Assembly: GCA_032249735.1 (NCBI GenBank)
Contig: JAVVHA010000014.1
Coordinates: forward strand, 1 to 64,000
Origin: Dehalococcoidia bacterium
Lineage (GTDB): Bacteria; Chloroflexota; Dehalococcoidia; SM23-28-2; HRBIN24
Length of the DNA stretch: 64,000 nt
Reading direction: 5' to 3'
Shown here in pieces: positions 1-64,000 of this stretch. The position numbers were made by a program, and so were the translations under genes. The notes below the pieces were generated by a model. That model saw only the letters and a list, made by a program, of their open reading frames with translations, ran no database searches and was not told the DNA's origin. Every line of letters begins with the position of its first letter. Position 1 is the first letter of the stretch.

Positions 1-116
1 TGAGCGCTATGCCCCCCGGACACAGAGGTCTACACAAACTTCTTGACACAACCCATCAGCCCGTGGGGTGACGGGTTATATACGGCAGACCTCTGGTATC
101 TGGACGTCTGGACGGC

Positions 117-545
117 TTGGGGGTATCATTGTGTAGGACTCTGGCCCTTCGACTACGAGTACATAACCTAGGCCACGTGCGAGAGGTCGTCGAAGCTGCC
201 CTCGCCTCCCAGCACTGGCTGGACGAGGCGCGGAAGGAGCGGACGGGGGGCGACAAGCCACCGTATGTGCTCGTTCGCTCCACTGATGTGGCTGGCGTAG
301 TTGAGATCGGGCCCCGCTCATGGCTAGTGGGCTTGGTAAGACAGGTAGAGGCCCCGTATCTCACGCCAAAGGAGCGGGTGGAACTTGTAGTCTGGCGCAT
401 CGACCGCGGTGAAGCTGGCTACCGTGCTGTCGAGGCGACGACCGAGGCTTCGGTGGCGAGGACTCGGCTGTCCCCGTTGCTGATAAGGTCCAGTTGGTGG
501 AGTGTCCGACTGAAGTATCTCTGGAGGCGGAAGGAGGCTCGGTAG
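117..545 (+). CDS. hypothetical protein, 142 aa, doubtful
   Basis: A frame opens after an in-frame TGA at 69-71 and runs to a TAG at 543-545. The first usable start is TTG at 117, with no clear ribosome binding site. The product has a plausible globular core (VREVVEAALASQ near residue 21, then alternating strands and a basic C-terminus), but I recognise no family or motif. The 44-residue membrane peptide begins two bases after its stop, so the two may be co-transcribed. Several competing frames overlap it on both strands, so it could be non-coding or the remnant of a larger gene upstream of the window. Confidence 0.35.
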   Translation: MGVSLCRTLALRLRVHNLGHVREVVEAALASQHWLDEARKERTGGDKPPYVLVRSTDVAGVVEIGPRSWLVGLVRQVEAPYLTPKERVELVVWRIDRGEAGYRAVEATTEASVARTRLSPLLIRSSWWSVRLKYLWRRKEAR

Positions 546-546
546 T

Positions 547-681
547 ATGGAAACCGTCTCTACCCCAGGCGCGGTGCTGGCAAGTCTCTTCGGGGGCTTC
601 TTCTTGCTGGGAGGCATCGTTTTCATCGGAATGGTGGTCCGCCGCCACGGCCGACGCGCCTCTGACCGCGCCAACGAATGA
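547..681 (+). CDS. small single-pass membrane peptide, 44 aa
   Basis: ATG at 547 is preceded by an AAGGAGG-like site about 11 bases upstream and lies directly after the stop at 545. The product has a short polar N-terminus, one hydrophobic stretch of about 20 residues (VLASLFGGFFLLGGIVF), then an arginine-rich tail (RRHGRR). This is the usual layout of a single-pass protein with an N-out, C-in topology. The function is unknown. The clean membrane segment and positive-inside tail support a real gene, but at this length chance cannot be excluded. Confidence 0.4.
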   Translation: METVSTPGAVLASLFGGFFLLGGIVFIGMVVRRHGRRASDRANE

Positions 682-1215
682 CTGTTTCACGCTGCCACTG
701 CCATGCGACGGAGGAACCTCGAGGCCGTAACATAACAGGTTGGCCTCGGGGGTAGGTGGAGGGCGGGCCCTCCCTATAATCGGCCTAGAACGTCATCGCA
801 GGACCGCGAAGGGGCTCCCGCCCACAAAGGGTCTCCTCATCCGACTGCCCCCGCTTGGGGCTCAGACCCAGGGTAAGTTCCGCCCCTGATCACCGCTGCC
901 TGTCCGCCACCCTCGAGGCCTAGAGGAAGTGTGAGCGGCCAGTGACCGAAAGGGAGAGCGGCACGGGCTGTTGGGACAGGCCACGCCTCGTGGGCTTGTC
1001 ATGCACAGGGGCAGGAGGTAGGCTTGGTATGCTATGGCGAAAGGTAGCGGCCTCGAGGCGCCCAGGCCCATACCAGCTCGAGGGCACCAGCGTTCACCCT
1101 CCTCCCAAAAATCGCCCACCGTACACGTGACAGCAGCCAAACTTCTTGACACGCTCGACTGCATGCGCTATCGACCAGTGGTGGGACAACCGAGACCGCT
1201 CGAGGAAATGATGCC
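682..1215. other. 534-bp stretch without a convincing gene
   Basis: No reading frame here looks like a protein. Two inverted repeats stand close together. One has 7-bp arms at 720-726 and 742-748 (CGAGGCC/GGCCTCG). The second is a tight palindrome with 7-bp arms at 758-764 and 767-773 (GGAGGGC/GCCCTCC). A TATAAT hexamer at 775-780 abuts the palindrome, but no matching -35 box is visible. The hairpins lie downstream of the 44-residue peptide and could act as terminators, but neither is followed by a T run. I could not match the region to tmRNA, RNase P or SRP RNA. Confidence 0.5.
1146..1174 (+). promoter_or_regulatory. candidate promoter for the DUF4268 gene
   Basis: A perfect TTGACA at 1146-1151 is followed after 17 bases by TATCGA at 1169-1174, which matches only half of the -10 consensus. 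Transcription would begin near 1181, about 35 bases before the GTG start at 1216. Confidence 0.4.
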
Positions 1216-2145
1216 GTGAGCAAAATCGCTCGTCTCATGCCCGTCCCTTTGCGCGAACTCTGGGGGCATGAGGCGTTGCGCTTCACTCGCTGGCTGGCGG
1301 AGAACCTTGATTATCTGAACGAGATCACTGGACTGACACTGACCCTCGTCGAGTGGGAAGCTAGCGTGGGAGACTTTAAGGCTGACCTTCTGGCGGAGGA
1401 TGAGCAGGGAAATCTGGTCGTCGTCGAGTGCCAGTTGGAGAAGACCGACCACGATCATCTGGGCAAACTGCTGACTTACATGAGCAACATGGGCGCGGCC
1501 GTTGGCATCTGGATCACCTCCCAGCCACGGCCCGAGCATGAGAAGGCGGTCCACTGGCTCAACGAGATCCTGCCTGCTGACAAGGCCTTCTACCTGGTCC
1601 AGGTAGAAGCCTACCGCATTGAAGACTCACCGCCCGCGCCCAAATTCACCGTCATCGCCGGCCCCAGCGAACAGGCCCGCCAAGCCGGCGACGTGAGCAA
1701 GCGAATGGCCGAGAGGCACCGCTTGTACCAGCGATTTTGGCAAAGCCTCCTTGAGCGGGCCAAAGGTAGGACGCTTCTGCACGCAAACATTAAGCCAGGG
1801 ATATCACACTGGCTAAGCGCGGGGGCAGGGAAAAGTGGCCTTCTCTATAACTACGTGATCCTTATGGACGCAGCGCGGGTCGAGCTTTTTATTTTCACCG
1901 GTGATGCCGAAGCCAACAAACGCTATTTCGACCGACTTTACGAACACAAGGAGGCCATTGAGCAAGCCTTCGGCGCGCCGCTCGAGTGGCTCCGCCTAGA
2001 CGACAAACGGGCCTCGCGCATCGCCTATAGCATCAAAAAAGGCAGGCTGAGAGACGAGGGGACCTGGCCCGAACTGCAGGAGGCCATGATTGACGCCATG
2101 ATCCGTCTCGAGAAAGCCCTTGCGCCGCATATCAGGAGCTTATAA
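1216..2145 (+). CDS. DUF4268 domain protein with PD-(D/E)XK-like N-terminus
   Basis: The 309-residue product has an N-terminal half resembling the PD-(D/E)XK nuclease fold. An acidic residue in DFKADLLAE (about 53-61) is followed by VVECQLEKTDHDHLGKL (about 70-86), where the usual E-x-K appears as E-x-Q. The C-terminal half, with YQRFWQSLLE, SGLLYNYV and YFDRLYEHKEAIE, resembles DUF4268. Proteins of this type are often found with restriction or defence genes, but no such partner is seen here. The start is GTG at 1216. The gene looks less GC-rich than its neighbours and follows a gene-poor stretch, which fits horizontal acquisition. Whether it still cuts DNA is unknown. Confidence 0.7.
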   Translation: MSKIARLMPVPLRELWGHEALRFTRWLAENLDYLNEITGLTLTLVEWEASVGDFKADLLAEDEQGNLVVVECQLEKTDHDHLGKLLTYMSNMGAAVGIWITSQPRPEHEKAVHWLNEILPADKAFYLVQVEAYRIEDSPPAPKFTVIAGPSEQARQAGDVSKRMAERHRLYQRFWQSLLERAKGRTLLHANIKPGISHWLSAGAGKSGLLYNYVILMDAARVELFIFTGDAEANKRYFDRLYEHKEAIEQAFGAPLEWLRLDDKRASRIAYSIKKGRLRDEGTWPELQEAMIDAMIRLEKALAPHIRSL

Positions 2146-2155
2146 GGAGGAAGTT

Positions 2156-2926
2156 ATGGGTCTGGAGGGAGCAGTCGCCGTTGTCACGGGGGCGTCGCGG
2201 GGCATAGGGAAGGCTACCGCCATAGCCCTGGCGCGGGAGGGTGCCACGGTAGTGGTGACAGCCCGCTCTGCTGAGGGTGCCCCCAGCAAGCTGCCAGGCA
2301 CCATCCATGAGACGGCCCGGCTCATCCAGGAGGCAGGAGGCCGGGCCCTGGCCATCCCCTGCAACGTGGCCGATGAGGGAGAGGTGGAGGCCATGGCCCG
2401 CCGTGTTCTGGAGGAGCTGGGGCGGGTGGACATCCTCATAAACAACGCCGGGGTGAGCTACCCAGCTTCCTTCCTAGAGACGCCCATAAAGCGCTGGGAC
2501 CTAGTGCTGAACGTCAATCTGAGGGGCACCGTGCTGTGCACCAAGGCCTTCCTCCCCCACATGGTGGAGCGAGGAAGCGGCAAGGTTATCAACGTCTCCT
2601 CTGGGGCGGCGGCCAATCTGGAGGTGGCGGTGGGGGCCGGCCTTCTCTCTTACTCGGTGGCCAAGGCGGCCATCGAGCAGCTGACCCGTGGCCTGGCCCT
2701 GGAGGTGAAGGACAAAGGGGTAGCCGTCAACTGTCTGCGCATCGAGATGAGCGTGGTGACGGAGGGGTGGACATACCTGAACCCCGACCTGGACTATTCC
2801 ACCTGGGAGAAGCCTGAGACGGTGGCCCAGGCCATGGTTTGGCTGGCCCAACAGCCCACCTCCTTCACCGGCCACGTCCTCACCGTGGGCGAGATCAAGG
2901 AACGCATGGCGGCGGGAGGCCCATGA
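2156..2926 (+). CDS. SDR-family oxidoreductase (HSDL2-like)
   Basis: This is a 256-residue short-chain dehydrogenase. The Rossmann motif GASRGIG lies near residue 13, NNAG near residue 97, and the catalytic Ser, Tyr and Lys occur in VSSGAAAN and YSVAKAA. The GTIHETARLI stretch after the second strand is typical of HSDL2-like SDRs, which suggests an acyl or hydroxyacyl substrate. The ATG at 2156 is chosen because AAGGAGG lies just upstream. The stop overlaps the regulator gene start (ATGA at 2923-2926), so the two are probably co-translated. Its link to zinc uptake is unclear. Confidence 0.85.
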   Translation: MGLEGAVAVVTGASRGIGKATAIALAREGATVVVTARSAEGAPSKLPGTIHETARLIQEAGGRALAIPCNVADEGEVEAMARRVLEELGRVDILINNAGVSYPASFLETPIKRWDLVLNVNLRGTVLCTKAFLPHMVERGSGKVINVSSGAAANLEVAVGAGLLSYSVAKAAIEQLTRGLALEVKDKGVAVNCLRIEMSVVTEGWTYLNPDLDYSTWEKPETVAQAMVWLAQQPTSFTGHVLTVGEIKERMAAGGP

Positions 2927-3354
2927 TGGCTGTCCTGGAGGAGCTGGAGAGGGCCCTGGTTGCCAAGGGGGTGCGCATCACGCCGCCGCGAAGGGCCGTT
3001 TTGGCAGCCATAGCATCGCAGGGTGAGCAGTTCACGGCCGATGACGTCCTCAAGAAGACGCCCGGAGCTGGCCGGGCCACCGTCTTTCGCACCATCCGCC
3101 TCCTGAACCGCCTGGGCCTATTGTGTCGTGTCCTTCAGGAGGACGGACGGCTGCGCTATTCGGTGGCGGGGAGCCGCCGTCATCACCACCATCTGGTGTG
3201 CCTAGGGTGCGGGCGAGTGCAGGACCTGGATGAGTGCGCCCTGGCGCCCTTAAGCAACATCATCGCCCGGCGCACCGGCTACAGTGTGGAGGGCCACTGG
3301 CTGGAGATCTATGGGCGTTGCCTGCAGTGCCAGGAGGTGAGCACTAGGAGATGA
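2923..3354 (+). CDS. zur: Fur-family metal regulator, probably zinc-responsive (Zur)
   Basis: The 143-residue protein has an N-terminal winged helix (ITPPRRAVLAAI, then GRATVFRTIRLLNRLGL for the recognition helix) and a C-terminal metal-binding and dimerisation domain. The domain shows RRHHHHLVCLGCGRV and a final CLQC, giving two CxxC pairs for a structural zinc and a histidine cluster for the sensing site. It starts inside the SDR stop and its own stop overlaps the ATG of the metal-binding lipoprotein gene. That arrangement points to Zur controlling its own operon. Mur or Fur specificity is possible but less likely with a ZnuABC-type transporter alongside. Confidence 0.85.
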   Translation: MMAVLEELERALVAKGVRITPPRRAVLAAIASQGEQFTADDVLKKTPGAGRATVFRTIRLLNRLGLLCRVLQEDGRLRYSVAGSRRHHHHLVCLGCGRVQDLDECALAPLSNIIARRTGYSVEGHWLEIYGRCLQCQEVSTRR

Positions 3355-4250
3355 GAAGGAGCCACGCTACGGCAAGAGGATGGGCACTCATCTTTCTTTT
3401 TGTGTGCCCGCTAATGATACTAGGTATCACCAGTTGCCGTTCGGGCGGCGATGCTGAGGTGACGGCGGTGGCCACCACCCCTATCATCGCCGACCTAGCA
3501 CGGGCCGTGGCTGGGGAGAGGGTGGCTGTGATATCGCTCATCCCAGCCGGGGCCGACCCCCACACTTTCGAGATGGGGCCCTCGGTTGTGCGGCAGGTGG
3601 CCCAGGCTCGCCTTATACTGGCCAACGGCCTAGGCTTGGAAGGGCAGCTCCTGCAGGCCGTCATGGCCAACAAGAGGCCCGACGCCCTTCTGGTGCTGCT
3701 GGGGGAGAGGCTGGCCCCCAACGCCACCGACCCCCATCTGTGGCTGGACCCTACCATGGCTTCTGGGTATGTGAGGGAGATGGCGAGGGCCCTAGCGGAG
3801 GTGGACCCGGAAGGCGCTTCCTTCTACCAACAGAGGGAGCAGGCCTTCCAGGAGAGACTTCAGGCGCTGGACCGGTTCCTTTGGGAGCAGGTGGCAGCCG
3901 TGCCCCTTGAGAACCGGGAGCTGGTGGCCACCCATGCTGCCTTCCATTGGCTGGCTCAGCGGTATGGGCTGAGGGAGGTGGGCTATTTGGTGACTGGGCC
4001 TGAGGAGGAGCCGGGGGCGGGGGCTTTGGCTACCCTGCGGGAGCGCATATTGGCCCAGGGGGTGCCAGCCGTCTTCGTGGAGCCCCAGCTGGAGGCCGAG
4101 GACAGGGCCCTGGCCTCGTTAGCCTCCGACCTGGGCCTGCCCGTGTGCACCCTCTACTCGGACGCCTTCACCAAAGAGGTGTCTTCCTACCTGGCGATGA
4201 TGGAGTTCAACGGCCGGGAGCTGCGCCGCTGCCTAGGAGGAGGGAGATGA
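3351..4250 (+). CDS. znuA: zinc/manganese ABC transporter substrate-binding lipoprotein (ZnuA-like)
   Basis: A signal peptide ends in the lipobox GITSC (Cys about 29), so the mature protein should be lipid-anchored at the outer face of the membrane. Metal ligands of cluster A-I binding proteins are present: His in GADPHTFEM, His in TDPHLWLDP, His in THAAFHWLAQRYGL and Asp in LYSDAF. The His-rich loop of many ZnuA proteins is absent, so specificity for Zn over Mn rests mainly on the adjacent Zur. At 299 residues it is of normal size. The gene overlaps both neighbours by four bases. Confidence 0.88.
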   Translation: MRRSHATARGWALIFLFVCPLMILGITSCRSGGDAEVTAVATTPIIADLARAVAGERVAVISLIPAGADPHTFEMGPSVVRQVAQARLILANGLGLEGQLLQAVMANKRPDALLVLLGERLAPNATDPHLWLDPTMASGYVREMARALAEVDPEGASFYQQREQAFQERLQALDRFLWEQVAAVPLENRELVATHAAFHWLAQRYGLREVGYLVTGPEEEPGAGALATLRERILAQGVPAVFVEPQLEAEDRALASLASDLGLPVCTLYSDAFTKEVSSYLAMMEFNGRELRRCLGGGR

Positions 4251-4999
4251 GCACTGTCCCTGCCCTGCTGGTGGAGGACCTGTGGGCCGGCTACGATGGC
4301 CATACCGCCCTGGAGGGGGTCTCCTTCGTTATTGAGGAGGGTTGTATGGCTGGCCTGGTGGGCCCCAATGGCTCGGGCAAGTCCACCCTCCTGCGGGCCA
4401 TCCTGGGGCTCCACCGTCCCTGGCGGGGGCGGGTGCTGGTCTTTGGGGGCCCCCCTGATAGGCGGCAGATGGGCTACATGCCCCAGGTGGAGGTGGCCGA
4501 TTGGGCCATGCCCATCACTGCTCTGGACGTGGCCCTCATGGGCCGCTATGGCCGCCTGGGCCTCCTGCGACGCCCCGGCCGCCGTGACCGTGAGAAGGCC
4601 ATGGAGGCCCTGGATCGGGTGGGCATGGCCCATAAGGCCCGTTGCCGCCTCCAGGAGCTATCGGGCGGGGAGCAGAGGCGGGTCCTTATCGCCAGGGCCC
4701 TGGCCCAGGAGGCCCGCCTCCTACTCCTAGACGAGCCCTTCGCTGGCTTGGATGCCCCTGCCCAGCATGAGCTTTTGCACCTCTTCCAGGGCCTAAGAGG
4801 TGAGGGGCGCACCCTTCTGGTGGCCACCCACGACCTGAGCTGCGTGGCCACCCACTTCGACCATGCCGTCTTCCTCAATCGGCGGGTGGTGGCCTTCGGG
4901 CCCATCGGTGAGGTCCTCAACGAGGACGTATTGCAGAAGACGTTCCAGCGTCACCTCCTCCTGGTGCGGGAAGGGGGCATATATGCTGAGCATAGCTGA
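4247..4999 (+). CDS. znuC: zinc/manganese ABC transporter ATP-binding protein
   Basis: This 250-residue ABC ATPase has Walker A GPNGSGKST (about 37-45), a Q-loop in YMPQVE, the signature LSGGEQRRV, Walker B LLLLDEP followed by FAGLD, and the switch histidine in ATHD. The ATG at 4247 overlaps the stop of the lipoprotein gene (ATGA), and the domain begins directly after it. It energises the permease encoded next, with which it overlaps by 17 bases. Confidence 0.9.
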   Translation: MSTVPALLVEDLWAGYDGHTALEGVSFVIEEGCMAGLVGPNGSGKSTLLRAILGLHRPWRGRVLVFGGPPDRRQMGYMPQVEVADWAMPITALDVALMGRYGRLGLLRRPGRRDREKAMEALDRVGMAHKARCRLQELSGGEQRRVLIARALAQEARLLLLDEPFAGLDAPAQHELLHLFQGLRGEGRTLLVATHDLSCVATHFDHAVFLNRRVVAFGPIGEVLNEDVLQKTFQRHLLLVREGGIYAEHS

Positions 5000-5828
5000 T
5001 GCCTTGACCGAGCCTTGGCGGCTAGAGTTCATGCAGCGGGCCCTGGTGGCCACTGCCCTGGCCAGCGCCACGGCGGCGGTGGTGGGATGCTACGTGGTAT
5101 TGCGGGGCATGGCCTTCCTAGGGGATGCCCTTCCTCACGCTACCTTCAGCGGTGTGGCCGCTGCTTTCCTCTTGGGGGGCAACGTCTACCTAGGAGGGGC
5201 GGTGGCTGCTGTCCTGGCCTCCCTCCTCATGGGGCTTTTGGGGCGGCGCGGCCTCCTCAAGCACGATACGGCTGTAGGGGTGGTGTTGGCCATGGCCTTC
5301 GCTTTGGGCCTCTTGTTGGCCAGCCGCCGCGCCAATTACGCCGTCAACCTCTCGTCCTTCATCTTCGGCAGCCCTTTGGCCGTCGGTTGGGGGGATATCT
5401 GGGCTGTGGCGGCCATCGGCGGCGGGGTCCTGGCCTTGGTGGCCCTTTTCTGGAAGGAGCTGTTGGTGACCACCTATGACCCGGCCATGGCCGCTGCCCT
5501 GGGGATACCGGTAGCCCTGGTGGAGCAGGGGCTCATGCTGGCGGTGGCCCTTTGCGCAGTGGTGGCCCTGAAGGCCGTGGGCATCGTCCTAGTGATGGCC
5601 CTGCTGGTGGTACCGGCAGCCACCACACAGCTGTTGGCCAGGAGCCTTCCGGCCATGATGGCCATGGCGGTGGGGGTGGGGCTTTTGTCCTCCCTGGTGG
5701 GCCTCTACCTGGCCTACTACGCCGACGTCTCCCCTAGCGCCTCCGTGGTGCTTACTGCGGCTGCCATCTTCTTCCTGACGCTCCTGGCGCGGCGGGGGCC
5801 TCGCCTCCTCATCAGGAGGGCTCCATAA
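4983..5828 (+). CDS. znuB: zinc/manganese ABC transporter permease (ABC-3 family)
   Basis: The 281-residue protein has about eight membrane helices and the ABC-3 family features GCYVVLRGMAFLGDALPHA near residue 35 and ALKAVGIVLVMALLVVPAA near residue 200. It forms the membrane pore for the lipoprotein and ATPase encoded just upstream. The ATG at 4983 lies inside the ATPase gene, which is common for coupled ABC genes. The 3' end overlaps the end of the minus-strand tldE by 17 bases, so the two operons converge with no intergenic space. Confidence 0.9.
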   Translation: MLSIADALTEPWRLEFMQRALVATALASATAAVVGCYVVLRGMAFLGDALPHATFSGVAAAFLLGGNVYLGGAVAAVLASLLMGLLGRRGLLKHDTAVGVVLAMAFALGLLLASRRANYAVNLSSFIFGSPLAVGWGDIWAVAAIGGGVLALVALFWKELLVTTYDPAMAAALGIPVALVEQGLMLAVALCAVVALKAVGIVLVMALLVVPAATTQLLARSLPAMMAMAVGVGLLSSLVGLYLAYYADVSPSASVVLTAAAIFFLTLLARRGPRLLIRRAP

Positions 5829-7353
5829 AGTGGGCAATGGGCTGCACCTCTAGGGCCTCTACCGCTATCTCCGGGGCATAGACGATCTCATCGGCGGCCC
5901 ACACGATGGTAGGGCGGGCCTCGCGTCCCACACCCAGGATCCCCTGCAGGACGCGGTGGATGTTATCGTTGATGCGTAGGGTGTTGGGGCGTATGGGCTC
6001 GGCCAGCTGGCCACCCCTGATGACGAAGGAGTCGCCCACCACGGTGGCCGTGAAGTCGCCCGCCCGCAGACCATTGACGGGATACGTATACCAGATGCGA
6101 CCGATGTACAGGCCGTCACCCACCACGCGCAGGAGATCTTGGTGGCTCATGTCCCCCGGGATGATGATGTTGGTGGCGTGGATCCCCGGCTGGGAGTCGT
6201 AGTGGCGGCCACCACCACGGGCGAAGCGGAAGCCGTTGCGGGGCGTCAGGGCGTGACGCCATTCGTGAGGGTCCACTCCCAGCTTCTCCCGTGCCCGAGG
6301 GTCCCTCAGGATACGCTGGGATTCGTAGTAGTTGGAGAGTAGCCCCACTAGCACCCCGTCGCGGATAAGCTCCGTTCGGCCAGTGGGGAGGCCTTCACAA
6401 GTGATGCCTTTGGAGGCAGCCAGGCCAGGGGCGGCCCCGTCATCGATGATGGTTAGCTTGGTGGAGGCCACCTGTTGGCCTAGCCGGCCCAGGAAGGGGG
6501 AGGCAGCGGCATAAAAGGTGCCGAGGGATAGGCCAGGGATGATGAGGTTCTCCAGGAGGTCCATGAAGGCCTGGCGACCTAGCACCACCCGATAGCTTCC
6601 CCCGGGCACCCGCACTCCCCCCATGCCGCGGATGGCGTTCTCCGCCGCCTCCCGGCCCGCCTCGCCTGTGAACTGGCCCAGGTGGGTGACAGCATCGTAG
6701 CCGGAGCCCTTGCTCCCTTCCCCCTCTACCATGGCCGTGATGAAGGAGAGGATGAGGGTCGATTCATCTGTCTGCACCTGGGGCATGTGGGTGGAGCATA
6801 TGGCCATCCGCTCCTGAAGGACGGTGACGTCCCCTCCCAGGATAAGGGCCAGCTCTTGGGGGTCCCTGTGGATGATGGGCTCAGCAGCCTGAAAGGCGCG
6901 CAGGCCTTGGCGCACCACTCGCCAGCCCAGGTCCACCAGCTCGGCCTCGCCCAGGTCCATGATCCGGGGGTCGTGGTAGCTCCATAGGCGCCGCGGCTCT
7001 CCTGTGGGCCGGGGTAAAGTTGTGAACTCGGGGTCGACTACCGCCCCGCGGCGGGCCTTCTCCAAGGCCAACCGCACCCCCTCTAGGGACAAATCGCCAG
7101 GCTCCGACCCGAAGCCCACTAGCCTCTCCTCCCCTCCCTGTCGGCGCAGGACTACCCGTAGGCCGATGCCGAAGTTCTCCAGGGACTTGGGTTCCTCGAC
7201 GCCGTTGCTAGGGATATGGGAGGTATAGTTGAGGCGGCAATGGAGGATGCCATTGCAGGAGATGAATACCTCCGCCTCCTCCACGTCCTCCTGGGTCCCG
7301 AGGAACTCCAGGGCCTTCCTAGCCGCCTCCTCCAGCTCCCTTAGGGAGAGCAT
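5812..7353 (-). CDS. TldE/PmbA-like subunit of a TldD/TldE metalloprotease, copy 1
   Basis: The 513-residue product has the PmbA_TldD fold but no HExxxH motif, as expected for the non-catalytic TldE partner. Recognisable stretches are GIGLRVVLRR near residue 85, FMDLLENLIIPGLS, and TIIDDGAAPGLAA with GLPTGRTELIRDGVLVGLLSNYY. It is longer than E. coli PmbA (about 450). It is last in a minus-strand set tldD-tpx-tldE, four bases after tpx. TldD/TldE heterodimers digest unfolded or modified peptides in the cytoplasm, and in some bacteria they trim RiPP leaders. No precursor peptide is recognised here. Confidence 0.82.
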   Translation of the reverse strand: MLSLRELEEAARKALEFLGTQEDVEEAEVFISCNGILHCRLNYTSHIPSNGVEEPKSLENFGIGLRVVLRRQGGEERLVGFGSEPGDLSLEGVRLALEKARRGAVVDPEFTTLPRPTGEPRRLWSYHDPRIMDLGEAELVDLGWRVVRQGLRAFQAAEPIIHRDPQELALILGGDVTVLQERMAICSTHMPQVQTDESTLILSFITAMVEGEGSKGSGYDAVTHLGQFTGEAGREAAENAIRGMGGVRVPGGSYRVVLGRQAFMDLLENLIIPGLSLGTFYAAASPFLGRLGQQVASTKLTIIDDGAAPGLAASKGITCEGLPTGRTELIRDGVLVGLLSNYYESQRILRDPRAREKLGVDPHEWRHALTPRNGFRFARGGGRHYDSQPGIHATNIIIPGDMSHQDLLRVVGDGLYIGRIWYTYPVNGLRAGDFTATVVGDSFVIRGGQLAEPIRPNTLRINDNIHRVLQGILGVGREARPTIVWAADEIVYAPEIAVEALEVQPIAHFMEPS

Positions 7354-7357
7354 CTCC

Positions 7358-7888
7358 CTAGCCTCCCGTGGTCTGGTGGAGGGCCTGCAGGGCCGCTTCG
7401 TAGTTGGGCTCCTGGGTCACCTCCGGCACAATCTCCTTATAGCGGATGACCCCATCCTTGTCGATGATCCAGACGGAGCGCGCCAGGAGCTTCAGCTCCT
7501 TGATGAGCACCCCGTACTTGAGGCCGAAGTCGTGGTCCTGGTAATCGCTCCAGACCCGGATGTTTTGGACCCCCGTGGCGCCGCACCACCGCCGCAGGGC
7601 GAAGGGGAGGTCGACGGTGATGTTGGCGATGACCACCTCGCCAGGGGCCTGGGCTGCCAGCTCGTTGAACTTCTTCCCCTGGGTATCGCACACCGGCGTA
7701 TCCAGGGAGAGGGATACGGTGAGGAGGACTGTCTTGCCAGCGAAGTCCGAGAGCTTCACCGGCTTCAGGTCCAAGTTCACCACCCGGAAGTCGGGGGCCG
7801 GCTGTCCCACCTGCAGGTCAGGCCCCAGGAGGGTGAGGGGGTTGCCCCGGAAGGTCACTACGCCTGGTCGCTCCTCTATTTGGCTCAT
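7358..7888 (-). CDS. tpx: thiol peroxidase (Tpx-type peroxiredoxin)
   Basis: This 176-residue atypical 2-Cys peroxiredoxin reduces hydroperoxides in the cytoplasm, with thioredoxin as the usual reductant. The peroxidatic cysteine is Cys67 in SLDTPVCDTQ, and the resolving cysteine is Cys102 in RRWCGATGVQNI. Their spacing is normal for Tpx. The start ATG has an AGGAGG site just upstream. It sits between a TldD and a TldE gene on the same strand with small gaps, which is unusual and suggests co-expression of peroxide defence with the protease. Confidence 0.93.
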   Translation of the reverse strand: MSQIEERPGVVTFRGNPLTLLGPDLQVGQPAPDFRVVNLDLKPVKLSDFAGKTVLLTVSLSLDTPVCDTQGKKFNELAAQAPGEVVIANITVDLPFALRRWCGATGVQNIRVWSDYQDHDFGLKYGVLIKELKLLARSVWIIDKDGVIRYKEIVPEVTQEPNYEAALQALHQTTGG

Positions 7889-7940
7889 GGCCCGCCCTCC
7901 TTTCCTTTACTAGGTTTCTCTCTCGTCATGTCCTTTCCAG

Positions 7941-9509
7941 TTATTGGCGGCCGCTGAGGCGGGCCCGCGAGCGCAAGGTGGGCCCGCCGTTGCTCATGCG
8001 CTTGGTCTGCATGGGCTGCCCCTTGCCGCAGTTGGGGATGGCGAAGAGGCGGAAGTCGTTGCCCACAGCGTCCACGTTTATGAAGAAGTCACGGGTGTCG
8101 GCCACCAACCCGCCATCGCGGTAGAGTTGGCCCAGCCGGCCGTCCCTGATCTCGTAGACCTTCATGGCGGTGATGCGGAAGTTCTCCCGGGACTCGGCCA
8201 CCGAGGGGATGCGGTGGCCCACCACGTAGTAGCCGCGGTCCACCTCCCGGATGATGTCCTGGGGGTCGCGATCGCCAGGGGCGAAGGCGGTGTTGGACAT
8301 GCGGATGAGGGGCACCAGGTGGGCATCGGTGGCCTTGTAATGGCCGTTGGGGGTGGCCCCTATGATGGCTGCCGTCTGGCGGGAGTTGAGGAACTCCTCG
8401 TATATGCCGTGGCGGATGTGATAGGCGCGGCGGGCAGGCGTCCCCTCGTCGTCATACATGTAATGGCCGAACCCCTCCATGGTAGGGTCGGAGAAGGCCG
8501 AGAGGAGGGGGGAGCCCACCTGCCGGCCTATTTGGCTTTCCCCGAGGCTCTTGAGGAACCAGGAGCGGCCGGCATAGGCCGTCTCCATCTTCAGGGCACG
8601 GTCCAGCTCGGAGGGGTGGCCCACCACCTCATGGCAGAGGAGCGCGTTGTAATGGGGGTCGGTGACCACTACCACCTCCACATCGGTGGCTGGCAGGGGA
8701 GGGGCCTTGGCCAGCTCCACGGCGTCACGGGCCAGGGCCAAAGAGAAGTCCAGCAGGTTGGGGTACTTGATGAACGGCTCGTCCACCCCGTGGGCGATGA
8801 CCTCCCAGCCTCCCTGGTGGCCGGTGAAATCGTAGAGCTCCTGGAAGGCCTCCGGCCCTTGGGCCACCACGAAGCAGGTGCCCTGGGTGATGGCCCACGT
8901 CTGGTCGATGTCCGCCCCTTCAGAGCTGACGAAGAGGAGGCGCTCCAGGTGGGTCTCGGCACCGATGTAGTTGTAGACCACCTCCTGGCCTAGGGCCAGG
9001 ACCTGGCGGGACACCTCCCGCACATAACGGACCACCTCGGCAAGGGGCACCTGACGCGGGTCCTGCTGGAAGCGGGCGGGGATGGTAGCCCTGTGGACGT
9101 CGATAGGGGCTAGGGCCACATCTTGGAGGGTGCTTCCCAGCCTGGGGAATTGGTCGCGGGCCGCTGCCTTCTGGCGGGCGTTCCAGAGGGCCCGCTCGTA
9201 GGCGCGGTCTAGGCCCTCCTGGACATGCTGCAGGATCCGGTCCAGGTCGGCCGAGCCCAGGAGGCGGCCGAAGTAGCCGGCGGCAGTAACCCTATCGCCG
9301 GCGATGGCCCGAACGCCGAAGGAGAAGCCATAATCCTCGGCGCTGAACTTGTCCATGCCGTTTTCGGCCACCGCCCCCTTGCCCTGGGATACCTCCACGC
9401 GCACGTCCACGTAGCGGCAGTGGGCCTTAGTGCTCGGGTAGCGAGTCACCAGCTCAGCTATCTCCTGGCGGAAGCGGTCGATGGCCTCCAGCTCCACCCT
9501 GCCGTTCAT
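7941..9509 (-). CDS. TldD-like catalytic subunit of a TldD/TldE metalloprotease, copy 1
   Basis: The 522-residue protein carries HEVVGH (about residues 293-298), the HExxxH zinc site of TldD, followed by the conserved YDDEGTPARR and a C-terminal cysteine segment, NCGKGQPMQT. The frame is open further upstream to 9623, but that would overlap the divergent flippase gene. The ATG at 9509 has an AGAGGGAAGAG site just before it. It is the first gene of the minus-strand group tldD-tpx-tldE. The substrate is unknown. It belongs to a different subgroup from the second TldD at 50.8-52.1 kb, to judge from length and the residues around the metal site. Confidence 0.85.
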   Translation of the reverse strand: MNGRVELEAIDRFRQEIAELVTRYPSTKAHCRYVDVRVEVSQGKGAVAENGMDKFSAEDYGFSFGVRAIAGDRVTAAGYFGRLLGSADLDRILQHVQEGLDRAYERALWNARQKAAARDQFPRLGSTLQDVALAPIDVHRATIPARFQQDPRQVPLAEVVRYVREVSRQVLALGQEVVYNYIGAETHLERLLFVSSEGADIDQTWAITQGTCFVVAQGPEAFQELYDFTGHQGGWEVIAHGVDEPFIKYPNLLDFSLALARDAVELAKAPPLPATDVEVVVVTDPHYNALLCHEVVGHPSELDRALKMETAYAGRSWFLKSLGESQIGRQVGSPLLSAFSDPTMEGFGHYMYDDEGTPARRAYHIRHGIYEEFLNSRQTAAIIGATPNGHYKATDAHLVPLIRMSNTAFAPGDRDPQDIIREVDRGYYVVGHRIPSVAESRENFRITAMKVYEIRDGRLGQLYRDGGLVADTRDFFINVDAVGNDFRLFAIPNCGKGQPMQTKRMSNGGPTLRSRARLSGRQ

Positions 9510-9615
9510 ATCTCTTCCCTCTGGGGGCCATTTTAGGGCCTGGGCAGGAGGGCGTCTACAAGGCCCGAGGGGTGTGGCTGTGTTACCCTTTCCCTTGGCC
9601 CTATAGGGGGAGCAG

Positions 9616-10965
9616 ATGGCCAAGGGGCGTGGCCTGTTGGCTCATATCAACGTCATGTTTGTCTCCCAGGTGGTGGGCTATGGGCTGGCCTTCGCCCTGA
9701 GGGTTATCCTCGCCCAGGCCTTGGGCGATGTGGGGCTGGGCACGTATTCCCTCTTCTATACATCGGTGCTGGTGGCCGGAGGGGCTATGAGTTTGGGAGT
9801 GGGATGGGCCAACGTCTACTACCTGAATAAGGGGGCATACAGCTTGTCCACCCTTCTGGCGGCCAGCGCCCTTTTGTGGGCAGGGGTGGTGGCGGCGGCA
9901 GCCCTGGGCACCACGGCCTACGCCTGGGCTCGGGGGGCGGAGGCCTTCGTGGCTGGCAAGGCCTACTGGCTGTATGCACCAGCGGTCCCTGTGCTGACAG
10001 GATACCTGCTGCTGAGTTCCTTCCTGCAGGGTCAGGGGCGGTTCCCTGCCCTCATGATGGTGGCCTCCGCCCAGGGCCTTACGGCGGTGACGGCCGCTGC
10101 TACACTCTGGGTCGTGGGAAGGCTCACTGTCGGCCGGGCGGCGGGGGCGTGGGTGGCCTCCTTCGCTCTGGCCGATGTCCTGGCCCTTATGGTGCTTTCG
10201 CCCCACAGGTGGCGGTGGGCGGGGGCCCTGCGTATGGTGAGGGCGGCTTTCCGGGATCAGGTGCGCTACGGTCTGCAGAGCCAGCTGGGCAACCTGGCGC
10301 AGTTCCTCAACTATCGGCTGGACCATTACCTGGTGGCGGCCTTCGCTGGGAGGGGGGCGGTGGGACAATATACGGTGGCCGTGGGCCTCAGCGAGAGCCT
10401 ATGGTGGATATCCTCAGCGGTAGTGACGGTGCTGGCTCCCAGGCTCAGTGGCATGAAAAAGGAAGAGGCGGCCGACCTGGCCCTCGCCGCCGGCCGCAAC
10501 ACCCTTCTGGTCATGGGGGCCGCCTCCGTGGGGCTGGCCCTAGCCTCTCCTCTTGTCATCAGGGTGGTGTTCGGCGAGGAGTTCCTGGGGGCGGTGAGGG
10601 CAGTGGTGATCCTGTTGCCGGGAACGTTGGCCAACGGCGTGGCCATGGTGGTGGGGAGCTACCTGTTCAGCCAGGGAAAGGCCATCCTTAATACCTACTC
10701 CATCCTGACTGCCTTGGCGGTCACCGTGGCTCTGGACCTGGCCCTTATACCCCCGCTGCAAGTGGAAGGGGCGGCCTTGGCCTCTACCCTTGCCTACAGC
10801 TCAGGGTTGGCCTTGTCTCTCCTCTGGTTCGGCACCGTCTCAGGGAGGCCGGGGTGGCGCATCCTGGCGCCGCGGCGCAGTGACCTAAGGCTATATGTTG
10901 AGATATGGCGAGGAGTGTGGCGTCGCGTCTTGGCGCGAGCCCAGACGGACGAGCCATGGAGATAG
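9616..10965 (+). CDS. polysaccharide flippase of the MOP superfamily (Wzx-like)
   Basis: The 449-residue integral membrane protein has about 12 to 14 hydrophobic helices spread along its length. The opening segment (HINVMFVSQVVGYGLAFALRVILAQ), the central GLQSQLGNLAQFLNYRLD and the PLVIRVVFGEEF segment are typical of Wzx and MATE-like lipid-linked oligosaccharide flippases. No glycosyltransferase genes lie next to it, so its cargo is unknown. A GGGGGAGCAG site precedes the ATG. The stop overlaps the next gene by ten bases. Confidence 0.8.
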   Translation: MAKGRGLLAHINVMFVSQVVGYGLAFALRVILAQALGDVGLGTYSLFYTSVLVAGGAMSLGVGWANVYYLNKGAYSLSTLLAASALLWAGVVAAAALGTTAYAWARGAEAFVAGKAYWLYAPAVPVLTGYLLLSSFLQGQGRFPALMMVASAQGLTAVTAAATLWVVGRLTVGRAAGAWVASFALADVLALMVLSPHRWRWAGALRMVRAAFRDQVRYGLQSQLGNLAQFLNYRLDHYLVAAFAGRGAVGQYTVAVGLSESLWWISSAVVTVLAPRLSGMKKEEAADLALAAGRNTLLVMGAASVGLALASPLVIRVVFGEEFLGAVRAVVILLPGTLANGVAMVVGSYLFSQGKAILNTYSILTALAVTVALDLALIPPLQVEGAALASTLAYSSGLALSLLWFGTVSGRPGWRILAPRRSDLRLYVEIWRGVWRRVLARAQTDEPWR

Positions 10966-11861
10966 GGCGCTTCGAGGGATGTCTTGTGGGGCTGGCGGTG
11001 GGCGATGCCCTGGGCATGCCCGTCGAAGGCATGTCGCCCCAGGAGATCGCGGCCCGCTTCGGGCGCATCACCGACATGGCCGCGGGATGGCTGCCAGCGG
11101 GCTCCACCACTGATGACACCGCCCAGGCCCTTATTCTGGCGGAAAGCCTGGCGGAGAGGGGCCACTTCGACCCCGAGGATGTCATGGCACGTCTGGTAAC
11201 TTGGTATCGCCGCGGCCCAGTGGGCATAGGCGGTCATACCAGGCGCGTCCTCTCCCTGGTGGCCTCTGGTCGCCCGTGGCGGGAAGTAGTGGAGGAGGTG
11301 GAGCGGCAGGAGGCGCCTTACACCGTGGGCAACGGCTCCCTTATGCGGTGTGCTCCCATCGCCCTCCGCTACTGCCGGGACATAACCATGCTCTTGGAGG
11401 CGAGCCATGAGTCGTCCCGCCTGACCCATCCCCATCCCTTGGCCCGCTACTCGTGTGCCTTCTTCAATGTCCTTTTATCTCGCCTCCTGCGGGGGTACGG
11501 GAAGCTGGAGGCCCTTTCCTATGCTATGGAGGCCATGGCCCACGCCCCGTATGAGCTTTTGGAGCGTATGGAGGAGGTGCCCTACAAGGAGGCCCACCAG
11601 GTGGGGACCTCCGGGTTCGTCCTCGACACCTTGGAGTGCGCCGTGTGGGCCTGGTGGCACCACGATGATTTCTCCCAGGCCCTTATCACGGTGGTCAACA
11701 TGGGGGGCGATGCCGATACCAATGGCGCCGTCACGGGGGCCCTCATGGGGGCCTACCTGGGCCTGCAGGCCATTCCCCGCTCCTGGCGGGAGCGGGTGGC
11801 CGAAGTGCCCCGTTGCATCGAGCTGGCGCGGCGGCTCTTCCGGCTCGCCCAGGAGGGGTGA
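10956..11861 (+). CDS. ADP-ribosylglycohydrolase family protein
   Basis: The 301-residue protein removes ADP-ribose from proteins or nucleic acids if it behaves like its DraG/ARH relatives. The dinuclear metal site is visible as STTDDTAQAL near residue 50 and GGDADTNGAVTGALMGAYLG near residue 253. FEGCLVGLAVGDALGMP at the start is the family hallmark, which supports the ATG at 10956 inside the end of the flippase gene. No partner ADP-ribosyltransferase is visible in the window, so the target is unknown. Confidence 0.88.
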   Translation: MEIGRFEGCLVGLAVGDALGMPVEGMSPQEIAARFGRITDMAAGWLPAGSTTDDTAQALILAESLAERGHFDPEDVMARLVTWYRRGPVGIGGHTRRVLSLVASGRPWREVVEEVERQEAPYTVGNGSLMRCAPIALRYCRDITMLLEASHESSRLTHPHPLARYSCAFFNVLLSRLLRGYGKLEALSYAMEAMAHAPYELLERMEEVPYKEAHQVGTSGFVLDTLECAVWAWWHHDDFSQALITVVNMGGDADTNGAVTGALMGAYLGLQAIPRSWRERVAEVPRCIELARRLFRLAQEG

Positions 11862-11869
11862 GGGCTCCC

Positions 11870-12487
11870 TCAGACCTCCACCCCAAGGCCTCGCAGGGCC
11901 AGGATGGTGGTGGGGAGATCGCCCCGGTGGAGGATGGCGTGGAAGCCGGCCTCCCTAGCTCCTTGCACGTTCTGGGGAAGGTCATCGATGTGGACACAGG
12001 CATGGGGAGGAAGTCCAGCCCACGCTGCTGCCAGGCGGAAGATGCGGGGGTCGGGCTTGGCCATGCCCACCCGCGATGAGTTGACTATGTGGTGGAAGAG
12101 GCCGTCGATGCCTTGGGGTTGGAGGACCTCCCGCTCCAGCCTGGGGGTGGAATTGGATATAATGCCCACCACGTAGCGCTGGCGTAGCCTGCGCGCCAGC
12201 TCCAACACCTCCTGATCCAGCTGGCGCCAGACTATGTGCCAGTCCTTCTGGATGTCGGGGATGGGGCGGCCAGCCATCTCCTCCAGACGGCGTAGCACGG
12301 CCTGCAGCCACTTCTCCTCCGGCAAAAGCCCCCTCTCGGCCTCCTGCCACTCGGGGATGCCATAGAGGGCCTCCAGGAGGCCGCCGCGGGGGAGGCCGTA
12401 ACGCTCCTCCAGGGCCCGCACCTGCTCCCGGTCCAGGCGGGCGATGACGCCGCCGAAGTCGAAGAATATGGCCTTGATGTCGCTCAT
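11870..12487 (-). CDS. HAD-superfamily hydrolase (subfamily IA-like)
   Basis: The 205-residue phosphatase-type HAD protein begins with the nucleophile motif IFFDFGGVI. The second Asp of the usual DxD is replaced by Gly, as is common in this subgroup. Motif II is ISNST, the motif III lysine is in GMAKPDPRIF, and the acidic motif IV is HIDDLPQNVQGA. The cap is helical. It follows nadE by six bases on the minus strand, so the two are probably co-transcribed. The substrate cannot be told from sequence. Confidence 0.85.
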   Translation of the reverse strand: MSDIKAIFFDFGGVIARLDREQVRALEERYGLPRGGLLEALYGIPEWQEAERGLLPEEKWLQAVLRRLEEMAGRPIPDIQKDWHIVWRQLDQEVLELARRLRQRYVVGIISNSTPRLEREVLQPQGIDGLFHHIVNSSRVGMAKPDPRIFRLAAAWAGLPPHACVHIDDLPQNVQGAREAGFHAILHRGDLPTTILALRGLGVEV

Positions 12488-12493
12488 CTTCCC

Positions 12494-14236
12494 CTATAAG
12501 ACACGGTAGCGGTTGGCGATGGGCAAGCGCCAGTCGCGGCCGAAGGCCCTTGGGGTGATCTTGACGCCCGGGGGCGCCTGCCGCCGCTTGTACTCGTTGC
12601 GGTCTACCATGTGGATCACCTTGGCCACTATCTCTGGTTCGAAGCCCATGGCCATGATCTCCTGGGGGCTCTTTTCCTCCTCCACGTAGGCCTGAAGAAT
12701 GGGGTCGAGGACCTCGTATGGGGGCAGGGTATCCTGGTCCGTTTGGCCTGGGCGCAGCTCGGCTGAGGGGGGCTTGAGGAAGACGTTCTCGGGGATGACG
12801 GGCGAGATGGAATTGCGGTACCGGGCCAGACGGTATACCAAGGTCTTGGGGACATCCTTGATGACGGCGAATCCCCCAGCCATATCGCCGTAGAGGGTGG
12901 CGTAGCCGGTGGCCATCTCCGACTTGTTGCCACAGGTGAGGACTAGGGCACCGAACTTGTTGGAAAGGGCCATGACGATGTTGCCGCGGATGCGGGCCTG
13001 GATGTTCTCCTCCGCCACCCCCGGCGGGGTGCCGGCGAAGGGCTCGGCCAGCATGTCCAGGTAGGCCTGGTGGGCCGGCTCGATGGGTATGATCAGAAAG
13101 CGGATACCCAGGTTCTGGGCTAGCTGGCGGGCGTCGGCCACGGAGGCCTCTGAGGAGTAGCGCGAGGGCATGCTGATGCCCATCACATGTTGGGGCCCCA
13201 GGGCGTCTACGGCGATGCACGTCACCAGGCTGGAATCGATGCCTCCCGACATGGCCACCAGGACGTCCTGGAACCCCGTCTTGCGTACGTAGTCCCTGGT
13301 GCCCACCACCAGCGCCTTGTACACTTCCTCCTCCAGCGCAAGGGGCGGGGCGATGCGTGGCGTCAAGGGCGGGCGCGGCTGGCCAGCCGGTGCCGGCGCT
13401 AAGGGGATGACGGGGGCGGTGGCCTGGTACTGCCACCGCTCCATGCGGCGGCGCGGGTCGCGCAGGCGCAGCCGCATGACGTCTCCCACGTCGATGTCGC
13501 ACACCAGCAGCTCTTCCTCGAACAGGGAGGCGCGGGCCAGCAGGTGGCCTTGAGCGTCCACCACCATGCTGCCCCCGTCGAACACCAGCTCGTCTTGTCC
13601 CCCCACCATATTGACATAACATAAAGCCACGGCGTAGTCGCTGGCCCGCGTGGCTATCATCTGCTCGCGAACGTATCGTTTGCCCATGTGGTAGGGGGAG
13701 CCGTTGATATTGATGATAACCTGGGCGCCGGCCAGGGCCTGGGTGCGGGTGGGGTCACCGGGGTACCAGATGTCCTCGCAGATGTTGACACCGATGCCCA
13801 CAGGCCCCAGGGTGAAGACAGGGCACTCCTTGCCTGCCTGGAAGTAGCGCACCTCGTCGAACACGCCATAGTTGGGCAGGCGTTGCTTGTGGTAGACCCC
13901 TGCCAGCCGCCCGTCGTGGATGATGGCCGCGGCGTTGTAGACGTCGTCGTCCAGCTCGCCCCGCGCTGAGGGCTGGTCGATGAAGCCCACCACGGCGGTG
14001 ATGCCCCGGCAGGCGGAGACCACATCTAGCAAGGCCCGCACGTTGTCCCGCACGAAGCTCAACCGTAGCACCAGGTCCTCGGGGGGATAGCCGGGGATGG
14101 CCAGCTCGGGGAAGGCCACCACATCTGCCCCCAGGCGGCGGGCCTCTTGGACATAATGGATGACCTTGCGGGCATTTCCTTCCAGATCGCCCACCGTGGG
14201 GTTCATCTGGGCCAAGGCCACCCTGAGGACAGCCAT
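12494..14236 (-). CDS. nadE: glutamine-dependent NAD+ synthetase
   Basis: The 580-residue enzyme converts nicotinic acid adenine dinucleotide to NAD+, using ATP and ammonia from glutamine. The N-terminal nitrilase-fold glutaminase has the catalytic triad Glu44 (FPELAIPGY), Lys117 (YHKQRLPNYG) and Cys153 (NICEDIW). The C-terminal synthetase domain has the P-loop AMSGGIDSSLV near residue 325 and YGDMAGGFAVIKDVPKT further on. Two tandem ATGs (14239 and 14236) follow an AGAGGTG site, and the second has the better spacing. The frame remains open to 14617, but that part has no nitrilase similarity. Confidence 0.95.
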   Translation of the reverse strand: MAVLRVALAQMNPTVGDLEGNARKVIHYVQEARRLGADVVAFPELAIPGYPPEDLVLRLSFVRDNVRALLDVVSACRGITAVVGFIDQPSARGELDDDVYNAAAIIHDGRLAGVYHKQRLPNYGVFDEVRYFQAGKECPVFTLGPVGIGVNICEDIWYPGDPTRTQALAGAQVIININGSPYHMGKRYVREQMIATRASDYAVALCYVNMVGGQDELVFDGGSMVVDAQGHLLARASLFEEELLVCDIDVGDVMRLRLRDPRRRMERWQYQATAPVIPLAPAPAGQPRPPLTPRIAPPLALEEEVYKALVVGTRDYVRKTGFQDVLVAMSGGIDSSLVTCIAVDALGPQHVMGISMPSRYSSEASVADARQLAQNLGIRFLIIPIEPAHQAYLDMLAEPFAGTPPGVAEENIQARIRGNIVMALSNKFGALVLTCGNKSEMATGYATLYGDMAGGFAVIKDVPKTLVYRLARYRNSISPVIPENVFLKPPSAELRPGQTDQDTLPPYEVLDPILQAYVEEEKSPQEIMAMGFEPEIVAKVIHMVDRNEYKRRQAPPGVKITPRAFGRDWRLPIANRYRVL

Positions 14237-14357
14237 CATCGCACCTCTGCGCAAGCCTAGGCTAGCATCGGCCCTAGTGGCGGTCAATTTGGCCAGGGTA
14301 TGGCTCCTTGTAAGGGACGTCGGGGCATGGGAAAATGGGAAGACAGGGGTGGCGGCC

Positions 14358-14804
14358 ATGGACGACTTCGGCCTAGACATGGACGAGGCGCTGCGGGCCA
14401 TCGACGCAGCGGAGGTGCTGGTGGTGCGCTTCGCTGTCCTGGATAAGAGGCTTCTGGTGGACTTCCGCACCAGCCAGTTGGAAGGGCCCTTCATCGCCTT
14501 GGTGCCCAAGGCCGGTTCCCTGGAGGAGCGGTATAAGAGCCTCAAGCGCCTGCGGCCCCGCTTCCCCCTGCCTGATAAGATCGTGGCCCTCATGTGGCAC
14601 CGCACATCGGTGGACACCTTTCGCCTCTCAGGCCTCTGGGATCACATCGTGGCGAGGTTGGTCTCCATCGGGGGAGAGGAGATGAGGGAAAAGGCGGAAG
14701 AGGTGTACCGGCAGCTCCTGCTGGAGGAGAGGAAGGAGATCCTGGCTGCTATCCGTGGCGATAGCTCTTATCATTCCTTGTGGGAGCGGCCCCGCCACCA
14801 GTGA
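14358..14804 (+). CDS. conserved-looking hypothetical protein, 148 aa
   Basis: The product begins MDDFGLDMDEAL and continues with a beta-rich core (VLVVRFAVLDKRLLVDFRT, then GPFIALVPKAGSLEERYKSLKRLRP) and a helical C-terminus ending in LLLEERKEILAAIRG. I do not recognise a named family. The regular alternation of strands and helices and the charged surface favour a real cytosolic protein. ATG at 14358 is preferred. An in-frame GTG at 14349 is an alternative. It diverges from nadE, 121 bases away. Confidence 0.6.
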   Translation: MDDFGLDMDEALRAIDAAEVLVVRFAVLDKRLLVDFRTSQLEGPFIALVPKAGSLEERYKSLKRLRPRFPLPDKIVALMWHRTSVDTFRLSGLWDHIVARLVSIGGEEMREKAEEVYRQLLLEERKEILAAIRGDSSYHSLWERPRHQ

Positions 14805-14886
14805 AGGCCTTGGACTGTGAGAGCCGTACCACCACTTGCCCGCCGGGTGATTTCTCGGTTTTAAGTGTCGGGGCGGGAGGTGCCTT

Positions 14887-15615
14887 GTGAGGTTGTGGGC
14901 TATGGCGTTAGTGGTGGCCTCGGTCATCTTGCCCCTAGCATGCGGCGGGCAGGAGAGGCCGACGCCTGTCCCTACGGCGGAGGTGGTGCACCAGATCCCT
15001 TGGGGGGAGCGGGAGGAGGCCATATACCGTGTCCTACGGGGAGAGTCGGTTGTTGGGCGCGGCGTCATCTCTCTGCAGCGAGAGGGGAGGGTGCTCATCA
15101 TAAGCCAGGATTTCACCGATGCCCGTGGCCGCTTCCGAGACGTGGTGAAGGCCAGTGTGGACGCTGCCACCCTCAGGCCTCAGGTGGTGGAGAGGGTCCT
15201 CACGGGCCCTGAAGGGGAACGCCGGTGGCGGGCCCAGTATGAGGACGGCCGGGTGCGCGTCTTCCAGGAATCCGATGGCGATACTCGCACCGATGAGCTA
15301 GTGGTCCCTCTTGTGAGCTATGACTCTTGGTCGGATATTGCCCTCTGGCGCACCATGCCCCTGGCCTATGGCTTCCGGGCCTCGTATATGGGCGTGGGCA
15401 CCGCCATTCTCCGCAAGCCGGCCACTGCCATCATAACGGTGGAGGTGGTGTCCAAGGAGGCTGTCATTGTCCCTGCAGGCACCTTCCAGGCCTGGCGAGT
15501 GCAGGTCCGCAACGGCCATGAGGTGCAGACGGTGTGGATGGCCGACCTTCCCCAAAGGCCGGTGGTGCGGTACGACAACGGGACGTACGTCTTTGAGTTG
15601 GAGGAACTTCGCTGA
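14887..15615 (+). CDS. lipoprotein of unknown function (DUF3108-like fold possible)
   Basis: A GTG start gives a signal peptide ending in the lipobox LPLAC (Cys about 19), so the mature protein should be anchored at the outer membrane face. The rest is rich in beta strands, with IYRVLRGESVVGRGVISLQ, ATLRPQVVERVL, and then VPAGTFQAWRVQVRNG and VWMADLPQRPVVRYD. This pattern resembles DUF3108-type periplasmic beta proteins, but I am not certain. The stop is immediately followed by the ATG of a response-regulator-like gene, which suggests a functional pair. Confidence 0.65.
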   Translation: MRLWAMALVVASVILPLACGGQERPTPVPTAEVVHQIPWGEREEAIYRVLRGESVVGRGVISLQREGRVLIISQDFTDARGRFRDVVKASVDAATLRPQVVERVLTGPEGERRWRAQYEDGRVRVFQESDGDTRTDELVVPLVSYDSWSDIALWRTMPLAYGFRASYMGVGTAILRKPATAIITVEVVSKEAVIVPAGTFQAWRVQVRNGHEVQTVWMADLPQRPVVRYDNGTYVFELEELR

Positions 15616-16281
15616 ATGGCCACCGTGGTGCTCATCTCCCGACATGGCGGGTTGCTGACGGCGGTGCAGCAGGCCCTAACCCTACGTGGGCACCAGGTGG
15701 TGGCTGTCTCTAGCCCCCAAGATGCGGCCACCACTGTACTAGAGGTGGAGGCAGATGCGGCTGTCCTATCCACCGATGTGGGCGAGAAGGAGGTGGCCCG
15801 TCTGGCACGCTTGCTGTGGGCCCGGTCCCTGCCCGTTTTGTTCTTGGCGGGCCCGGAGGAGAGGTGGTTGCCGGGGGCCCTACCCCTGCGGCCGGGATTG
15901 GACGCCGTTGTGGTGCGCCCCTGCCCCAGCGAGGAGGTGGTGCGGGCTCTAGCCCCCTTGCTGGAGGCCAGGGCCCGCTCTGACCTCCTGCCCTTGGGCT
16001 CGGCCTACTTCCACCGCCCTTCGCGGGAAGTGAGGGGGCCTGGGGGAGTGGCAACCCTCACCCCTGTGGAAGCATCGCTGGTGGAGCATCTAGCGCGGCG
16101 GCGGGGAACGACGGTAGGGGTTAGGGAGTTGCTGCGGGAGGTGTGGGGCTTCCCGGAGGGCGTGGGCTCCTCGGAGCTGGTGCGGGCCCATATGCACAAC
16201 TTGCGCCTCAAGCTGCGTCAGGTCACAGGTGGGGAGTCAGTCATTCAGACGGTGCCGCGTCAAGGTTACCGCTTGCCTTGA
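15616..16281 (+). CDS. OmpR-type DNA-binding protein with degenerate receiver domain
   Basis: The 221-residue protein has an N-terminal receiver-like domain (about 1-110) and a C-terminal winged helix (about 145-221). The winged helix shows LTPVEASLVEHLAR, LLREVWG, VRAHMHNLRLKLRQ and a terminal VPRQGYRLP. In the receiver, the phospho-acceptor position aligned in ADAAVLSTDV is Ser instead of Asp, and the early acidic pair is not evident, so it is unlikely to be phosphorylated normally. No histidine kinase gene is nearby. It starts directly after the stop of the lipoprotein gene, so both may belong to one envelope-related circuit. Confidence 0.78.
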   Translation: MATVVLISRHGGLLTAVQQALTLRGHQVVAVSSPQDAATTVLEVEADAAVLSTDVGEKEVARLARLLWARSLPVLFLAGPEERWLPGALPLRPGLDAVVVRPCPSEEVVRALAPLLEARARSDLLPLGSAYFHRPSREVRGPGGVATLTPVEASLVEHLARRRGTTVGVRELLREVWGFPEGVGSSELVRAHMHNLRLKLRQVTGGESVIQTVPRQGYRLP

Positions 16282-16314
16282 GGTAGTGCGGAGGGCGAGC
16301 GTGACGACCCAGGC

Positions 16315-16391
16315 TGGTCGGGGCGGCCGGATTTGAACCGGCGACCTCCACAACCCCATTGTGGTGCGCTCCCAGGCTGCGCTACGCCCCG
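16315..16391 (-). tRNA. tRNA-Pro (anticodon GGG)
   Basis: On the minus strand the 77-base gene folds as a full cloverleaf. It has a 7-bp acceptor (CGGGGCG/CGCCCCG), a D arm with GCGC pairs, a 5-bp anticodon stem CCACA/TGTGG around the loop ATGGGGT, a 5-base variable loop, and a T arm GCCGG-TTCAAAT-CCGGC. The discriminator A and the CCA end are encoded. The anticodon read from loop positions 34-36 is GGG. Confidence 0.96.
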
Positions 16392-16401
16392 ACCACACAA
16401 G

Positions 16402-16430
16402 ATGCTAGCACAACAACCGCCCTCCATCAA
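16402..16430 (-). promoter_or_regulatory. promoter of tRNA-Pro
   Basis: Reading the minus strand, TTGATG (16430-16425) is separated by 17 bases from TAGCAT (16407-16402). The tRNA 5' end lies 11 bases further on, a fitting distance for a tRNA promoter. Confidence 0.6.
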
Positions 16431-16496
16431 GGTGAGGAGCCGCGGGTCTTCCGGGACAAGACACGGTCGGCATGGTGTCGTGGGCTCATTTTAGGA

Positions 16497-17762
16497 TCAG
16501 GTCACCGCCGCCCGTCGCGGTGGCCTCACCATCAGGATGAGGGGTAGCGCCAAGGCGGTCACGCCCATCCCCAGGGCAAAGGCCCCGCTGTAGCTCCCCA
16601 TCGCCTCGTAGATGACCGCTGCCGTATAGATACCGATGCTGGTGGCACCCGCAGCCAGGGAGAAGATGGTGCCAGCGATGGAGGACAAATAGCGGCGGCC
16701 GAACATATCGCCAGCATAGGCAGCGTAGACAGGCCCCGTGGAGCCATACCCCATGCCAAAAAGGACCGCCGAAGGGTAGGTGAGGGCGAGGCTTTTCAAA
16801 AGCGATGCCGTCAGCATCCCAAGGAAGCTCACCATCTGCAGAAGGGTGGCCAGCACCAGCGTGGGCCGACGTCCTATCACATCGGAGATGGCGCCCCCCA
16901 TGAGCCGGCCGAAGGTGGACCCCATGGCGATGGCCGATATGGTGAACGCTGCTTGCCCTGTTGACGCCTTAAGGGAGGTCTTGGCAAAGCTGGGAAGATG
17001 CACCACCGGCAGGAAGACCATGGACCAAAAGACGAATAGGAAGGCTGTAAAGAGCCAGAAGGCCTGCGTCCGTACAGCCTCCGAGAGGCGGAAGGAGCAG
17101 TCCTCCCCTCCATCCCCCTCGCTGACCATGGGAGCCGCCTTGGGTGAAACGTAGGGCAGGAGGCCCTTGGCCTCGGGGCTCTTCTCCAGGAGGAGCCCAG
17201 CCAGGGTGAAGCAGGCTATGAGCCCTAGGCCGTAGATGAGGTAAGTGGAGCGCCATCCCAGCGACCCCAGGAGGGCGGCAGATAATAGGGGCACCGTGAG
17301 CTGGCCCAGGCCCGAGCCCGCTGCCGTGAGCCCCACCGCCAGGCCGCGATGGCTCACGAACCACTTGGCCACGGTGGAGGTGTTGGGTACGAAAGCTGTG
17401 CTCATCCCCAGGGCCGCTAGCAAGCCATAGGAGAGATAGAAATGCCACAGGTGCCTGGCCCGTGAGGTGAGCAGTATCCCTGCCCCCAGCAGCGCCCCTC
17501 CCATCATAACCACCCGCCGTGGCCCCCACAGGTCCGTCAGGCGGCCGCTCAACAGGCTGAAGAGGGAGTAGAGGGCGGAATAGACGGAGAACCCCAGGCT
17601 GATGGCTGCGCGGTGGCCGGGCGCTATATCTTCCTCAATACTGGGTAAGAAGACGCCAAAGCTGTACTGGACGCCGTAGCTGGCAAACAGTACCGTGAAG
17701 GCGGCGCCAACGACCACCCAGCCGTAGTACAGGCCGCGCCATCTGGCCGAAGCCACATGCAT
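16497..17762 (-). CDS. MFS transporter, OFA/monocarboxylate type
   Basis: The 421-residue protein has 12 predicted membrane helices in two halves. The opening YYGWVVVGAAFTVLFASYGVQYSFGVFLPSI-type region and the loop after helix 2, GRLTDLWGPRRVVMMGG, are characteristic of the oxalate/formate antiporter and monocarboxylate branch of the MFS. A second copy of the loop signature occurs as GGAISDVIGRRPTLV in the C-terminal half. It stands alone between the tRNA gene and a 273-bp spacer. The substrate is probably a small carboxylate, but this is inference. Confidence 0.82.
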   Translation of the reverse strand: MHVASARWRGLYYGWVVVGAAFTVLFASYGVQYSFGVFLPSIEEDIAPGHRAAISLGFSVYSALYSLFSLLSGRLTDLWGPRRVVMMGGALLGAGILLTSRARHLWHFYLSYGLLAALGMSTAFVPNTSTVAKWFVSHRGLAVGLTAAGSGLGQLTVPLLSAALLGSLGWRSTYLIYGLGLIACFTLAGLLLEKSPEAKGLLPYVSPKAAPMVSEGDGGEDCSFRLSEAVRTQAFWLFTAFLFVFWSMVFLPVVHLPSFAKTSLKASTGQAAFTISAIAMGSTFGRLMGGAISDVIGRRPTLVLATLLQMVSFLGMLTASLLKSLALTYPSAVLFGMGYGSTGPVYAAYAGDMFGRRYLSSIAGTIFSLAAGATSIGIYTAAVIYEAMGSYSGAFALGMGVTALALPLILMVRPPRRAAVT

Positions 17763-18035
17763 CTCACACCCCGGGCGGAGGTTCCCGCCTGAAGGAGCCA
17801 GCGGAAGGCATCCCCCAGCCTCAAACCCTCATCAGCTCCAACGGCTTAGGGGAGCCCCTGGCTTGGATCTCTATGTTAGTGACGGGATAAGGGGAATAAC
17901 AACCCCGCGCTGGGCTAGCGCTTCGGCCCTACGGTCTCAAGGAGGCTGTGGCAGCCACGGCCTTCTCGCGACGGCCATACCCCGCCGGCACATATGGCGC
18001 ATTGCCCTAGCATATCCAATCTTGGTCATCACCAC

Positions 18036-18689
18036 TCACCGGGTCAGGATGGGGCGGGCGACCACGATAACCCCATCCTCTTCCTCTCCCAAGGCGCACG
18101 CTTGGCCATGTCGCCACAGGATGGCGGTGTAGGCAGCTACCACCGCGTCCAGCTCGTCGTGGGAGAGGAGACGGTCGGGGGCGAGCCCATGCACCCAGCG
18201 GGAGAGCCCTGCCTGCAGCCACTGACGGCCCGCGGCGGTCGTCTTTTTCGCAGGGGGGCGCCCTAGGAGGGCCACTTTGCTAGCATAAGGATAGACCTCG
18301 ATGACCTTCTTACCGGCCCTCTCCAGGGCCTGGCGCTGGGCCATGGCCCACTCCACTAGGGGACGGAGGATGGTGCGCTTGGTAGTCCACATGACCCCCA
18401 TGCCAAGGCGAGCTAGCGCCCTCTCGGCAGCCCGGCGGGCACTGGGGCCTCTTTGACACCGCCCACATGTGCAGGGAAAGTCTAGACATCCCCATCCCGC
18501 AGGGAGGCCAAGGGGTGCATCGATAGCTATCATCTCTGCAGCCAGTTCTTGGGCCAGGGACAGGAGGTCCACATAGCCCTCTTGTCGGCCCAGGCGGAGG
18601 AGGCGGGCATCCTCGTCCAGGAGGGCGAAAGCCACCCCGCGGCCGGGGAACGCCGGGTCTACACCTAATACGAAGGTGGCACGGGACAT
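18036..18689 (-). CDS. DUF429 family protein (RNase H-like fold)
   Basis: The 217-residue protein starts with a strand carrying an Asp (FVLGVDPAF). It continues with MIAIDAPLGLPAG, then a cysteine-containing stretch (CLDFPCTCGRCQRG), TKRTILRPLVEWA, VIEVYPYASKVAL and a late SHDELDAVVAAYTA. The order of acidic residues matches the predicted RNase H-like fold of DUF429 proteins. No activity has been assigned firmly to this family. The gene is 18 bases downstream of a membrane protein gene on the same strand. Confidence 0.75.
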   Translation of the reverse strand: MSRATFVLGVDPAFPGRGVAFALLDEDARLLRLGRQEGYVDLLSLAQELAAEMIAIDAPLGLPAGWGCLDFPCTCGRCQRGPSARRAAERALARLGMGVMWTTKRTILRPLVEWAMAQRQALERAGKKVIEVYPYASKVALLGRPPAKKTTAAGRQWLQAGLSRWVHGLAPDRLLSHDELDAVVAAYTAILWRHGQACALGEEEDGVIVVARPILTR

Positions 18690-18707
18690 GGGCCATCCCG
18701 CCCACGT

Positions 18708-19523
18708 TTAGAAGAGGCGCTGGACAGCGATGACCCCACCCATGCCCAGGGAGGCCACACCGGCGAACTCTAACACGGCCACCGGTCCCAGCTGGCCGGC
18801 CAGGATGTGTTGCGCCATCCCCGTCAGCACGTAAAAGCACAGGAGGAGGAGCACGACGCCAGCGCTGGCGTTCAAGGGCAGGAAGGTCAAGGCCCAAGTG
18901 GCCTGTCCCATCACCGTCCCCATGGCCAGCGCCAAGGCCACCGCTCGCATGGGCTGAGAGGCGGCATCGCGCAGGGCCTCCAGGGCCAGAAGGGAGCTCA
19001 CCAGGCCAGCCGCTGCTGCCCGCGACCACCACCCCAAGGCCACCTGCTCTGAGAGGATGGCCACCAGGAAAAAGAAGGCGGTGACGTAGCAGGCGCTGTG
19101 GAGGATGATCCTGGCCCGCAGATATTCAGAAGAGCGGTGGTCTAGGCTGTGGCATTGGGCGTGGACGATGGTGCCCAGGCTTGCAGCCATGGCCAGGGTC
19201 ACGGGCACCGCCCAATAGCCTTCCACCATCAGCTCCACGAACACCGCCGCGCCCACGGCGAAGAGCACAGGTAGCGTTAGCTGAACAGCGGTATCGTCCA
19301 GGCGACGGAGGCGTCCCCTGGAATACGCCCGCAAGATGCCATCGGTGCCAAGAGCGACCAGCAGGGCTAGGATGGCCAGAATCCAGACCTGCGTGGGCTC
19401 GATGAGGACATATGCTAAAAGCCCCACCCCATAGACCAGGGCTAATAGAAAGACCCGCTCCCTATGCTCCACCGGCCGCTGGGCCTGTCCCTGCGGGCCG
19501 GGGCGGATGGTTACGGACTTCAC
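18708..19523 (-). CDS. polytopic membrane protein of unknown function, 271 aa
   Basis: About eight hydrophobic helices follow a short polar N-terminus. The sequence has no transporter or enzyme motif I recognise. HAQCHSLDHRSSEYLRARI lies between helices 4 and 5 and would face one side of the membrane. Some Chloroflexota encode conserved membrane proteins of this size and layout (DUF5656-like), and I consider that the best guess. It is 11 bases downstream of mfd on the same strand. Confidence 0.6.
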   Translation of the reverse strand: MKSVTIRPGPQGQAQRPVEHRERVFLLALVYGVGLLAYVLIEPTQVWILAILALLVALGTDGILRAYSRGRLRRLDDTAVQLTLPVLFAVGAAVFVELMVEGYWAVPVTLAMAASLGTIVHAQCHSLDHRSSEYLRARIILHSACYVTAFFFLVAILSEQVALGWWSRAAAAGLVSSLLALEALRDAASQPMRAVALALAMGTVMGQATWALTFLPLNASAGVVLLLLCFYVLTGMAQHILAGQLGPVAVLEFAGVASLGMGGVIAVQRLF

Positions 19524-19534
19524 AGCCCGTCATG

Positions 19535-22500
19535 TTATTTATCGACGCCCGATCTGTCAACCTCCGCCAGGGCCTCCAGGACCTGGTGCAGCAGGTGGGG
19601 CCAGTCTTCTCCCAGGCGGACGGGGTCGAGGCGGAAGGTGGTGGGCCCCACCTCCAGCCAACGCCTGAGGGCAGGAGGGATGGGCGGCAGGGGGCGTTGG
19701 TCGGCCATGCGGGCCACGATCTTCCCGCCCTCCAAAGCTAAGGAGCGTATCCCTGCCTGCCGGGCCAGGGCCCGCAAGCGGGACAGGAAGATGAGGCCCT
19801 GGGCGGGGGGCGGTAGAGGGCCGAAGCGGTCCTCCATCTCCTCCTTTAGGGCCATCACTGCCTCCACGTGGGGAGCGGTGGCCAAACGTTGGTACAGGTA
19901 GAGGCGTTGCCCCATCTGGGGGACGTAATCCTCGGGCAGGTAGGCGGCGATGGGGAGGTCCACCAGCACTTCTTGGGGCTCCGGCGGGGGTGGCTGACCC
20001 TGTCTGGCGGCCTGGAGGCGACGGGTGGCTTCGGCCAGAAGCTTTGTATAGAGCTCCAGCCCCACAGCGGCCATGTGGCCGCTCTGCTCGGGGCCCAGGA
20101 GGTTGCCTGCCCCCCTGATCTCCAAGTCGCGCAGGGCTACCTGGAAGCCGGCTCCCAGCTCATGGGCCTCGAAGATAGCCTGCAGGCGCCTCTGGGCGGC
20201 CTCCGTCAACCTCTCCTGGCGGTCGTAGAGGAGGTAGGCGTAGGCGAGACGGTCGCTGCGCCCAACCCTTCCCCGTAGCTGGTAGAGCTGGGCCAGGCCC
20301 AAGCGGTGGGCATCCTCCACGATGATGGTGTTGACGTTGGGGATGTCCAGCCCGGCCTCGATGATGGTGGTGCACACCAGCACGTCCACCTCCTGTGCCC
20401 GGAAGGCGTCCATCACCAGGGCCAGCTCCTCCTCGTCCATCTGGCCATGGGCCAAGGCCAGCCGGGCCTCAGGCACCAGCTCCTGGACCCTGCGTAGGGC
20501 GTGGGCGATGGTCTGGACGCGGTTGTGGACGTAGTAGACCTGCCCGCCACGGCCTAGCTCACGGCGAATGGCCTCTTTCACCAGGCGGGGGTCATAAGGG
20601 CCTACATAAGTCCTGATGGGAAGGCGGGACTCGGGGGGCGTCTCCAACAGGGACATGTCCCGCACGCCTCCTAGCGCCATGTAGAGGGTGCGGGGGATGG
20701 GGGTGGCAGAGAGGGTGAGGACGTCTACCTGGCGCCGCAGCATCTTCAAATGCTCCTTGTGGCCCACTCCAAACCTCTGCTCCTCGTCGATGATGACCAA
20801 ACCCAGGTCCTTGAAGTGGACGTCGGGCTGGAGGAGCCTGTGGGTGCCGATGACGATGTCCACATCCCCACGGGCCAGGGCTTCTATCACTTCCCTCTGT
20901 TCTCGCTCCGATATGAGACGGGAGAGCATGGCCACGCGCACGGGGAAGGGCGCCAGGCGGCGGCGAAAAGTCTCCCAGTGCTGTTGGGCCAGGACGGTGG
21001 TGGGCACCAGGACGGCCACCTGCTTTCCGTCCATCACCGCCTTGAAGGCTGCCCGCAGGGCGATCTCCGTCTTGCCATAGCCCACGTCACCGCAGACGAG
21101 GCGGTCCATGGGGCGTGGGCTCTCCATATCCCGCTTCACCTCAGCGATGGCTGCCAGCTGGTCGGGCGTCTCTAGGTATGGGAAGGAGGCCTCCAGCTCC
21201 AACTGCCAGGGGGTATCGGGCGAGAAGGCGTGCCCGGGCAGCACCTCGCGGTCGGCATATAGCATAAGGAGCTCCCGCGCCAGGTCGGTCACCGCCCGGC
21301 GGACGCGTTGCTTGGTGCGCTGCCACTCGCCGGAGCCCAGCCTGGTGAGGGGAGGTTCGAACCCGGAGGGCCCAATGTAGCGGGATATGCGGTCCACCTG
21401 CTCTACGGGCACCAGCAGGCGCTGCCCCTCGGCGTACTGGAGCTCCAGGTATTCCCTCTCGGTGCCGTTGGTGCGGGAGCGGACCACGCCGGCGAAGCGG
21501 GCGATGCCGTGGTCCATGTGCACCACATAGTCACCAGGGCGAAGCTCGGCCAAGGTGGCCTCCAGGGTGAAGTAGCGGCGGGGGAGGGCCCGCCTCTCCT
21601 TGGTGAAGCCGAAGATCTCGTGGTCGGTCACCAAGGTTAGGGATGTCTCTTCCAGACGCCATCCACCAGGCAGGGAGCCATGGACCAACACCAGTGGCCC
21701 TTCCGCCATGGCGGAAGAGGAAGTCTCCATTCCCTCCTGGGCGAGGAGCTCGGCCAGGCGCGGGGCCTGCTGAGAGACGATGACCGTCTTCTGCCCCCGC
21801 CCTCGCCATTCGTGAAGGTCGGCGGTGAGGCGTCGCAACTGCCCCCCATAGTGGGGGAGAGGCGAGAAGGGGAGGTTGTGCATCCCCTCCATCTGCCACC
21901 GGTGGAGGGTGATGAGGTGATGGCAGGCCTCCAGGGACTTGAGGATGTGAGATGGCTCGGCAATAGGGGGCGGCAGGCCCCTGGGGAGCTCAGAGGCCAG
22001 CTCCCTGGCAGCCTCTCGGGCCCGCTCCTGGGCGTCGGTCAGGGCGGTGGCCACCTCTTGCCATTCGCTCACTACCACCAGGGCATCCGGTGGCAAATGA
22101 TCCAGCAGTGTGGCCTGAGCTAAGAAGGGGACGTAGAAGTGGTCGCCTTGAAAGCCGCCGCCACAGCGTAGGCCCTCCAGTTCCCGGGCCAGTCGCCTCT
22201 GGGCCTCGAAGGAGAGGTGGGAAGTGTCCAGACAGTCCAGCCAGGCGGGCGGGGTGTGGAAGAGGGCCTCTTTAGCCGGTCCTATCTCTACCTCGTCCAC
22301 CGGCCTGAGGGAACGCTGGGTCTCGGGCTGAAAGTGGCGCATCTCCTCCACTTTTCGCCCCCACAGCTCCAGGCGCACCGGCCACGGCGAGGTGGGAGGG
22401 AAAATGTCGATGATGCCGCCGCGGCGGGCCACCTCGCCAGGCCGTTCCACCATGGGGACCAGGGAGTATCCCCATTTGAGGAGTTGGGACAAGAAGCCCT

Positions 22501-22981
22501 GGGGCTCTAACTCCCCACCCACCCGCACCACCACGGTGTTGGCCTTCAGCTCCGGAGGAGAGATGGTGGTCTGGGCCAGGGCCAGGGCCGAGGCCACCAC
22601 CAGCACCTTCTCCCCCCGCTGCAGACGTTGGATGGCCAGGAGGCGGGCGGCCACCAGTTGGGGGTCCGGGGGCGTGCGGTCGTATGGGACGGCCTCCCGT
22701 GGTGGGAATGGGCAGGTGCGCCCATCATCGCCCAGCCAGGCCTTGAGCTGATCGGTCAGCTCCTCGGCCTGTTGGGGCTTTGGCACCACCACCAACATGG
22801 GGCGCCCTAGCAGGACAAAAAGGGCAGCTATAGCCGCCCCTTTGGCCGCCTCCAGGACCGAGATGGCCAGATGACGTCTCTGGGCGATCTCCTCGGTCAG
22901 GCGACGCAGAGAGGGGGCGGCGGCCACCGCCGATAGTAGAGGCGATAAGTCCATGGGGCCCTGCCAAGAATATTGTAACAA
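19535..22981 (-). CDS. mfd: transcription-repair coupling factor Mfd
   Basis: The 1148-residue ATP-dependent translocase removes RNA polymerase stalled at DNA lesions and recruits UvrA. The N-terminal third is the degenerate UvrB-like region (LLSAVAAAPSL, then RRGGIIDIFPP). The CarD-like RNA polymerase interaction domain is seen as LRPGDYVVHMDHGIARFAG near residue 480. The motor has Walker A GDVGYGKTEIALRAA (about 630), DEEQ near 728, TLSATPIPRTL, and QLRGRVGRS in motif VI. The C-terminal TRCF domain follows. Length and domain order are standard. pth ends four bases downstream of no other gene upstream, so mfd is read just after pth. Confidence 0.97.
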   Translation of the reverse strand: MLQYSWQGPMDLSPLLSAVAAAPSLRRLTEEIAQRRHLAISVLEAAKGAAIAALFVLLGRPMLVVVPKPQQAEELTDQLKAWLGDDGRTCPFPPREAVPYDRTPPDPQLVAARLLAIQRLQRGEKVLVVASALALAQTTISPPELKANTVVVRVGGELEPQGFLSQLLKWGYSLVPMVERPGEVARRGGIIDIFPPTSPWPVRLELWGRKVEEMRHFQPETQRSLRPVDEVEIGPAKEALFHTPPAWLDCLDTSHLSFEAQRRLARELEGLRCGGGFQGDHFYVPFLAQATLLDHLPPDALVVVSEWQEVATALTDAQERAREAARELASELPRGLPPPIAEPSHILKSLEACHHLITLHRWQMEGMHNLPFSPLPHYGGQLRRLTADLHEWRGRGQKTVIVSQQAPRLAELLAQEGMETSSSAMAEGPLVLVHGSLPGGWRLEETSLTLVTDHEIFGFTKERRALPRRYFTLEATLAELRPGDYVVHMDHGIARFAGVVRSRTNGTEREYLELQYAEGQRLLVPVEQVDRISRYIGPSGFEPPLTRLGSGEWQRTKQRVRRAVTDLARELLMLYADREVLPGHAFSPDTPWQLELEASFPYLETPDQLAAIAEVKRDMESPRPMDRLVCGDVGYGKTEIALRAAFKAVMDGKQVAVLVPTTVLAQQHWETFRRRLAPFPVRVAMLSRLISEREQREVIEALARGDVDIVIGTHRLLQPDVHFKDLGLVIIDEEQRFGVGHKEHLKMLRRQVDVLTLSATPIPRTLYMALGGVRDMSLLETPPESRLPIRTYVGPYDPRLVKEAIRRELGRGGQVYYVHNRVQTIAHALRRVQELVPEARLALAHGQMDEEELALVMDAFRAQEVDVLVCTTIIEAGLDIPNVNTIIVEDAHRLGLAQLYQLRGRVGRSDRLAYAYLLYDRQERLTEAAQRRLQAIFEAHELGAGFQVALRDLEIRGAGNLLGPEQSGHMAAVGLELYTKLLAEATRRLQAARQGQPPPPEPQEVLVDLPIAAYLPEDYVPQMGQRLYLYQRLATAPHVEAVMALKEEMEDRFGPLPPPAQGLIFLSRLRALARQAGIRSLALEGGKIVARMADQRPLPPIPPALRRWLEVGPTTFRLDPVRLGEDWPHLLHQVLEALAEVDRSGVDK

Positions 22982-22985
22982 CGCC

Positions 22986-23573
22986 TCAGCGGTTGTAGAT
23001 GTTCATGGCCGCCTCCAACCCCCGCGTCACCACTGTCTCCAGGGCTTGGCAGGCCAGCTCGATGGCCTCCTCCAGGCGGGCCTTCTCCTGAGGTGGGGGC
23101 ACCGAGAGGACATAGGCTGCTATCGCCTCTGGCTCCGTGATAGGGACCCCGTTCCTAGTGGGGCGGCCGATGCCGATGCGCAAACGGGCGAAATCGCTGG
23201 TGCCGATGGCTTCCATGATGGAGCGCAGGCCGTTATGCCCGCCATGGCCGCCGCCGGGACGAAGGCGCAGGTGGCCCAAGGGCAGGTCCAGATCGTCGCA
23301 CACTATTAGAAGGTGTGATGGCTCTAAGGACAGGTGCCGGAGGAGGAGGGCCACGGCGCGACCGCTCTCGTTCATGAAGACGCGGGGGCGAGCCAGGGCC
23401 ACCAAGGTGCCGCCGATCTCGCCCAGTCCTAGGGAGTAAGTGCGTTTGGCACGCAGCTCGATGCCGTGGCGGCGTGCTAGGCGGGCCACGCATCTGGCGC
23501 CTGCGTTGTGGCGCGTCTCAGCATACTGAGGGCCGGGATTGCCCAGCCCTACCAAGAGCCAACGGGGTGGCAT
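22986..23573 (-). CDS. pth: peptidyl-tRNA hydrolase
   Basis: This 195-residue enzyme recycles peptidyl-tRNA dropped from ribosomes. The family hallmarks are present: LVGLGNPGPQYAETRHNAG with the catalytic His22, the asparagine in VFMNESG, the DDLDLPLG loop and GGGHGGHNGLRSI. Size is normal. It lies four bases after an unknown 493-residue gene and five bases before mfd on the minus strand, so the three form one likely transcription unit. Confidence 0.96.
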   Translation of the reverse strand: MPPRWLLVGLGNPGPQYAETRHNAGARCVARLARRHGIELRAKRTYSLGLGEIGGTLVALARPRVFMNESGRAVALLLRHLSLEPSHLLIVCDDLDLPLGHLRLRPGGGHGGHNGLRSIMEAIGTSDFARLRIGIGRPTRNGVPITEPEAIAAYVLSVPPPQEKARLEEAIELACQALETVVTRGLEAAMNIYNR

Positions 23574-23577
23574 GGGT

Positions 23578-25059
23578 TTAGGAGTGGTGGCCTCCTTCCG
23601 CCAGGGACCGCAGGATGCGTAGGACCTCCTCGCCTGCCCTCTCCGCCTCTTGCCGACTGGGCGTCTCCCCGGCCTGTAGCCGCTCTAAGAGAGGTGCGAT
23701 GGCCTCTTTTATTCTCGTCTCCACCAGGAAGCATCGCAGGAAGGCCGTGAGGCGGTCGTCTAAAAGTTGGGCCAAGGTGGTGAGCTGGCTGGCCTGCACC
23801 ACCTTCAGCAGCCGTTCCAAAGTGGGGTCGTAGGCCTGGGAGATGGCCACGCTGGCCAGGGCCTTGGCCAGGCGGGCCATCTGCTCCCCCAGGGCCTGGT
23901 CCAGCGCTGCCAAGGTCTCCTCCACCTCCTGCACGGGGGGCAGGGCGCCCAGCTCCAGATGGCATTGGGGGCAGCGAGCGGACATGGGCCCAGGCAGGAC
24001 GGGCCCCTCCTCTGTGCAGGGGTCCAGATAGCGAAGAAGGGCGTGGTAGCGGGCCAGGGCGGCTGTCCCCACAGGTGGCCCCAGCTCCCGTAGGGCGTCC
24101 AGGCGGCGCAACGCCTGCGCCTTGGCGCCCGCCTTCAGCAGGCGGGCTCGGAGCTGGCCCACAGCTGCCCAGTACTGGCGATGGTGGGCTTCATAGGCCG
24201 GACGGTAGCGGGCCTGGAAGTGCTCCAGGGCCGCCTTCCCCACGGGCAGGCGGTGGGGCTCCACAGCCACCACCACGTATGACATCTGCTCCCGGGCCAA
24301 GGTCCGGTCTAGCTCCAGCTCGTGTTGGGGGGCGGCGGCCTCCGCCAAGAAGCGGCGGGCCTCGGCCACCGCCAAGGCCTCTTCCGGACTCTGAGCTAGG
24401 GCCCGCGCTGCGTAGATATCGGCGGCTAGAGCGGTGGCGGTGCCGAAGGTCTTGGCTGCCTCCTTCACCACCTCTTCCTCCCCTTGGCACTTAAGCCAAG
24501 ATCGCAATCTCGCGAGGGCTGTCGCTAACTCTTCCTGGCCCTGTGGTGGGAGAGAGGCCTGGGCCTTCTCCACCAAGGCCTGTAGTTGACGGTGCACCTC
24601 CATAGGCTCCACCGAGGGTGCGGGGTGGGGGGCATATAGGGCCTGGGCCGCCGCCTGCCACCAGCGGCCATGGTCCCACGCCAGCACCAGAGCCTTAGCC
24701 ACCGCCTCCAACTGCAAGCCCCGCTCAGACAGGGTATGCCGACGCCCCACGGGCAGAGGATAGGGGGCGAAGATGCGCATCCGGCCCTGGATGTAGGGCG
24801 AGGCGCCAGCAGCCCATAGGGGCCCCGGCTCAGATAGGGAGGTGCCGGCGAGGGAGGCGGGGGCACACACAACCACCGGGCCAGAAAGCTGCGGCTCCTC
24901 CACTAGCGGCTCCTCCAGGACGATGATGCGGAACTCCTCTCCCTCCTCTAGGCGGCCCAGCTCATCTCGCCACCGGCGAGAGGCCACTACGCTCCCTTTT
25001 CGCTCCTCCCCGAGGATATCAGTGACTGCTAAAGTCCAAATCCTCTCTTTCGCCCCCAT
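23578..25059 (-). CDS. unrecognised 493-aa protein, mostly helical, one CxxC
   Basis: The N-terminal part (about 1-120) contains strand-like stretches such as EEFRIIVLEEPLVEEP and SGPVVVCAPAS. The rest is long alanine- and leucine-rich helices with coiled-coil character. A single CPQC (in SARCPQCHLELGALPPVQEVEETL) lies around residue 360. The layout faintly recalls the C-terminal part of large DUF6079-type proteins, but there is no ATPase domain and the match is not firm. There is no signal peptide. It leads the pth-mfd group. A TATACT box lies about 20 bases upstream of the ATG on the minus strand. Confidence 0.6.
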   Translation of the reverse strand: MGAKERIWTLAVTDILGEERKGSVVASRRWRDELGRLEEGEEFRIIVLEEPLVEEPQLSGPVVVCAPASLAGTSLSEPGPLWAAGASPYIQGRMRIFAPYPLPVGRRHTLSERGLQLEAVAKALVLAWDHGRWWQAAAQALYAPHPAPSVEPMEVHRQLQALVEKAQASLPPQGQEELATALARLRSWLKCQGEEEVVKEAAKTFGTATALAADIYAARALAQSPEEALAVAEARRFLAEAAAPQHELELDRTLAREQMSYVVVAVEPHRLPVGKAALEHFQARYRPAYEAHHRQYWAAVGQLRARLLKAGAKAQALRRLDALRELGPPVGTAALARYHALLRYLDPCTEEGPVLPGPMSARCPQCHLELGALPPVQEVEETLAALDQALGEQMARLAKALASVAISQAYDPTLERLLKVVQASQLTTLAQLLDDRLTAFLRCFLVETRIKEAIAPLLERLQAGETPSRQEAERAGEEVLRILRSLAEGGHHS

Positions 25060-25114
25060 TTTGTGTATCTATAGTATAGGATGATGAGGGCGAAAGAGGG
25101 CGGAAAAGCGTCGT

Positions 25115-26212
25115 CTAAGGGATGATTATGCTCCTTGCCACCTCGCCGCGGCGGAGAGCATCGAAGGCCTCGTTTATATGGTCCAGAGGGTAGACCCGGC
25201 TGATGAGTTGGTCCAGCTTGAGGCGGCCCGTCATATACAGCTCCACCAGGCGGGGGATGTCCACGCGGAAGCGGGTGCCGCCGTAGGCGGAGCCGGTGAT
25301 GGTCTTCTCCATCATAAAGGCGCCGGTGGGGAGGCTCACCTGGGAGCCGGCAGGGGCCAGGCCCACCACGATGGCCATCCCGCCCCGCCTGGCCATGTCG
25401 AAGGCCTGACGCATGGTCTCCGGATGCCCTATGACCTCAAAGGCATAGTCCACTCCCCCTGGGGAGATGCGGCGCACCATGGCCACTGGGTCCTCGCGGG
25501 AGGCGTTGACCACATGGGTGGCCCCAAACTCCTTGGCCAGCTCCAGCTTATGGTCGAGGATGTCGATGGCGATGATGCGGGCGGCCCCTGCCAGGGCTGC
25601 TCCTTGCACCACGTTGAGGCCCACCCCCCCGCAGCCGATGACGGCCACGTCGCTGCCAGGCGGGACCTTGGCTGTGTTGAAGACGGCCCCCACTCCCGTC
25701 ATGACTCCGCAGCCCAGGAGGGCGGCCCTGTCCAGGGGCATGTCCGGGCGTATCTTGGCCAGGCTTATCTCTGGCACCACGGCGTAGGTAGCGAAACCCG
25801 CCACGCAGGCCTCGTGGTATATGGGCTGACTTCCTTGGGAGAGGCGGGTGGTGCCGTCCAGCAGGGTGCCTGTGGCCGTGGCCCGGTTGCCTAGGGTGCA
25901 CAGGTTGGGGCGCCCCACCAAGCAATAGTGACACTGGCCGCAGGCAGGGACGAAGCTGATGACCACGTGGTCGCCGGGGGCCACGTAGCTTACCCCTTCC
26001 CCTACTTGCTCCACTACCCCCGCTGCCTCATGGCCCAGCACGGCCGGGGAGGCTATGGGCACCCTCCCCTCCAGGAAGTGGAGGTCGGAGTGGCAGACGC
26101 CGCAAGCGGCGATCTTCACCAGCACCTCCCCTGCCTTAGGGGGTGCCAGATCCACCTCCTCCACCGAGAGGGGCTCATGGGGCCTACGGAACACAGCTGC
26201 CCTAATACGCAT
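25115..26212 (-). CDS. zinc-dependent alcohol dehydrogenase (MDR family)
   Basis: The 365-residue medium-chain dehydrogenase has the catalytic zinc ligands Cys in GVCHSDLHF and His-Glu in LGHEAAGVV. It also has the structural-zinc cysteines in CGQCHYCLVGRPNLC and the NAD-binding GCGGVGLNVVQGA followed by an acidic DILDHKLELA. It resembles the class III / mycothiol-dependent formaldehyde and aryl-alcohol dehydrogenase branch. Its neighbours are acyl-CoA synthetase genes. A role in oxidising an alcohol or hydroxymethyl adduct on the way to an acyl-CoA is possible, but that is inference. Confidence 0.88.
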   Translation of the reverse strand: MRIRAAVFRRPHEPLSVEEVDLAPPKAGEVLVKIAACGVCHSDLHFLEGRVPIASPAVLGHEAAGVVEQVGEGVSYVAPGDHVVISFVPACGQCHYCLVGRPNLCTLGNRATATGTLLDGTTRLSQGSQPIYHEACVAGFATYAVVPEISLAKIRPDMPLDRAALLGCGVMTGVGAVFNTAKVPPGSDVAVIGCGGVGLNVVQGAALAGAARIIAIDILDHKLELAKEFGATHVVNASREDPVAMVRRISPGGVDYAFEVIGHPETMRQAFDMARRGGMAIVVGLAPAGSQVSLPTGAFMMEKTITGSAYGGTRFRVDIPRLVELYMTGRLKLDQLISRVYPLDHINEAFDALRRGEVARSIIIP

Positions 26213-26233
26213 GGTTACCCGCCCTCCTTATCC

Positions 26234-27670
26234 CTATCCGTCCACTCCTTTCAAGAAGCGCCAATACCCTATGGCCCGCGCTATGGCCTTGGCTGCCCGA
26301 CGGAAATCGGGAAACACGGGGATGCCCCGCTCCACCATCTTCTGGCGGACCAGGGCCCCCAGCTCCGGCAAGTGAGAGGGGTGCACCACCGCCGCCAGGG
26401 GCTTCGGGCACTGCTCCCGGAAGGAGGCCAGGGACTGGGCCACCACCTCCGCTAGCTGGGGATTTTCCCTCAGGCGGCGTACCAGGAAATTGGTGCCCAC
26501 CTCAAACACCAGCAAGTCTATGTTCTCGTCATCGGCCAACACCGAGAGGAGCCGTTCCACCTGCGGCATGGAGAGGCCCATGGCTACTGTCCAGCCGGCA
26601 TCCAGAGGGTTGCGATAGCTACCACCGATGACGGTGAAGAAGGAGGAGAGCTTCTCGTATGAGCGAGGGGAGAGGAGGGGGACATCTAGCCCCTCCCTCT
26701 GAAAGGCATCGGTGATGACCACCGATTGGCCCCCCGTCATGGCCACCAGCCCCATGCGCCGCCCGGTAGTGGGGGGCATGAGGAGAAGGGCCTTGCACAC
26801 GTCCAGGGCCTCCTCCAAGGAGTCCACCTCGATGGCCCCAGCCTGACGCATGGCCGCCCGCCATACATCAGGGGCGGTGGCCAGGGAAGCGGTGTGGGAG
26901 AAGGCGGCGCGGGCTCCTGCCTCGGTCATCCCTCCCTTCCAGACCACTACTGGTTTGCGGCGGGTGGCCTCCCGCAGGAGGGAGAAGAAGCGGCGCCCGT
27001 CCCTCACCCCCTCCACGTACATGGCGATGACCTCCACCTCCGGGTCGTGGAGGAAGTAGTCCAGGTAGTCGGGCACATCGAGGACCTCAGCGTTGCCGAT
27101 GCTGGCAGCCTTGGCACATGGCACTCCTTCCTGAGGCCCGAGGAGGGTGAAGTTGATGCAATGGGTGCCGCTCTGGGAGATGAAGGCCACCTTCCCCCCC
27201 TCCCCCACCGTCTGCTCGGGGCTGTTGCGCAGGCCGAGGCGGGCGTTGTAGAGTCCCACGCAGTTGGGCCCCACGATGAGGAGGCCGTTCCTGCGGGCTA
27301 TATCCCCCATCTCCCTTTGCAGCCTGAGGCCCTCCTCCTCGCCTGTCTCGGCGAACCCAGAGGTGAAGAAGGCTACTGCTGCCACCCCCTTCTCGGCGCA
27401 GTCGACCACGATGCGGGGCGCCACTTGCCTAGGCACGGAGGCCATGACGTAGTCCACAGGCCCAGGGATATCCTGAAGCCGCAGGTAGTTGGGGAACCCA
27501 AGGGCCTTTATGCCCTCTATCTCAGCGGGGTCGATCTGCACGGAATACACGGGGCCCTGGAAGGTGCGTAGGGACTCCAGCCACATATAGCCAATGGCCC
27601 GCTTGTCGCCCACCACGGCCACCGCCCGGGGGTTGAAGGCCCGGGCTAGCTGGCTACGGACGTCCGTCAT
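26234..27670 (-). CDS. ADP-forming acyl-CoA synthetase, alpha-type subunit
   Basis: The 478-residue protein has an N-terminal CoA-binding Rossmann domain (about 10-130, with NPRAVAVVGDKRAIG) followed by succinyl-CoA-ligase-like flavodoxin domains. The segment AAFSHTASLATAPDVW carries the phospho-histidine region seen in ADP-forming acetyl-CoA synthetases. The ATP-grasp domain is absent here and is encoded separately at 28549-29241, so this looks like a split enzyme. It would interconvert acyl-CoA plus ADP and phosphate with acid plus ATP. The product has four bases to the MBL hydrolase gene upstream, so the three are one unit. Confidence 0.85.
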   Translation of the reverse strand: MTDVRSQLARAFNPRAVAVVGDKRAIGYMWLESLRTFQGPVYSVQIDPAEIEGIKALGFPNYLRLQDIPGPVDYVMASVPRQVAPRIVVDCAEKGVAAVAFFTSGFAETGEEEGLRLQREMGDIARRNGLLIVGPNCVGLYNARLGLRNSPEQTVGEGGKVAFISQSGTHCINFTLLGPQEGVPCAKAASIGNAEVLDVPDYLDYFLHDPEVEVIAMYVEGVRDGRRFFSLLREATRRKPVVVWKGGMTEAGARAAFSHTASLATAPDVWRAAMRQAGAIEVDSLEEALDVCKALLLMPPTTGRRMGLVAMTGGQSVVITDAFQREGLDVPLLSPRSYEKLSSFFTVIGGSYRNPLDAGWTVAMGLSMPQVERLLSVLADDENIDLLVFEVGTNFLVRRLRENPQLAEVVAQSLASFREQCPKPLAAVVHPSHLPELGALVRQKMVERGIPVFPDFRRAAKAIARAIGYWRFLKGVDG

Positions 27671-27673
27671 GGT

Positions 27674-28537
27674 CTAGAGCTCCCCCCGCAGCTCCATATA
27701 GAGGCGCTGCACAAGGATATCCAGGCGGGAGGGCTCGGCCCACTGGGCATAGTAGCCACCCACCTTGAGGCGGCGGGCGGCCTCTTGCTCCGGCACCCCC
27801 TCGCGGAACATCTTGCGGGCCTCCCGGCGCACCAGGGCTAGGTATTGCCGCATCTCCCGCAGCAACCCCTTGTCCCCCACGGGCCCGTGGCCAGGGACGA
27901 TGGCCTCCACCTCTAGGTTCTGTACCCGGTCACACACCCTAATCCAACCGCTGACGTGGCAGTGGAAGGGCCCAGGAGTCACATAAAAGAAGGCTACGTC
28001 CCCAGCGAACAAGATCTTTTCTTTGGGAAGATACACTAGGGTGTCCCCTTGGGTGTGGGCCCGGCCCAAGTACAGGAGGTGGACCTCCTTGTCGCCTACG
28101 TGCACCACCATGCGGTCCTCATAGGTGAGGGTGGGCGGGGTGAGCTGGATCTGGCGAAAGCCCTGGGCGTAGCGGGGCATGAGCTGGGAGAGGAGGTCGA
28201 TGGGGAGGCCGAACTCCAGCATCTCTCGCCGGCAATTGGCGTGGGCGATGATGGTGGCCTCGCGGAAGAACTGGTTGCCCCCTACGTGGTCGATGTGGAA
28301 GTGGGTGTTGACCAGGTAACGCACAGGTGCCCGCGTCGTCCGCCGGATGGCCCGCCGGAAGGCACGGGTCATGCGGGGGATCATGAGGGAGTCCACGGCT
28401 AAGGCCTCGCCATCGCCCACGATGAGGCCGGCGTTGCTGACGCCCGTAGCCCCAGTGGGCTGGATGTAGGCGAAAACGCCTGGGGCCAGCTCCTGCAGAC
28501 CCCCTGGCCAGCGGCGGGGCACGCGTCGCCTGGGCAT
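27674..28537 (-). CDS. MBL-fold metallo-hydrolase
   Basis: The 287-residue protein has the metallo-beta-lactamase zinc motif THFHIDHVGG near residue 102, a further His in YLGRAHTQGDTLVYLP, an Asp in FAGDVAF and a late His in VPGHGPVGD. It is likely a thioesterase or similar hydrolase, since it lies between the two halves of an ADP-forming acyl-CoA synthetase. The operon position, four bases from the alpha subunit gene and 11 from the ATP-grasp gene, suggests it acts on the same acyl-CoA or a related ester. Glyoxalase II-like activity is an alternative. Confidence 0.85.
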   Translation of the reverse strand: MPRRRVPRRWPGGLQELAPGVFAYIQPTGATGVSNAGLIVGDGEALAVDSLMIPRMTRAFRRAIRRTTRAPVRYLVNTHFHIDHVGGNQFFREATIIAHANCRREMLEFGLPIDLLSQLMPRYAQGFRQIQLTPPTLTYEDRMVVHVGDKEVHLLYLGRAHTQGDTLVYLPKEKILFAGDVAFFYVTPGPFHCHVSGWIRVCDRVQNLEVEAIVPGHGPVGDKGLLREMRQYLALVRREARKMFREGVPEQEAARRLKVGGYYAQWAEPSRLDILVQRLYMELRGEL

Positions 28538-28548
28538 GGCTCACCTCC

Positions 28549-29241
28549 TCAAGAAAGGACGATGCGGGCGTCCACCGCCTCTGCCCCATCGGGGCGGGCG
28601 AAGACGGGGTTCAGGTCCAGCTCGGCAATCTCCGGGTAGGCCTCCACCAGCTCCGAGACCCTCAGGATGAGGCGTTCCAGGGCATCCAGATCAGCAGGGG
28701 GCTGGCCGCGGTAGCCCATCAGCAGGGGGAGCCCTTTGATCTCCCGGATCATCTGGCGGGCGTCCCTTGGCTCCAGGGGCACGATGCGGAAGGAGACGTC
28801 CCGGAAGAGCTCCACCAGGATGCCCCCTAAGCCGAACATGATGACGGGCCCGAACTGGGGGTCCTTGCTCATGCCTACGATGACCTCCACGCCAGGGGCA
28901 GCCTGCCTTTGGACGGATACCCCCAGGATACGCGCCTGAGGCATGTGTTGACGGGCGGCGGCCGTCACCTCATGGAAGGCCTGAGACACCTCCTCTGGCG
29001 TCGTGAGCCCAAGGCGCACCCCTCCCACATCTGTCTTATGGACGATGTCGGGGGAGACCACCTTCACTACTGCTGGCAGGCCCACCTCCCTGGCGGCAGC
29101 CGCCGCCTCCTCGGCGGTGGTGGCCAGGCGGGCCACGGCGCACGGGATGCCAGCCTCGGCCAGCACCTGTTTGGACTCCACCTCCGTGAGCACCCGCCGC
29201 CCCTCTTCCTGTGCCTTGCGGAAGATATCGGCGATAGTCAC
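28549..29241 (-). CDS. ADP-forming acyl-CoA synthetase, ATP-grasp (beta) subunit
   Basis: The 230-residue ATP-grasp protein shows LTEVESKQVLAEAGIP, PAVVKVVSPDIVHKTDVGGVRLGL, and EVIVGMSKDPQFGPVIMFGLGGILVE, which are hallmarks of the beta subunit of acetyl-CoA synthetase (ADP-forming). The terminal IAELDLNPVF is also typical. Size matches archaeal beta subunits. GTG at 29241 follows a GAGGTG site. It is the first gene of the set beta-MBL-alpha, and should pair with the alpha-type protein. Confidence 0.88.
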   Translation of the reverse strand: MTIADIFRKAQEEGRRVLTEVESKQVLAEAGIPCAVARLATTAEEAAAAAREVGLPAVVKVVSPDIVHKTDVGGVRLGLTTPEEVSQAFHEVTAAARQHMPQARILGVSVQRQAAPGVEVIVGMSKDPQFGPVIMFGLGGILVELFRDVSFRIVPLEPRDARQMIREIKGLPLLMGYRGQPPADLDALERLILRVSELVEAYPEIAELDLNPVFARPDGAEAVDARIVLS

Positions 29242-29311
29242 CTTGCACCTCGTACCAGGCTGAGATCGCAGCCATAATACGGCGCTAGAATGTGGTAGTC
29301 AACAGCCCGTC

Positions 29312-29974
29312 CTAAAGGCTGTGGGCCGCCCTTGACGGATATGGGCAGAGGTCGGCCAGGGGACATGGTTGGCAGAGGGGGGAGCGGGCGCGGCACAGGT
29401 TCCGCCCATGCCTTATAAGGAGCACGTGGAAGGGGAAGACCAGCTCCTGAGGCACCTGGCTCTGCAGGAGCTTCTGGGTCTGGACGGCATCGGCCCTCCA
29501 GGGGACGAGCCCCAGGCGACGGGCTACCCGGTGCACATGCGTGTCCACAGGCAAGGCTGGACGGCCCAGGGCGAAGAGGAGGACGCAGGCGGCCGTCTTG
29601 GGCCCCACCCCTGGGAGGTCTTCAAGCCAGGCCTGGGCCTCCTCCAGGGGCATCTGGGAGAGGAAGGAGAGGTCCAGGGAGCCGCGTCGCTCCAAGACTT
29701 GTGCCAGGAGGGCCTTGAGGCGTTGGGCCTTGATGCGGCCCAGACCCCCCACGCGTATGGCGTCTTCCAGCTCCTCCTGAGGGGCGGCCAGGACATCTCG
29801 CCACTCGGGGAACCGAGTCCGCAGGCGCATAAAGGCGCGGCCAGAGTTGGCATCGCTGGTGTTCTGGGAGAGGACGGCCAGGACTAGCTCCGTCAAGGGG
29901 TCGCCGTGGGGCCGCCAAGCCGGGCAGCCATAAAGCCCTGAGAGCCTTTCCACCACCAGCTGGGGGGTGAGCAC
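29312..29974 (-). CDS. nth: endonuclease III (HhH-GPD, 4Fe-4S)
   Basis: The 220-residue base-excision repair enzyme has the helix-hairpin-helix LPGVGPKTAACV with the catalytic lysine near residue 131, the catalytic Asp in VDTHVHRV, and the C-terminal iron-sulfur cysteines C-x6-C-x2-C-x5-C in CRARSPLCQPCPLADLC. The frame is open to 30169 but would run into selD, so the GTG at 29974 is chosen. The similarity to the family starts right there (LTPQLVVERL). A TTGCCC with TACTAT 18 bases on sits so close that the message may be leaderless. Confidence 0.88.
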   Translation of the reverse strand: MLTPQLVVERLSGLYGCPAWRPHGDPLTELVLAVLSQNTSDANSGRAFMRLRTRFPEWRDVLAAPQEELEDAIRVGGLGRIKAQRLKALLAQVLERRGSLDLSFLSQMPLEEAQAWLEDLPGVGPKTAACVLLFALGRPALPVDTHVHRVARRLGLVPWRADAVQTQKLLQSQVPQELVFPFHVLLIRHGRNLCRARSPLCQPCPLADLCPYPSRAAHSL

Positions 29975-30015
29975 CTCAGCGTATATAGTAAGGCGGGGCT
30001 TTAAGGGCGGGCAAC

Positions 30016-30045
30016 TTGGTGGGAACCTGGAGCCGAGGTTACACT
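30016..30045 (+). promoter_or_regulatory. candidate promoter of selD
   Basis: TTGGTG at 30016-30021 and TACACT at 30040-30045 are 18 bases apart. The expected start of transcription is near 30052, just ahead of the AAGGAGG site at 30053-30059, so the leader would be very short. Confidence 0.35.
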
Positions 30046-30061
30046 GGCTCTGAAGGAGGCG

Positions 30062-31087
30062 ATGATGGCCCGAGAGGTACGCCTGACCCAGATGGCCACC
30101 TGCGCTGGTTGAGCGGGGAAGGCCGGAGCGGCCTTCCTGGCGCAGGTGCTGCGCCGTCTCCAGAGCCATATCGCTGCCAGCCCCAGCCTCCTGGTGGGGC
30201 TGGCGCCACCCGACGACGCCGCCGTCTATCAGGTGACGCCAGATGCGGCGGTGGTGTTGACAGTGGACTTTTTCGCGCCCTTGGTGGACGACCCTTACGA
30301 CTTCGGGGCCATCGCCGCCGCCAACGCCATGAGCGATGTCTATGCCATGGGGGGGGAGGTGGCCCTGGCCCTAAACGTGGCCGCCTTCCCCGAGGATATG
30401 CCCGAGGAGGTGGTGGCCCGCGTGCTGGAGGGCGGGGCTGACAAGGTGGCAGAAGCAGGGGGCGTCCTGGCGGGTGGCCACACCATCATAGACCGGGAGC
30501 CCAAGTATGGGTTGTGCGTCATGGGGTTTGTGCATCCCCAGAAGGTGCTCACCAAGGCTGGGGCGCGCCCCGGCGATAGACTAGTCCTCACCAAGCCTGT
30601 GGGCACAGGCATCGTCACCACCGCCGCTAGGAACGGCGAGGCCTGGCCCCACCACTTGCGGGCGGCCGTGGGCTGGATGAAGGTCCTCAACCGCCATGCC
30701 ATGCATCTGGCCCGTCAGCTCCAGGCCCATGCGGTCACCGATATCACTGGCTTTGGGCTTATGGGCCACGCCTGGGAGATAGCAGAGCAGAGCAACGTTC
30801 GCCTCCGCATCTGGGCCAGCAGAGTGCCGGTTCTGCCGGGGGCCCTGGAGTACGCCCGCAAGGGCATCTTCCCTGGCGGCGGGCACCGCAACCTCTCCTA
30901 CTACGGCCCGCGGGTGGACGTAAGCCCCCAGGTTACCGAGGAGGTGCGGCTCCTCATGTTCGACCCCCAGACCTCGGGGGGGCTGCTCATGGCCGTGCCC
31001 GAGTCCCTGCCTAGCTTGCCAGCGGGCGAGCACCTGTGGGAGATCGGGGATGTGGTGGAGGGGGAGGGGGTGGAGCTGCTGCCATAG
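30062..31087 (+). CDS. selD: selenide, water dikinase (SelD), a selenoprotein with in-frame UGA
   Basis: SelD makes selenophosphate from selenide and ATP. The frame from ATG 30062 (AAGGAGG just upstream; ATG 30065 also possible) is interrupted only by TGA at 30110-30112. Reading it as selenocysteine gives TCAGUAGK with Sec17 and Lys20, the positions of the catalytic Cys17 and Lys20 of E. coli SelD. The rest is standard: PDDAAVYQ, VDFFAPLVDDPYDFG, AANAMSDVYAMGG, and DITGFGLMGHAWE. The total is 341 residues, close to the usual 347. Two hairpins follow the TGA. A frame starting downstream of the TGA would lack the active site. Confidence 0.93.
30117..30155 (+). promoter_or_regulatory. candidate bacterial SECIS region: two hairpins after the UGA of selD
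   Basis: A first stem of 8 bp (GGAAGGCC 30117-30124 with GGCCTTCC 30130-30137) closes a loop GGAGC. The loop begins 12 bases after the TGA and opens with two guanines. A second stem of 7 bp (30139-30145 with 30149-30155) closes the loop GTG. Bacterial SECIS elements lie in this interval and need guanine at the start of the apical loop, so the first hairpin is the better candidate. Confidence 0.6.
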
Positions 31088-31162
31088 GTACTCCTCGCCG
31101 AGGAGCATATCCTGGGCCAAAACGTCGCCCAGATGATGGGCCCCTAGGCCGCAGAACCCGTT

Positions 31163-31774
31163 TCAGTCGAGGGCGAAGAAGAAGAGGCCGGGTGCCGCCC
31201 CGCCAATGCCTCCTACCTCGGCCACGTTGGCCAGGATGCCCAGGGTCAGGGCGAACCCCGAAAACCCCACCACGTTGGCCACCAGTGATCGGGCCTTCCC
31301 TGCCCCACTCACCGCCTCTATTGCCTCTTGGGACAGGAGGACGGTGGCTGCCAAGGGGATGACGGCCAGGGGGATGGCCAAGGGGGCTAGGGCCATAAGC
31401 ACCGTCAGGGCCATGGGGGCGAAGGCCAGGCCCATGGCGCGGGCCAGGCCATAGAAGGGGACGGTGGTGCCATACCCCAGGGTGAGGACCTGGTAAGTCA
31501 AGTAGACCCACAGGGACCAGGCGCCAACCTGCAACAGGCTTCCCATCACCAGGGTGCGGACCAACACCTGCACCCGCTGGCCCTCCATCTGGAAGGCCCA
31601 GAAGAGCCAGGAGCCGAGGCCACATAGGAAGCTGGCTACCACCACCGTGGCCAGGCATGGCAGGGTGGCCGCGGGCTGGGCGCTCACTTCCGCCAACACC
31701 GCCAGGTCCAGGCGGGCCAGCCTCAGTAGCCACTGCAGAGGGTTTGCCAGCTCCTCTTTACGAGTCCGCATCAT
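31163..31774 (-). CDS. Yip1-type membrane protein
   Basis: The 203-residue protein has a polar N-terminus with ANPLQWLLRLARLDLAVLAEV, then about five hydrophobic helices. The pattern of NP near the start followed by a cluster of helices matches the Yip1 domain of small bacterial membrane proteins. The function is unknown. The frame opens earlier (TTG at 31789), but ATG at 31774 directly follows GGGAGGTGGAG. It ends 75 bases from the selD stop, on the opposite strand, and reads away from rsmG's end. Confidence 0.65.
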   Translation of the reverse strand: MMRTRKEELANPLQWLLRLARLDLAVLAEVSAQPAATLPCLATVVVASFLCGLGSWLFWAFQMEGQRVQVLVRTLVMGSLLQVGAWSLWVYLTYQVLTLGYGTTVPFYGLARAMGLAFAPMALTVLMALAPLAIPLAVIPLAATVLLSQEAIEAVSGAGKARSLVANVVGFSGFALTLGILANVAEVGGIGGAAPGLFFFALD

Positions 31775-31803
31775 CTCCACCTCCCGCAAGAGCCGCGTCC
31801 AGG

Positions 31804-32553
31804 TTAACGCAGGGGTCGTTTCTGGGGAACCCCTGGACGCCTTGGGTACTTAAGGGGGGAGGGGCGAGCCTTGGTTACCACCACCAGGGTGGGATATGGC
31901 CCAGGGCCAGGCACCGTGAGGGGGGCCACGTGCACCACTTCCCCTCCCAGCTCCCGCAGAGCAGCGGCTGCCTCCTCTATCTCCTGATAGGCCCTCTCCC
32001 CCTTGGGGGAGGCGAGGGCCCCGCCTACCTCCAGAAAGGGGAGGGCTAGCTCCACCAGCACGGGGAGGGGCGCCACCGCCCGGGCCAGGGCCAGGCGGTA
32101 GGTCTCCCGGTGTTGGGGGAGATGGGCCACCTCCTCCGCCCGCCCCCAGATGATCTGGACATGCTGCAGGCCTAGCAGAGCCACCAACCGCTTTAGGAAC
32201 CGCACCTTGCGCCCGTCGGCCTCCAAGAGGGTGAGGGGGAAGTCCCATACCAGGCGAATGGGCAGGCTGGGGAACCCGCCCCCCGTGCCGATGTCGATGA
32301 CTGCCTCCTCTTCCCCAGCTGGCAGGAGTCCCATGTCCAGAAGACGCCGGCCCAGGGCCAACGACTCCAGGAAGTGGCGCCTCTGCACCCCTTGGAGGTC
32401 GGTGACAGACGTCAGGTCGGCGTAGGGGGCGTGTCTTGCCAGCTCCAGGTAGTAGAGCTGGAAGGCCCACAACTGCTCCTGCCCGAGGGATATGCCTAGG
32501 GCCTGCGCCCCCTGGCGCAGGGTCTCCATGGAGACGTTGACCGATGGAGCCAT
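31804..32553 (-). CDS. rsmG: 16S rRNA (guanine527-N7) methyltransferase RsmG
   Basis: The 249-residue methyltransferase has the SAM-binding motif VIDIGTGGGFPSLPI near residue 85, preceded by RRHFLESLALG. It is followed by the conserved LLEADGRKVRFLKRLV and ALARAVAPLPVLVE. These are the signature stretches of RsmG (GidB). An extended, proline- and arginine-rich tail of about 20 residues (SPLKYPRRPG onward) lies beyond the usual end. It is divergent from greA, 24 bases away. Confidence 0.94.
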   Translation of the reverse strand: MAPSVNVSMETLRQGAQALGISLGQEQLWAFQLYYLELARHAPYADLTSVTDLQGVQRRHFLESLALGRRLLDMGLLPAGEEEAVIDIGTGGGFPSLPIRLVWDFPLTLLEADGRKVRFLKRLVALLGLQHVQIIWGRAEEVAHLPQHRETYRLALARAVAPLPVLVELALPFLEVGGALASPKGERAYQEIEEAAAALRELGGEVVHVAPLTVPGPGPYPTLVVVTKARPSPLKYPRRPGVPQKRPLR

Positions 32554-32577
32554 CTGCTCCTAAGATCCCATTTTGCC

Positions 32578-33348
32578 ATGGAGCAGCTGATTATCTCTCA
32601 GGCGGTGGAGCGTTACCTCTCGACCGTTGAGCGCCCCGAGGAGGTGCGAGGGGCTCTTTCTGCCTTCGCCCGATGGTACGGCAGCGACCGGTTGGTGGGG
32701 GAGCTTCGGGGCCCGGACATCGCCCGCTACGTGGAGGAGTTGGGGATGGGAGAGGATGCCCAGCGACGGGCCCAGGCCTTGCGCGATTTCCTCACCTTTC
32801 TGCGACGGGAGGGCCTCATCTCCCACAATCTGGCCCAACACGTGCGTCTGCGGCGTGCCCCTCAAGGCGGGGGCATGCCGGCCCAAGAGCTACCCCCTAT
32901 AGAGCTGACCCCTGAGGGCTACGCTGCCCTTCGGGCAGAGCTGGAGGCCCTGAAGGCTCAGCGTCCCCTCATCGCTGAAGAGATCAGGCGAGCAGCCCTG
33001 GACAAGGACTTCCGCGAGAACGCCCCCTTGCAGGCGGCCAGGGAGAGGCAGTCCCATGTGGAGACCCGCATCCGGGAGCTGGAGTCCCTGCTGCGGCGGG
33101 CGGTGGTGGTGGAGGCCAAGGAGAGGACGCGCGTAACGCTGGGGTCCACAGTGCAAGTACGGAACCTGGACGACGGCCGCATCCTGCGCTATACCATCGT
33201 GGGGCCTGGAGAGGCAGACCCGAAGGCAGGGCGCATCTCCCACTCCTCCCCCATTGGCCGTGCCCTGCTGGACCGGGCCCCAGGGGAGGAAGTGGAAGTG
33301 GAGGTGCCGGCCGGGCGCCTCCGCCTGCGGGTGGAGCAGGTTGAATAG
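32578..33348 (+). CDS. GreA-type transcription factor with N-terminal recombinase-like domain
   Basis: Residues from about 108 are GreA. The coiled coil begins LTPEGYAALRAELEALK. The tip keeps the acidic pair in DKDFREN that binds the catalytic magnesium in RNA cleavage. The C-terminal FKBP-like domain follows (VTLGSTVQVRNLDD, SHSSPIGRALLDR). Residues 1 to about 95 form an all-helical domain (QAVERYLSTVERPEE, LRGPDIARYVEELG, RAQALRDFLTFLRREGLI, NLAQHVRLRR) that resembles the core-binding (SAM-like) domain of tyrosine recombinases. At 256 residues the protein is far longer than GreA (about 158). The ATG at 32578 is the only sensible start for the N-terminal domain. Confidence 0.85.
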   Translation: MEQLIISQAVERYLSTVERPEEVRGALSAFARWYGSDRLVGELRGPDIARYVEELGMGEDAQRRAQALRDFLTFLRREGLISHNLAQHVRLRRAPQGGGMPAQELPPIELTPEGYAALRAELEALKAQRPLIAEEIRRAALDKDFRENAPLQAARERQSHVETRIRELESLLRRAVVVEAKERTRVTLGSTVQVRNLDDGRILRYTIVGPGEADPKAGRISHSSPIGRALLDRAPGEEVEVEVPAGRLRLRVEQVE

Positions 33349-33355
33349 GGCGGCC

Positions 33356-34501
33356 CTAGCCCCTCTCCTCCAAGGGGATGTACTCCAAGTCCATGGGCCC
33401 TGTGTAGTGCAGGAGGGGGCGGATGAGGATGTTGTTGCGCATCTGCTCCAGCACTTGGGCGCACCACCCTGGCATGCGGCCGATGGCAAACATGGGTACG
33501 AACAGGTCCTCGGGTATGCCCAGCAGGTAGTACACGGCCCCGGCGTAGAAGTCCACGTTCAAGGATATGCCCCTGGCCCGCAGGGGGGAGGTGACCTCAG
33601 CTATACGCTCTAGGATGCGGTACCACTTGGGCTGGCCCATCTTCTCCCCCAGGACACGGGCCCTCTCCCGCATATGGCGGGCGCGGGGGTCCTCCACCTT
33701 GTAGACGCGGTGCCCCATGCCCATAATGCGCCGCCCCTCCGCTAGGGCGTGTTGCACATACTCCTCCACCCTCTCGGGCTCTCCGATCTCCTGAACCATG
33801 CGCATGACAGCCTCCGCCGCTCCCCCGTGCATGGGCCCCTTAAGGGTCCCGATGGCGCTGACGATGGCGGCGTGCAGGTCGGCCCCGGTGGAGACGGTGA
33901 CGCGGGCAGCGAAGGCGGAGGCATTGGTGCCGTGCTCAGCGTGGAGGATGAAGTCCACATCCAGGGCCTTGGCCGCCTCCTCGTTGGGCGCACGTCCGTG
34001 CAGCATGTAGAGGAAATTGGCGGCATGGTTCAGCTCGGGGTTGGGGGCCACCGGCGTCTGCCCTGTGCGGATGCGGTGGTGGGCAGCGACGATGGTGGGC
34101 ACCTGGGCCGTTAGGCGAATGGCTTTGCGCAGGGTGGCCTCCTCTGAGTTGTCCTCGGTGTCCGGGTCGAAGGCGGCCAGCGCGGATACGGCCGTGCGCA
34201 GCACGTCCATGGGGTGGGCACGCTGGACCAAGCGGATGACGTCTATCACCTCAGGGGGTAGAGCCCGGCTCGAGCGCAGGGCCTCGTCCAGGGCAGCCAG
34301 CTCCTGGCGCCGAGGGAGTCGACCGTACAGCAGGAGGTAGATCACCTCCTCAAAGGTGGAGCGCTCGGCCAGATCGTGGATGTTGTAGCCACGGTAAAGA
34401 AGCTTGCCCGCTTCACCATCGATGAAGCTGGTCTCAGTTGTGTCCAAGACGACCCCTTTAAGGCCGCGGGCGAGCTCGGGGGTGCTGGCAGGCAGGCTCA
34501 T
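33356..34501 (-). CDS. gltA: citrate synthase
   Basis: The 381-residue enzyme condenses acetyl-CoA and oxaloacetate at the entry to the TCA cycle. The opening LKGVVLDTTETSFIDGEAGKLLYRGYNI is typical. Active-site stretches are HAEHGTNASAFAARV, GHRVYKVEDPRA with the catalytic His, NVDFYAGAVYYLLGIP with the catalytic Asp, and the Arg near GRMPGW. A 2-methylcitrate synthase role is possible. An AAGGAGGTG site precedes the ATG. The gene diverges from the oxidase operon and has its own strong promoter. Confidence 0.95.
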   Translation of the reverse strand: MSLPASTPELARGLKGVVLDTTETSFIDGEAGKLLYRGYNIHDLAERSTFEEVIYLLLYGRLPRRQELAALDEALRSSRALPPEVIDVIRLVQRAHPMDVLRTAVSALAAFDPDTEDNSEEATLRKAIRLTAQVPTIVAAHHRIRTGQTPVAPNPELNHAANFLYMLHGRAPNEEAAKALDVDFILHAEHGTNASAFAARVTVSTGADLHAAIVSAIGTLKGPMHGGAAEAVMRMVQEIGEPERVEEYVQHALAEGRRIMGMGHRVYKVEDPRARHMRERARVLGEKMGQPKWYRILERIAEVTSPLRARGISLNVDFYAGAVYYLLGIPEDLFVPMFAIGRMPGWCAQVLEQMRNNILIRPLLHYTGPMDLEYIPLEERG

Positions 34502-34560
34502 CCTTGGGACACCTCCTTAGGGTTGTGACCACACCATAGCCTTAGCTTATGGCCGCCATA

Positions 34561-34589
34561 ATTATATGCCCGGCGCCAAGGGAGGGCAA
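34561..34589 (-). promoter_or_regulatory. promoter of gltA
   Basis: On the minus strand TTGCCC (34589-34584) is followed after 17 bases by a perfect TATAAT (34566-34561). Transcription would begin near 34554, leaving a leader of about 50 bases that includes AAGGAGGTG. Confidence 0.65.
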
Positions 34590-34594
34590 GCATC

Positions 34595-34617
34595 CCTTGG
34601 CCTTGACATGGCCAAGG
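34595..34617. promoter_or_regulatory. palindrome between divergent gltA and ctaA promoters, candidate operator
   Basis: Perfect 8-bp arms CCTTGGCC and GGCCAAGG flank the seven bases TTGACAT. The spacer holds the -35 hexamer of the ctaA promoter, and the left arm lies five bases from the -35 of gltA. A bound protein could therefore affect both directions. Confidence 0.45.
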
Positions 34618-34632
34618 CCCCAGCTTTAGCCT
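34603..34632 (+). promoter_or_regulatory. candidate promoter of the ctaA oxidase operon
   Basis: TTGACA at 34603-34608 is followed after 18 bases by TAGCCT at 34627-34632, close to the TAGCAT -10 boxes seen elsewhere in this window. The start codon is 20 bases downstream. Confidence 0.45.
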
Positions 34633-34652
34633 AGTTTAATGCGAGGTGTACC

Positions 34653-35621
34653 TTGGAAGACGGTGGAGCTTCTCTCCCTTTTCCAACTGAGCTGCAGGCT
34701 CCGGGCCGCCCTCGTTGGCTCCCCCTTGCGCTAGACGTTCGGCACCTGTTGATGGCCACCACCGCCGCCGTATATGCCCTGGTGGTTCTGGGAGGGGTGG
34801 TGAGGGCCACGGGAGCCAGCCTCGCCTGCCCCGATTGGCCTCTGTGCGGGGACAGCATCCTTCCTCCTCTGGAGAGGCTAGTCCTCATCGAGTATGCCCA
34901 TAGGGTTTTGGCCGCCCTGGTGGGGGTGTTGGTGTTGGCTTCGGCGGCGGTGGCCTTGCGGCGGCACCGGCATCGGCGGGCGCTGGTGGTGGGAGCAGTG
35001 GCGGCCGTGCCATTGGTGATGGCCCAGGCCCTCATCGGCCGGGAGGCGGTGGAGCAGGAGATGCCCGCCCCCTTGCGGGCGGCCCACCTGGCCATGGCCC
35101 TCCTCACCTTGGCCTCCCTCATTATGGCCACAGTGGATGCCTGGCATATGTACCGTCCCAGGTGGGCGTGGGGTCCGGCGCTGGCCGCTCTGGGGGTCCT
35201 GGCGCTGAACCTGATGGGGTCCTTCGTAGCCAATTTGGGGGCGGGCCTCGCCTACGGCGATTGGCCCCTCTTCGCTGGTAAGTTGGTGCCCTCCTCCCAT
35301 CATTTGGGGCAGCTGCACTACGCCCACAGGCTTTTTGCTGCGGCCATGGGAGTTGGGCTTGTGGCCCTCGTGTGGCAGGCGCGGCGCCATGGGCGGTGGG
35401 CAATAGGCCTTGGCATATTGGCCCTGCTTTTGTATTTGGCGCAGGTGATGGTGGGGGCGGCCAACGTATGGCTGCGGCTGGCTACGCCTGCGCGCGTGGC
35501 CCATCTGGCCTTGGCGGCGGCGGTTTGGGGGGTCTTGGTGGTCATGGCCCTTGGGACCCCGTCGCCTGTAGTTAAGGAGGGGGGTGGGGCCCGTGCAAGG
35601 CGCCTTATCGCGAACCGTTAG
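34653..35621 (+). CDS. ctaA: haem A synthase (CtaA/COX15)
   Basis: The 322-residue membrane protein converts haem O to haem A for the oxidase. It has eight membrane helices in two similar halves. Each half carries the conserved histidine pair: IEYAHRVLAALVG and LRAAHLAMALL in the first, LHYAHRLFAAAMG and ARVAHLALAAAVWG in the second. VVRATGASLACPDWPLCG is the family's extracellular loop, and its cysteine pair is intact. TTG at 34653 is preferred because GAGGTG is well spaced upstream. The end overlaps ctaB by 38 bases. Confidence 0.9.
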   Translation: MEDGGASLPFPTELQAPGRPRWLPLALDVRHLLMATTAAVYALVVLGGVVRATGASLACPDWPLCGDSILPPLERLVLIEYAHRVLAALVGVLVLASAAVALRRHRHRRALVVGAVAAVPLVMAQALIGREAVEQEMPAPLRAAHLAMALLTLASLIMATVDAWHMYRPRWAWGPALAALGVLALNLMGSFVANLGAGLAYGDWPLFAGKLVPSSHHLGQLHYAHRLFAAAMGVGLVALVWQARRHGRWAIGLGILALLLYLAQVMVGAANVWLRLATPARVAHLALAAAVWGVLVVMALGTPSPVVKEGGGARARRLIANR

Positions 35622-36486
35622 CCTTTGGCAGATCGTTGGCGCGTACATCGCCCTCACTAAGCCCCGCATCGTCCTCTTGCTGTTGGTCACCGCTATGCCC
35701 GCCATGGCCCTGGCTGCCGGGGGATGGCCCGAGGGCGGCCTTATGGCCTCTGTCCTCCTGGGTGGAGCCCTGGCCGCTGGTGGTGCCAATGCCCTCAATT
35801 GCTACCTGGAGAGGGATGTGGACCAGGTGATGGAGCGGACGCAGCGACGCCCCATCCCTGCGGGGCAGGTGCGCCCGGGCCATGCTCTAGCTCTGGGGCT
35901 GGCCTTAGGGGCCCTGGGGGTGGGAGTGGTGCAGGTGGGAGCAGGGACTTTGCCTGCCGCTCTTGTGCTGGCCTCTTACCTCTTCTATGTGGTGGTCTAT
36001 ACCCTCGGGCTCAAGCGCGCCACCCCCCTGAACATCGTTATCGGGGGGGCGGCAGGGGCTATGCCCCCCCTCATCGGCTGGACGGCAGTGAGGGGTGAGA
36101 TGGGCTGGCCAGGGGCCCTTATGTTTGGCATCGTCTTCCTATGGACGCCCGTTCACTTCTGGGCGTTATCCCTTCATTATGCGGCCGATTACCGGCGGGC
36201 GGGGGTGCCCATGTTGCCCGTGGTCTCGGGGGAGGAGAAGACGCGCCTGTGGATCGCCCTCCATGCCCTGGCCACGGCCCTGGTTTCCCTGGCCTTGCCT
36301 TTGGTGGCAGATGTGGGCAAGGCCTATGTGGCAGCCGCCGTAGCCCTGGGAGGGGGGCTTGTGGGGCTCGCCCTCCTCCTATGGCGACGCCCCCATTCCC
36401 TATCTCCCCTCACCCTCTTCCATTACTCCAACTTGTATCTCCTGTGCCTCTTCGTGGCCATAGGGGTGGACGCCCTGGCTTTGTGA
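35584..36486 (+). CDS. ctaB: haem O synthase (protohaem IX farnesyltransferase, CtaB)
   Basis: The 300-residue UbiA-family prenyltransferase adds the farnesyl chain to haem B. It has about nine membrane helices and both acidic motifs: NCYLERDVDQVMERTQRRPIP near residue 78, and the second loop with DYRRAGVPMLPVV. ALTKPRIVLLLLVTA opens the first helix, as in other CtaB proteins. GTG at 35584 or 35593 can serve as start after AAGGAGG. It works directly before CtaA in the pathway. Confidence 0.93.
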   Translation: MGPVQGALSRTVSLWQIVGAYIALTKPRIVLLLLVTAMPAMALAAGGWPEGGLMASVLLGGALAAGGANALNCYLERDVDQVMERTQRRPIPAGQVRPGHALALGLALGALGVGVVQVGAGTLPAALVLASYLFYVVVYTLGLKRATPLNIVIGGAAGAMPPLIGWTAVRGEMGWPGALMFGIVFLWTPVHFWALSLHYAADYRRAGVPMLPVVSGEEKTRLWIALHALATALVSLALPLVADVGKAYVAAAVALGGGLVGLALLLWRRPHSLSPLTLFHYSNLYLLCLFVAIGVDALAL

Positions 36487-36544
36487 CGGCCGGCACGCAT
36501 TGACAACAGCCTGGTCATTGTGCCAGATTAGAATTGGAGCAAAT

Positions 36545-37336
36545 TTGAGGCTGGACGCCTTGAGGATAGGCAAAAAGGTTGCCTTCTATCTAGCTATCCT
36601 CCTCCCCATATTAGTGCTCGGTATGGCAGGGTGTGGGGTGGAGGCCCCCCAGAACACCTTCTCCCCGGCGGGTGAGGTAGCGGAAAAGCAACGCACCATC
36701 TTCTACATGGCCATGTGGCCGGCGGTGGCCATCCTGATAGGGGTGTGGGTGGTGCTGGTGGTGGCGCTGATACGTTATCGTCGCCGTCCTGGGCGCCCCC
36801 TGCCCAAGCAGGTTCATGGCAACCCTGTGGTGGAGGTGATGTGGACCCTGGCCCCCTTAGCCCTGCTTTTGGGGCTGGCGGTGCCCATGGTGAGCACCAT
36901 CTTCCATCTAGGGCGTAACCCTAAGCCCGAGGCCCTGCGCGTGCGGGTCATTGGCCATCAGTGGGTGTGGGAGTTTCAATACCCCACCATCGTGGATGAG
37001 AACGGAAAGCCCCTGACCATCCTTGGAACCCCCGATCGCCCCCCTGAGCTGCACGTCCCGGTAGGAAGGGAGATCGCCCTGGAGATCACATCTGCTGACG
37101 TCATCCATAGCTTCTGGGTGCCCCGCCTTGGCGGGAAGATGGACGCCATCCCTGGGAAGTTCAACCACATGTGGCTTGTCATCAACGAACCAGGGGTCTA
37201 CCCAGGGCAGTGTGCTGAGTTCTGTGGGCTCCTCCACGCCGATATGCGGCTGCTAGTGGTGGCGCACGACAGTGAGGAGGACTTCCAGCGCTGGGCCCAG
37301 GAGATGCTGGCCCGGCAGTCCAAAGGAGGCGGATGA
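36545..37336 (+). CDS. coxB: cytochrome c oxidase subunit II (CuA lipoprotein)
   Basis: The 263-residue protein has a lipobox LGMAGC (Cys30), two membrane helices and a cupredoxin domain. The binuclear CuA ligands are complete: His188 (HSFWVPRLGG), Cys223, Glu225, Cys227, His231 and Met234 in CAEFCGLLHADM. There is no fused cytochrome c. TTG at 36545, five bases after GGAGC, fits the signal peptide better than the TTG at 36500, which adds 15 residues. It accepts electrons from cytochrome c for subunit I, encoded three bases downstream. Confidence 0.92.
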   Translation: MRLDALRIGKKVAFYLAILLPILVLGMAGCGVEAPQNTFSPAGEVAEKQRTIFYMAMWPAVAILIGVWVVLVVALIRYRRRPGRPLPKQVHGNPVVEVMWTLAPLALLLGLAVPMVSTIFHLGRNPKPEALRVRVIGHQWVWEFQYPTIVDENGKPLTILGTPDRPPELHVPVGREIALEITSADVIHSFWVPRLGGKMDAIPGKFNHMWLVINEPGVYPGQCAEFCGLLHADMRLLVVAHDSEEDFQRWAQEMLARQSKGGG

Positions 37337-37339
37337 GGC

Positions 37340-39226
37340 ATGGCTACCATTAGCCAACCTGTAAGCGTCCTGGAGGCCCTGCGGCGGGTAAGGCAGGAGG
37401 CAGCCACCTACCGCGGGATATGGAGCTGGATAGCGACGGTGGACCACAAGCGCATAGGCGTTCTTTACGGGGTTACGGCATTTCTCTTCCTCTTGGCAGG
37501 GGGCATCGAGGCCCTCCTCATCCGCCTGCAGCTGGCCACTCCTAACGGGAAAGTGGTGAGCCCTGAGGTGTACAACCAGCTTTTCACCATGCATGGGACC
37601 ACCATGATCTTCCTGGTGGTCATGCCCATGGCTGCGGCCTTCTTCAACCTGATAGTGCCCCTCCAGATCGGTGCCAGGGACGTGGCGTTTCCGAGGCTTA
37701 ACGCCTTTAGCTACTGGACCTTCTTGATGGGTGGCCTGTTGCTGCACGCTAGCGTCCTTGCTGGCGGCGCCCCCAATGGTGGCTGGTTCGGCTATGCTCC
37801 TCTCACCGAGTTCCCTTATAACCCAGGCCACGGCATCGACTTCTGGGCCCTGGGGCTGCAGATCCTAGGGGTCTCCTCCATGGCCGGCGCCTTCAACTTC
37901 ATCGTCACCATCCTCAACATGCGAGCGCCGGGCATGAGCCTGTTCCGGATGCCCGTATTCGTCTGGATGACCCTGGCCACCGCCTTCCTCATCATTCTGG
38001 CCATGCCAGTCATCGCCGTGGCCCTCTTCCAATTGGAGTTCGACCGTCTGTTTGGGGCCAACTTCTTCAACCCCGTCAAGGGAGGGACGCCACTGCTATG
38101 GCAGCACCTGTTCTGGATCTTCGGCCACCCCGAGGTCTATATCCTCATCTTGCCGGTGATGGGCATCATATCGGAGGTGCTGCCCACCTTCTCCCAGAAG
38201 CCCCTATTCGGTTACCCCTTCGTGGTGTTTTCGGGAATAGCCATCGCCTTTATGAGCTTTGGGGTTTGGGCCCACCACATGTACACCACCGGGCTGGGGC
38301 CCATCGCTAACGCTGCCTTCGGGGTGAGCACCATCCTTATCGCCGTGCCCACAGGGGTGAAGATCTTCAACTGGCTAGCCACCTTATGGGGCGGGAACAT
38401 CAGCCTGCGCCCCCCCTTGATGTTCGCCGTTGGGTTCATCGCCATGTTCGTCATCGGGGGCCTGACGGGGGTCACCCACTCCATGGTTCCCTCCGACTAC
38501 CAGCAGCAGGACACCTATTATGTGGTGGCCCATTTCCACCAGGTGCTGTTCGGCGGCGCCCTGTTTGGACTCTTTGCCGGCATCTACTATTGGTTCCCCA
38601 AGTTCACAGGTCGCCTGCTCAACGAGAAGCTGGGCCAGCTCCACTTCTGGCTCATGTTGTTGGGGTTTAACCTCACCTTCCAGCCCATGATGATCCTGGG
38701 GCTCATGGGGATGCCCCGCCGCATTTATACCTACCCCCAGGGCATGGGATGGGACGAATGGAACCTGTTGGCCACCATCGGCTCCTTCGTCATCGCCCTC
38801 TCGGTACTGGTCTTCATGGCTAACGTGGTGGTGAGCCTACGCCGGGGGGAGGAGGCGGGGGCCGACCCGTGGGACGGTCGAACCCTGGAGTGGAGCATCC
38901 CCTCGCCGCCACCGCCGTACAACTTCCGCCACATCCCTGTGGTGAGGGCCAGGGACGATTTCTGGCATCGCAAGTATGTGGAGGGGCCGGAGGGGAGGCC
39001 AGTGCCGGTGGTGGCTGGCGGGGCCCATGATGAGCACGGGCAGCAGGAAGATGAGGAGCATATCCATTTGCCCTCTCCCTCCTATTTCCCCCTCATCTGT
39101 AGCCTGGGGTTCCCCATCTTTGCCTTGGGCTTCATCTTTAAGGACTACGCTCTGGTGGCGGCGGGGGCCGTGGTGATCCTGTACGGGATCTACGGATGGG
39201 CCCTGGAGCCGGCCACGGAAGGATGA
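37340..39226 (+). CDS. ctaD: cytochrome c oxidase subunit I (A1-type)
   Basis: The 628-residue protein has the haem a ligand in TMHGTTM and the CuB and Tyr-His motif in GHPEVYILILP. It has the CuB pair in WAHHMY and the haem ligands in VVAHFHQVLFGG. The Glu in GHPEVY, the Asp in GARDVAFPRLN and the Lys in PTGVKIFNWLATLWGG show that both D and K proton channels are intact, so it is an A1-type oxidase. HFHQVL has Gln where Tyr is usual. A C-terminal extension with two more helices follows a Pro/His/Asp-rich linker. GGAGG precedes the ATG. Confidence 0.96.
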   Translation: MATISQPVSVLEALRRVRQEAATYRGIWSWIATVDHKRIGVLYGVTAFLFLLAGGIEALLIRLQLATPNGKVVSPEVYNQLFTMHGTTMIFLVVMPMAAAFFNLIVPLQIGARDVAFPRLNAFSYWTFLMGGLLLHASVLAGGAPNGGWFGYAPLTEFPYNPGHGIDFWALGLQILGVSSMAGAFNFIVTILNMRAPGMSLFRMPVFVWMTLATAFLIILAMPVIAVALFQLEFDRLFGANFFNPVKGGTPLLWQHLFWIFGHPEVYILILPVMGIISEVLPTFSQKPLFGYPFVVFSGIAIAFMSFGVWAHHMYTTGLGPIANAAFGVSTILIAVPTGVKIFNWLATLWGGNISLRPPLMFAVGFIAMFVIGGLTGVTHSMVPSDYQQQDTYYVVAHFHQVLFGGALFGLFAGIYYWFPKFTGRLLNEKLGQLHFWLMLLGFNLTFQPMMILGLMGMPRRIYTYPQGMGWDEWNLLATIGSFVIALSVLVFMANVVVSLRRGEEAGADPWDGRTLEWSIPSPPPPYNFRHIPVVRARDDFWHRKYVEGPEGRPVPVVAGGAHDEHGQQEDEEHIHLPSPSYFPLICSLGFPIFALGFIFKDYALVAAGAVVILYGIYGWALEPATEG

Positions 39227-39238
39227 GGAGGTGGCCAA

Positions 39239-39841
39239 GTGACGCACCAGCCCCGACTAGCAGAGACGACCCTAGAGACGGCCACTGGGCTGGACAACCG
39301 GAAGCTCCTCATGTGGCTCTTCTTGGCCTCCGAGGCCGTCTTCTTTGGCTCCCTCATCGCCACCTACCTCCTCTACAGGGGGCAGAGCCTGCAAGGCCCT
39401 TATCCTGGGGACGTGTTCAACATCCCCTTCACGTCCGTCTCCAGCTTTATCCTGCTCATGAGCAGTGCCACCATGGCCCTGGCGGTGGGGGCTGCTCACC
39501 GTGGGCAACTCCACCAGATGCGCACGTGGCTGCTAGTGACACCTCTTCTGGGCATCTCCTTCTTAGCGGGCCAGGCCTTCGAGTTCACTGAGTTCTACCG
39601 CAAGGGCCTCACCCTGAGCTCCAACCTCTTCGGCACCACCTTTTACGTGCTGACAGGGTTCCACGGGGCCCATGTCTCGGTGGGGGTGATTATACTGTTG
39701 TCCCTGTGGGCGGCGGCCATGCTGGGGAAGATAGGGCGGCATAACGCCATCAACGTGGAGCTAGCGGGCCTTTACTGGCACTTCGTGGACATCGTCTGGA
39801 TCGTCATCTTCACCTTGGTCTATCTGCTGGAGCCGTTGTAG
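39239..39841 (+). CDS. coxC: cytochrome c oxidase subunit III
   Basis: The 200-residue protein has five membrane helices. Family motifs include KLLMWLFLASEAVFFGSLIATY in helix 1 and the lipid-binding helix FYVLTGFHGAHVSVGV, where the HGxH pattern is standard. The final AGLYWHFVDIVWIVIF closes the protein. GTG at 39239 follows GAGGAGGTGG. It lacks the first two helices of mitochondrial-type subunit III, as in short bacterial forms. Confidence 0.93.
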   Translation: MTHQPRLAETTLETATGLDNRKLLMWLFLASEAVFFGSLIATYLLYRGQSLQGPYPGDVFNIPFTSVSSFILLMSSATMALAVGAAHRGQLHQMRTWLLVTPLLGISFLAGQAFEFTEFYRKGLTLSSNLFGTTFYVLTGFHGAHVSVGVIILLSLWAAAMLGKIGRHNAINVELAGLYWHFVDIVWIVIFTLVYLLEPL

Positions 39842-39850
39842 GAGGGGAAG

Positions 39851-40192
39851 ATGAGGCTGGCGGACCTGCGCGGGGTGGCAGCACGGCCACAGGAGCGAGA
39901 AGAGATCCATAAGGGCGTCCACCCCACCTTGGCCGATTACGTGCGGGTAGCGGTGGCCTTGGCTGTGGTCACCTCTTTGGAGGTGGCCATCTATTACTTG
40001 GAGGCGTTGCGCGGTGTGCTGGTGGAGCTCTTCCTGGCTCTCTCGTCCATCAAGTTCATGCTAGTGGTGATGTGGTACATGCACCTGCGGTTCGATAGCC
40101 CCATCTTCTCCTTCCTCTTCGCCTTTGGCGTGGCGGTAGCCATCGCTGTTTTCATCGCCACCCTGGCTACTATGGGGGCGGGGTTGTTGTGA
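39851..40192 (+). CDS. cytochrome c oxidase subunit IV
   Basis: The 113-residue protein has a polar N-terminus and three membrane helices. HPTLADYVRVAVALAVVTSLEVAIYY and KFMLVVMWYMHLRFDSPIFSFLF are typical of the bacterial subunit IV family (CtaF/CyoD-like), with the conserved YMHL near the end of helix 2. It is nine bases downstream of subunit III. It probably aids assembly of the copper centre. Confidence 0.88.
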   Translation: MRLADLRGVAARPQEREEIHKGVHPTLADYVRVAVALAVVTSLEVAIYYLEALRGVLVELFLALSSIKFMLVVMWYMHLRFDSPIFSFLFAFGVAVAIAVFIATLATMGAGLL

Positions 40193-40210
40193 GGGGGGGA
40201 CGGATATAGC

Positions 40211-41122
40211 GTGCCTCTGCTGCACATATCCGGCGGGCTCTTCCGTCTGACCATCGGCGACTGGGTATCACACCCCGAGGCCATCGTAGGCTGCGTCGTC
40301 CTCTTGGCCCTGTACTATTACGCGGTGGTCTACCTGCGGCCACGGGTGTCCGACGCCGGGCGGGTGCGGCGCCTGCAGGTGGTCTTTTTCGTGCTGGGGG
40401 TGTTGAGCATCTACTTGGCCACCTCCACCCCTTTAGACGATCTCTCCGAGCTTTTGGTGAGCGCCCATATGGCCCAGCATGTCATCCTCACCATGGTGGT
40501 ACCGCCCTTGGTGATAGCTGGTGTGCCTGGTTGGCTTTGGGAGTGGCTGCTGCGGGCCTTCCGGTTGGAGGGTGTGGCGCGGCGCATCCTCCACCCTCTC
40601 ATGGCCCTTGGCATCTTCAATACCGTCCTTCTCATGACCCACTTGCCACCGACGGTGCGTCTACAGGTGGAGAACAGCTGGTTCCATCTGGCCGCCCATG
40701 CCCTCTTGGTGGTGGCGGGGCTGGTGATGTGGTGGCCAGTTCTGGGCCCCGTCTCTTGGCTTCCCCGCCTTTCCTACCCCATGCAGATGGCCTACCTCTT
40801 CGTCCACTCGCTAATCCCATCGGTGTTGGCTTCGTTTTTGACCTTCTCCGACCGGCTGGTGTACCCCTTCTACGTCCAGAGGGTGGCTCTGTGGGCCCTT
40901 TTCTGCGGCACCCCCTTCTCCCCTGTGCACGATCAGCAGATCGGCGGGCTGGTGATGAAACTGGCACCGGCTCCCATCCTCTGGGGCTTTATAGCGGTGG
41001 CCTTCTTCCGCTGGTATCAGGAGTTCGAGGCCCGGGAGCGCGGCCCCTCCTGGGAGGAGGTGGAGGCGGAGCTCAGGCAGCTGGGCTTAAGCGGGCCTCA
41101 GGACCTCCCTAGCGGGCGATGA
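40211..41122 (+). CDS. ctaG: cytochrome c oxidase assembly factor CtaG (caa3 type)
   Basis: The 303-residue membrane protein has about seven helices and the family pattern DDLSELLVSAHMAQHVILTMVVPPLVIAGVP. Further conserved histidines occur in WFHLAAHALLV and in the HDQQIGG loop. Proteins of this type help insert copper into CuB. GTG at 40211 is the start. It is the last gene of the plus-strand operon. Its 3' end overlaps the converging cupredoxin gene by 14 bases. Confidence 0.9.
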   Translation: MPLLHISGGLFRLTIGDWVSHPEAIVGCVVLLALYYYAVVYLRPRVSDAGRVRRLQVVFFVLGVLSIYLATSTPLDDLSELLVSAHMAQHVILTMVVPPLVIAGVPGWLWEWLLRAFRLEGVARRILHPLMALGIFNTVLLMTHLPPTVRLQVENSWFHLAAHALLVVAGLVMWWPVLGPVSWLPRLSYPMQMAYLFVHSLIPSVLASFLTFSDRLVYPFYVQRVALWALFCGTPFSPVHDQQIGGLVMKLAPAPILWGFIAVAFFRWYQEFEARERGPSWEEVEAELRQLGLSGPQDLPSGR

Positions 41123-42116
41123 GGTCGCCCGCCATCTGGACAGGGTGGATATCGCACCGGAAGAAGTATTTGCCCGGCGGCACGTTGACGGTGATGGTGT
41201 TCTCACAGGGCCCGGTGCATAGCTCGCCCACCGCCAGGGCCTCCTTGGCCTCCTTGGTCTTGTAGGCGGCGACGTTATGGGGAACGCCCGTATCCTCGTT
41301 GATGAAGCGGATGGTGACGTCCACATTGGCTGGTATCTCTAGGGTTTTGCGGTCGAACTTCAAAGTGGGGACGGCCTTGATGACTACTGAAGGGCCCCCA
41401 GCGCCAGGCTGCGGGCCAGAGGTGGCGGCGGCCGGGGGCTTTTCGGCGACAGCGGTGGTCACCTCCCCGCCCTCCTGATGGACGGCGGCGCCAATGGCCC
41501 CCGCTAAGATGCCCAAGAGGGCCACGGCCGCGATCCCCCCCACCTGCCAGGCCCGGATGCGGGGCCTGGTGGCCACGAACCAGCCTACCCCTAGGATGAG
41601 GGCGGAGATGCCCAAGGCCAGGGGAGTGGCAGCGTCCACATCCCCCACCTTCCAGTGGGCCAGCTCCAAATAGATGCGGGACAGGCCATAGATGACCAGC
41701 ACGGCGAAGAGAAAGACGCCTGCTGGCAGCAACAGGGGCAAAACGGCGCGCTCCCGGACAGCTCTCTCTGCCTCCAATTGGCGCCACCACTCCTCGCTGC
41801 GCAGGGCCTCCATGTCCACCACTTGCAGGCTCCCCGGGACCAGAAGGTGGCGGAACTCCTCCAGGATGGACGCCACGGTGGTCTGGCCTGTCTCGTAGTC
41901 TATGAGGCTCTGGTCATCGGCCCAGCGTGTCTCCACCACCAGCTGCACGTTGCCTTGGCGGTTGATGGACCGTACCACCCGCATGTCGCGGAACCCTGGC
42001 TGCCTCTGCAGCTCCTGGCGGTGCCGGTCCAGGCGGTCAAGCAGGCCCCCGGGCTTGAGGGCCTCCTCCAGGCGATCGGCAGGCATCTGGGCTAGCGTTA
42101 GCTGCACGTACTCCAT
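41109..42116 (-). CDS. ABM-like domain, membrane helices and blue-copper cupredoxin fusion
   Basis: The 335-residue protein has three parts. Residues 1-110 (YVQLTLAQMPADRLEE, RQPGFRDMRVVRSINRQG, QLVVETRWADDQSLIDYET) look like an antibiotic-biosynthesis-monooxygenase (ABM) ferredoxin-like domain. About 125-215 holds three membrane helices. After a Pro/Ala linker comes a cupredoxin with ligands His280, Cys321, His324 and Met328 (PHNVAAY and CDIHPVQM), giving a type 1 copper site. It faces the oxidase operon and could pass electrons to subunit II. The ABM half would be on the cytoplasmic side. Its role is inferred only from position. Confidence 0.8.
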   Translation of the reverse strand: MEYVQLTLAQMPADRLEEALKPGGLLDRLDRHRQELQRQPGFRDMRVVRSINRQGNVQLVVETRWADDQSLIDYETGQTTVASILEEFRHLLVPGSLQVVDMEALRSEEWWRQLEAERAVRERAVLPLLLPAGVFLFAVLVIYGLSRIYLELAHWKVGDVDAATPLALGISALILGVGWFVATRPRIRAWQVGGIAAVALLGILAGAIGAAVHQEGGEVTTAVAEKPPAAATSGPQPGAGGPSVVIKAVPTLKFDRKTLEIPANVDVTIRFINEDTGVPHNVAAYKTKEAKEALAVGELCTGPCENTITVNVPPGKYFFRCDIHPVQMAGDLIAR

Positions 42117-42219
42117 CGCTTTGTCACCTGAAAAAAATTAAGAGAGGTTATCGTTGGATGGACTCTCAGCTTCCATTCTAGCGAGGGGTGCAGCTTAACA
42201 TCAAGCAAGGCCCCTGGCC

Positions 42220-42248
42220 TTGACCCTAACGGTAGGTGGAGATAGCAT
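42220..42248 (+). promoter_or_regulatory. promoter of the DUF35-thiolase cluster
   Basis: TTGACC at 42220-42225 and TAGCAT at 42243-42248 are 17 bases apart. Transcription would begin near 42255, about 22 bases before the ATG at 42278, and GGGGAGGTG lies in between. Confidence 0.6.
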
Positions 42249-42277
42249 ATCCGGCGGCGTGCTTTGGGGAGGTGACC

Positions 42278-42718
42278 ATGGCTCAAAGGGCGTATGGTAA
42301 GCCGTTACCAGTGCCCAGCCCAGAGACAAGGCCCTTCTGGGAGGGGTGCAAGAGGCATGAGCTCTGGCTCCCCTACTGCCCTCGCTGCCAGCGCTTCTTC
42401 TGGTACCCTCGCGACTTTTGTCCCCGTTGCTTCTCCTGGGAGGTGGAGTGGCGAAGGGCCAGTGGCCGGGGCAAGGTCTATACCTTCGCCATCCACTACA
42501 GGGCCTTCCACCCGGCCTGGGAGAGGGAGGTGCCCTTCGTCACCGCTATCGTCGAGCTGGAGGAAGGGGTGCGCCTCTACACGCAGCTGGTAGGTGTGGA
42601 ACCCGATCCAAAACACATCCGCTGTGACATGCCGGTGGAGGTGGTGTTCGAGGACGTAAGCGAGGAGATAAGCTTGCCCAAGTTTCGGCCCGTGGCTCAG
42701 GAGGGTGGCCAGCCATGA
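42278..42718 (+). CDS. DUF35 zinc-ribbon/OB-fold protein, acyl-CoA-binding partner of a thiolase-like protein
   Basis: The 146-residue protein has a helical start (PSPETRPFWEGCKRHELWLPYC), a rubredoxin-like zinc ribbon CPRC-x10-CPRC in YCPRCQRFFWYPRDFCPRC, and an OB-fold (GKVYTFAIHYRAF, FVTAIVELEEGVRLYTQLVG). This is the DUF35 (OB_aCoA_assoc) layout. DUF35 proteins pair with thiolase-fold partners, as in the steroid side-chain aldolase complexes. The next gene, overlapping by four bases, is exactly such a thiolase-like protein. It starts from ATG 42278 after GGGGAGGTG. Confidence 0.9.
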   Translation: MAQRAYGKPLPVPSPETRPFWEGCKRHELWLPYCPRCQRFFWYPRDFCPRCFSWEVEWRRASGRGKVYTFAIHYRAFHPAWEREVPFVTAIVELEEGVRLYTQLVGVEPDPKHIRCDMPVEVVFEDVSEEISLPKFRPVAQEGGQP

Positions 42719-43917
42719 GGGAGCCCATCTCTGCCCTGGACAAGCTGGACATTAGGGAGAAGCGGGAGATCTTCCGGCGGGTGGCCATCGTGGGGGTGGA
42801 CGAGAGTGACGAGATAGGCATTGTGCCGCACAAGTCCGCCCTCCAGCTGCACGCTGAGGCCGCTCGCAACGCCCTGGCCGACGCCGGCATCGACAAGTCG
42901 GAGGTGGACGCCGTCCTCACCAGCTCAGCGGGGGCTATGTCCAGCGTCCAACTGGCTGAATATTTGGGCATCGTGCCCATCTACACAGACTCCACCATGA
43001 CGGGGGGTTCCTCCTTCGCCATCCAGCTGGAGCACGCTGCCCTAGCCATCGCCACCGGCATGTGTCGGGTGGCCCTTATCACCCACGGGCAGACTGGCTA
43101 CTCGGACCGGTTACGGGGAGTCGAGCGGCCATCTGGCGACCCTTGGTTCCCCGCTCGCCAGCTGGAGGCCCCATACTATGTGGGAGGGCCTGTGGGCAAT
43201 TACGCCCTGGCCTGTATGCGCCATATGTACCAGTACGGCACCACCCATGAGCAGCTGGCCGAGATCGCCGTCGCCACCCGTAAGTGGGCCCAGCTCAACC
43301 CCAAGGCCCTTATGCGCGAGCCCCTTACCATCGAGGACGTCCTCTCCTCCCGGTGGGTGGTCTACCCCTTTCACATTTACGACTGTTGCCTCGTGACGGA
43401 TGCTGGTGGGGCGGTGGTCCTCACCAGCGCCGAGCGGGCCCGCGATTGCCGCAAGCGGCCAGTCTGGGTCCTTGGGGCGGCCACTGCCCATACCCACCTG
43501 ACCATCTCCCAGATGCCCGACCTGACGGAGACCCCGGCCCGCATATCTGGGCCCAGGGCCATGGCTATGGCGGGCGTTGGCCATGAGGACATCGACGTGG
43601 TGGAGGTTTACGACTCCTTCACCTACACGGTGTTGGTGACCCTAGAGGACCTGGGCTTCTGCGCTAAGGGGGAGGGTGGGCCCTTCGTCTCTGGCCAACG
43701 CACCGCTCCTGGGGGCGACTTCCCCCTCAACACCAATGGTGGTGGCCTCTCGTATACCCATCCTGGCATGTATGGCATCTTCCCCATCATCGAGGCGGTG
43801 CGGCAGCTAAGGGGGGAGTGTGGGCCGCGGCAGGTGCCAGGGGCCAAGGTCGCCCTGGTGAACACCACTGGCGGCACCCTGTCCGCTACGGGGACCTTGG
43901 TGCTGGGCGTGGAGTGA
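42715..43917 (+). CDS. thiolase-fold protein without catalytic cysteines, probable retro-aldolase
   Basis: The 400-residue protein has the thiolase fold (VAIVGVDES, then LHAEAARNALADAGI, VDVVEVYDSFTY, and LALVNTTGGTLS-like end). The nucleophile loop reads TMTGGSSFA (residues 95-102), with no Cys where thiolases have CASG. The second cysteine motif CxGG reads NTTGG. The His loop NTNGGGLSYTHPGMYG remains. This matches Ltp2-like steroid retro-aldolases, which use tyrosines and bind a DUF35 partner. It would cleave a beta-hydroxy acyl-CoA with a tertiary or branched beta carbon. A thiolase function is unlikely. Confidence 0.82.
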   Translation: MREPISALDKLDIREKREIFRRVAIVGVDESDEIGIVPHKSALQLHAEAARNALADAGIDKSEVDAVLTSSAGAMSSVQLAEYLGIVPIYTDSTMTGGSSFAIQLEHAALAIATGMCRVALITHGQTGYSDRLRGVERPSGDPWFPARQLEAPYYVGGPVGNYALACMRHMYQYGTTHEQLAEIAVATRKWAQLNPKALMREPLTIEDVLSSRWVVYPFHIYDCCLVTDAGGAVVLTSAERARDCRKRPVWVLGAATAHTHLTISQMPDLTETPARISGPRAMAMAGVGHEDIDVVEVYDSFTYTVLVTLEDLGFCAKGEGGPFVSGQRTAPGGDFPLNTNGGGLSYTHPGMYGIFPIIEAVRQLRGECGPRQVPGAKVALVNTTGGTLSATGTLVLGVE

Positions 43918-43918
43918 C

Positions 43919-44566
43919 ATGATCATCGACCTCCATGCCCACACCCGTCCTTTTTCCTACGACAGCCAGTTGGGTCCCGACGAGTTGGTGGAGGCGGCCA
44001 AGGCCGCTGGCCTCGATGGCATCTGCCTTACCGAGCACGACCTCTTCTGGGATCCCCAAGAGGTGGCCCAGCTCGCCCGCCGCCACCGCTTCCTGGTCAT
44101 CCCTGGCGTGGAGCTGAACACCGAGCGGGGGCACGTGCTGGCCTTCGGGCTCCGCCGCTATGTTTTGGGGATGGACCGGGTGGAGGTGTTGGCGAAGATA
44201 GCACAGGCGGAGGGAGCGGTGCTAATTGCTGCCCATCCTTACCGGCGTCAGGCCCCTTGGCGCCGCAACGACCCCCGAGAGTGGGAGGAGGCGGTGCAGA
44301 GGGCCCTGGCCAACCCTTGTTACCGCATCGTATGTGCCATGGAGGGGCTCAACGGGCGAGGTGGTGAGCTGGACAACCGCTTCTCACAGGAGGTGGCCCT
44401 CCGTCTGGGGTTGCCCCAGGTGGGAGGAAGCGATGCTCACGCCCCCCAGGACGTGGGGCGGTGTGCTACCGAGTTCTTCCGCCCCATCAGTGGCCTGGCG
44501 GACCTGATAGAGGAGCTGCGGGCCGGCCGCTTCCGGCCCGTGCGGCTGGACCATTTGACAGGGTAA
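43919..44566 (+). CDS. PHP-domain phosphoesterase-like protein
   Basis: The 215-residue protein has the four metal motifs of the PHP domain: DLHAHTR at residues 4-10, TEHD near 39, IAAHPYR near 103, and GSDAHAP near 172. ELNTERGHVLAFGL near residue 64 carries a further ligand. The fold is used by histidinol-phosphate phosphatase and by various metal-dependent hydrolases, and the substrate here is unknown. It begins one base after the thiolase-like gene, so it belongs to this operon, but its link to acyl-CoA metabolism is unclear. Confidence 0.87.
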   Translation: MIIDLHAHTRPFSYDSQLGPDELVEAAKAAGLDGICLTEHDLFWDPQEVAQLARRHRFLVIPGVELNTERGHVLAFGLRRYVLGMDRVEVLAKIAQAEGAVLIAAHPYRRQAPWRRNDPREWEEAVQRALANPCYRIVCAMEGLNGRGGELDNRFSQEVALRLGLPQVGGSDAHAPQDVGRCATEFFRPISGLADLIEELRAGRFRPVRLDHLTG

Positions 44567-44626
44567 AGGGCATGATGTATCCTGCCATCGGCGATATACC
44601 GATTATGGGCGGGAAAGGAGGAGGCC

Positions 44627-45103
44627 ATGACGCAGCCGTCTTCTGTCATCACCGATGAGATGCGTTCCTATATAGGCAAGGAGTCGGGGCCGGTGGTGGT
44701 GGAGGTGGATAAGAGCGCCTGTCGCATGTTCGCCCGCGCTGTGGGCTATACCGACCCCGTCTTCTATGACGAGGAGGAGGCCAAGAGGCGTGGATACCGC
44801 AGCATCCCTGCCCCGCCAGGGTTCTTGGGCCACGTAGTCTATAACCCCGCCCGGCCGGAACAGAGGCTGGACTACCTGCCCCCCTTCAAGACCCCCTTTA
44901 CCCGTATCCTCAACGGCGGCACCGATATCGAATACCTGGATGACATCTGCGCAGGCGATGTGCTGACCGTCACCCGCAAGGTGGTGGACATACAGGAGAG
45001 GCAGGGGCGTCTGGGCCCCATGCTCATCGTGGTGAGCGAGTTCACCTACCGGCGAGGGGAACAGGTGGTGGCCAAGTTCCGTGGCACCCTGATCCAGTAC
45101 TAA
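44627..45103 (+). CDS. MaoC-like hydratase subunit A (FAS1-like dehydratase domain)
   Basis: The 158-residue hot-dog protein resembles the N-terminal dehydratase half of HadA/HadC and ChsH-type enoyl-CoA hydratases. It has FARAVGYTDPVFYDEEEAKRRGYRSIPAPPGFLG near residue 35, followed by ILNGGTDIEYLDDICAGDVLTV. This type supplies the lid and substrate-binding face and pairs with a catalytic MaoC subunit, encoded 14 bases downstream. An AAAGGAGGAGG site precedes the ATG at 44627. It would act on trans-2-enoyl-CoA. Confidence 0.85.
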   Translation: MTQPSSVITDEMRSYIGKESGPVVVEVDKSACRMFARAVGYTDPVFYDEEEAKRRGYRSIPAPPGFLGHVVYNPARPEQRLDYLPPFKTPFTRILNGGTDIEYLDDICAGDVLTVTRKVVDIQERQGRLGPMLIVVSEFTYRRGEQVVAKFRGTLIQY

Positions 45104-45117
45104 ATAGGGAGGGAGCT

Positions 45118-45552
45118 ATGGAGCAGAAAGTGTACTTCGAGGACGTGCAGGAAGGTCAGGAGGTGCCCACCCTCACCATGCACTGCGATTCCCAGCGCTT
45201 GGTGATGTGGGCGGCAGCCTCTGGCGACTTCTACCAGATCCACTACGATAAGGACTTCGCCCAGGCGACGGGGCTTCCTGAGCGTATCGTCCATGGGGCC
45301 CTTAAGCATGCCCTTCTAGGCCGCATGCTCCACGAATGGGTCGCTCCCCGGGGGCGCGTCAAGCGGCTGGCAGTGCAGTACCGGGGGATGGACATGGTGA
45401 ACGAAGACGTCATCTGTAAGGGTGTGGTCACCAAGAAGTACCGGCAGGACGGGGAGAACATCGTGGAGCTGGAGGTGTGGACGGAGAACCCGCAGGGGCA
45501 GAAGACCACCCCAGGGACAGCCATCGTTACCCTTCCTTCCCGCGAGGGATAA
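45118..45552 (+). CDS. MaoC-like hydratase subunit B, catalytic
   Basis: The 144-residue hot-dog protein carries the (R)-hydratase motif in SGDFYQIHYDKDFAQATGLPERIVHGAL, with the catalytic Asp and His of the D-x4-H pattern at about residues 40 and 45. Together with the previous subunit it should form a heteromeric enoyl-CoA hydratase that yields (R)-3-hydroxyacyl-CoA. GGGAGGGAGC precedes the ATG. The SDR gene that follows would oxidise that product. Confidence 0.88.
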   Translation: MEQKVYFEDVQEGQEVPTLTMHCDSQRLVMWAAASGDFYQIHYDKDFAQATGLPERIVHGALKHALLGRMLHEWVAPRGRVKRLAVQYRGMDMVNEDVICKGVVTKKYRQDGENIVELEVWTENPQGQKTTPGTAIVTLPSREG

Positions 45553-45576
45553 CACCTATAGACCAAAGGAGGAGCC

Positions 45577-46479
45577 ATGGGCTGGCTGGACGGCAAGGTG
45601 GCGGTGGTCACCGGTGCCGGCCGAGGCATCGGGAGGGCCATTGCCCTCATGATGGCGCAAGAGGGGGCCAAAGTGGTGGTCAACGACCCGGGCGTGGGGC
45701 CCGACGGGATAGGCCACGATCGGGGCCCCGCTGACCAGGTGGTGGAGGAGATAAGGAGTGGTGGTGGGGAGGCGGTGGCCAGCTATGAGTCGGTGGCGGA
45801 CTTTGAGGCTGCGGGGCGGATCATTGGCAAGGCGGTGGAGGCCTTTGGGCGCATTGACATCCTGGTGAACAATGCGGGCATCCTACGGGACCGGATGGTG
45901 TTCAACATGACGGAGGAGGAGTGGGATGCTGTCATCGCCGTGCATCTGAAGGGGACGTTCAACTGCACTCGGCATGCCTCTGTGCTTATGCGCCAGCAAC
46001 GGTTCGGGCGCATCATCAACGTATCCTCCATATCCGGTCTGAGGGGCAACTCTGGCCAGGCCAACTACGGGGCGGCCAAGGCAGGGATCGCTGGCTTCAC
46101 GCGGGTGGTGGCCCGCGACTTGGGCCGATATGGCGTTACGTGCAACTGTGTGGCACCGCGGGCCCTTACACGCCTTACCGCGGGCGTACCTGTCTTGGCG
46201 GAGGCCATGAAGGAGCTGAAGCCGGAGCACATTGCGCCCATGGTCTGCTATCTAGCTAGCGATGCCGCCTGGAACATCAACGGCCAGGTCTTCCTGGTGT
46301 ACGGGGGGACGGTGGCCCTTCTGCACCATCCCCTGCCATGGCGGACCATCTTCAAGCCCGGGATGTGGACTTACGAGGAGATCTCTAGGCTCATGCCAGT
46401 GCTCCTGGAGGGGACCCGCAACCCAGCACCCCCTCCTGAGGACTTGGAGATCCCTGGGCGCCCCCGCAAGCAGGGGTAG
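45577..46479 (+). CDS. HSD17B4-like SDR, (R)-3-hydroxyacyl-CoA dehydrogenase type, copy 1
   Basis: The 300-residue SDR resembles the dehydrogenase domain of peroxisomal multifunctional enzyme 2. It has GAGRGIGRAIA near residue 12, VVNDPGV, NNAGILRDRM near 96, and a catalytic SSISG with NYGAAKAG. The PG motif that follows the substrate loop in SDRs is changed: CVAPRALTRLTAG has Arg where Gly is usual. Residues 50 to 185 are encoded by a block identical at the DNA level to the next gene. GGAGGAGCC precedes the ATG. The substrate is probably a 3-hydroxyacyl-CoA made by the hydratase pair. Confidence 0.85.
   Translation: MGWLDGKVAVVTGAGRGIGRAIALMMAQEGAKVVVNDPGVGPDGIGHDRGPADQVVEEIRSGGGEAVASYESVADFEAAGRIIGKAVEAFGRIDILVNNAGILRDRMVFNMTEEEWDAVIAVHLKGTFNCTRHASVLMRQQRFGRIINVSSISGLRGNSGQANYGAAKAGIAGFTRVVARDLGRYGVTCNCVAPRALTRLTAGVPVLAEAMKELKPEHIAPMVCYLASDAAWNINGQVFLVYGGTVALLHHPLPWRTIFKPGMWTYEEISRLMPVLLEGTRNPAPPPEDLEIPGRPRKQG
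45724..46133. repeat. 410-bp block identical to 46663-47072, unit 1
   Basis: Every base from 45724 to 46133 matches 46663 to 47072, at an offset of 939. Immediately outside the block the two genes differ clearly: CGG against CAA before it, and GCGTTACG against GGTCACC after it. Between paralogues that differ this much elsewhere, a perfect tract indicates recent gene conversion or an assembly artefact. Confidence 0.97.
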
Positions 46480-46512
46480 CAAACACAGAGCTCAACGGGG
46501 AGGTCAAAGGTC

Positions 46513-47454
46513 ATGGGCGACAGGCTCAAGGATCGGGTGGCGGTAGTCACCGGTGCCGGCCGGGGCATCGGGAGGGCCATCGCACTGGCTCTGGCGCGAG
46601 AGGGTGCCAAGGTGGTGGTCAATGACCCGGGCGTGAACGTGGACGGCACCGGATTCGACCAAGGCCCCGCTGACCAGGTGGTGGAGGAGATAAGGAGTGG
46701 TGGTGGGGAGGCGGTGGCCAGCTATGAGTCGGTGGCGGACTTTGAGGCTGCGGGGCGGATCATTGGCAAGGCGGTGGAGGCCTTTGGGCGCATTGACATC
46801 CTGGTGAACAATGCGGGCATCCTACGGGACCGGATGGTGTTCAACATGACGGAGGAGGAGTGGGATGCTGTCATCGCCGTGCATCTGAAGGGGACGTTCA
46901 ACTGCACTCGGCATGCCTCTGTGCTTATGCGCCAGCAACGGTTCGGGCGCATCATCAACGTATCCTCCATATCCGGTCTGAGGGGCAACTCTGGCCAGGC
47001 CAACTACGGGGCGGCCAAGGCAGGGATCGCTGGCTTCACGCGGGTGGTGGCCCGCGACTTGGGCCGATATGGGGTCACCTGCAACGCCATCGCCCCGGGG
47101 GCCATAACCCGCATGACGGCTGGGCTGGCAGAGCTGAGGGCCCAGCGGGGGGCGCCTTCTGAGCCGTCCATGCCTCGTCTGGTGGAGATGACGCCGGAGC
47201 ATGTGGCGCCTCTGGTGGTCTATCTGGCCAGCGACGAGGCGTGGAACATCAATGGCAAGATCTTCCACGTGGCGGGGGGCTACATATCCCTGGCCTTCGA
47301 GGAGCTGCCCAGGCATCAGATCACCAAGGACGGCATGTGGACCATCGAGGAGCTGGCGGACCTGGTGCCCCGCTTCCTCATGCAGGATGTGCCCAACCCA
47401 GCGCCACCGCCTGAGGACCTGGAGATTCCTGGGCGTCCCCGCAAGGCCAGCTAG
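46513..47454 (+). CDS. HSD17B4-like SDR, (R)-3-hydroxyacyl-CoA dehydrogenase type, copy 2
   Basis: The 313-residue SDR has the same plan as copy 1, with GAGRGIGRAIALALARE, NNAGILRDRM and NYGAAKAG. It keeps the normal AIAPGAITRMTAG motif and has an 11-residue insertion after it (ELRAQRGAPSE). The C-terminal part (ALLVVYLAS-like and ELPRHQITKDGMW) differs from copy 1 in most codons, and both end with PPPEDLEIPGRPRK. A GGGAGGTCAAAGG site precedes the ATG. Its stop overlaps the end of the minus-strand GNAT gene by four bases. Confidence 0.87.
   Translation: MGDRLKDRVAVVTGAGRGIGRAIALALAREGAKVVVNDPGVNVDGTGFDQGPADQVVEEIRSGGGEAVASYESVADFEAAGRIIGKAVEAFGRIDILVNNAGILRDRMVFNMTEEEWDAVIAVHLKGTFNCTRHASVLMRQQRFGRIINVSSISGLRGNSGQANYGAAKAGIAGFTRVVARDLGRYGVTCNAIAPGAITRMTAGLAELRAQRGAPSEPSMPRLVEMTPEHVAPLVVYLASDEAWNINGKIFHVAGGYISLAFEELPRHQITKDGMWTIEELADLVPRFLMQDVPNPAPPPEDLEIPGRPRKAS
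46663..47072. repeat. 410-bp block identical to 45724-46133, unit 2
   Basis: This is the second unit of the direct repeat. It covers codons 51 to 187 of copy 2, including the catalytic Ser, Tyr and Lys. Confidence 0.97.
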
Positions 47455-47990
47455 GGGGCGGCGAACGTCTCCCTGTGCACCTCCATCACTACGAAGGCGT
47501 GGCCGTTACGGAAGGCGGTGCCGCAGGGCACGAATCCCGCTTTGCGGAAGGCCCTTTGTGCCCGCACGTTCCAGGTCAGGGTGTGGAGATAGAGGCGACG
47601 TAGCGAGGTGGCCCGGAAGAGGTGATGGACAATGGTCTCCACGGCATCGCTGCCGTAACCTCGGCCCCAATATTCTCGTAGGCCGATGCTGATGCCTAGC
47701 TCTGCCTCCTGGCGCCAGCGGTCCACGTTGTAGTACATGATGTTGCCGATGCGTCTGCCTTCCTCGTCTTCGATGGCTAGGTTGCGCAAGGCGGCGTCGG
47801 TGAAGCGCATGTCCAGCTCCCAGGTACGGGCGTAGTCCTGGAAGGGCATGCGAAGGGGAGGCGCGGCATCGTAAGCGGCTAGCTCCTCGTCCGCCCGCCA
47901 GGCGTAGTCCTGGACCACATCGGTCATGCGCTTACGGCGTAGGATGGTCCTCCTCCCCCTGGCCACCACGTCGTCCTTGGGGGTGAGCAT
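47451..47990 (-). CDS. GNAT-family N-acetyltransferase
   Basis: The 179-residue protein has the GNAT acetyl-CoA site in ELGISIGLREYWGRGYGSDAVETIVHHLF (about residues 100-128) and the fourth-motif pattern LHTLTWNVRAQRAFRKAGFV. This is the RimJ/RimL-like subtype. ILRRKRMTDVVQDYAWRADEEL near the start fits the first strand of the fold, so the ATG at 47990 is kept even though the first 59 bases lie inside the Nudix gene. It could be a protein or small-molecule acetyltransferase. Confidence 0.85.
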   Translation of the reverse strand: MLTPKDDVVARGRRTILRRKRMTDVVQDYAWRADEELAAYDAAPPLRMPFQDYARTWELDMRFTDAALRNLAIEDEEGRRIGNIMYYNVDRWRQEAELGISIGLREYWGRGYGSDAVETIVHHLFRATSLRRLYLHTLTWNVRAQRAFRKAGFVPCGTAFRNGHAFVVMEVHRETFAAP

Positions 47991-48447
47991 GGCCCTCCAC
48001 CTCCTCGATGAGCCTCTGGGCCTGGCGCACTACCTCCGCCTCGTTGGGATAAGTAAGGCGTTGTATCGCTTCCTCAATAGGCACCCACTCCACCCGGTCG
48101 TACTCCCAGTCGTGCTGCTCGACGCTGCCGCCTGTGGGGACCATCAGGTAATGGTGGACGCGCTTATGGACCCGCACCTTCTCCTGGGGACGCACAAACC
48201 AGTACTCGATGGTGCCTATCTTGGCCAAAGGGCGTACCTGGAGCCCTGTCTCCTCTGCCACCTCCCTAGCTGCCGTCTCCTCCAGAGATTCGCCCGGGGC
48301 GGGGGTGCCCTTGGGCAGGCCCCACACCCCGTCCTTGGTGCGGCCACATATGACCACCTCGATGCCTTGGGGGCCGCGGCGGTATACCACGCCGCCTGCC
48401 GAGACGGCCTCCTCTATGGGCATGCCGGGCTTGCGGCGCCTACTCAT
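47932..48447 (-). CDS. Nudix hydrolase
   Basis: The 171-residue protein has a complete Nudix box, GTPAPGESLEETAAREVAEETGL, at about residues 47-69 (split here as GTPAPGE then REVAEETGL). All metal-binding glutamates are present. SAGGVVYRRGPQGIEVVICGR precedes it. Substrates could be diadenosine polyphosphates or dinucleotides. A Pro/Gly/Arg tail overlaps the start of the GNAT gene. It overlaps the HEAT gene's end by eight bases. Confidence 0.88.
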   Translation of the reverse strand: MSRRRKPGMPIEEAVSAGGVVYRRGPQGIEVVICGRTKDGVWGLPKGTPAPGESLEETAAREVAEETGLQVRPLAKIGTIEYWFVRPQEKVRVHKRVHHYLMVPTGGSVEQHDWEYDRVEWVPIEEAIQRLTYPNEAEVVRQAQRLIEEVEGHAHPQGRRGGQGEEDHPTP

Positions 48448-49360
48448 CGATGATGGAACCTAAGGCGAAGGGGTCTTCCTGGAACCCCAGCTCGGCCAGG
48501 GCGGCGGTGACCGCTTCCCTTATGGCCGGTGAGGGATCCGACCGCAGGGAGAGGAGCAGCTCCTTGGCCTCGGGGCCGCCGATCTGGCCCAAAGCGGCGA
48601 TGGCTGCCTGGCGGACCTCCATGTCATCGTCTTCCAGAAGAGGAGCTAGGTGGGGCACAGCTTGGGCGTGGCCGATGGCGCCACAGGCCAGGGCTGCCTC
48701 GTACCGACACTCGGGGTCCTCGCTCTGAAGCTCCCGCAAGAGGATGGGTAGCCACCGGGAGTCAGCGCTTCGCCCCATGGCGTGGATGGCGGCGATGCGC
48801 AAGCGATAGTGGCCGCTCTCCAGGGCTTCGCTGATGGCCTCCCGCACCCACGGGAGCTCGCCCATGGGCCCCATGGCCTCCAAGGCCCTTGCCCGCACCT
48901 CCGCCGGCTCCCTGGGATCTTGGGCCACCCGGCGCAGGGCCTCCTCGATGGGCCGGAAATGCCTCTCATGCAGCTGGCCCATATGGAAACGGAGCACGAA
49001 CTGCCCCAAGACCAGCGCTGCCTCCGCCCGCACCACCGGGGCAGGGTCGGCCTCCAATAGGCGCAGGAGCTTGGGGATGAGGTCCCTGCCCTCGTATTCC
49101 CAGAGGCCACGCACGGCCACCGCCCGCACCTCCGCGTCCTCGTCATCCAGGGCCAGCAGGAACACGGAGTGGAAGTTCAGGTCCAGGTTATCCTCCATGA
49201 GATGGTAGAGCATACGTACCACAGAGCGCCGCCTCTCCAGGGGGACGCGCGGCCAGATGTGGGCCAGCTCCTCTTGCTGGGCCTCCGAGAGGTAGGAGAG
49301 CTTAGCTAGCTGGGAGGCCTTGGGAGGCCTTGGGCTCTGCAGGATCTCTTGCCAGGACAT
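48440..49360 (-). CDS. HEAT-repeat protein
   Basis: The 306-residue protein has several PBS-lyase-like HEAT repeats, such as DEDAEVRAVAVRGLWEY, DPAPVVRAEAALVLGQF, DPECRYEAALACGAIG, DDDMEVRQAAIAALGQIG and DPSPAIREAVTAALAELG. These are scaffold-type helical repeats that bind proteins. The N-terminal segment (WQEILQSPRPPKASQLAKLSYLSEAQQEELAHIWP) is separate. The ATG at 49360 lies five bases after the tldE stop. The frame is open to 49435 but would overlap tldE. The partner is unknown. Confidence 0.83.
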   Translation of the reverse strand: MSWQEILQSPRPPKASQLAKLSYLSEAQQEELAHIWPRVPLERRRSVVRMLYHLMEDNLDLNFHSVFLLALDDEDAEVRAVAVRGLWEYEGRDLIPKLLRLLEADPAPVVRAEAALVLGQFVLRFHMGQLHERHFRPIEEALRRVAQDPREPAEVRARALEAMGPMGELPWVREAISEALESGHYRLRIAAIHAMGRSADSRWLPILLRELQSEDPECRYEAALACGAIGHAQAVPHLAPLLEDDDMEVRQAAIAALGQIGGPEAKELLLSLRSDPSPAIREAVTAALAELGFQEDPFALGSIIDE

Positions 49361-49365
49361 GGCTC

Positions 49366-50694
49366 TTACGGATTGGCAGCCACGCTGAGGGCGGTGAAGG
49401 CTATGGGCGGCACCAGCAGCCCACCTCCTACCCACCGCGGCCTGCCGCCGATGGCTAACACCCTCTCCTTGAGGAGTTGGTGGACGTTGCCAGCCACTAC
49501 TGTATCCTTAACTCGCCCCACCACTTCTCCCCTCTCTATTTTATAGCCCAGCAGGACGTTACCTGAGAAATCGCCGGCCATGACGTTGCCCTGGCCGGCC
49601 CCCATGAGCTGGTCCACCACGAGCCCTTCGTCCAAAGAAGCGATGATCTCCTCCAGGCTCCCCTCCCCTGGCTCCACCACTAGACAAGAAGGAGCGATGG
49701 AGGTCTGGCCGGCGGGGGTCCGGTAGCCATGGCCCGTCGGTTGGGCCCCGGCCATGCCAGCGGTCTGGAGGTCGTAGAGGAAGTGGCATACTCTCCCTCC
49801 CTCCACTAAGGGGAGGCGGCGACTGGGGATGCCCTCATCGTCGCATATGCGGCTGGCCGGGCGGTAGGGCAGTGTGGGGTCGTCCCAAATGGTAAGGCGG
49901 GGGTCGTAAGCTTTGTGGCCCAGCAGGTGGGCCAGGGGGGACTGCCCCTGGTGGACCAGACGTCCGGAGAAAGCCAAGGTCAGGGGGGCCACGAGGGCGC
50001 TGGCCACCCCTAGAGGGGTGAAGACCACCGGCAGCTCACCGGTGCGCACCCGGGCTGTGTGTCGCGCCCAGTGGAGCTGGCGTTTCACCTCTTGCACGAT
50101 GTCCATCACGTCTCCGATAGGCTGGCAAGAGGCCTTGGCATCGCCCACGAAGAGCATGTCGGTGCCCCGCACCAAGGTCCCGTATAGGCCCACGGAGAAG
50201 ACGGTTCGCCGGTAGTGAAAACGGCCACCACGGGAGTTGAGGCCCATGACCTCCTGGACGGTACGGCGCACGCTAGCCTCGCACACCAATCCCTCCTCCT
50301 CTGCCTGCACAGCGGCGATGAGGCCTTCCCCAAGGCGCACCATCTCCTCTAGGGTTGTGGAGGGGACAGAAGGGTCATAGGTGGGCACATCCGGGTAGGA
50401 CTGAGGAGGAGGGAAGTGGAGGTGGGCTTGGGGCCCATACCGGGCTGACTCCAAGGCCATCTCCACCAGCTCGTCCAGGCCCTGGGGATGACTGGAGGCA
50501 GCAGCCCCCAAATGGCCATCAGCTACCACCCGCAGGGCCACGCCCGCTATCTGCCGTGCGGTCACCTGCTTCAGGCGGTTGGCCTCGAACAGGACAGGGA
50601 TCTCTTCGGCCTCTGAGTAGAAAACATCCGCCTCCTCTGCCCCGCGGCGGAGGGCCAGATCGATGAGCCTCCCTAGGGCCTCATCCTTCTTCAT
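49366..50694 (-). CDS. TldE/PmbA-like subunit of a TldD/TldE metalloprotease, copy 2
   Basis: The 442-residue protein has no HExxxH motif, as in TldE. Features are DVFYSEAEEIPVLFEANRLKQVT at the start, GLNSRGGRFHYRR, the DDEGIPSRRLPLVEGGRVCHFLYDLQTA loop, and the ending ILGGRPRWVGGGLL-like region. Length matches E. coli PmbA. Its catalytic partner is encoded just upstream (50770-52143). The whole pair is embedded in the minus-strand run from argF to GNAT. The substrate is unknown. Confidence 0.83.
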   Translation of the reverse strand: MKKDEALGRLIDLALRRGAEEADVFYSEAEEIPVLFEANRLKQVTARQIAGVALRVVADGHLGAAASSHPQGLDELVEMALESARYGPQAHLHFPPPQSYPDVPTYDPSVPSTTLEEMVRLGEGLIAAVQAEEEGLVCEASVRRTVQEVMGLNSRGGRFHYRRTVFSVGLYGTLVRGTDMLFVGDAKASCQPIGDVMDIVQEVKRQLHWARHTARVRTGELPVVFTPLGVASALVAPLTLAFSGRLVHQGQSPLAHLLGHKAYDPRLTIWDDPTLPYRPASRICDDEGIPSRRLPLVEGGRVCHFLYDLQTAGMAGAQPTGHGYRTPAGQTSIAPSCLVVEPGEGSLEEIIASLDEGLVVDQLMGAGQGNVMAGDFSGNVLLGYKIERGEVVGRVKDTVVAGNVHQLLKERVLAIGGRPRWVGGGLLVPPIAFTALSVAANP

Positions 50695-50769
50695 ATCACA
50701 CCTCTGACGTTACCATGGACGGCATTTGGGCACTATGGACAGGTCAGCTCAGGCGCGCAAGCGCATCCC

Positions 50770-52143
50770 CTACCTCTCGCTTACCACGCACCGGGTGATG
50801 CGGATATGGGGGGAGCCGTTGGACACCGGCAGGGGCATCTGCCCCCCCTTGCCACAGCCACCGCCTTGGTTGAAGGCCAGGTCCTTGGCCACGGCGTCTA
50901 TGTTCATGAGAGTCTCGAAGACGTTACCACTGAGCTTGACGGGACGCAAGGGCTCGGCGATGCGTCCGTGACGGATCATGTAGGCCTCCCCAGCCGAGAA
51001 GGTGAACATCTCCATACTGGTGGTGCCGCCATACCAGTTGCAGGCGTAGACACCCTCTTTGATATCGGCCAGGAGCTCCTCCAAGGTGGCCTCTCCGGGC
51101 TCGATGTAGGTGTTGGTCATACGGACGATGGGTGGGAAGCGGTAGTCAATGGCGCGGGCGTTGCCAGTGGGCTGCTCCCCCATCTTGGCCGCCGTCTCCC
51201 GGGAGTGGAGACGCCCCACCAGGACCCCTTCGCGAATGAGGTAGGTCTTCTGGGCTGGCACCCCCTCATCGTCGTACTTGAAGCTACCCCTGAGACCGGG
51301 CAGGGCGGCCCCATCCACGATGTTCAGGATGGGGCGGCCGAAGGGACGGCCCAGGACCATCACCTCTCGCAGGCGCTCGTTCTCATATATGTGGTCGGCC
51401 TCCGAGAGGTGGCCGAAGGCCTCGTGGCAGAAGACCCCCGCCAGCACCGGGTCCAGCACCACTGGGTAGACGCCTGGCTTGACGTAGGGGGCGTCGAGAA
51501 GCTCCACCGCCTTTTGGGCCAGGCGGCGCACCTCCCGGTGTAGCCCCTCCACCAGTGAGAAATCGCCTAGGGAGCCCAGGCTGATGCTGGCCTGCTGGAG
51601 GTCGCCGTCGCGGCGGGCAGTGGCGGCGATGCGCACGGTGACATCGATGCGCTCTTGCTGGATGAAGGAGCCCTGGGAGTTGGCGAACATGACCCGCTTG
51701 TGGGAATCGGAGTAGAAGATGGAGGAGGAGGCGATGCCCGGGGTGGACCATATGATGTCCAGATACTCGTCGAGAAGCTCCTTTTTGGCCGCCAAGGGCA
51801 CGAGGCGGGGGTCCTTGACCAGGTGGGGGGGAACGGTGTCCACCACCGGCTCTATCTCCGCCAGGAGGCTGCGCTCGTGGCCCACGAAACGGGCCTGGGC
51901 CACAGCCATCTCCGCCCACCGCCGTAGCTGCGAGGGATCGTTGAAGCTGACGAAGCCCCAGCCGCCGCGGTAGAGGGCCCGCACACAGCCGCCGAAACTG
52001 TGGGTTCGCCCTATCTCCTCCAGATCGCGCCCCCGGTAGGCGATGCGGGTGGCGGCAGTGTCATCGATGCGCACTTCTATGTAGTCTACATCCCACCCCC
52101 GTAGGGAGTCCTCCATCAGCTCGCGAAGGGTGTCTTGGTCCAT
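50770..52143 (-). CDS. TldD-like catalytic subunit of a TldD/TldE metalloprotease, copy 2
   Basis: The 457-residue protein has HEAFGH (about residues 238-243), the zinc-binding HExxxH site, followed by SEADHIYENERL and KYDDEGVPAQKTYLIREG. The C-terminal GGGCGKGGQMPLPVSNGSP contains the conserved cysteine and terminal motif of TldD. Length is close to E. coli TldD (481). Its ATG lies within the last 28 bases of plsY. Together with the next gene it forms the second TldD/TldE pair in the window. Confidence 0.87.
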   Translation of the reverse strand: MDQDTLRELMEDSLRGWDVDYIEVRIDDTAATRIAYRGRDLEEIGRTHSFGGCVRALYRGGWGFVSFNDPSQLRRWAEMAVAQARFVGHERSLLAEIEPVVDTVPPHLVKDPRLVPLAAKKELLDEYLDIIWSTPGIASSSIFYSDSHKRVMFANSQGSFIQQERIDVTVRIAATARRDGDLQQASISLGSLGDFSLVEGLHREVRRLAQKAVELLDAPYVKPGVYPVVLDPVLAGVFCHEAFGHLSEADHIYENERLREVMVLGRPFGRPILNIVDGAALPGLRGSFKYDDEGVPAQKTYLIREGVLVGRLHSRETAAKMGEQPTGNARAIDYRFPPIVRMTNTYIEPGEATLEELLADIKEGVYACNWYGGTTSMEMFTFSAGEAYMIRHGRIAEPLRPVKLSGNVFETLMNIDAVAKDLAFNQGGGCGKGGQMPLPVSNGSPHIRITRCVVSER

Positions 52144-52772
52144 GGCCTTGTCTCCTTCCGGCGCAGCTCCCCTCCTTGCCCCAGCTTGGGCTCGGTGCCT
52201 GTAAGGAGGCGGCGGATGTTGCCCATATGGCGGAGGAGGACGAGGGAGCTAGCCACGCCACCAAATACCACATATGCCCAAGGCGCCTCCCCTGCTAAAG
52301 CGAGGGCCATGAGCACTAGGGCCCCTGCCGGCACCGTCACTAGGGACATGAGGGACATGTACCTGAACGCCAGCACTATAAACAGGCCCATGGCGGCCAA
52401 GCCCGCCGCCATGGGGAACAGGAAGGCGGCATAGACCCCAAAGGAGGTGGCCACCCCCCTGCCACCGCGAAAGCCGATATAGATGGGGAAATCGTGGCCC
52501 AAGATGGCGGCGATGCCCACGGCCACCTGCAGCTCGTGGGAGTGGGTGAGGTGCCAGGTGAGCAGCACCGGTATCCACCCCTTGAGGGCGTCGGCCACCA
52601 TGGTGGCAAGGAAGGCCCGCGGTCCCAGCACCCGCAAGACGTTGGTAGCCCCCGTAGCCCCGCTGCCGTAATCGCGGATATCGATGCCGCGCAGAAGGTA
52701 GCCCAAGAGGTAGCCCGTGGGGATGGCCCCGACCAAATAGCCGCTGATGGCGGCCACCACATAGGCCATCAT
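52116..52772 (-). CDS. plsY: glycerol-3-phosphate acyltransferase PlsY
   Basis: The 218-residue membrane enzyme moves the acyl group of acyl-phosphate to glycerol-3-phosphate, the first step of phospholipid synthesis. It has five helices and the three catalytic loops: SGYLVGAIPTGYLLG with GIDIRDYGSGATGATNVLRVLG, then GHDFPIYIGFRGGRGVATSFG, and a final loop near RHMGNIRRLLTGTE. Its start overlaps der by four bases. Confidence 0.95.
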   Translation of the reverse strand: MMAYVVAAISGYLVGAIPTGYLLGYLLRGIDIRDYGSGATGATNVLRVLGPRAFLATMVADALKGWIPVLLTWHLTHSHELQVAVGIAAILGHDFPIYIGFRGGRGVATSFGVYAAFLFPMAAGLAAMGLFIVLAFRYMSLMSLVTVPAGALVLMALALAGEAPWAYVVFGGVASSLVLLRHMGNIRRLLTGTEPKLGQGGELRRKETRPWTKTPFAS

Positions 52773-54112
52773 CTCTCTCGCTCCCGCCCTCGAAAGACCA
52801 TCTTAACGGCCGTCCCCTCGAACCCAAAGTGGAGACGGATGACGTTTTCGAGAAAGCGCTGATAAGAAAAGTGTAGCAGATGGGGATCGTTGCAGAAGAA
52901 GACGAAGGTGGGGGGCTCCGTCTCCGCCTGGGTGACGTAATAGACCTTGAATGGCCGGGTCCTCTCCGGCGGCGGGTGACGGGCCATGGCCTGCCGAATG
53001 ACCACATTCAGCTGATGAGTGGGGATGCGCATGCGCCGGTTCCTCCCCACCTTTAGCGCCAGGTCCAGGAGAGTCCGCACGTTGAGCCCTGTCTTGGCCG
53101 AGACAAAGGCGATGGGTGCCCAGGAGACGAACCTGAGCCTCTGCTGAACGTGCTGGGTCATGCGCTGCTGCATCTGCTCGGTGTTGGGCAGTAGGTCCCA
53201 CTTGTTGAGGGCGATGATGAGGCCCTTATACGCCTCCGCTACCAGGCCGGCGATATGGGCGTCCTGGGCGGTGATCCCCTCGGTGGCGTCGGTCACCAGC
53301 AGGGCCACCTGACAGCGGGCGATGGCTTCCTTTGCGCGGGCGACGCTGGCCTTTTCCAAACCAGGGCCGATGCGGCCAGGGCGGCGGATGCCGGCCGTGT
53401 CTATGAGGAGGAGGCGATGTCCCTCGTAGTCCAGGGGGGTGTCCAAGGCATCGCGGGTGGTGCCGGGGAGCTCGCTCACCACCGCTCGCTCCTGGCCCAA
53501 TATGGCGTTGAGGAGCAGCGACTTACCCACGTTGGGTCGCCCCACGATGGCCAGGGCCAACTCCTCCCTCTCGGCCGCTGGGGCCGCTACTGTCGGCAGA
53601 AGGGAGGATAGGCGGGCAAGGAGGCATTGGATGCCCAAATTGTGGTAGGCGCTTATAGGGATGGGGTCGCCCAGCCCCAACTCGTAGAACTGGAGGGAGG
53701 CCTCCCGGCGCGCCTCGTTGTCCGCCTTGTTGGCCACCAACAGGATGGGCTTGCCTGTGGCTCGCAACGACTCGGCGATCTCCATGTCGGTGGCTGTGAG
53801 GCCTTGGGCGGCGTCCACCACCATGACCAGCACCTGGGCCTCGGCCACCGCCACCTCTACCTGGCGGCGCACCAGGGCTGTCATGGGCTCCTCAGAGGTG
53901 GGGTCCAGGCCTCCAGTATCCACAAGGGTCACCTTGTGCCCTGCGATCTCCACATCGGCGTAGAGGCGGTCGCGGGTGGTGCCTGGGATATCGGCCACGA
54001 TGGCCTTTCGTTCCCCCACCAGGCGGTTGAAGAGGGTGGACTTGCCCACGTTGGGCCGTCCCACGATAGCCACCACGGTGCTATGGGCCAGGGCGGTGGC
54101 CGGCTCTGTCAT
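52769..54112 (-). CDS. der: ribosome biogenesis GTPase Der (EngA)
   Basis: The 447-residue protein has two tandem GTPase domains with P-loops GRPNVGKST (about 17-25) and GRPNVGKSL (about 190-198). G3 motifs are DTGG and DTAG, and G4 motifs are NKAD and NKWD. A C-terminal KH-like domain follows (RRMRIPTHQLNVVIRQAMARHPPP). It assists 50S subunit assembly. Its start overlaps the stop of the YbbR-repeat gene by four bases. Confidence 0.97.
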   Translation of the reverse strand: MTEPATALAHSTVVAIVGRPNVGKSTLFNRLVGERKAIVADIPGTTRDRLYADVEIAGHKVTLVDTGGLDPTSEEPMTALVRRQVEVAVAEAQVLVMVVDAAQGLTATDMEIAESLRATGKPILLVANKADNEARREASLQFYELGLGDPIPISAYHNLGIQCLLARLSSLLPTVAAPAAEREELALAIVGRPNVGKSLLLNAILGQERAVVSELPGTTRDALDTPLDYEGHRLLLIDTAGIRRPGRIGPGLEKASVARAKEAIARCQVALLVTDATEGITAQDAHIAGLVAEAYKGLIIALNKWDLLPNTEQMQQRMTQHVQQRLRFVSWAPIAFVSAKTGLNVRTLLDLALKVGRNRRMRIPTHQLNVVIRQAMARHPPPERTRPFKVYYVTQAETEPPTFVFFCNDPHLLHFSYQRFLENVIRLHFGFEGTAVKMVFRGRERER

Positions 54113-55368
54113 GGGCGTGTGATGGTCACCTCCACCTCTGCCGGCGTCACTGCTACCAGGGTGGTGCCCTGAGGGGGGAGGACGATGATGGGAAGCCTAT
54201 ACGTCCCTGGCCCCAAGCCTTGCAGCGCCACTTGGGCCGAGATCTGCTGAGGCAAGATGGTGCGCAGAAGGGGTAGGGGGCCTGCAATGGTCACCTGGAC
54301 GAGGGGCGGAAGGCCTCGCACGGTCAGCTCGGGGGCTAGGCCGCGGGGCGCAGGGGCCACCCCGAAGGTGGCCTGGGCCAGGGCTGGCCGTATCCGTACC
54401 GTCACCCGCACGCGGGCATCGCCTTGGACACTCACCCCAGATGGGAGGCGCAGCCTCACTGTGGCTGTGACGTCCTCTCGGGCGTCTGATATGTCCACGG
54501 TCTCAGTCTGTAGGGAGTTGAGGCTGGCCACCGTCTCCTCTGGCCCCGATATGACCATTACCGCTGGCTCAGCTATCACCTCCTCCACGTTGTAGCCGGG
54601 AGCAGGGGTGCCTTTGAGGCGTGGTTCCACTGGCACCAACCTGCCCACCTCGGCGCGGCGGATGGGGACGGTAACGGTGGCGATGGAGGGCTGAAGGGAG
54701 ACCCCTCTTACCACCACCCCCAGCCTATCCTGGGGCTCCAGGGGGACGGCCCGCAGCACCTCGGCCGTGGCGCCCCGGATGTCTACACGGGCCAGGGCCT
54801 TGGCCACCAGGGACACCAGATCGCGGGGGCCGGCCACCATTACCTCCGAAGGCGTCACCTGGGGTAGGGAAGGGGCTAGGCCGGGGGCTGGCTCGCCCGT
54901 TACCATGGCCTCCACCGGCACCGTCTTAGTGAAGAGGGGGACCAGCTCCACCGTCAACTCCGCCGGCACAGCCCCCAACACCCGCAGGCCGCCGCGACTG
55001 GTGCGGGGCTCCAGCTGGACAGGCACCAGGTGCTTACCCTCCCCTAGCCCCGACAGGACCACAAATGCCCGGAAGTCATCTGGCGTCAGCTTGTCCCAGA
55101 CGTCGGCTGCAGCCTGGGCCCGCACCTGCACCCGCGGCAGCTCGCTGGCCAGCGCCAGTCCTTCAGGAAGATTGACTGGCTGCACTGGCACCTCCAAGTC
55201 GGGGATGATGCCCCGCTTGAGATCGTCCTGCTCGCCGCCGGTGAAGAACCAGAGGAGGGTGGCCAGGGCCAGCGAGAGGGCGGCTAGGCCAGCGTTAGCC
55301 CGTAGGGAGGCCATGAGCTTGCCCAACGCTGCTAATGCCTGGGCCCGGCGGCTGCCCATGTCGTCCAT
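54109..55368 (-). CDS. cdaR: CdaR-like YbbR-domain protein
   Basis: The 419-residue protein has one N-terminal membrane helix (LAALSLALATLLWFFT) and a chain of YbbR repeats outside the membrane. The repeats end in typical turns such as VMVAGPRDLVSLV, VMVISGPEETVASL and VQVTIAGPLPLLRTI. It probably regulates the c-di-AMP cyclase encoded just upstream, as CdaR does in Firmicutes. It sits nine bases after cdaA and overlaps der. Confidence 0.9.
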   Translation of the reverse strand: MDDMGSRRAQALAALGKLMASLRANAGLAALSLALATLLWFFTGGEQDDLKRGIIPDLEVPVQPVNLPEGLALASELPRVQVRAQAAADVWDKLTPDDFRAFVVLSGLGEGKHLVPVQLEPRTSRGGLRVLGAVPAELTVELVPLFTKTVPVEAMVTGEPAPGLAPSLPQVTPSEVMVAGPRDLVSLVAKALARVDIRGATAEVLRAVPLEPQDRLGVVVRGVSLQPSIATVTVPIRRAEVGRLVPVEPRLKGTPAPGYNVEEVIAEPAVMVISGPEETVASLNSLQTETVDISDAREDVTATVRLRLPSGVSVQGDARVRVTVRIRPALAQATFGVAPAPRGLAPELTVRGLPPLVQVTIAGPLPLLRTILPQQISAQVALQGLGPGTYRLPIIVLPPQGTTLVAVTPAEVEVTITRP

Positions 55369-55377
55369 GGCTCGATT

Positions 55378-56172
55378 CTAGGAAGGTACCGCCTTGATTT
55401 GTGGCGGGGAGGACAGAAGAAAGCTCCTCAGCACGGCGCGCAGGTGGGAGGCATCTGTCACCGTCAGCATGCGGCCGTTGGCAGCCACGGAGACCTCCCC
55501 TGTTTCCTCCGACACCACCACGCATACGGCGTCGGTGACCTCTGAGAGGCCCAGGGCGGCCCGGTGCCGCAGGCCATGGCCGTCGGTACGCGCCGAGAGG
55601 GGGAGGGTGCAGCCGCACGCCAAGATGCGGTCGCCACGGATGATAACCGCGCCATCGTGTAAGGGGGTGGTAGGTGTGAAGATGCCCTCTAAGAGCTGGC
55701 GGCTCACCAGGGCGTCAAGCCTTATCCCTGTGTCGGCATACTCCTCTAGGCCTGTTCCCCGTTCCAGGACGATGATGGCCCCGTGGCGACGCTGGGAAAG
55801 GGCGAGGGCCGTCTCCGTCACTGCTTCTACCGTCTCAGCCAGGGGGGGGCGGGCGCTCCACGGCCAAAGGCCTGTGCGCCCCAAACGCTCCAGGAAGCGG
55901 CGGATCTCCGGCTGGAAGATCACGGGGATGGCGATGAGGAGGGCGGGAAAGGAGTTGCGCAACACCCATTGCAACACCCGCAGCTCCAGTACCTGGGCCA
56001 AGATGATGACCACCACCACCAGGATGATGGCCCCCCTTAGGAGGGCCATGGCTACTGTCCCCTTCGCCAGTACCAGGACGGCATAGATGATGGCGGCGAT
56101 GGCCAAAATATCTAGGATGCTTGCTGGCTCGAAGCGGTTGAAGGCCTCGTGCAGGGCCTGAGGTAAGCTCAC
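55378..56172 (-). CDS. cdaA: diadenylate cyclase CdaA
   Basis: The 264-residue protein has three N-terminal membrane helices and a DAC domain that makes the messenger c-di-AMP from two ATP. The catalytic motifs DGAVII (in TPLHDGAVIIRGD) and RHRAALGLSE are intact. EIRRFLERLGR precedes the domain, as in other CdaA proteins. The gene overlaps argF by four bases and is followed by cdaR. The cdaA-cdaR order is the same as in Firmicutes. Confidence 0.94.
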   Translation of the reverse strand: MSLPQALHEAFNRFEPASILDILAIAAIIYAVLVLAKGTVAMALLRGAIILVVVVIILAQVLELRVLQWVLRNSFPALLIAIPVIFQPEIRRFLERLGRTGLWPWSARPPLAETVEAVTETALALSQRRHGAIIVLERGTGLEEYADTGIRLDALVSRQLLEGIFTPTTPLHDGAVIIRGDRILACGCTLPLSARTDGHGLRHRAALGLSEVTDAVCVVVSEETGEVSVAANGRMLTVTDASHLRAVLRSFLLSSPPQIKAVPS

Positions 56173-57110
56173 GGCTGCGCCTCCTCGGCCGCTAGCAGCA
56201 GGATGAGGAGGGCCTTTATGGCGTGAGTCTTGTTTTCCGCTTGCTGCCAGACCACCGAGTGTCGCCCTTCTATGACCTCGTCGGTCACCTCCTCTCCCCG
56301 GTGAGCGGGGAGGTTGTGCATGAAGATGGCGTCGGGGCGAGCCAGGGACAGGAGCTGGCTATTTACCTGGAAACCGGCGAACGCCAGGCGACGGGCCTCG
56401 GCCTCCGCTTCCTGCCCCATGCTGACCCATACATCGGTGTAGACCACATCTGCCCCATCCACCGCCTCTTGGGGGCGGGTAAAGGTGGCCACGCTCCCGC
56501 CGCTGGCCTGAGCATGACGGCGTGCCTCCGTCAGCACATCGTCGGGCATCCCGTAGCCGGGAGGGGAAGCGATACGGAAATGCATCCCTGCCATGGCCGC
56601 TGCGAGGCAAAGGGAGCGGGCCACGTTGTTAGCGTCCCCTACGAAGGCCAAGTTCACCCCTTGCAGCTGGCCTTTCACCTCCCAGATGGTCAGGAGGTCT
56701 CCCAAGGCCTGGGTGGGGTGCTCCTGGTCCGAAAGGGCGTTGATGATGGGCACCTTGGCGTAGCGCGCCATTTCCTCCAGGGTGGAATGGGCAAAGGTGC
56801 GCACAGCGATGACGTCCACATGTCGGGCCAGGACACGGACCACATCGCGCACCGGCTCCCTCACCCCCAGGCCCACCTCTTGGGGCGAGAAGTAAAGGCA
56901 ATGGCCCCCCAAGGAGCGCAGGGCCACCTCAAAAGATAGGCGGGTGCGCAAAGAGGGCTTCTCGAAGAGGAGAGCCAGGATGCGTCCGGCAAGGGACGGG
57001 GCGGGCTTGCCGGCCTTCAGCAGGCGCGCTAGTTCCAACGTGGCCATCAAACCTTGGGGGCCTAGGTCGGCCACCGATAGGACATGAAGGCCGCGCAGGT
57101 TCACAGACAT
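56169..57110 (-). CDS. argF: ornithine carbamoyltransferase
   Basis: The enzyme of about 313 residues makes citrulline from ornithine and carbamoyl phosphate. The carbamoyl-phosphate loop reads KPSLRTRLSF (SLRTR in place of STRTR), with HPTQALGD following. The SMG loop is DVWVSMGQE. The segment that is HCLP in most OTCs reads MHNLPAHRGEEV, so the cysteine is Asn. ATG at 57110 is the likely start, with GTG at 57116 as an alternative. A TATACT -10-like box sits so close that the message may have almost no leader. Confidence 0.88.
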   Translation of the reverse strand: MSVNLRGLHVLSVADLGPQGLMATLELARLLKAGKPAPSLAGRILALLFEKPSLRTRLSFEVALRSLGGHCLYFSPQEVGLGVREPVRDVVRVLARHVDVIAVRTFAHSTLEEMARYAKVPIINALSDQEHPTQALGDLLTIWEVKGQLQGVNLAFVGDANNVARSLCLAAAMAGMHFRIASPPGYGMPDDVLTEARRHAQASGGSVATFTRPQEAVDGADVVYTDVWVSMGQEAEAEARRLAFAGFQVNSQLLSLARPDAIFMHNLPAHRGEEVTDEVIEGRHSVVWQQAENKTHAIKALLILLLAAEEAQP

Positions 57111-57196
57111 GGCCACAGCCAGTATAGCATGAGCCCCTTGAGGTAGGTGATGGGCTAAAATGGTGACAAGCTAGCCGGCTGGGGAGGCATAGAGCT

Positions 57197-57721
57197 ATGG
57201 CAGGGCTGTGGGAGCGTTATAGCACGCCTGTCATGGCTGCCCTAGCTGCCCCTTTGCTGGTGGCCTTGGGGTTCTTGCTGGGCCGCCACACCACCAACGC
57301 GCCGCCGCTGGAGTTGGCGCCTTCAGATGTGCGGGTCTACGTCGTCGGGTCCGTTCGCCAGCCCGGTGTCTACGCCCTGTGGGAGGGGGCGCGGTGGATG
57401 GACGCGCTGGAGGCAGCCGGCGGGCCAACGGAGGACGCCGACCTGGAGGCGGTGAACCTGGCACGCCGCGTGCGCGATGAGGACCTCATCGTCATACCCC
57501 GAAGAGGACAGGAGGGCCGATCGGCATTGGTGAACATAAACACCGCCTCTGCCCGCGAGCTGGAGGCCCTGCCGGGCATTGGGCCGGTGCGGGCGGAAGC
57601 CATCGTCCGCTCGCGCCAGGAGGAGGGCCCCTTTCAAAGCATCGATGATTTGGTAACGCGCATGCTAATACCGCGGTCGGTCTTGGAGGACATCAAGGAC
57701 AAGGTGACGGTGGGGCCCTGA
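57197..57721 (+). CDS. comEA: ComEA-like DNA-binding competence protein
   Basis: The 174-residue protein has an N-terminal membrane helix (VMAALAAPLLVALGFLLG). Next comes a SLBB-like domain (DVRVYVVGSVRQPGVYALWEGARWMDALEAAGG) and a C-terminal double helix-hairpin-helix (LVNINTASARELEALPGIGPVRAEAIVRSRQ). It binds double-stranded DNA at the outer face and delivers it to ComEC. comEC follows directly, its frame beginning at the TGA of this gene. Confidence 0.93.
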   Translation: MAGLWERYSTPVMAALAAPLLVALGFLLGRHTTNAPPLELAPSDVRVYVVGSVRQPGVYALWEGARWMDALEAAGGPTEDADLEAVNLARRVRDEDLIVIPRRGQEGRSALVNINTASARELEALPGIGPVRAEAIVRSRQEEGPFQSIDDLVTRMLIPRSVLEDIKDKVTVGP

Positions 57722-57753
57722 GCGCGCTGGGATATCTTGCCCTGGCCTGGCTT

Positions 57754-60039
57754 TTGGGGCTGGCTGCTGCGGCCTGGAGCGATGGCCAGCCCTGGGCGGT
57801 GGTGGCGGCGTCCCTGCTCTGGACGCTTAGCATAGGGTTGTGGCGTGGGAGGGAGGGGCTACTGGTCTTGGCGGGGGTGGTGCTGGTGCTAGCCGCTGGC
57901 TGGCGTTACACCTCTGTCCCTCGCGGCACCTCGAGCGATATTGGCCCTTTGATGGAGGTGGGGCCGGTGCGCCTCCGGGGGGTGGTGGATGCCGAGCCCC
58001 AAGCCCTAGGCAGTGCTGTCCGCTATCGAGTGGCCGTGCGCCATGTGCAGGTGGAGGGAGGGTGGCAAGCGGTACGAGGCCGGGTGCTGGTGACCATGCC
58101 TGCCTCCACATCCTTTCAGTACGGCGACCTGCTTGAGCTGGACGGTGAGCTGCAAGCTCCCCCTTCCTTCCCGGACTTCGATTATCGGGCCTATTTGGCT
58201 AGGCAGGGCATTAGGGCCCTCATGCCCTACCCAAGGGCCCGCTGGCTGGCGGGGGGGATGGGCGACGCCGTGCTGGCTCGCATCGTGGAGCTGCGGGGAC
58301 GGCTTGCCGGAGCCCTTGAGGAGGCCCTGCCGGAGCCGGAGGCCTCTTTGGCCCAAGGTGTCCTGTTGGGGAAAAGGGGGGCCTTGCCCCCCCAGGTGCT
58401 CCAGGACATGGACGCCACCGGGCTTTCACATCTGCTGGCTGCCTCGGGGCAGAACGTGGCCCTCATCGCTGGTGTGACCACCTTAGCCTTGGCCTGGCTA
58501 GTGGGGCGGCGGCAGGCGGCTCTAGTGGGCCTCGCCCTAACCGGGTCCTACGCCTTTCTCGTGGGAGGCAGCCCACCCGTCGTGCGGGCGGCCATCATGG
58601 GTGGGCTCCACGGTCTAGCCTTGTTGGTGGGGAGACCGGGGGGAGGGCTTCAGCCCCTCTTGTTGGCGGGGACAGCCATGACGGCCTGGGACCCTTTGCT
58701 CGCCGACGACCTCTCCTTCCAGCTCAGCTTCGCGTCCACCTTGGGCCTGGTTTGGGCATCTCATCCGTTGCAGTCTCTGGCCTGGCGGTGGCTGGAGGGG
58801 CGGGCTCCTGCGCCAGTGTTGGGCCTCCTATGGCCGTTAATGGGGGTGATGGCCATGACGGTGGCCGCTGTGGCCTTCACCCTGCCCGTAATGGCCCTCA
58901 ACTTCGGACGCCTGTCGACGGTGGCTCTTGTGGCCAATGTGCTGGCGGTGCCGGCCTTTGCTCCCCTGCTCCTTACCTCGGCGGTGGTGGCGGCCCTCGG
59001 GGTGGTCTGGGAGGGGCTGGCTCCCTGGCTAGGTTGGGTGGTGTGGCCCTGGGCTGCCTATATCCTGGGAGTGGCCAAGGCCCTGGCTGCCCTGCCAGGG
59101 GCCGTGGTCTCCCTGCAGAACGTCGGCATGGGACATGTGTTGGCTTATGTGGCAGCTCTGGGGCTGGCGACGCTACTCCTGGTTCGCAAGAGGGAGAGGA
59201 GGGCGGTGGCCCTGGTCCCTCTGCCGGGTCGGGCGCTGGCGATGCTGACCCTGGTCGCCTTGGCGGGGAGTGTGGGCTGGCTATGGGTCTCCCTTCCCCA
59301 TGGCCACCTGTTGCGGGTGGTCTTTATGGACGTGGGGGATGGCGCTGCTGCCCTTATCACCACCCCGGCTGGCCATCGCGTTCTCATCGATGGTGGCCCT
59401 AGTGGGGAAGCCCTCATGGCTGCCCTGGGGCGTAACCTCCCCTTCTGGGAGCGACGTCTTGACCTGGTGGTGGTCACTTGGCCCAAGGCCACCCGCCTAG
59501 GGGGGCTGGTGGAGGCCATGGACCGGTACGAGGTGGGGTGGGTGCTAGCTGCCCCCATGGCCGTAGACACCGCCCTTTTCCGCTCCTTCCAAGAGGCGTC
59601 CCGCAGGCAAGGGGTGGTACAGCGGCGGGGTGTGGCGGGGACCCACGTGTCCATGGGGGAAGCAGCGCTGGAGGTGCTATATCCCCAGGATGAGGGCCCC
59701 ATGGCTTTGAGGATCCGATATGGCACCGTCTCCTTCCTCTTCCTCTCGGACCTGGGGACATGGGAGCAGGAGCAACTCCTGCGGCTCCACAGCCTGAAAG
59801 GAGATGTGGTCCTGCTGCCCCGGGGAGGGAGCGAGGGCTCCCTTGACCCAGTAGTGGCGCGGGAGATGGCGCCCCGGCTGGCCATTCTATCGGTGGGGGG
59901 CGGGGGCCGCAGCCATCGCGACCCCTCACCCGAAACCTTGGCCTTGCTGGAGGGAGCCCAGGTCCTGCGCACCGACCTCCACGGTGACATCGTGGTGGAG
60001 ACGGATGGCCGCCACCTATGGGTGAGGCATGGGCGCTGA
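57754..60039 (+). CDS. comEC: ComEC-like DNA uptake channel, C-terminal MBL domain degenerate
   Basis: The protein has an N-terminal DUF4131/OB-like region (about 1-160), the Competence domain with about ten helices (LSHLLAASGQNVALIAGV is the hallmark), and a metallo-beta-lactamase-like C-terminus from about residue 520. In that domain the usual HxHADH reads TWPKATRLGG and the later HHGS reads PRGGSEGS, so zinc ligands are gone. The frame is open upstream from TTG 57754 through LSALGYLALAWLLG to a CTG at 57718 that overlaps the comEA stop. The true start is uncertain. Confidence 0.85.
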   Translation: MGLAAAAWSDGQPWAVVAASLLWTLSIGLWRGREGLLVLAGVVLVLAAGWRYTSVPRGTSSDIGPLMEVGPVRLRGVVDAEPQALGSAVRYRVAVRHVQVEGGWQAVRGRVLVTMPASTSFQYGDLLELDGELQAPPSFPDFDYRAYLARQGIRALMPYPRARWLAGGMGDAVLARIVELRGRLAGALEEALPEPEASLAQGVLLGKRGALPPQVLQDMDATGLSHLLAASGQNVALIAGVTTLALAWLVGRRQAALVGLALTGSYAFLVGGSPPVVRAAIMGGLHGLALLVGRPGGGLQPLLLAGTAMTAWDPLLADDLSFQLSFASTLGLVWASHPLQSLAWRWLEGRAPAPVLGLLWPLMGVMAMTVAAVAFTLPVMALNFGRLSTVALVANVLAVPAFAPLLLTSAVVAALGVVWEGLAPWLGWVVWPWAAYILGVAKALAALPGAVVSLQNVGMGHVLAYVAALGLATLLLVRKRERRAVALVPLPGRALAMLTLVALAGSVGWLWVSLPHGHLLRVVFMDVGDGAAALITTPAGHRVLIDGGPSGEALMAALGRNLPFWERRLDLVVVTWPKATRLGGLVEAMDRYEVGWVLAAPMAVDTALFRSFQEASRRQGVVQRRGVAGTHVSMGEAALEVLYPQDEGPMALRIRYGTVSFLFLSDLGTWEQEQLLRLHSLKGDVVLLPRGGSEGSLDPVVAREMAPRLAILSVGGGGRSHRDPSPETLALLEGAQVLRTDLHGDIVVETDGRHLWVRHGR

Positions 60040-60066
60040 AGCGCTGGGCGTCTATACTTTCATATT

Positions 60067-60792
60067 GTGATCCGCCACGATGGTCGTCGCCCTGAGGACC
60101 TCCGTCCGGTGAGGATCCAGGCGGGGGCCTTGGAGTTCGCCGAGGGTTCGGCCCTCATTGAGATGGGTAAGACGCGGGTGCTATGTGCAGTGACGGTGGA
60201 GCCCCGCGTCCCCCAGTTCGCTCGCAACACGGGCTCTGGCTGGGTCACCGCTGAATATGGCATGCTCCCCCGTTCCTCTCCGCAGCGTATACCCCGCGAG
60301 CGTCAGAGCGGACGCGTCTTCGAGATCCAGCGCCTCATCGGCCGCTCCCTGCGGGCCGTGACCCAGTTGGACCTCCTGGGTGAGCGCACCTTCATCATAG
60401 ACTGCGACGTCCTGCAGGCCGATGGTGGCACTCGCACGGCGGCTATCACCGGCGGCTTCGTGGCCCTGGCCCAGGCCATGCATCATCTATGGCAGCAGGG
60501 CGAGCTCCCTTCCTGGCCTCTGCGAGGGCAGGTGGCGGCGGTCAGCGTGGGGATAGTCGACGGCATCCCCATGCTGGACCTCTCCTATGAAGAGGACTCC
60601 CGCGCCCAAGTGGACATGAATGTGGTCATGACCGATGCGCAGGAGCTGGTGGAGATCCAGGGCACGGCTGAGGCCCTACCCTTCAGCCGTAGGACCCTGG
60701 ACCAGCTTTTGGACCTGGCTGCCACGGGGATAAAGGAGCTATTGCAGGTGCAGGCTCAAGCCTTGGCCCAGGCCGGCATACAACTCCCCTAG
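60067..60792 (+). CDS. rph: ribonuclease PH
   Basis: The 241-residue phosphorolytic 3'-5' exonuclease trims tRNA 3' ends. It shows [13 protein letters not shown] at the start, LIGRSLRAV with the phosphate-binding arginine, [23 protein letters not shown], and [19 protein letters not shown]. Length and motifs are normal. GTG at 60067 is used. It is the last gene of the plus-strand series, and the HIT gene faces it with an overlap of four bases. Confidence 0.95.
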
Positions 60793-61109
60793 ACATACTC
60801 CCCAAGGAAGGTGCCGCCCAGGATATGCACATGGGCGTGCTCCTGGGACTGCATGGCATCGAATCCGAAGTTGGACAGGAGGCGGAAACCGTTGGGGCAG
60901 AACTTGCGCCCTATCTCCACCGCCACCTTCCCCACCGGCCCCATGTTACGCCATAGCTCGTCCTGCGTCATATGGGCCTTGGGGATGGCCAGAAGCATCA
61001 CCGGCACCCACCGCAGGCGGTTGCGGAAGACCATCACCTCGTCGTCCTCGTAGATGATCTCCGCTGGCTCCCTCTTGGCCACGATCTCGCAGAACACGCA
61101 GTAGCGCAT
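60789..61109 (-). CDS. HIT-family protein (HinT-like)
   Basis: The 106-residue protein has [28 protein letters not shown] at the start and the histidine triad [11 protein letters not shown] near the end. The fourth-residue pattern HxHxH with following hydrophobics is complete. Two cysteines at CVFC may bind zinc. Proteins of this group hydrolyse purine phosphoramidates such as AMP-lysine. It lies downstream of a TPP enzyme gene on the minus strand, 15 bases away. Confidence 0.9.
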
Positions 61110-61124
61110 GTTCTGCCTCCCGCC

Positions 61125-62768
61125 CTACATGAACTCGTAGCCCCCGCGTATGCCGGGGGGGTCTTGGTCGATGATGACGTTGACGCAAGCTGGCTTACCC
61201 GAAGCTAGGGCCCGCTCCAGGGCCGGCCTTATCTGATGGGGCTCGGTGACGAACTCCCCATGGCCGCCCAGGGCCTCCACCACCAGGTCGTAGCGGGCGT
61301 TGTCTCCTAGCAGGGATGCCACTACCCGGTCCTTGCCGTACATGAGCCTCTGACCCACCACGATCTGGCCCCACTGGCGGTCGTTGCCCACCACGGAGAC
61401 GATGGGCATATTGAAGCGGACGAAGGTGTCGAACTCGAAGCCGTTGAGGCCGAAGGTGCCGTCGCCGTTGACCATGAGGATGCGCTTGTGGGGGAAGACG
61501 GTAGCCAGGGCCATGCAGAAGCCCGTGCCCACCCCCAAGGTGCCGAAGGGGCCGGGGTCGTACCACTGGCCAGGATTGTTGATGGGCAGCACCTGGGCTG
61601 CCAAGTTGACGATGTCGCCTCCGTCTCCCACCACTATGGTGTTATCGTCCACGAAGTTGGCTATCTCCCGGCACAGGCGCAAGGGGTGGATGGGCACGGC
61701 ATCGGAGCGCTCGAACTCCTCTCGCTGCGCCCTTATCTTCTCCTCCTCTTCCCGTAGGGCCTTTAGCCACTGGTCATGTTGGGAGGGGCGGTCGCCCAGT
61801 TCAGCTGCCAGGGCCTCCAGGGTGGCCTTGGCATCGCCCTCGATGGCCACGGTGAAGTCCCGGTTGCGCCCTAGCTCGCTTGGGTCAGAGTCGATCTGGA
61901 CGATCTGACACTGGGAGCTGAAACGTTGCCCGTAGGCCAGGCGGAAGTCCATGGGCGTGCCGATGATAAGGGCCACATCGCACTGGCCCATGGCCAGGCG
62001 GCGGGTCCGGGAGAAGAAGAGGGGATGGTCTTGGCGGAGACAGCCACGGCCCATCGCGTTGAGGTATACGGGGGCCTGCAACCTCTCCGCCAACTTTCGC
62101 AGCTCCTCATGGGCCTCGTCCCAGTAGACCTGGGAGCCAGCCATGATCATGGGCTGCTGGGCCTTAGCCAGGATGCGCGCCGCCTCCTGTACCAGGCGGG
62201 GGTCTGGGCACTTGCGGCCCTGGGGGCGGTACCGCTCGGGGAAGTAGACCTCTGACTCCTCCACCCGCTGGAAGAGCACATCGGTGGGGATCTCCAGGAA
62301 CACGGGGCCACGGCGGCCCGTCATGGCTTCCCGGAAGGCTATGCTAATGTATTCGGGTATGCGTTTGGTCTCGTAGACGCAGCGGGCCCACTTGGTGATG
62401 GGCCGCATGAGCTCTATTTGGTCCATCTCTTGCAGGGCTCCCATCTCAAAGCGGCTGAGGGGGCTGCGGCCGCCGATGACCAACATGGGGCTCTTGTTGT
62501 GGTAGGCGTTGGCCACGGCGGTGACCACGTCGGTGACGCCAGGGCCAGCGGTGACCACCGCCACCCCGCAGCGACGGGTGGCACGCGACCATCCCTCGGC
62601 GGCGTGGCCAGCGGCTTGCTCGTGGCGCACATCGACGATGCGCACCCCTTCATCGATGCAGGCATCGTATATGGCCTGCACATGCCCCCCGCACAGGGTG
62701 AAGATGACGTCCACCCCCTCCCGCTTTAGGGCCTTGACTACTAGGTCGCCTCCGTCCACCAGTGCCAT
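61125..62768 (-). CDS. thiamine pyrophosphate enzyme, acetolactate synthase/2-hydroxyacyl-CoA lyase type
   Basis: The 547-residue protein has the three domains of the ALS/POX family. The catalytic Glu lies in RHEQAAGHAAEGWSRA near residue 50. The TPP motif is GDGTFGLNGFEF ending in GND (ND in place of NN) around 425-455, and the middle domain has MIMAGSQVYWDEAHEEL. The motif CGGHVQ near residue 26 differs from the usual G-x-P-G. Similarity to oxalyl-CoA decarboxylases and 2-hydroxyacyl-CoA lyases is suggested by the CoA-transferase gene upstream. Acetolactate synthase is less likely, because no small subunit is near. Confidence 0.82.
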   Translation of the reverse strand: MALVDGGDLVVKALKREGVDVIFTLCGGHVQAIYDACIDEGVRIVDVRHEQAAGHAAEGWSRATRRCGVAVVTAGPGVTDVVTAVANAYHNKSPMLVIGGRSPLSRFEMGALQEMDQIELMRPITKWARCVYETKRIPEYISIAFREAMTGRRGPVFLEIPTDVLFQRVEESEVYFPERYRPQGRKCPDPRLVQEAARILAKAQQPMIMAGSQVYWDEAHEELRKLAERLQAPVYLNAMGRGCLRQDHPLFFSRTRRLAMGQCDVALIIGTPMDFRLAYGQRFSSQCQIVQIDSDPSELGRNRDFTVAIEGDAKATLEALAAELGDRPSQHDQWLKALREEEEKIRAQREEFERSDAVPIHPLRLCREIANFVDDNTIVVGDGGDIVNLAAQVLPINNPGQWYDPGPFGTLGVGTGFCMALATVFPHKRILMVNGDGTFGLNGFEFDTFVRFNMPIVSVVGNDRQWGQIVVGQRLMYGKDRVVASLLGDNARYDLVVEALGGHGEFVTEPHQIRPALERALASGKPACVNVIIDQDPPGIRGGYEFM

Positions 62769-62794
62769 GGCTCCTCCTGCAGCCGTCCTCTCCC

Positions 62795-63259
62795 CTATGG
62801 TAAGTCCTCTTCTGGGGTGGTGTCAGCTTCCCAGGGAGGGGAGAGTCCTAGGGCCTGCAGGGTGCCGGGGCGCGCCCTCTCCAAGGAGGCGAGGCAGGCC
62901 ATGAGCCGTTGGTCTATCTGGGCGGTGTTGGTCACCAGGCGGGCCACCTCCTCTGCATGGCGCTCGCTCTCGGCGAAATCATTGCGAAGGTATCCTTGGA
63001 GCTGGGCCTCCAGGGCTGCCCACACCTGTATGGCCCCCTCCAGGAGAGCGATGATGAGCGTGTGGGCCTCCTCCAGCCCCGCAGGTGGCGATGTGGCGCG
63101 GAGGCCGGCAAGGAGAGCCCTTGCTACCGCCTCAGGGGGGCGGTCGGTGAGCTCCTCCCCCAGGGGTTCTCGGCCAACGGTGTGCAGCAGAGAGTAGACC
63201 GATCTGAAAAGCCGGCCGTACTCCTCGAAGGAGGCAGCGGACGGAGGCGCGTCAGCCAC
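62795..63259 (-). CDS. hypothetical helical protein, 154 aa
   Basis: The product is almost entirely helical with heptad-like stretches: FEEYGRLFRSVYSLLHTVG, AVARALLAGLRA, THTLIIALLEGAIQVWAALEAQL-like and SERHAEEVARLVTNTAQIDQRLMACLASLE. There is no signal peptide or known motif. It stands between the CoA-transferase and TPP enzyme genes, 26 and 10 bases away, so it probably belongs to the same transcript. I do not recognise the family. Confidence 0.6.
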   Translation of the reverse strand: MADAPPSAASFEEYGRLFRSVYSLLHTVGREPLGEELTDRPPEAVARALLAGLRATSPPAGLEEAHTLIIALLEGAIQVWAALEAQLQGYLRNDFAESERHAEEVARLVTNTAQIDQRLMACLASLERARPGTLQALGLSPPWEADTTPEEDLP

Positions 63260-63269
63260 AGGCCGTTGC

Positions 63270-64000
63270 CTATTGCAGCACCCCTTCGGCTGTGAGGTCG
63301 GCTATCTCTTCGTCGGAGAGGCCCAACACCTCCTTGCACACGTAATATGTGTGCTGGCCCAAGAGGGGTGCGGGCATGGTGGGGCCTCCAGGGGTGCGGT
63401 GGAGGCGGAATCCAGACCCGTCGTAGGCGGTGCGCCCTGCCTCGGGATGGTCGAGGTAGACGTAGTAGCCCCGGGCCCGCAGGTGAGGGTCGCGGTCCAG
63501 CACGTCAGCGGCGCTCTGGACCACGCCCGCTGGCACTCCCTCCGCCTGCAGCCGCTCCATCACCTCCTCCGCTTCGCGCTGGCTGGTCCAGGCCTCGATG
63601 AGGCGGTCCAGCTCGTCTTCATGGGCCTTGCGCCCCAGGAAGGTGGCGAACCTCTCGTCGCGTGTCCATTCCTCTCCTACAGCGCGGCAGAACCCCTGCC
63701 ATTGCCGGTCGTTGAAGACGGCGATGGCCACCCAACGGTCGTCCCCCAGGCAGCGGTAGGCGCCGTGTGGGCAGGCGTAGGGCAGCCGGTTGCCCTGACG
63801 CTCCTGGACGCGGCCATTGGCCGTGTAGTCGAGGATGGCCACGGAGACTACGTTGACGGAGCTCTCGAACTGGGCCACCTCGATGAGCTGGCCCTTGCCC
63901 GTACGGTTGCGGAAGTGGAGGGCCGCAAGGGTGGCGATGGCGGCGTGGCCAGGGTTGACCACGTAGTCGGTGTAGTTGGTGCCTAGCCCCACTGGCGGCC
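63270..64000 (-). CDS. class III (CaiB/BaiF) CoA-transferase, C-terminal part, cut by window end
   Basis: The frame is still open at the window edge and covers at least 243 codons of a protein that is about 400 residues in this family. The C-terminal half of the fold is clear: NPGHAAIATLAALHFRNRTGKGQLIEVAQFES, NRLPYACPHGAYRC and VPAGVVQSAADVLDRDPHLRARGYYV. The catalytic Asp lies upstream of the window, so activity cannot be checked here. The reaction is the transfer of CoA between carboxylic acids. The neighbouring TPP enzyme may use its product, as formyl-CoA transferase does with oxalyl-CoA decarboxylase. Confidence 0.85.
   Translation of the reverse strand, partial: PPVGLGTNYTDYVVNPGHAAIATLAALHFRNRTGKGQLIEVAQFESSVNVVSVAILDYTANGRVQERQGNRLPYACPHGAYRCLGDDRWVAIAVFNDRQWQGFCRAVGEEWTRDERFATFLGRKAHEDELDRLIEAWTSQREAEEVMERLQAEGVPAGVVQSAADVLDRDPHLRARGYYVYLDHPEAGRTAYDGSGFRLHRTPGGPTMPAPLLGQHTYYVCKEVLGLSDEEIADLTAEGVLQ

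Follow-up and report, generated by a model that had tools for sequence, protein, structure and literature searches.

A selenophosphate synthetase gene with an in-frame UGA selenocysteine codon and a probable SECIS hairpin in a Dehalococcoidia bacterium

Selenophosphate synthetase (SelD; selenide, water dikinase) is known from Escherichia coli, in which Cys17 and Lys20 of the enzyme are essential, and from organisms such as Haemophilus influenzae, in which the protein contains selenocysteine (Sec). SelD is the second most widespread selenoprotein family in prokaryotes, and its Sec-containing form, recognized by the motif UxxK, is an experimentally verified selenoprotein family (PMC13188914, PMC1794560). 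A Sec-type selD is thus a well-known arrangement that is common in bacteria. The bacterial SECIS (bSECIS) model describes a hairpin whose apical loop follows the pattern N1-G-[G/U]-N-N2, a G being present among its first two nucleotides, and lies 16-37 nt after the UGA (PMC13188914).

The selD gene described here occupies positions 30062 to 31087 on the forward strand of the 64,000-nucleotide stretch of DNA that was analysed (the window). It encodes 341 residues followed by a TAG stop codon (31085-31087). The initial annotation had claimed that this frame is broken by a single TGA, and TGA 30110-30112 was indeed the sole in-frame stop between ATG 30062 and the terminal TAG. When the TGA was translated as Sec, the protein began MMAREVRLTQMATCAGUAGKAGAAF. 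The read-through product scored 377 bits against the TIGR00476 selD model (cut-off 125) and 331 bits against NF002098 (cut-off 299), which identifies it as a full-length SelD equivalog. Its nearest solved relatives were the SelD structures 3u0o, 2yye and 2zau, the best being 3u0o (E 3.5e-68), which we take to be the E. coli enzyme. A single selD copy scored above the cut-off in the genome, the remaining family matches being distant relatives below it.

In the alignment of the product to 3u0o, residue 4 of one protein was paired with residue 4 of the other at the start, and no gaps occurred through the active-site loop. The UGA codon (30110-30112) therefore falls on Cys17 of E. coli SelD, and the AAG codon at 30119-30121 on Lys20, in agreement with the initial placement of U17 and K20 at the catalytic positions. 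The segment reads U17-A-G-K20, with an in-frame UGA at the position of the catalytic cysteine and the lysine of the UxxK motif in place; K20 was invariant in an alignment of 14 relatives. Residues 14-17 (30101-30112) read C-A-G-U, a CxxU motif, and Cys14 was almost invariant in the same alignment. This residue could form a selenenylsulfide with Sec17.

A Shine-Dalgarno-like AAGGAGG, read in the sequence at 30053-30059 on the forward strand, lies 2 nt from ATG 30062 and 5 nt from ATG 30065. Because the latter spacing is better, we favour ATG 30065 as the true start; the actual protein may therefore have its Sec at residue 16. On the reverse strand, an endonuclease III-like ORF (29312-30169) can be extended across the start of selD. 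The true start of that ORF is probably near 30000, which would make the two genes divergent.

The comparison of selD covered 61 genomes, comprising the studied genome and its relatives, and 80 loci were added from named genomes, the nearest from Chloroflexota and the others from Clostridia and beyond. SelD was found above the cut-off in 48 of the 61 genomes, mostly with one in-frame TGA. The initial annotation had proposed an alignment with U- and C-type SelD proteins; among the 120 genes in which the active-site codon could be read, it was UGA in 103 and a Cys codon (TGC or TGT) in 17. All genes of the same genus and family had UGA, and conservation of the codon extended beyond these to the order and across the class. 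Two genomes of the same order, G006 (loci L037 and L148) and G021 (L049 and L147), each contained a UGA-type selD alongside a Cys-type one. In a tree of 39 proteins, well-supported branches forced at least two changes between Sec and Cys, and the Cys-type genes formed two separate clades within one family of the same order. Judging from this tree, Cys-type genes arose at least twice in the order.

These data bear on the possibility that the TGA really terminates translation or stems from faulty sequencing, with selD a pseudogene or expressed only as a shorter ORF. A mechanical ORF call does yield such a product, a 313-residue protein starting at GTG 30146, and the initial annotation had correctly anticipated that gene callers would start downstream and drop the catalytic site. 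However, this shorter product is without the catalytic loop, its GTG lies within the loop of the probable SECIS hairpin described below, and the rest of selD is intact. Since 103 of the 120 genes have UGA at this very codon, chance and sequencing error are excluded as its origin. Together with the Sec machinery found in the genome, these observations make a stop, an error or a pseudogene very improbable.

The initial annotation had predicted that SelA, SelB and tRNA-Sec are encoded elsewhere in the genome and had regarded their absence as decisive against a selenoprotein. All three were present in the same assembly, which comprises 1.73 Mb in 28 contigs and is 99% complete. According to profile searches, selA is on contig 5 (567 bits, cut-off 268) and selB, a 633-residue ORF, on contig 7 (342 bits, cut-off 242). 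A tRNA-Sec with anticodon TCA was found on contig 15 (71 bits for RF01852) and was also called tRNA-SeC by ARAGORN. The genome thus carries the complete set for decoding UGA as Sec, with the sel genes spread over separate contigs and forming no operon with selD. In the relatives, one genome with a UGA-type selD (G005, L043) had no selB above the cut-off, possibly through a gap in its 93% complete assembly. Two genomes with a Cys-type SelD (G011 and G013; L150 and L048) retained selB above the cut-off, which implies other selenoproteins there.

The same data address a reading of the UGA as Trp or Cys, through suppression or a change of code. We found no support for such a reading. The tRNA-Trp in the loci examined has a CCA anticodon, neighbouring genes use UGA as an ordinary terminal stop, and the active-site position in relatives is occupied by UGA or Cys codons only. 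With tRNA-Sec(TCA), selA and selB in the genome, insertion of Trp or Cys is the least credible of the explanations considered. Overall, the UGA observation is confirmed, and the initial reading of selD as a selenoprotein gene is supported.

We then examined the mRNA downstream of the UGA for a SECIS element. In the selD gene of the window, folding energy over 45 nt gave a z of -2.3 relative to synonymous recodings. This comparison was weakly informative, and specific helices were therefore tested instead. The helix designated H2 comprises positions 31-45 in a numbering that starts at the U of the UGA (30140-30154 in the window) and is extended by one further pair to 30139-30155 (forward strand; GGCGCAG-GUG-CUGCGCC). 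Its loop, G-GUG-C, and the distance of ∼32 nt from the UGA to the apical loop match the bSECIS model, although this distance is at the far end of the usual range, a point that speaks somewhat against H2. Because all seven H2 pairs were kept in 4% of synonymous recodings of the gene on its own, the case for H2 rests on comparison across genes.

Several features of this comparison point to H2. On this axis, 64% of 81 UGA genes had a helix of 5 bp or longer, as opposed to 23% (maximum 36%) in 300 synonymous recodings (z 9.3), indicating that codon choice favours the helix. Compensatory changes were found at pair 33:43, which was GC in 67 genes and TA in 9, and at pair 36:40, which was GC in 68 and AT in 11; pair 30:46 was GC, AT, TA or CG. 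The presence of H2 was also tied to the UGA. In the same order, the helix was complete in all 18 UGA genes and in none of the 6 Cys genes (Fisher p 7e-6, an optimistic value since related sequences are not independent), and over all genes it was complete in 70 of 103 UGA genes and 0 of 17 Cys genes. H2 was lost in both of the separate Cys clades, so that two independent Sec-to-Cys changes in one family, each accompanied by loss of the hairpin, serve as a natural experiment by which the SECIS can be located. From these comparative data, the SECIS is best placed, with good probability, at 30139-30155.

A second, very stable hairpin adjoins the UGA at 30116-30138 on the forward strand. When 30110-30150 is folded (-25.1 kcal/mol, z -3.1), this hairpin is the dominant structure, and a weak outer pairing extends to the UGA. 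We initially took this hairpin to be the SECIS and then dropped it for H2, which the comparison across genes favoured. Its loop is only ∼13 nt from the UGA, too close for the standard model; it is therefore non-canonical and its role is uncertain. In other selD genes, the corresponding stretch contains a SECIS-like hairpin, H1, whose loop is 16 nt after the UGA. The H1 helix came next after H2, being found in 40% of 81 UGA genes as compared with 18% in synonymous recodings. Moreover, H1 was commoner when H2 was missing, occurring in 17 of the 33 UGA genes without a complete H2 (the other 16 having neither helix complete) versus 14 of the 70 with it (p 0.002, optimistic for the same reason). 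Two UGA-type selD genes on contigs 193 and 194 of one genome (G031; L023 and L139) both had a complete H1 and an incomplete H2. From these patterns, selD genes seem to use either of two SECIS sites, with the loop ∼16 or ∼32 nt after the UGA.

A variant in which Sec is inserted but the working SECIS of the studied gene is the hairpin at 30116-30138 draws on the dominance of that hairpin in the fold and on the frequency of H1 elsewhere. By contrast, its loop lies outside the 16-37 nt interval, and in the same order H1 was kept in 4 of 18 UGA genes, with H2 complete in every one. We consider this variant unlikely, although it merits more weight than the readings that dispense with Sec.

Taken together, the locus almost certainly represents an ordinary Sec-containing selenophosphate synthetase in which UGA 30110 would be decoded through SelB and, probably, the hairpin at ∼30139-30155. 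The sequence analysis directly establishes the reading frame, the protein family, the place of Sec, the machinery genes and a conserved hairpin linked to the UGA. We infer that SelB with Sec-tRNA(UCA) would bind this mRNA hairpin, upon which the ribosome would decode the UGA as Sec. Within the N-terminal loop (UAGK), Sec would then stand where E. coli SelD has its catalytic Cys17. The enzyme would produce selenophosphate from selenide and ATP, and SelA would use selenophosphate to convert Ser-tRNA-Sec to Sec-tRNA-Sec. Synthesis of full-length SelD would consequently require SelD's own product, a circular dependence that is known from many bacteria.

We also searched for other uses of selenium in the genome. 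Homologues of molybdopterin oxidoreductases (which would include FdhA), peroxiredoxin-like proteins and rhodaneses lacked an in-frame UGA over the matched region, and CMD/AhpD had no match in the genome. Nor did the genome contain a match to SelU/YbbB (TIGR03167), the marker for the selenouridine trait, or to YqeB (TIGR03309), that for the Se-cofactor trait. A scan for in-frame UGA codons with a SECIS-like hairpin covered the window and 20 further stretches (∼446 kb, ∼26% of the genome) and returned selD as the sole credible case, using a crude procedure that missed selD itself at the first threshold. The remaining candidates were either antisense shadows or ends of genes after which a start codon follows. 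That SelD is the only selenoprotein of this genome, such that a Sec apparatus without SelU and YqeB mainly makes its own SelD, is an unlikely proposition. If true, the loop would sustain itself, and selenium would have no other visible use in the genome.

The findings indicate that UGA is decoded as Sec in a little-known lineage, the named relatives of which are uncultured members of the Chloroflexota, and that its selD would be cut short by simple gene callers. As compared with known enzymes, the product belongs to the same family as the Cys-type E. coli SelD (3u0o) and shares its active-site numbering, but has U17 and Gly19 where the E. coli protein has Cys17 and Cys19. It is likewise of the same family as, and colinear with, the SelD of structures 2yye and 2zod, presumably from Aquifex aeolicus, whose deposited chain carries Cys at the Sec position. 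The closest counterpart is the Sec-containing SelD (TIGR00476, UxxK), which it resembles in matching the family over its whole length, in carrying Sec where the N-terminal loop has its catalytic residue, in the presence of the Sec machinery and in a SECIS 3′ of the UGA. Nothing essential sets the two apart; the particular traits of this lineage are a frequent Cys14 before the Sec (CAGU) and a SECIS loop placed ∼32 nt after the UGA.
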